This document shows positions 1 through 14,565 of a stretch of DNA of 14,565 bases, one piece after another. The number at the start of each line of letters is the position of its first letter. Within the stretch, counting starts at the first letter, position 1. Position numbers and translations under genes: made by a program. The notes beneath the pieces were generated by a model that saw only the letters and a list, made by a program, of their open reading frames with translations, did not search any database and was not told where the DNA came from. The stretch comes from Halobacteriales archaeon QH_10_70_21 (GTDB taxonomy: Archaea; Halobacteriota; Halobacteria; Halobacteriales; Haloarculaceae), in assembly GCA_003021325.1 (NCBI GenBank), contig PXQM01000109.1, positions 1-14,565 on the forward strand, given 5' to 3'.

Positions 1-297
1 GTTGTCCGGGACCGGTTCCGGTTCCGCCCCCGGGTCATCCGGGACGGGTTCCGGGTCCGGCGTCGTCTCCCCGTCGGCCGGAATCGGGTCCCGGCGGCCG
101 CGGGGGTTCGTCTCGAGGACGTCGCGGACGTCGGCTGCGGAGAGCTTCAGCGCGTCGTCGGGGGTCGCTTCGACGGCGACGACGAGCGCGGTCTCGGGGT
201 CCTCGGCGCCCGCAAGCAGCGTTATCGCCTCCCGGTCGGCGGCGTAGCCGTGGCTCGCGAGTTCGCGGGCGATGCGGGCCGGCTCCTCCTGCGGCAC
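1..297 (-). CDS. polD1: DNA polymerase D small subunit DP1, N-terminal part (cut by window edge)
   Basis: The minus frame beginning with GTG at 297 stays open to base 1, giving 99 codons of a longer gene. The product starts MPQEEPARIARELASHGYAA and continues with a LLAGAEDPETAL segment. It then enters an acidic, proline-rich linker (about residues 70-99). This matches my memory of the N-terminal helical region plus linker of haloarchaeal DP1, the proofreading 3'-5' exonuclease subunit of the replicative polymerase PolD. The phosphoesterase catalytic domain would lie outside the window. No in-frame ATG, GTG or TTG lies between this GTG and the upstream in-frame stop at 346-348, so the start is well determined. 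It is divergent from sec11, and I recall the same neighbour pair in Haloferax volcanii. The identification rests on recognition of the N-terminus and on synteny, since no catalytic motif is visible. Confidence 0.8.
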   Translation of the reverse strand, partial: MPQEEPARIARELASHGYAADREAITLLAGAEDPETALVVAVEATPDDALKLSAADVRDVLETNPRGRRDPIPADGETTPDPEPVPDDPGAEPEPVPDN

Positions 298-317
298 ACC
301 CGAGGGTCGCCGCCGGC

Positions 318-328
318 AGGCAAAAGCG
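318..328 (-). promoter_or_regulatory. Probable TATA-like element of polD1
   Basis: A TTTT run on the minus strand (322-325) lies 25-28 nt upstream of the GTG at 297. This is the spacing expected for a leaderless haloarchaeal transcript. The element is weak in sequence. Confidence 0.3.
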
Positions 329-344
329 TAGCGAACCCAGAACG

Positions 345-350
345 TTCAAA
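345..350 (+). promoter_or_regulatory. Probable TATA box of sec11
   Basis: TTCAAA lies 26-31 nt upstream of the ATG at 376 in an otherwise GC-rich stretch. The spacing fits leaderless transcription. With the polD1 element it makes 298-375 a compact divergent promoter region. Confidence 0.4.
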
Positions 351-375
351 CCGGCCGGGGCGCAACGTCGTTCCA

Positions 376-1197
376 ATGAGTGACGCAGAGGACGGGTCCG
401 GCGACGAGCGCCCGTCCGGTCCCGTCGGTTGGGTGAAGTGGTTCTGGACGGCCGACGAGGGGGCAGTTCTCTACGTCCGCGACGTGGTCACGAGCATCGG
501 CGCGGTGTTGCTCGTCGGCCTGCTGCTGTTCGCCGTCAGCGGCATCTGGCCGCCGATGGTCGCCATCGAGTCCAGCAGCATGGAGCCCAACATGGAGCGG
601 GGGGACCTCGTCTTCATTGTGAGCGAGGACCGCTTCGTCCCCGACGAGGCGCCGACCCACGAGGGCGAGTCGACGGGCGTCGTCCCCGCCGACCGTGCCG
701 AGGAGGTCGGTCACAAGGAGTTCAACGAACACGGCGACGTCATCGTGTACCGCCCCGACGGGTCGGCCAGCCGGACGCCCGTCATCCACCGGACGATGCT
801 GTGGGTCGAGGCGGGCGAGAACTGGTACGACCGCGCCGACCCCGAGGCGGTCGGCACCGCCGACGGCTGCGAGGCGCTGCGGTACTGTCCCGCCCCCCAC
901 GCCGGCTTCATCACCAAGGGCGACAACGGCGTGACGAACGCGAACTACGACCAGGTCGGGCGGTCCATCTCGGCGCCGGTCCGGCCCGCCTGGGTCGTCG
1001 GCACCGCCGAACTGAAGATACCGTACCTCGGCAACGTCCGGCTGCTGTTCTCCCAGACGACGCCCGTCCCCGACGTCGAACGGCCGGGCACCGACCCGTC
1101 CACGGTCGACGACCGCCGGCGGGCCGTCGTGACCGCGTCGGCCGGCCCCTCGACGGCGTCCGCCGCGACGCCGCAGGCCAACCGGGGCGTCGTCTGA
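376..1197 (+). CDS. sec11: Archaeal signal peptidase I (Sec11 type)
   Basis: This 273-residue serine protease of the S26B/Sec11 family should cleave signal peptides from Sec-exported proteins at the outer face of the membrane. A single hydrophobic segment (about 36-60) anchors it. The nucleophile is Ser68 in IESSSMEPNM. Box D carries His138 (VIHRTM), so the enzyme is Ser-His-Asp like ER and archaeal peptidases rather than Ser-Lys like bacterial ones. Asp183 lies in the KGDNGVTN motif. Between Ser68 and His138 there is an acidic, loop-like stretch (85-115). The last ~45 residues after LGNVRLLF form a Ser/Ala/Thr-rich tail with no clear membrane segment. I chose ATG 376 over the longer upstream reading because it follows a TATA-like box and the extra upstream residues look like promoter DNA. 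The gene is convergent with phaC. Confidence 0.93.
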   Translation: MSDAEDGSGDERPSGPVGWVKWFWTADEGAVLYVRDVVTSIGAVLLVGLLLFAVSGIWPPMVAIESSSMEPNMERGDLVFIVSEDRFVPDEAPTHEGESTGVVPADRAEEVGHKEFNEHGDVIVYRPDGSASRTPVIHRTMLWVEAGENWYDRADPEAVGTADGCEALRYCPAPHAGFITKGDNGVTNANYDQVGRSISAPVRPAWVVGTAELKIPYLGNVRLLFSQTTPVPDVERPGTDPSTVDDRRRAVVTASAGPSTASAATPQANRGVV

Positions 1198-1200
1198 CCG

Positions 1201-1212
1201 GGGGCGCGCCCC
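1201..1212. repeat. 12-bp GC palindrome just after sec11
   Basis: GGGGCGCGCCCC is a perfect palindrome 3 nt beyond the sec11 stop codon, in the 109-nt gap between convergent sec11 and phaC. It could form a hairpin at the transcript end, but no T-tract follows. The rest of 1198-1306 shows nothing recognisable. Confidence 0.3.
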
Positions 1213-1306
1213 GTTCGGCTTCGCGGGACGGCACCACCCCCTCCGCCGCTGGCCCGTCGCTCCCCCGTCCGGTTCCGGTCCACCGCTGCCGGCCGACGGG
1301 TCCCGC

Positions 1307-2791
1307 TCACTCCTGTGCCGACGCGATCCAGCTCTCGGCGCGGGTAGTGCCGACGTCGGCGGCCTCGGCGACCGTCTCGGGGTCGGCCCCGGCCAGTTCC
1401 GCCACCGTCTCGATGCCGCCGTCGCGGAGCCGCTTCGCGTAGGCCGGGCCGATGCCGTCGACGGTCTCGAGGTCGGCGCCCCCGATGCTTGCCGTGTCGC
1501 CGTCCTCGGCGGTGGTCGAATCGTCGTCCTCCGCGTCCGAAGCATCCTCCTCGGCGCCGGGTTCGGTGACCTCGACGGTGACGCCCTCGTCGGGCTCGAC
1601 CGCCGCGAGGTCGTCGACGTCGACGTCGATTTCCTCGATGCCGATCTGGTCCGTCGACTCCTCGACGGCGGTCTCGACCTCGGCGAGGTGGTCGGGGTCG
1701 TCCGTGGACTTCTCGATGTACCACTCGGCGACGCGGGGCCAGACGTCCCGGTGGCTCGACCCGGAGACGGCCAGGCCGATGTGGCCCGTGGGGTACTCGA
1801 TGACCTCGGTGTCGTCGCTGCCGACGAGCTCGTTGAACGGCTTGCTCGCCTCCGGCGGAATGAGGTGGTCGTACTCGCCCGTTATCTGGAGGACGGGCAC
1901 CTCGATGGAGGTGACGTCGACGTGCTCGCCGCCCAGGTGTAGCTCGTTGCGCTGGAGCTTGTTCTCCTGGTAGATGTCCCGGAGGAACTGCACGTAGGTC
2001 TCGCCGGCGACGTCGATGCCCTCGTCGAGCCACTGCTCCATGCGGCCGAAGTTCCGCACGAAGTCGTCGTTGTCGATGTTGTTGTAGAGGCGGACGTACT
2101 TCGAGACGTAGTTGGCGACCGGGTCCATCAGCGCGAAGCCGACGTCGAGCATCTCCGCTGGGACGTTGCCGTAGGCCTCGACGACGTCCTCGGGGTCGTA
2201 GTACTCCTGGTCGCCCCACAGCTCGAGGACGCCGCCGGTCCGGTCGAAGCAGAGGCCGGCGGCCATCAGCCCGAGCGTGCGGACCTTCTCCTGGTGGAGG
2301 GCGGTGTACATGACGGTCATCGTCCCGCCCATGCAGTACCCGAGGATGTTGATCCGGTCCTGGCCGGAACGCTCCCGGACGACGTCGACGCAGTTGTCGA
2401 TGTAGCGGTTGACGTAGTCCTCCAGCGTGAGGTGCTGGTCGAGCCGCGAGGGCTCGTTCCAGTCGACGAGGTAGACGTCGTGGCCCGCCTCCAGCAGCCG
2501 CCGGACGACGCTGCGGTCCGGCTGGAGGTCCAGGATGAACGGCTTGTTGATGAGGGCGTAGACGATGAGGATGGGCGTCTTGTGCTGCTCGTCGGTCAGC
2601 GACTCGTAGTGCAGGAGCTCCAGTTTGTTCTCGGTGTAGACCACCTCGCTGGGCGTGTGGCCGACGTCGACCTCCTCGAGCTTCTCGACCTGCTCGGGGA
2701 CGTCCGTCGACTTCTGGAAGGCATCGGTCGTCGCCTCCAGCAGCTCCTGCTGGAAGTTCAGCGGCGCGAAGAAGGGGTTCTCGGAGCTCAT
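1307..2791 (-). CDS. phaC: Class III poly(3-hydroxyalkanoate) synthase catalytic subunit PhaC, with C-terminal helix-hairpin-helix domain
   Basis: This 494-residue subunit polymerises hydroxyacyl-CoA into PHA at the granule surface together with PhaE. The alpha/beta-hydrolase core carries the lipase-like box GYCMGG with catalytic Cys153, Asp308 in GEYDHLIPP and His337 in PTGHIGL. The substrate-side motif [10 protein letters not shown] is at 107-115. After the core (to about 365) comes a very acidic linker (about 370-435) and then a helix-hairpin-helix module (about 436-494) with [17 protein letters not shown]. The start ATG overlaps the phaE stop as ATGA, and a GAGG Shine-Dalgarno sequence lies 7 nt upstream inside phaE, which suggests translational coupling. 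The HhH module is unusual for a PHA synthase outside haloarchaea and suggests contact with DNA or a partner protein. Family and active site are certain; the role of the tail is inference. Confidence 0.96.
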
Positions 2792-3330
2792 TCCAGGGCC
2801 TCGATGACACGGTCGAGCTTCTCCTCGACGCGGTGCTGCCGGCGCTCCAGCTCGACGAGCCGCTTGCCCACCTCCTCGACGTCGGACTGGGTCGGCATCC
2901 CCATCTCGGCGAGCGTCTCCTCGCCCATCTCGTCGGTCTGCTCCCGGAGGTCCATCATCGCGCTGACGAGCTGGCCGTTGGCCGCCGCGAACGCCGACGT
3001 GCTCATGACCTCCTTGAACGCCTCGTTGGCGCTCTGCAGCCAGATGTCACGGAACTCCTCCGGGGCGACGTCCTCGCCCTGTGCGGCGTCGGTGGTCCGC
3101 TCGAAGGTCTGCTCGGCAGCGTCCATCCACACCTCGTAGGCGTTGTCGTACCCCTCGACGCCCGAGGCGAGCGCCTCCTCGTCCGGGACGCTGTCCTCCA
3201 TGGCGTCGGCCCACGACTCCATGAAGGCGGCGCTCATCTCCATGTTCTGCTCCATGGACTCGACCATCGCGTCGTTCATGTCCTCGACCAGTCCTTGCCA
3301 CTGCGCCGCCGGGTCGTCACTGTCGCTCAT
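2788..3330 (-). CDS. phaE: PHA synthase subunit PhaE (haloarchaeal type)
   Basis: This 180-residue acidic, helical protein is the partner subunit that class III PhaC needs for activity. It has Met-rich, amphipathic helices in the first third and a [15 protein letters not shown] segment (95-109) of the kind conserved in archaeal PhaE. The C-terminal ~35 residues ([20 protein letters not shown]) look like a coiled coil. It is much shorter than bacterial class III PhaE proteins, as is usual in haloarchaea. It overlaps phaC by 4 nt (ATGA). A TATA-like box lies 24-29 nt upstream of its ATG, so phaEC can be transcribed as its own leaderless unit. The assignment depends on both the sequence pattern and the position directly before phaC. 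Confidence 0.92.
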
Positions 3331-3353
3331 ACCCCGCCCTACGCGAGGGGAGG

Positions 3354-3359
3354 ATAAAA
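3354..3359 (-). promoter_or_regulatory. TATA box of phaE-phaC
   Basis: TTTTAT on the minus strand lies 24-29 nt upstream of the phaE ATG (3330). The spacing and sequence are typical of a haloarchaeal TATA box for a leaderless mRNA, giving phaEC a promoter separate from phaR. Confidence 0.6.
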
Positions 3360-3360
3360 G

Positions 3361-3715
3361 ACGGTCGTTCCCAACGGGACCCGCGTTGACGGTTGAAATC
3401 CGTGGTCCTGCCCATCTACGGGCCCTCGTGACTACGGTCGGCGGTCCGGTTCGTTCGGTGTGGTTTCACGCCCGACAGGACCGGCTTCCGCAGTCCCGGC
3501 GGTACCGAACCAGGAAGTCCGTCCCATGCGGATCGTAGTACTCATACTGCCGGCTGTAATTACGTGAATATGTGTTCCAGCTGTTCGACGGCAGTAGGTC
3601 TGAGACCCCCGGATTCCAGCACCCCCGCTTCAGATAGTTACAGCCGGCAGTATCACTCACCGGTCATCGCCGACCCGCACTGGCGAGTGGCGGTACATCG
3701 GTACAGCAATCCGTA
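3361..3715. other. Long gap between phaR and phaE, no convincing gene
   Basis: This 355-nt stretch lies between the phaE promoter and the phaR stop codon. It is visibly richer in A/T around 3535-3660 than the flanking genes. It holds one MITE-like palindrome-ended element (3544-3653). The rest shows no gene, terminator or promoter I can support. In Haloferax mediterranei the phasin gene phaP is reported at this position; nothing here resembles one. Confidence 0.6.
3544..3653. mobile_element. MITE-like element with perfect 16-bp terminal inverted repeats
   Basis: ATACTGCCGGCTGTAA at 3544-3559 is repeated exactly in reverse complement at 3638-3653 (TTACAGCCGGCAGTAT). The two arms enclose 78 bp, making a 110-bp unit. 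ACTC borders the left arm (3540-3543) and recurs one base beyond the right arm (3655-3658), a possible short target duplication. The unit has no room for a transposase. It fits a small non-autonomous element, or alternatively a paired binding site or long hairpin. Assignment as mobile depends on finding other copies, which I cannot test. Confidence 0.5.
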
Positions 3716-4039
3716 TCAGTCGTCGTCGCGGTTCCGTTTGACCGGCACCACGACGGTCTGGACGATGTCGCCCTCCTGGATGTCCAGCGCCTCCCGCTCG
3801 GCGTCGGGGATCGAAATCCGGCCGCCGCTCTGGATGCGCGTCTTGAACGTCGCCATCTGGCTCATGGCGCCCATCTGGTCGGGGAGGTCGCCGAGGTCGG
3901 GGGTACCGCCGCTGGCACCCAGCAGCAACTGCTGGAGCGCCTCCTGCTGTTGACGGGTCGCCTGCTCGGAGACGTTCTGCAGGTTCTTCAGCAGGTTCGG
4001 CGTCCACATGAGGCCCTCGGTGTCGTCTTCGTCGGTCAT
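3716..4039 (-). CDS. phaR: AbrB/SpoVT-fold PHA regulator, PhaR-like
   Basis: This 107-residue protein has two parts. The N-terminal half (about 10-62) is a Gln-rich amphipathic helical stretch starting WTPNLLKNLQNVSEQATRQQ. The C-terminal half (about 63-101) is a swapped-hairpin AbrB DNA-binding domain with ATFKTRIQSGGRISIPDAER and GDIVQTVVVPVKR. From memory, AbrB-type PhaR in Haloferax mediterranei is encoded with phaPEC, associates with PHA granules and represses its own promoter. The architecture here fits: the helix could bind the granule and the AbrB domain the DNA. I chose ATG 4039 because a TATA-like box lies about 32 nt upstream; a longer reading from 4120 would run through that promoter. 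It is divergent from the broken maoC gene and upstream of phaEC on the same strand. Confidence 0.8.
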   Translation of the reverse strand: MTDEDDTEGLMWTPNLLKNLQNVSEQATRQQQEALQQLLLGASGGTPDLGDLPDQMGAMSQMATFKTRIQSGGRISIPDAEREALDIQEGDIVQTVVVPVKRNRDDD

Positions 4040-4067
4040 CGCTACTCCGTTTCGGGTCCCCCGACAG

Positions 4068-4073
4068 ATAAAT
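4068..4073 (-). promoter_or_regulatory. TATA box of phaR
   Basis: ATTTAT on the minus strand is centred about 32 nt upstream of the phaR ATG (4039), in the most A/T-rich spot of this intergenic region (4067-4076). It would give a leader of only a few bases. Confidence 0.5.
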
Positions 4074-4102
4074 ATTCCGATAGGAACCACCTGAGGGGGT
4101 TT

Positions 4103-4118
4103 GTTACCATCTGGTGAC
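4103..4118. promoter_or_regulatory. Candidate operator between phaR and maoC
   Basis: GTTACC-N4-GGTGAC is a near-perfect inverted repeat with one mismatched pair. It lies between the phaR TATA box (4068-4073) and the maoC TATA-like box (4145-4150). A dimeric or tetrameric AbrB-type regulator could use it to control both divergent transcripts. A 7-bp direct repeat TAGGAAC (4081-4087 and 4131-4137, 50 bp apart) flanks it. No binding data are implied. Confidence 0.3.
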
Positions 4119-4144
4119 ACTCACCGCCCGTAGGAACAGCATGC

Positions 4145-4150
4145 TTTAGT
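4145..4150 (+). promoter_or_regulatory. Probable TATA box of the maoC pseudogene
   Basis: TTTAGT lies 25-30 nt upstream of the ATG at 4175, the normal leaderless spacing. The promoter therefore looks intact although the coding region downstream is broken. Confidence 0.45.
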
Positions 4151-4174
4151 ACGGGAGGCCTGTAGTGTGGGTAC

Positions 4175-4677
4175 ATGAGTCATCGTTCGCCGCCGACGGT
4201 CTTGGAGATGTGGTCCGAAACGTCGGCCCGGCTGTTCGAGGGCGCCATGCAGGCCAACCGGGCGGCAATCGAGGCGTTCAGCGCGCCGGTCGACGGCGCC
4301 GGCGACGCGGCGGACGCCGACGCGGAGGACCGCATCGCCCCCGCCGAAGACCTCCCCGAGTGGGACACCGAATCCGAGGTCGAGGCGGAGCCGACCGTCG
4401 GCGATGTCGTCCGGTTCAGCAAGACCCTCTCCGAGGACGACGTCGACCGCTTCGCCGCCGCCCCGCCCTGGCGCGGTTCCCCGGCAGCGTCGTCTACCTC
4501 TCGCAGGACCTCGAGTTCCGCGCGCCGGTCCGGCTCGGCGACCGGGTCACCGCCGAGGTCACGGTCGTCGAGGCGCTCGGCGAGGACCGCTTCCGGCTCC
4601 GGACGACCGTCGAGCGCGACGACACCCTCATCATCGACGGCGAGGCCGTCGTCCTCATCGACGACCCGCCAGCCTAG
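4175..4677 (+). pseudogene. MaoC/PhaJ-type enoyl-CoA hydratase, core deleted and frameshifted
   Basis: The ATG at 4175 opens a haloarchaeal MaoC-like N-terminus (VLEMWSETSARLFEGAMQAN), an acidic linker and the start of the hot-dog domain (VGDVVRFSKTLSEDDVDRFA). At about 4463 the homologous reading jumps to another frame, which continues ALARFPGSVVYLSQDLEFRA through DRVTAEVTVVEALGEDRFRL to the stop at 4675-4677. Between DRFAAA and ALARFPG, intact relatives carry the SGDxNxLHxD segment with the catalytic Asp/His and the VHGTL segment, roughly 35 codons. All of this is absent, and the loss is 1 more than a multiple of 3. The encoded protein could not hydrate enoyl-CoA. Intact PhaJ-type enzymes make R-3-hydroxyacyl-CoA for PhaC, which fits the position beside phaR-phaEC. 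The stop shares a CTAG palindrome with the convergent hydrolase stop. An assembly error is an equal alternative to true decay. Confidence 0.85.
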
Positions 4678-5528
4678 AGGAACGACCGGACGGTCCGGTC
4701 GAACCGCTCCGGGGCCTCGCGGGACGGCCAGTGCCCGCAGCCCTCGAACAGCTCCAGGGACCCACCGGTTCTCGCCGCCGCCCGCTCGGACCACGACGCC
4801 GGCAGCAACGGGTCCTCGGCCCCGTGGACGAACAGCGCCGGCGTCGACAGCTCCGACAGTCGGTCCAGGTAGCACGTCCGGAGCCCGTCACAGCGGAACT
4901 CGCTGCGCTGCCAGCTCGCCATCGCCCGCCCCCCGGCCTCCTGGACCGCCTCGTAGACGTCCGCGACGTGCTCGTCGGTCGGCGCGCCGCCGGTCAGCGT
5001 CCGCAGGTGCTCCCGGACGGACACCCGGCTCGCGCAGATGGTTCGCCACCAGCCGGTCACGGCCCCCGGCACCCGGAGGAGCGTCCCTGCCGCCGGCCGC
5101 CAGGGCGCGTCTCCCCCGAGCCCGTAGCTGTCGGCCAGCACCAGCCGCTCGACGTCGTGTTCGAGGGCGTAGCCGAGCGCGACGCCGCCGCCCATCGACG
5201 CTCCGACCAGCGGCGCCCCCTCGAGGTCCAGCCGCTCGAGGAACGACTCCAGAACGTCGAGGAAGAACTCGTGGGTGTAGCGGGCCCGTGGCTGGCCGCT
5301 GTCGCCGTGGCCCGGGAAATCGGGCGCGTAGACACGGTACTCCTCGGCCAGCGCCGGCAGCGTGTGCCGCCACGACACCCGCGCGGAATCGAGGCCGATA
5401 CCGTGCAACAGCACGACCGGCGCCCCCTGGCCGGCGGCCCGATACCGGACCTCGGTCTCGACGCTCCCCCGACGGCCGTCCGTCACCTCGACGCGGACGG
5501 CATCCGACTCGACGTGCCGCTGTGCCAT
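4674..5528 (-). CDS. Alpha/beta-fold hydrolase
   Basis: This 284-residue protein has the canonical alpha/beta-hydrolase layout. The oxyanion motif is VVLLHGIGLD (38-47), and the strand with HG-type neighbour motif reads YAPDFPGHGDSG (67-78). The nucleophile elbow is VGASMGGG with Ser111, the acid is Asp239 in VHGAEDPLLP, and the histidine is His266 in EGCGHWPS. A cap domain lies at about 138-225. There is no signal peptide, so it should be cytoplasmic. It resembles the esterase, lactonase and C-C hydrolase branch, but nothing fixes the substrate. It is adjacent to the PHA locus; it lacks an obvious lipase-box Cys or intracellular PHA depolymerase signature, so a PHA role is only a possibility. 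A TTTCAA box lies 23-28 nt upstream of the ATG. It ends convergently on the maoC remnant with a 3-nt overlap. Confidence 0.9.
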   Translation of the reverse strand: MAQRHVESDAVRVEVTDGRRGSVETEVRYRAAGQGAPVVLLHGIGLDSARVSWRHTLPALAEEYRVYAPDFPGHGDSGQPRARYTHEFFLDVLESFLERLDLEGAPLVGASMGGGVALGYALEHDVERLVLADSYGLGGDAPWRPAAGTLLRVPGAVTGWWRTICASRVSVREHLRTLTGGAPTDEHVADVYEAVQEAGGRAMASWQRSEFRCDGLRTCYLDRLSELSTPALFVHGAEDPLLPASWSERAAARTGGSLELFEGCGHWPSREAPERFDRTVRSFL

Positions 5529-5550
5529 ACCGGCGTTAGTGTGCGGGGGG

Positions 5551-5556
5551 TTGAAA
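5551..5556 (-). promoter_or_regulatory. Probable TATA box of the alpha/beta hydrolase gene
   Basis: TTTCAA on the minus strand lies 23-28 nt upstream of the ATG at 5528. It sits in the short gap after the DUF5789 gene, so the hydrolase may be transcribed on its own as well as by read-through. Confidence 0.4.
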
Positions 5557-5563
5557 CGGTTGT

Positions 5564-6058
5564 CTACTCCGGCCGTTCGCGCCCCCCGGCCTCGCGGTCC
5601 TCGGGCTCGACGGCCTCGGCGCCGTCGAAGACGCCCTCGGGGTCGGGCTCGTCCGGCACGGCCTCGGGTGCCGACCGCGGCTCGGCGTCGACCGGCGAGC
5701 GCTCCCCGGCGAGCGGGTCCTCGACGGTCCCCAGGCGTCCCGCCGACCCGGGGTCGAGGTCGCGCTCGGGGTTGTACGCCTCCGGGTCGACCGCGCCGGC
5801 TATCTCGCCGACGACCGCAGCCCTCGCCTCCCGGGGGGTCTCGTACTCCCGGTCGGTCAGCCGGTCGAAGACGTCGCCCAGCGACTCCGTCTCGTTCGGG
5901 AGCTCGACCGTCGCGTCGCCGTACCTTGCCGCCAGCTCCTCCCGGCGGACGGGGTAGGAGTGGGCCTCCAGGTCCGGGTCGACCGCCCGGAGCACCCGCT
6001 CTGCGGCCGCCGCCCGTTCGCGCTGGCTCCGCCGCGATGCGTCCTGCGGGTCGCTCAT
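5564..6058 (-). CDS. DUF5789-type haloarchaeal protein
   Basis: This 164-residue acidic protein has no assigned function. A charged N-terminal helix (SRRSQRERAAAAERVL) is followed by the conserved block HSYPVRREELAARYGD (about 36-51), then LPNETESLGDVFDRLTDREY and a Pro-Arg-Glu-Ala segment (to about 92). I recognise this pattern from DUF5789 proteins, small, widespread and uncharacterised in haloarchaea. The C-terminal ~70 residues are Pro/Glu/Asp-rich and probably disordered; this tail is longer than I recall for the family. I chose ATG 6058 because the family block begins soon after it and the frame further upstream overlaps cgi121 antisense to no known domain. It lies between cgi121 and the hydrolase on the same strand, with a T-run upstream that may end the hel308-cgi121 transcript. 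Confidence 0.75.
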   Translation of the reverse strand: MSDPQDASRRSQRERAAAAERVLRAVDPDLEAHSYPVRREELAARYGDATVELPNETESLGDVFDRLTDREYETPREARAAVVGEIAGAVDPEAYNPERDLDPGSAGRLGTVEDPLAGERSPVDAEPRSAPEAVPDEPDPEGVFDGAEAVEPEDREAGGRERPE

Positions 6059-6086
6059 CGTCGCCGTGGTAGTTCGTGGCGACCGG

Positions 6087-6093
6087 AAAAAAA
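6087..6093 (-). terminator. T-tract after cgi121
   Basis: Seven T residues in a row on the minus strand, 13-19 nt past the cgi121 stop, stand out in this GC-rich DNA. Archaeal polymerase terminates on U-tracts, so this may end the hel308-cgi121 transcript. It also lies about 29-35 nt upstream of the DUF5789 ATG and could instead serve as its TATA-like element. Confidence 0.45.
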
Positions 6094-6105
6094 TCGTGGG
6101 GCCGG

Positions 6106-6609
6106 TCAGCGGGTCACGACCAGCAACGCGACCCGTTCCAGGACGAGCGCCTCCAGTCCCCGGTCGGTCGCCGACAGCTCCGCGTCGCCGACGTCGAAGA
6201 ACGCCCGGACCGTCGCCTCGTCGTAGTCGCCGAGCGTCTCGGCCGGCGTCAGCGCCCCGGCGACGGCCCCGGCGGCGCCCGCCTCGTCGCCGCCGTCGAC
6301 GAGGACGACCGCCGGCGTCGTCCCCTCGCCGAGACCCATCTCCAGCGCGCGGTTTATCTGCCGCCGTCCGGCCGCGTACAGCAGTATCTCGACGCCGCGG
6401 TTCCGGGCGATGGCCTCGCCGCGGGCCCGCTCCCTGTCGGCCAGCTCGACGGCCCGCTCGAGGTGCCGCCGGGAGACGACGTACCGGGCGTCGAACGCCT
6501 GGACCGTCGCGCCGTGCTCGTCGCCGACCGCGCCCAGCCGGTCGACGAACGCGCCCACCTCCGGGAACTCGTCGCCGCCGACCTCGACGGTACCCTCGAC
6601 GACCCGCAT
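6106..6609 (-). CDS. cgi121: KEOPS complex subunit Cgi121
   Basis: This 167-residue protein is the small KEOPS subunit that binds the Bud32 kinase and helps present tRNA during N6-threonylcarbamoyl-adenosine (t6A) synthesis at position 37 of ANN-decoding tRNAs. The N-terminus VEGTVEVGGDEFPEVGAFVD, the central DARYVVSRRHLERAVELADR and the block GVEILLYAAGRRQINRALEM (72-91) match the Cgi121/TPRKB fold as I know it. Late motifs ALTPAETLGDYDEATVRAFF are also typical. Its length is normal and I see no frame damage. The ATG at 6609 overlaps the last base of the hel308 stop (TGATG), with a GGTGA Shine-Dalgarno sequence 6 nt upstream, so it is translated from the same message as hel308. This neighbour pair is common in haloarchaea. 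Confidence 0.9.
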   Translation of the reverse strand: MRVVEGTVEVGGDEFPEVGAFVDRLGAVGDEHGATVQAFDARYVVSRRHLERAVELADRERARGEAIARNRGVEILLYAAGRRQINRALEMGLGEGTTPAVVLVDGGDEAGAAGAVAGALTPAETLGDYDEATVRAFFDVGDAELSATDRGLEALVLERVALLVVTR

Positions 6610-8678
6610 CAGAAGTCACCCAGATCGGCCTGGCCCTGGCCGTCCTCGGCGGCGCTCTCGTCGTCCTCGTCGGGGCCCGCCGCCGGGTCCGGCGTGACGC
6701 CGTCCATCCCCGGGTGTCGGTGGCCCGCCGCCTCGAGGACGTTCTCGGCCGTCTTCTCCCGTCCCCGCAGCGCCCCGAGGACGACCGACTTGTCGGCCGC
6801 CCGGAGGTCCGCGCGGGTCTCGATGCCGGCGTCGAAGAGCCGCCGGGCGCGCTTGCGCCCGACGCCGCGGACGCCCGCGAGGTCGATGAGCTCCTCGCCG
6901 ACGCCGTGCTGGACGCGCTTTCGCGCCTCGCGGATGGCCGGCACGTTCGCGAGGTCGAGCTCGCCGGCCAGCGACTCGGCGGCCCCGAGCAGCCACTCGG
7001 CGGTGTCGACCTTCCCGCGGATGTCGCCCGGGCCGACGCCGTACGCCTGGGCGATGTCGTTCTCGTCGACCTCGCTGGCCCAGTCCTCCAGCATCCGGGC
7101 GGTCTTCAGCGCCGACAGCCAGTCCTCGAAGCGCCCCTCCTCGAACTCGCTGGGGAGCTCGCCGCAGAACTCCTCCTCGCGCTCGTATGCCAGCATCGTG
7201 TACTCCTCGTGGTCGCCCGACCGGAGGTACAGCTCGTACATGTCGGGCGTCCGGGAGACGAGGTGGTACAGCCCCAGGGCGGTCGGCTCGGCGGTCGCCT
7301 CCAGCCCGTCGATTATCTCGGCGGCGCTCATCGGGTCGAGGTAGAGCCGCGAGACGGTGTGCCCGAGGGTCGTCGCCTCGAGCCGCTCGTCGCCGCGGAC
7401 GCCCTCGACGAAGTCGTTCCGCTCGAGGTACTCCAGTGTCGTATCGACGACCCGCTCGAGGTTGTCCGTCCCCCCGCTGTGGCGGTACTGTGTGGCGTAC
7501 AGCGTCTGGTCGAGGAACTCCAGCAGCGCCCCCCGGGAGTCCGCGAATCCGGAGGCGACCGTCGCCAGGATGTGGGTCCGCATCGACGGCTCGCGGGCCA
7601 GCTTCGACTCGACGGGCTCGGGGTCGGCCCAGACGTACCGGTCCAGCAGCTCGTCCAGCTCGTCGTGGCTGCTGGCGAGCAGCAGCGCCTCGCCGTAGGG
7701 CCACGACCCGCCGGGACGGCGTGTTGACGCCCGCCGCGAGCGTCGGCGTCGCCGCGACCACCTTGATGAGCCGGTCGCGGAAGGCGTCCTCGACGAGGGA
7801 GCGGTGCTCGCTCGCCAGTCCGGCGTGATGGAACGCCGCCCCCTGCTCGACGCAGTCGGCGAGGTCCTCGCTCGTCTCCGTGTCGGAGACGTCCCGGAGC
7901 TCCCGGGCCAGTTCGGCGAGACGCTCGCGCTCGTCGGCGTCGAGGCCGTCGCGGGTGGTCGTGGCCAGCCGCTTTGCGGCGCCCTCGGCGTTGCGGCGGG
8001 CTGCTGGGAGCCGTCGCCGTAGTGGACCGCCTGCCCGTAGTGGACGCCCTTCCGGAGCTCGATCGGCCGCCACGTCGAGTCCACGAGGGCGGCGTCGAGC
8101 CACTCGGCGACGTCGCCGGCGTTGCCGACCGTCGCCGACAGCGCGACCACCTGGACGGCCGGGTTGACGCGACGGAGCTTCGCGAGCGTCACCTCCAGGG
8201 TCGGCCCCCGCCCCGGGTCGTCGACGAGGTGGACCTCGTCGGCGACGACGCAGTCGAGGTCGTCGACCCACGGCGCACCGTTGCGCACCAGCGAGTCGAC
8301 CTTCTCGCTGGTGGCGACGATGACGTCCTTGTCGGCCAGCCACTCGCCCGAATCCTCGTAGTCGCCGGTCGCCACTCCCACGGAGACGCCGTGCTCCTCG
8401 AAGACCGAGAACTCCTCGCGCTTCTCGCTTGCCAGCGCCCGCAACGGGACGATGTACAGCGCCTTGTCGCCCCGTTCGACGGCCGACAGCATCGCCAGCT
8501 GGGCGATGAGCGTCTTGCCGCTGGCGGTCGGCACCGAGGCGACGAGGCTCTCGCCGGCCGTCACCCCCGCCTCGACGGCCTCGGCCTGCGGGGGGTACAG
8601 CTCGCGAATCCCCTCCTCGCGGAGGCTGTCGACGAACCACGAGGGGACGCCCGCAACGTCGGCGGTATCCATTGTCAT
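6609..8678 (-). pseudogene. hel308: Hel308 superfamily 2 helicase, two internal deletions with compensating frameshifts
   Basis: Hel308 is a 3'-5' DNA helicase acting at stalled forks. Residues 1-226 are normal: Q-motif-like [11 protein letters not shown], Walker A TASGKT (51-56), [13 protein letters not shown] (147-150) and SAT (181-183). After GDGSQQ (about 8000) the family sequence moves to another frame ([11 protein letters not shown], then [20 protein letters not shown], then [15 protein letters not shown]). It returns to the first frame at about 7700 with [20 protein letters not shown]. Missing are roughly 30 codons with motif IV and roughly 35 codons with motif VI (QMxGRAGRP). The first frame stays open throughout, so a 689-residue product would carry about 100 scrambled residues (227-326) and no working second RecA domain. 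The winged-helix and ratchet regions and the HhH ([17 protein letters not shown]) follow. The tail QADLGDF resembles a PCNA-binding PIP box. A second ATG at 8672 (MDTADV) fits the promoter spacing slightly better than 8678. Confidence 0.88.
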
Positions 8679-8697
8679 CGGGTAGTGCGCCGTCCGA

Positions 8698-8703
8698 TTT
8701 AAA
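8698..8703 (-). promoter_or_regulatory. TATA box of hel308
   Basis: TTTAAA lies about 22 nt upstream of ATG 8678 and about 28 nt upstream of ATG 8672 (centre to start). The second distance is closer to the usual leaderless spacing and favours a start at 8672. Confidence 0.6.
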
Positions 8704-8746
8704 CTGTCGTTCCGGGCGCGGCTCGGCGCCCGTTCTCCATCGCACG

Positions 8747-8753
8747 TTTATTA
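8747..8753 (+). promoter_or_regulatory. TATA box of the sensor kinase gene
   Basis: TTTATTA is centred 28 nt upstream of the ATG at 8778. A GGGGAGG run at 8768-8774 lies only 3 nt before the ATG and would be upstream of the predicted transcript start, so it is probably not a working ribosome site. Confidence 0.6.
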
Positions 8754-8777
8754 GGGAATGGGCCGAAGGGGAGGCAC

Positions 8778-11453
8778 ATGGCCCTCGGGGAGGACTCAAT
8801 CGACGTGCTCCACGTCGACGACGACCCCAGCCTCGTCGACGTGGCCGCCACGTTCCTCGAGCGCGAAGAGCCGCGGCTCGACGTCGAAACCGAGACGGAG
8901 CCGGCGGCCGCTCTCGACCGGGTCGTCGACGGCGACGTCGACTGCGTGGTCTCCGACTACGACATGCCGCGGATGGACGGGCTCGAACTCTTCGAGGCCG
9001 TCCGCGAGGAGCGCCCCGACCTCCCGTTCATCCTCTTCACCGGCAAGGGAAACGAGGCGGTCGCCGGCGAGGCGGTCTCCGCGGGCGTCACCGACTACCT
9101 GCAGAAGACCACGGGCACCGAGCAGTACGGACTGTTGGCCAACCGAATCACGAACGCGGTGGACCAGCACCGGACCGAACGGACCCTCGACGCGGAACGC
9201 CGGCGCTTCCGGCTCCTGTTCGAGCGGCTCCCGCAGCCGGTCGTCGAGATCGACCTCGACGGCGACACTCCGGTCGTCCAGCGGGTCAACCACGCCTTCG
9301 AGAACGTCTTCGGCTACGCGTCCGACGAAATCGTCGGCGAGTCCCTCGACGAGTACATCGTGCCCGACGAACACGAGACGGAGGCGACGGAGATGACCCG
9401 GCGGGTCCGGTCGGAATCGCCCGGTTTCACGACCGAGGTCACGCGCAGGACCGCCGACGGTGACCGGCGGTTCATCCTGCAGAACGCGGCCTACGAGGAC
9501 GGCTCCGGCGGGTTCGGCATCTACACGGATGTCACGGACCGGCGACGACGGGAGCGGGAGATAGAGCGACAGAACACGCGGCTGTCGGCGCTCTTCGAGA
9601 GCTTCCCCGAACCGACCGTCGCGTACGCCTACGAGGACGGCGAGCCGCACGTCGTCGAGAGTAACGCGGCGTTCACCGAGGTGTTCGGCTACGACGAGTC
9701 GACGGCGGTCGGCCAGCACATCGACGACCTCGTCGTCCCGCCTGACCGCCGCGACGAGGCCGACCGCATCGACAAACGGGTCAAGACGGGCGAGGCGATT
9801 GACGGACACCTCCGTAGGCAAGCGGCGGATGGCGTCCGGGACTTCCGGTTCCGGAACATCCGGCTGCCCGACGACGAAACCATCGACGGGTACGCTATCT
9901 ATGCGGACGTCACCGAACGACAGCGGCGCGAACGGGAGCTGGAACGGCGGAACGACCTCTTCCGGAAGGCCCAGGACCTCGCCGACGTCGGCGCCTGGGA
10001 GTACGACGTCCGGGCCGACGAGCTGACCTGGACCGAACAGGTCTACGATATACACGGGGTCACGGGCGAGTTCGAGCCGACGCCCGATGCGGCGGTCGAG
10101 TTCTACCACCCGGAGGATCGCGAGGAAATCCGCTCGGCGGTCGAGCGCTGTCTGACCGAGGGCGAGCCGTACGACCTCGAACTGCGGCTCGTCACCGTCG
10201 ACGACGAGGAGCGGTGGGTGCGGACGCAGGGCGACCCGCAGGTCGAGGACGGCGAGGTGGTCCGGCTCCGGGGGGCGATACAGGATCTCACCGCCCGCAA
10301 GGAGCAGCTCTCGACGGTGCGAGGGCTCCAGTACCGCGCCCAGCGGCTCGTCAGGGAGCGCGACCGCGAGCGTATCGCGGAGATCGCGGTCGACATCGCC
10401 AGCGAGGCGCTCGACCTCCCGTTCGCCGGCGTCCACCTCGCGAACGACGGGGTCCTCGAGCCGGTCGCGGTCACGGCGGCGGGTCGTGACCGTCTCGGGG
10501 AGGCGCCGGCCTACGAGCGGACCGACCCCGACCGTACCGCCGACCGGTTCAACTGGGGCGTCTTCGAATCCGGCCAGCCGGCCGTCGTCGACGACATCCG
10601 GGAGCACGACTCGCTCGACGAGACCGAGACGCCGACCCGCAGCGGCATGGTCCTCCCGCTCGACGCCCACGGGGTCCTGGTCGCCTCCTCGCCGGAACCG
10701 AACGCCCTGACGGAATCGGACCGCTACCTCGCGGACATCCTCGCGACGGTGCTCACGGCGGCGCTGGACCGCACCGAGCGGGAGCGGACGCTCGAGGAGC
10801 AGAAACGGCTCCTCGAGGAGCGGACCGAGCGGCTCGACGAGCTGGTGAGCGTCATCAGTCACGACCTCCGCAGCCCGCTGAGCGTCGCGGACGGCCGCCT
10901 CGAGCTCGCCCGGAGCGACTGCGACAGCGAGCACATCGACGCCGCCGTTGCCGCGGTCGACCGGAGCCGGAACATCGTCGACGACCTCCTCGCGCTCGCC
11001 AGCGAGGGGGACCGCGCCGTCGAGCGGACGGACGTGTCCCTCGCAGGCCTCGTCCGGGACAGCTGGCGCAACGTCGAGACCGGGGGGGCCACGCTCGACG
11101 TCGAGACCGACCGGACCGTCCTGGCCGACCGGAGCCGGCTGCGACAGCTCATCGAGAACCTCGCCCGGAACGCGGTCGAGCACGGCGCCGGCGGCAGCGA
11201 GGGGAGCGTGACGGTCACGGTCGGCGACCTCGAGGAGGGCTTCTACGTCGCCGACGACGGGGTCGGCGTCTCGCCCGACGAGCGCGAGGCCGTCTTCGAG
11301 AGCGGTTACTCGACGGACGAGAGCGGGACCGGGCTGGGGCTGAGCATCGTCGAGCAGGTGGCCCGCGAGCACGGCTGGGAGCCGGCGCTCGTGACGAGCG
11401 CCGAGGGCGGCGCCCGATTCGAGTTCTCCGGCGTCGCGTTCGTCGAGGAGTGA
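8778..11453 (+). CDS. Hybrid sensor histidine kinase: REC-PAS-PAS-PAS-GAF-HisKA-HATPase
   Basis: This 891-residue soluble signalling protein has no membrane segment. An N-terminal receiver domain (about 8-125) has acid-pocket Asp14-16, phosphoacceptor Asp60 in VVSDYDMP, Thr88 and Lys110. PAS domains follow at about 143-255, 265-380 and 392-508; the first two end in [11 protein letters not shown] and [11 protein letters not shown] linkers, and the third has HPEDREEI and a PAC-like end. A GAF-like domain (about 515-665) precedes a coiled linker. HisKA has phosphoacceptor His695 in SHDLRSPL. The ATPase has N-box [12 protein letters not shown] (791-802), G1 DDGVGV and G2 GTGLGLSI. All catalytic residues are present. 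There is no output or DNA-binding domain, so it must signal by phosphotransfer. The ligand and partner are not visible and no separate response regulator is adjacent. It ends 10 nt from the convergent DUF547 gene. Confidence 0.93.
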
Positions 11454-11463
11454 CCGCCGGCGG

Positions 11464-12198
11464 CTACGCGAACTTCCCCCCGGCCCGCTCCCAGTTCCAC
11501 GACCGGTAGCGGAGCGACGGGCTCACGCCCTCCGGAACCGCGTCGTACTCCCGGAGGAACGCCCGGATACCGTCCGCGCCGCCGAAGTCGCCCCGGTACC
11601 AGAGGAAGACGCGGGGGACCCGCGCGACGCCGTCGTCGGGGTCGTACGCCACGGTCCCCTCGAGGTACGCCGCCGTCGCCAGGTCGAGCTGGTCGTCGAC
11701 GCGGTCGGGCTCGTAGGCGCGGATGGCCGGGCAGCTCTCGGCGCCGCAGTTCAGCGCGAAGTGGACCCGCGGGTCGCACTCGACCCGGTAGCGGCGCTCG
11801 AAGGGCCACGGAATCCGCGGCAGGTAGCCGAGGCCGTACTTCGAGCGGCCGCCCCGGAGGATGCCCTGCTCGATGGCGTCGAGCCCGAGCGCCGTGCCGG
11901 CGACGGTGACCGCGTCGCCCCGGAAGAACCGGACCGAGCGGAGCGGGCTCTCGTACAGTTCCGGCCGGCGCTCCAGACGGAGTTGCGTGCCGGCGTTGTA
12001 GAGGTTCAGCCAGAAGGCCAGCGCCGTCTCGCGGTCGTTCCGGACCGTCGCCAGGTCGTCGTGGTCGTAGCCGGCCAGCGTCTCGAGGTAGCCGTCGGGG
12101 TCGTCGCCGACCTTGGTGGCGACGAGCAGGTCGGCGGCGGCGTCGGTCGGCGACCGCTTCCCGCGGCTCTCCTCGCCCGTGGCGGCGACGTCTGCCAT
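11464..12198 (-). CDS. DUF547 domain-containing protein
   Basis: This 244-residue protein carries the DUF547 signature: ALAFWLNLYNAGTQLRLER in the first half and VHFALNCGAESCPAIRAYEP in the second, with the Cys pair of the second motif present. ATAAYLEGTVAYDPDDGVAR and VPRVFLWYRGDFGG follow, as expected. The biochemical function of the domain is not established. There is no clear signal peptide or membrane segment, so a cytoplasmic place is likely. I chose ATG 12198 because a T-rich element (TTTT, about 12223-12226 on the minus strand) lies 25-28 nt upstream, while the extra upstream residues of the open frame cover the divergent promoter region. It is divergent from the radical SAM gene and convergent with the kinase, so it is a single-gene unit. 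Confidence 0.85.
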   Translation of the reverse strand: MADVAATGEESRGKRSPTDAAADLLVATKVGDDPDGYLETLAGYDHDDLATVRNDRETALAFWLNLYNAGTQLRLERRPELYESPLRSVRFFRGDAVTVAGTALGLDAIEQGILRGGRSKYGLGYLPRIPWPFERRYRVECDPRVHFALNCGAESCPAIRAYEPDRVDDQLDLATAAYLEGTVAYDPDDGVARVPRVFLWYRGDFGGADGIRAFLREYDAVPEGVSPSLRYRSWNWERAGGKFA

Positions 12199-12222
12199 GT
12201 CGTCGGGTTGGGGGAGCCCGGA

Positions 12223-12226
12223 GAAA
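12223..12226 (-). promoter_or_regulatory. Probable TATA-like element of the DUF547 gene
   Basis: A TTTT run on the minus strand lies 25-28 nt upstream of ATG 12198 in GC-rich DNA. It is the only A/T-rich element at the right distance. Confidence 0.3.
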
Positions 12227-12295
12227 AGGCTGCCGCGGGTGGGTGCCCGCTCCGGCCGCCCGCGGCTGTTCGAACCGGGCGAGAATCCGGGGTAG

Positions 12296-12301
12296 TTTAT
12301 T
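12296..12301 (+). promoter_or_regulatory. TATA box of the radical SAM-methyltransferase operon
   Basis: TTTATT lies 26-31 nt upstream of the ATG at 12327, a good leaderless arrangement. It supports 12327 rather than the longer open frame beginning at 12243. Confidence 0.6.
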
Positions 12302-12326
12302 GACAATCTCGCCCTGTACCTGGGTC

Positions 12327-13805
12327 ATGATCCGAAGCGAGGAACGCCTCGAATCGACGACGAGCCTCTGTCCGGAGTGCCTCGAGCGCGTTCCGGGGTA
12401 CTACGAGGAGCGGGACGGGTCGGTCCACCTCACCCGCACCTGCGACGAGCACGGGACGGCGAGCCACGAGGTGTGGGGGTCGGTCGACCACTGGGAGTGG
12501 GCCGGGGGCCTCGGTCCCGATTTCGACTTCGACGGCGACGCCGAGTTCACCGTCGGGAACGACCACGCCTGCCTGGCGGTCGTCGAGGTGACGCAGGACT
12601 GCAACCTCTCGTGTTCGTTCTGCTTCGCCAGCTCCGGCCCCGGCGGGAAACAGCTCGCCCACCAGGAGGTCGTCGACCTGCTGGAGACGGTCAAGGCCGG
12701 CGGCGGCCCCCGCCCCATCCAGTTCTCGGGCGGCGAGCCGACCGTCCGGGAGGACCTCCCCGAACTGGTCGAGACGGCCGTCGAGATGGGCTTCGAGCAC
12801 ATCCAGGTCAACACCAACGGCGTCAAGCTCGCCCACCAGGAGGGCTACGCCCGGCGGCTCGCCGACGCCGGGGTCACCGCAGTCTACCTCCAGTTCGACG
12901 GCCTCGAGGCCGAGACCTACGAGGAGATACGCGACGCCGCCATCGCCGAGGAGAAACACGCCGCCCTCGAGCACTGCCGGGAGGCGGGGCTCTCGGTCGT
13001 CTTGGTGCCGACGGTCGTCCCCGGAACGAACGACCACGAGATGGGCGACATCGTCCGGTTCGCCCTGGAGAACCTCGACGTCGTCGAGTCGGTCAACTTC
13101 CAGCCCGTCGCGCAGTTCGGCCGCTACGAGGACCACGGCAGCCGGTACTCGATGGACCGGGCGGCCGGCGCGCTGGCCGAGCAGGTCGACACGGTCGACG
13201 CCCGCGACTTCCTGCCCATCCCCTGCTGTTCGTCGTACTGCCAGATGGCGACCGTCCTGCTGCCGGCCGACGACGGGCCGGCCCCGCTGACCGACTTGGT
13301 CGACGCGTCGCTGTTCGACGAGCTGTCGGGGATGGTCGACGAGTCCGACTGGATGGAGCTGCTGGCGAGCACGAAGGCCGGCAAGCAGAGCGCCTGCGAC
13401 ACCGCGGGCTGCTGTAGCGCCGAGCTACCGCCGGGCGCCGGCGAACTGCTCGACCGGACGCTTCCGGTGTCGTTCACCGGGTTCATGGACGCCAACGCCG
13501 CCGACGCCGGCCGGCTCTCGAACTGCTGTGTCTCCGTACCCACGCCGTCGGGCGAACTCGTCCCCTTCTGTGCGTACAACATGACGAACGAGGACGGCGA
13601 GTACGCCATCCGCAACCGGAACGGCTGGGGCGGCCGCGACCACGTCGACGGGGTCGCCGTCGACGCCGACGTCCCCGTGGAGGTCGACGGCGGGACGGAG
13701 CTGACGGTGAGCTACCCGACCGCCGACGGGACCGACGCGAACGGCGCCGACGGCGGCGAACCGACCGGCTGTGGCCCCGACGCCGACTGCTGTGGGGGCG
13801 AGTGA
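12327..13805 (+). CDS. Tes-like radical SAM enzyme (MJ0619 / tetraether lipid synthase family)
   Basis: This 492-residue enzyme has the radical SAM triad CNLSCSFC (Cys92, 96, 99) binding the catalytic [4Fe-4S] cluster, followed by the SAM-contact motif QFSGGEPTVRED and NTNGV. An N-terminal metal-site-like segment has Cys15 and Cys18 (CPEC) and Cys39 before HG. Further Cys groups lie at 300/301/305, 357/362/363, 400/401 and 415, enough for auxiliary Fe-S clusters. The layout matches Tes, which in methanogens and thermophiles joins lipid chains to make tetraethers and is reported to hold three [4Fe-4S] clusters and one rubredoxin-like iron. Haloarchaea carry Tes homologues yet are known for diether lipids, so the substrate here is open. 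The C-terminus has an extra low-complexity segment ending in GCGPDADCCGGE. A methyltransferase gene follows with no gap. The family call is strong and the reaction unknown. Confidence 0.87.
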   Translation: MIRSEERLESTTSLCPECLERVPGYYEERDGSVHLTRTCDEHGTASHEVWGSVDHWEWAGGLGPDFDFDGDAEFTVGNDHACLAVVEVTQDCNLSCSFCFASSGPGGKQLAHQEVVDLLETVKAGGGPRPIQFSGGEPTVREDLPELVETAVEMGFEHIQVNTNGVKLAHQEGYARRLADAGVTAVYLQFDGLEAETYEEIRDAAIAEEKHAALEHCREAGLSVVLVPTVVPGTNDHEMGDIVRFALENLDVVESVNFQPVAQFGRYEDHGSRYSMDRAAGALAEQVDTVDARDFLPIPCCSSYCQMATVLLPADDGPAPLTDLVDASLFDELSGMVDESDWMELLASTKAGKQSACDTAGCCSAELPPGAGELLDRTLPVSFTGFMDANAADAGRLSNCCVSVPTPSGELVPFCAYNMTNEDGEYAIRNRNGWGGRDHVDGVAVDADVPVEVDGGTELTVSYPTADGTDANGADGGEPTGCGPDADCCGGE

Positions 13806-14565
13806 ATGCGGAACGTCCTCGAGTCGGCCGTCTCGGACCCCTGGGGGACGATGCAGCTGTTCGTCGACGGGCCGATGCACCCCGGCGGGACCGAGGCGAC
13901 CGCCCGACTGCTGGACCGGGCGGGCGTCGGCGCCGACACGCGCCTGCTGGACGTCGGCTGCGGGAGCGGCGAGGCCCTGGAGTCGACCCGCGAGCGGGGC
14001 GGCACCGCGGTCGGCCTCGACGTCGAACCCCGGACCGACGGCATCGTCCGCGGCGACATGAGCCGTCTGCCGTTCGCCGAGGGTGGCTTCGACGTCGTCC
14101 TCGCCGAGTGCGTGCTCTGTCTGTCGGCCGACTACCCGACCGCGCTCGCCGAGGCCCGCCGGGTCCTCGACGACGGCGGACGGCTGGCCTTCTCCGACGT
14201 CGTCGTCGACGGCGAGGTGCCGGACGTGCCCGACGCGATGGCGGAGGCGTTCTGTCTGTCGGGCCACCGCGACCGAACGGCGGTCTTCGGGGCCATCGAG
14301 GACGCCGGCTTCGCGGTCGTCGACTCCCGCACCCGCCGCGAGGACCTGCTGGAGATGCGGGACGAACTCGCCGGCAAGGTCGACCACGAGCGACTGCTCG
14401 GCCTGCTCGGCGAGAGAGGCGAGCGCGCGCTGGCGGGCATCGAGACGCTCGAGGCGGCCGTCGAGTCCGGCCGAATCGACTACGTCTCGGTGGTCGCCGA
14501 GGCCGACGGCGACGTCGGGGCCGGCGCTTCGGGCGCGGCCGCCGGAACCGGGGCCGAAGCCGGCG
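13806..14565 (+). CDS. Class I SAM-dependent methyltransferase (3' end outside window)
   Basis: The ATG at 13806 follows the radical SAM stop codon directly (TGA-ATG), and 253 codons run open to the window edge. Motif I is LLDVGCGSGEAL (about 47-58), the acidic strand-2 end is VGLDVEP, and later motifs are MSRLPFAEGGFDVVLAECVL and ARRVLDDGGRLAFSDVVVDG. This is the Ubie/Methyltransf_11 pattern of small-molecule or lipid methyltransferases. Residues EAFCLSGHRD (about 147-156) resemble methyltransferases linked to Tes-like proteins in bacterial clusters, but I offer that from memory only. The last residues turn into an Ala/Gly-rich tail, so the stop is probably close. The junction implies co-transcription and coupled function with the radical SAM enzyme; the substrate is not known. 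Confidence 0.85.
   Translation, partial: MRNVLESAVSDPWGTMQLFVDGPMHPGGTEATARLLDRAGVGADTRLLDVGCGSGEALESTRERGGTAVGLDVEPRTDGIVRGDMSRLPFAEGGFDVVLAECVLCLSADYPTALAEARRVLDDGGRLAFSDVVVDGEVPDVPDAMAEAFCLSGHRDRTAVFGAIEDAGFAVVDSRTRREDLLEMRDELAGKVDHERLLGLLGERGERALAGIETLEAAVESGRIDYVSVVAEADGDVGAGASGAAAGTGAEAG

Follow-up and report, generated by a model that had tools for sequence, protein, structure and literature searches.

A rare haloarchaeal pair of a Tes/TrsS-type radical SAM protein and a methyltransferase: a candidate organometalloid module

A radical SAM protein of the Tes/TrsS superfamily and a SAM-dependent methyltransferase form a conserved gene pair that is carried by 16 of 391 haloarchaeal genomes. 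From sequence comparisons we tentatively propose, at somewhat less than even confidence, that this rare pair may be a two-enzyme module for an organometalloid rather than for a tetraether lipid, an organoarsenical being the most probable product. The proposal draws on the pairing itself, on ligand losses and replacements, on cysteines of the methyltransferase at ArsM-type positions, and on parallels between gene neighbourhoods.

The window is the whole analysed stretch of 14,565 nucleotides from Halobacteriales archaeon QH_10_70_21. It holds the following features:

11464 to 12198, reverse strand: divergent DUF547 protein of 244 aa from the chosen start (PF04784, E 2.3e-26)
12296 to 12301, forward strand: TATA-like TTTATT, at -31 relative to the radical SAM ATG
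12327 to 13805, forward strand: radical SAM protein of the Tes/TrsS superfamily, haloarchaeal clade, 492 aa (492-codon CDS)
12369 to 12452, forward strand: rubredoxin-type metal site C15-x2-C18...C39-x2-H42 (120/120 relatives, best 120 of 7345)
12600 to 12623, forward strand: radical SAM cluster motif C92-x3-C96-x2-C99 (120/120 relatives, best 120 of 7345)
13224 to 13241, forward strand: C300-C301-x3-C305 (each Cys in 120/120, best 120 of 7345)
13410 to 13415, forward strand: vicinal C362-C363 (Cys in 119 and 120 of the best 120 of 7345)
13476 to 13478, forward strand: T384, where Tes has its labile ligand Met439 (Thr in 120/120, best 120 of 7345)
13524 to 13571, forward strand: C-terminal cluster domain with C400-C401, V404 and C415 (each in 120/120, best 120 of 7345)
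13806 to 14565, forward strand: SAM-dependent methyltransferase, kin of the DVU_1556 family and of arsenite methyltransferases (CDS cut by the window end)
14109 to 14120, forward strand: methyltransferase C102 and C105 (each in 29/29 haloarchaeal rows)
14253 to 14255, forward strand: methyltransferase C150 (28/28 readable haloarchaeal rows, one further row having X; 3/3 bacterial rows)

The TGA of the radical SAM gene (13803-13805) directly abuts the ATG of the methyltransferase gene (13806), with no gap, as an earlier sequence-only reading had described. The methyltransferase CDS shows 253 codons and no stop within the window; since its haloarchaeal orthologues mostly have about 232-258 codons, little of it is likely missing. 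The same reading had placed the two genes behind a leaderless promoter. With a narrow pattern, a TATA-like hexamer was found at -36 to -20 in 8/28 haloarchaeal loci (the window counted), compared to a mean of 1.5 and a maximum of 4 in 200 controls with base-shuffled upstream regions. The hexamer fits such a promoter and says nothing direct on transcription. Scanning the window for Rfam families and tRNA genes gave no match.

Both genes were present in all 16 carrier genomes, and they were adjacent in 29/29 haloarchaeal loci with enough flanking DNA. Chance pairing was therefore rejected, and the conserved pairing of a Tes-like protein with a methyltransferase was supported. The locus L016 stops within the radical SAM gene and lies outside these 29; in L017 the radical SAM gene is broken. 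The pair is sited on both chromosomes and plasmids, among the latter pHsi540 of Haloarcula sinaiiensis ATCC 33800; a control search of the laboratory strain Haloferax volcanii yielded no match at E 1e-60. The similar bacterial clusters suggested by the earlier reading do exist, in the form of a TrsS-type protein with a DVU_1556-family methyltransferase (L018, L026, L172). Within the DNA at hand, a search with seven queries at E 1e-6 in flanks of mostly 1.5 kb found a recognisable methyltransferase beside 3 of 40 bacterial radical SAM rows. In P0147, a single chain of 744 aa comprises TrsS (540.6 bits over a cut-off of 490) and an arsenite methyltransferase (356.9 over 263); as one chain from one contig, it could be the product of a lost stop codon. 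According to the accessible part of Zeng et al. 2022 (PMC8941075), Tes homologues occur in 20 Halobacteria genomes, and their function was left open. Among the literature titles and abstracts listed, from lists that were partly capped and covered few subscription journals, none described the haloarchaeal pair or linked TrsS to arsenic.

The radical SAM protein had earlier been credited with the cysteine layout of tetraether lipid synthase, and this held in part. We aligned the best 120 of 7345 matches to the window protein, ranked by score, with the best 120 of 5006 matches to one TrsS protein and with 17 Tes rows, L080 included, all above the Tes cut-off. Five bacterial rows (L018, L107, L109, L126, L145) were left out, three because TrsS was already represented by 120 proteins and two because they aligned poorly. 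The window protein has in common with Tes (GDGT-MAS; MJ0619; 7tol, 7tom; NF045702) the fold, the rubredoxin-type CxxC...CxxH site, the CxxxCxxC cluster motif and all three cysteines that are invariant in the Tes C-terminal domain; C305 is invariant in Tes as well as in the haloarchaeal rows. In the available text of PMC9433317, the rubredoxin-type motif of M. jannaschii Tes is C9-x2-C12-x20-C33-x2-H36, which equals the haloarchaeal motif. In contrast, the N-terminal auxiliary [4Fe-4S] ligand set, given there as C73, C77, C80 and a His, was found in 17/17 Tes and in 0/120 haloarchaeal rows (best 120 of 7345).

The differences from Tes extend to the C-terminal domain. The position of T384 holds Met in 17/17 Tes and in 117/117 TrsS proteins with a residue there (best 120 of 5006), while V404 occupies the position of Tyr459, which is Tyr in 17/17 Tes and in 0/117 TrsS proteins with a residue there (best 120 of 5006). 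Tyr459 and Met439 are fully conserved across 1000 archaeal Tes, as stated in the portion of PMC9433317 at hand. An insert after 'FPIP' is found in 17/17 Tes and in 0/120 haloarchaeal rows (best 120 of 7345). The haloarchaeal protein further differs in its additional cysteines, in its methyltransferase partner and in its score on the curated Tes model NF045702, 288.2 bits against a cut-off of 450. Genuine Tes identity was rejected, three Tes features being absent.

TrsS, a radical SAM (seleno)protein (NF045646), was the top-scoring curated family, with 342.9 bits for the window protein against a cut-off of 490; the radical SAM proteins of five haloarchaeal genomes likewise fell below this cut-off. 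It also appeared, tentatively, as the nearest group in a tree of 87 rows minus two short ones (L016, L017), in which the haloarchaeal clade was sister to three TrsS rows (SH-aLRT 96) on a stem of 1.02 that carries a long-branch warning. TrsS and the haloarchaeal protein have C400-C401 in common, and both are without Tyr at the Tyr459 position and without the FPIP insert. However, TrsS keeps the Met and the N-terminal cluster (three Cys columns at 118, 119 and 119/120 and His at 120/120, best 120 of 5006), and the haloarchaeal protein has neither. By eye, C300 aligns with a TGA that lies in frame in L108, a TrsS gene ('FIPPG*EEPHC' vs 'FLPIPCCSSYC'). The stretch around C362-C363 is a gap in 17/17 Tes, and the two positions hold Cys in 24/120 and 65/120 TrsS proteins (best 120 of 5006); residues 360-364 have a pLDDT below 50 in the predicted model, so that confidence in this stretch is low.

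The best family of the second gene was the DVU_1556 methyltransferase (NF045667), which partners TrsS-type proteins in bacteria. The haloarchaeal proteins scored 121 to 125 bits (121.4 for the window-cut protein and 124.9 for the complete L025 orthologue), below the cut-off of 155. The next NCBIfam match was arsenite methyltransferase (NF008823), at 67.9 bits and well under the cut-off of 263, and the best PDB match was 5evj, also an arsenite methyltransferase. Because both proteins of the pair miss the curated cut-offs, the pair lies outside any characterised family; with the pairing conserved as well, the earlier idea of an undescribed pathway survived both of its refuting checks. The methyltransferase shares with ArsM the SAM-methyltransferase core and two cysteine positions, C102 and C150 aligning with its cysteines in 'NC' and 'ECLAGA', respectively. 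Bacterial rows have C102 in 3/3 and C105 in 2/3. Of the four conserved cysteines of ArsM, the two on the C-terminal side are thus present, while the two N-terminal ones, in the CC and GCG motifs, are absent.

A radical SAM enzyme working with an ArsM-type methyltransferase is the common logic of ArsS/ArsM (arsenosugar; PMC12159101) and ArsL/ArsM (arsinothricin; PMC8552651), as far as the accessible parts of these papers describe them. ArsS belongs to another radical SAM family than the haloarchaeal protein, and a search with the Acinetobacter ArsS at E 1e-5 matched none of the proteins predicted for the 30 haloarchaeal loci. The ArsS clusters and the haloarchaeal loci have in common DUF547 and a SelL-like redox protein. 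The DUF547 family was found in 17/30 haloarchaeal loci and beside the pair in 11/16 carrier genomes, and it is widespread, occurring in 164/391 Halobacteria genomes. In 4/5 plasmid genera compared (Hymenobacter, Acinetobacter, Cupriavidus, Burkholderia) it is found no more than about 7 kb from ArsS, as read from coordinates and annotated views, the coordinate records being nearly all from near-identical Burkholderia plasmids; a sixth organism name (Candidatus) was left out. DUF547 was not seen near ArsS on the Pseudanabaena plasmid, and five other annotated stretches with DUF547 showed no arsenic gene. A Mesorhizobium region and three unannotated records offered no context of use. In arsenosugar-type clusters of B. 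glumae and Roseomonas, a radical SAM protein adjoins DUF547; its best NCBIfam family was TrsS, at 106.3 and 100.4 bits, far below the cut-off. The peroxiredoxin-like neighbour had a SelL-related best family in 6/6 haloarchaeal proteins scanned, all under cut-off, as did the corresponding protein of the Acinetobacter ArsS cluster, also under cut-off; by BLAST at E 1e-5, the latter matched in just 1/30 haloarchaeal loci.

An ArsC-like gene lies directly upstream of the pair in at least 2/30 loci (L008, L010), with 62.6 and 38.7 bits against a curated arsenate reductase cut-off of 174.3. Pfam families were tallied for two sets of 71 and 80 near neighbours, hand-picked from 266 predicted genes and with the partner methyltransferases counted in, and no arsenic efflux or regulator family was among the 25 commonest of either set. 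HTH_20, which is not arsenic-specific, occurred in 4/80. The scanned neighbours of bacterial TrsS loci included no arsenic family above cut-off.

Since Tes-typical residues are missing, the pair may instead place carbon groups on arsenic or another metalloid. In the scheme that we propose, SAM, bound by the C92/C96/C99 cluster, would yield a 5'-deoxyadenosyl radical. A carbon radical, from a co-substrate or from SAM itself, might then be captured in the pocket of the C-terminal cluster, where the labile Met is now Thr and which the extra cysteines C300/C301 and C401 possibly line. There the carbon would form a bond with As(III), or an atom like it, held by thiolates. The methyltransferase would grip the trivalent product via C102 and C150 (and C105) and methylate it, and the divergent peroxiredoxin-like, thioredoxin-like and DUF547 proteins could supply reductant or handle the product. 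In this scheme we infer the metalloid, the carbon donor, where the extra cysteines lie, which step comes first and what the product is. Several results speak against an organoarsenical: the missing N-terminal cysteines of the methyltransferase, the low ArsC-like scores, the lack of arsenic efflux and regulator families among the commonest neighbour families, the DVU_1551 or DVU_1553 genes at two bacterial TrsS loci where no scanned neighbour reached an arsenic cut-off, the small share of bacterial rows with a methyltransferase partner, the wide spread of DUF547, the single locus matched by the Acinetobacter peroxiredoxin-like protein, and the chance that P0147 stems from a lost stop codon. A variant in which a further family of C-As-forming radical SAM enzymes, on the Tes scaffold, attaches the end carbon of an isoprenoid chain to arsenic or an atom like it, giving an archaeal arsenolipid whose arsenic the partner methyltransferase methylates, appears very improbable.

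Sulfur chemistry is an alternative to which we give roughly a one-in-five standing: sulfide of the C-terminal cluster would form a C-S bond and the methyltransferase would S-methylate the product, so that the pair would act as a split methylthiotransferase. DsrE, TauE/SafE, peroxiredoxin and thioredoxin-like genes lie near several pairs, and the first two would suit sulfur chemistry equally well; a Halorubrum plasmid has a similar redox gene set with DUF547 and no such pair in the annotated stretch. The Thr that replaces Met439 in 120/120 (best 120 of 7345) is a possible oxygen ligand, and lipoyl synthase sacrifices an auxiliary cluster that has a Ser ligand. In the part of PMC9433317 at hand, Tes makes a C-S intermediate on its C-terminal cluster. 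However, retention of an invariant Cys pair at the two ArsM positions is not what one expects of an S-methyltransferase, and this alternative accounts neither for the fusion of TrsS with ArsM nor for the occurrence of DUF547 beside arsenosugar genes.

Alternatively, the pair might be a pared-down version of the bacterial TrsS/DVU_1551-1556 set that synthesizes a small cofactor, perhaps for a molybdenum enzyme, which we consider unlikely. TrsS and the DVU_1556 methyltransferase are the closest curated families, and bacterial TrsS genes adjoin a DVU_1551 NTP transferase or a DVU_1553 AMP ligase (409.9 over 315 and 340.3 over 300 in two loci). No such partner was recognised beside the haloarchaeal pair, whether among the locus families or the 25 commonest Pfam families, and the N-terminal cluster and Met that TrsS retains are lost. 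Somewhat less likely still is the lipid or quinone product of the earlier reading, in which a phytanyl or isoprenoid terminal carbon would be activated and then methylated: Met439, Tyr459 and the FPIP insert are gone in 120/120 (best 120 of 7345), no lipid family is among the 25 Pfam families tallied most often in each set of neighbours, and published lipid analyses of carrier strains report no GDGT in the accessible part of PMC8941075.

Taken together, the methyltransferase and the gene context tend to favour chemistry on metalloids or thiols. Because Met, Tyr and the N-terminal cluster are lost, there is a sequence-based reason for leaving this clade out when genomes are surveyed for GDGT producers in work on palaeoclimate proxies. 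An ArsM-like methyltransferase partner is present wherever flanking DNA permitted inspection, and the function of haloarchaeal Tes homologues becomes testable as the presence in carrier strains of an organoarsenical or another organometalloid. If the organometalloid proposal is true, the pair would provide another radical SAM scaffold for carbon-metalloid bond chemistry, and would bring the bacterial TrsS family, so far uncharacterised, into that field.

A radical SAM gene and a methyltransferase gene lie in tandem at the end of the window, and five other features accompany them:

1307-2791, minus strand: PhaC-like polyhydroxyalkanoate synthase, bearing a helix-hairpin-helix domain (PF14520, residues 440-494) at its C-terminus
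2788-3330, minus strand: PhaE-like gene, adjoining the PhaC-like gene
6609-8678, minus strand: helicase-like frame, its middle seemingly out of register by eye
8778-11453, plus strand: receiver-PAS-GAF-histidine kinase protein, 891 aa, just past the DUF547 gene
11464-12198, minus strand: DUF547 protein gene, on the other side of the pair and reading away from it
12327-13805, plus strand: radical SAM gene, 492 codons
from the ATG at 13806, plus strand: methyltransferase gene, 253 codons up to the window end (incomplete)

The helicase-like frame presumably resembles Hel308; by eye, a frame at 6616-8799 seems to continue its reading in the middle, and frameshifts, real or assembly-derived, are possible. 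The TGA of the radical SAM gene directly adjoins the methyltransferase ATG at 13806, confirming the join described in the sequence-only reading. That reading also placed the pair behind a leaderless promoter. A TATA-like TTTATT lies at -31 from the radical SAM ATG in the window, and a TATA-like hexamer (narrow pattern) occurs at -36 to -20 in 8 of the 28 haloarchaeal loci whose start was located, while 200 base shuffles gave a mean of 1.5 loci and a maximum of 4. Position and control fit a leaderless promoter, which is agreement rather than proof.

The radical SAM protein had been credited with the Cys layout of tetraether lipid synthase (Tes). We aligned its 120 best relatives of 7345 with 120 TrsS-type proteins (best of 5006) and 17 Tes, all above the Tes cut-off, using Lloyd et al. 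2022 (PMC9433317) as the residue reference. Among the haloarchaeal relatives (best 120 of 7345), 120/120 retained both the rubredoxin-type site and the motif of the radical SAM cluster, the N-terminal cluster ligand set was found in 0/120, and Thr and Val occupied the Met439 and Tyr459 positions in 120/120; the layout thus held for the first two elements and failed for the N-terminal cluster. The same relatives carried extra Cys at C301 (120/120) and C362 (119/120), while C300, C401 and C363 were partly common to TrsS. Both metal-site motifs, the N-terminal ligand set, Met439 and Tyr459 were all kept in 17/17 Tes. Unlike the haloarchaeal clade, TrsS kept the three N-terminal cluster Cys in 118, 119 and 119 of 120 (best of 5006) and, among the matches listed, had Met rather than Thr at the Met439 position in 117/117 rows with a residue; at the Tyr459 position these had Val, Ile, Thr, Leu or Met, and Tyr in 0/117. 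An insert of at least 10 residues after 'FPIP' was present in 17/17 Tes and 20/35 other bacterial rows, and in 0/120 TrsS (best of 5006) and 0/120 haloarchaeal rows (best of 7345). The missing ligands, the two replacements and the missing insert rule out the protein as a Tes. In one TrsS gene (L108), an in-frame TGA stands at the C300 position, aligned by eye, where its relatives have Cys; this agrees with a selenoprotein form of TrsS, a family that PMC13188914 places among the selenoproteins.

A quick ML tree covering 85 rows united the 28 haloarchaeal ones in a single clade (SH-aLRT 100) with a long stem (1.02), outside the separate Tes clade (SH-aLRT 99). Their sister relation to three TrsS rows (SH-aLRT 96) is tentative, because the program warns of long branches meeting there. 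One of the 391 Halobacteria-class genomes, G059, encodes a protein over the curated Tes cut-off (677.4 vs 450; locus L080, C1:643765-644676, minus strand), which retains the N-terminal cluster, Met439 and Tyr459 and falls inside the Tes clade. Its neighbour is a small F14-family gene whose product looks thioredoxin-like by eye, and no partner methyltransferase was found there. G059 is a candidate tetraether-making haloarchaeon.

Zeng et al. 2022 (PMC8941075) reported Tes homologues in 20 Halobacteria genomes, naming Halobellus clavatus and Halorientalis regularis, and cited lipid analyses without GDGT in strains with such homologues; it assigns them no function. Because of that report, and since Halobellus clavatus (L012) belongs to the haloarchaeal clade, these homologues were already known. 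In the literature searched (titles, abstracts and passages, with incomplete coverage), no account was found of the conserved partner, the ligand losses or a link to ArsM-type chemistry.

Pairing proved to be conserved in haloarchaea. The survey covered 30 loci, two of which (L077 and L081) are copies on one plasmid; the DNA of another (L016) stops within the radical SAM gene, and a same-strand methyltransferase lay directly downstream in 29/29 loci with enough DNA. The radical SAM protein was matched at E 1e-40 in 17/391 Halobacteria-class genomes (16 of the haloarchaeal clade plus G059) and the methyltransferase at E 1e-20 in 17/391 (those 16, and G320 with an isolated fragment). With both genes in 16/391 genomes, the pair is therefore rare. 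The fragment in G320 (L174, contig C37) is probably a decayed remnant, the surrounding 19 kb containing no radical SAM match. Five plasmid records carry the pair, among them a Halalkalicoccus copy with a seemingly broken radical SAM gene (L177, 7001-8370): the match is in two pieces, is annotated as a short hypothetical protein only and adjoins an annotated methyltransferase gene, so that it probably is a broken copy. A circular 525-kb Haloarcula halophila plasmid carries two cassettes (L077 and L081) of peroxiredoxin-like, DUF547, radical SAM and methyltransferase genes, 467 kb apart by coordinate and ~58 kb along the shorter arc of the circle; in one of them a TAG truncates the methyltransferase. 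Similar bacterial clusters, as the sequence-only reading had suggested, do exist, but the pairing is not general in bacteria: a recognisable methyltransferase accompanied 3 of 40 bacterial rows (L018, L082, which is the same locus as L026, and L124) within the DNA at hand around them. L026, a TrsS-like/methyltransferase pair on a Mycolicibacterium vanbaalenii plasmid, lies near genes for PhnD-type binding and Rv1681-family radical SAM proteins, CcdA and a disulfide oxidoreductase, and Roseomonas locus L178 has a like arrangement of PhnD and double radical SAM genes.

The second gene product, METHYLTRANSFERASE, incomplete in the window, scored highest against the methyltransferase family DVU_1556 (121.4 vs a cut-off of 155) and next against arsenite methyltransferase, ArsM (67.9 vs 263); among solved structures its best relative is 5evj, an arsenite methyltransferase (E 1.7e-8). 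C102 (29/29) and C150 (28/28 readable) occupy the positions of two of the four ArsM Cys; for already alkylated arsenic these two would suffice. C105 is likewise invariant (29/29), and the two N-terminal ArsM Cys are missing. In most ArsM enzymes, four conserved Cys are required (PMC8552651). A single 744-aa protein on a single contig (P0147) consists of TrsS (540.6 vs 490) followed by arsenite methyltransferase (356.9 vs 263), both above curated cut-offs. The chain may be a genuine fusion; alternatively, loss of a stop or faulty assembly may have merged two neighbouring genes. Barring a chimeric contig, it puts a TrsS beside an ArsM.

DUF547 lay near the haloarchaeal pair in 17/30 loci (at 9.7 kb in L008). 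The domain is present in 164/391 Halobacteria genomes, yet in 11/16 carriers a copy lies no more than ~1.3 kb from the radical SAM gene, a proximity not expected of random placement in genomes >2 Mb. DUF547 also occurs within ~7 kb of ArsS, a radical SAM enzyme of the arsenosugar pathway, on plasmids of Hymenobacter, Acinetobacter, Cupriavidus and Burkholderia glumae; it was not seen by ArsS in a Pseudanabaena plasmid. The arsenosugar-gene clusters of B. glumae and Roseomonas contain a radical SAM gene adjoining DUF547, whose best family is TrsS at 106.3 and 100.4 bits, far below the cut-off. A peroxiredoxin-like protein accompanied the haloarchaeal pair in 18/30 loci by clustering, and in L012 by profile; SelL-related was the best NCBIfam in 6/6 scanned (45-53 bits vs a cut-off of 120). 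The same family was best for a peroxiredoxin-like protein of the Acinetobacter ArsS cluster (66.3 bits), which by BLAST matched in 1/30 haloarchaeal loci only. A small thioredoxin-like CREC protein was found in 6/30 loci by clustering, and in L004 and L011 by eye. An ArsC-like gene lies directly upstream of the pair in L008 and L010, scoring far below curated cut-offs.

Three observations count against an arsenic-linked context: five other annotated DUF547 stretches contained no arsenic gene, bacterial TrsS loci instead carry DVU_1551 (409.9 vs 315) or DVU_1553 (340.3 vs 300), and the sulfur-type genes DsrE and TauE/SafE lie close to several pairs. Sulfur insertion with S-methylation by the pair is rather unlikely, cofactor synthesis somewhat more so, and modification of a lipid or quinone, raised when the protein was likened to Tes, is improbable. 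Known pairings of a radical SAM enzyme with ArsM are ArsL/ArsM, leading to arsinothricin, and ArsS with ArsM, leading to arsenosugars (PMC8552651), and both ArsL and ArsS form C-As bonds (PMC12159101). The evidence is best fitted by the haloarchaeal pair being another such radical SAM/ArsM-type pairing, built on a Tes/TrsS scaffold. Tentatively, the pair may make a candidate organometalloid product, most probably of arsenic.
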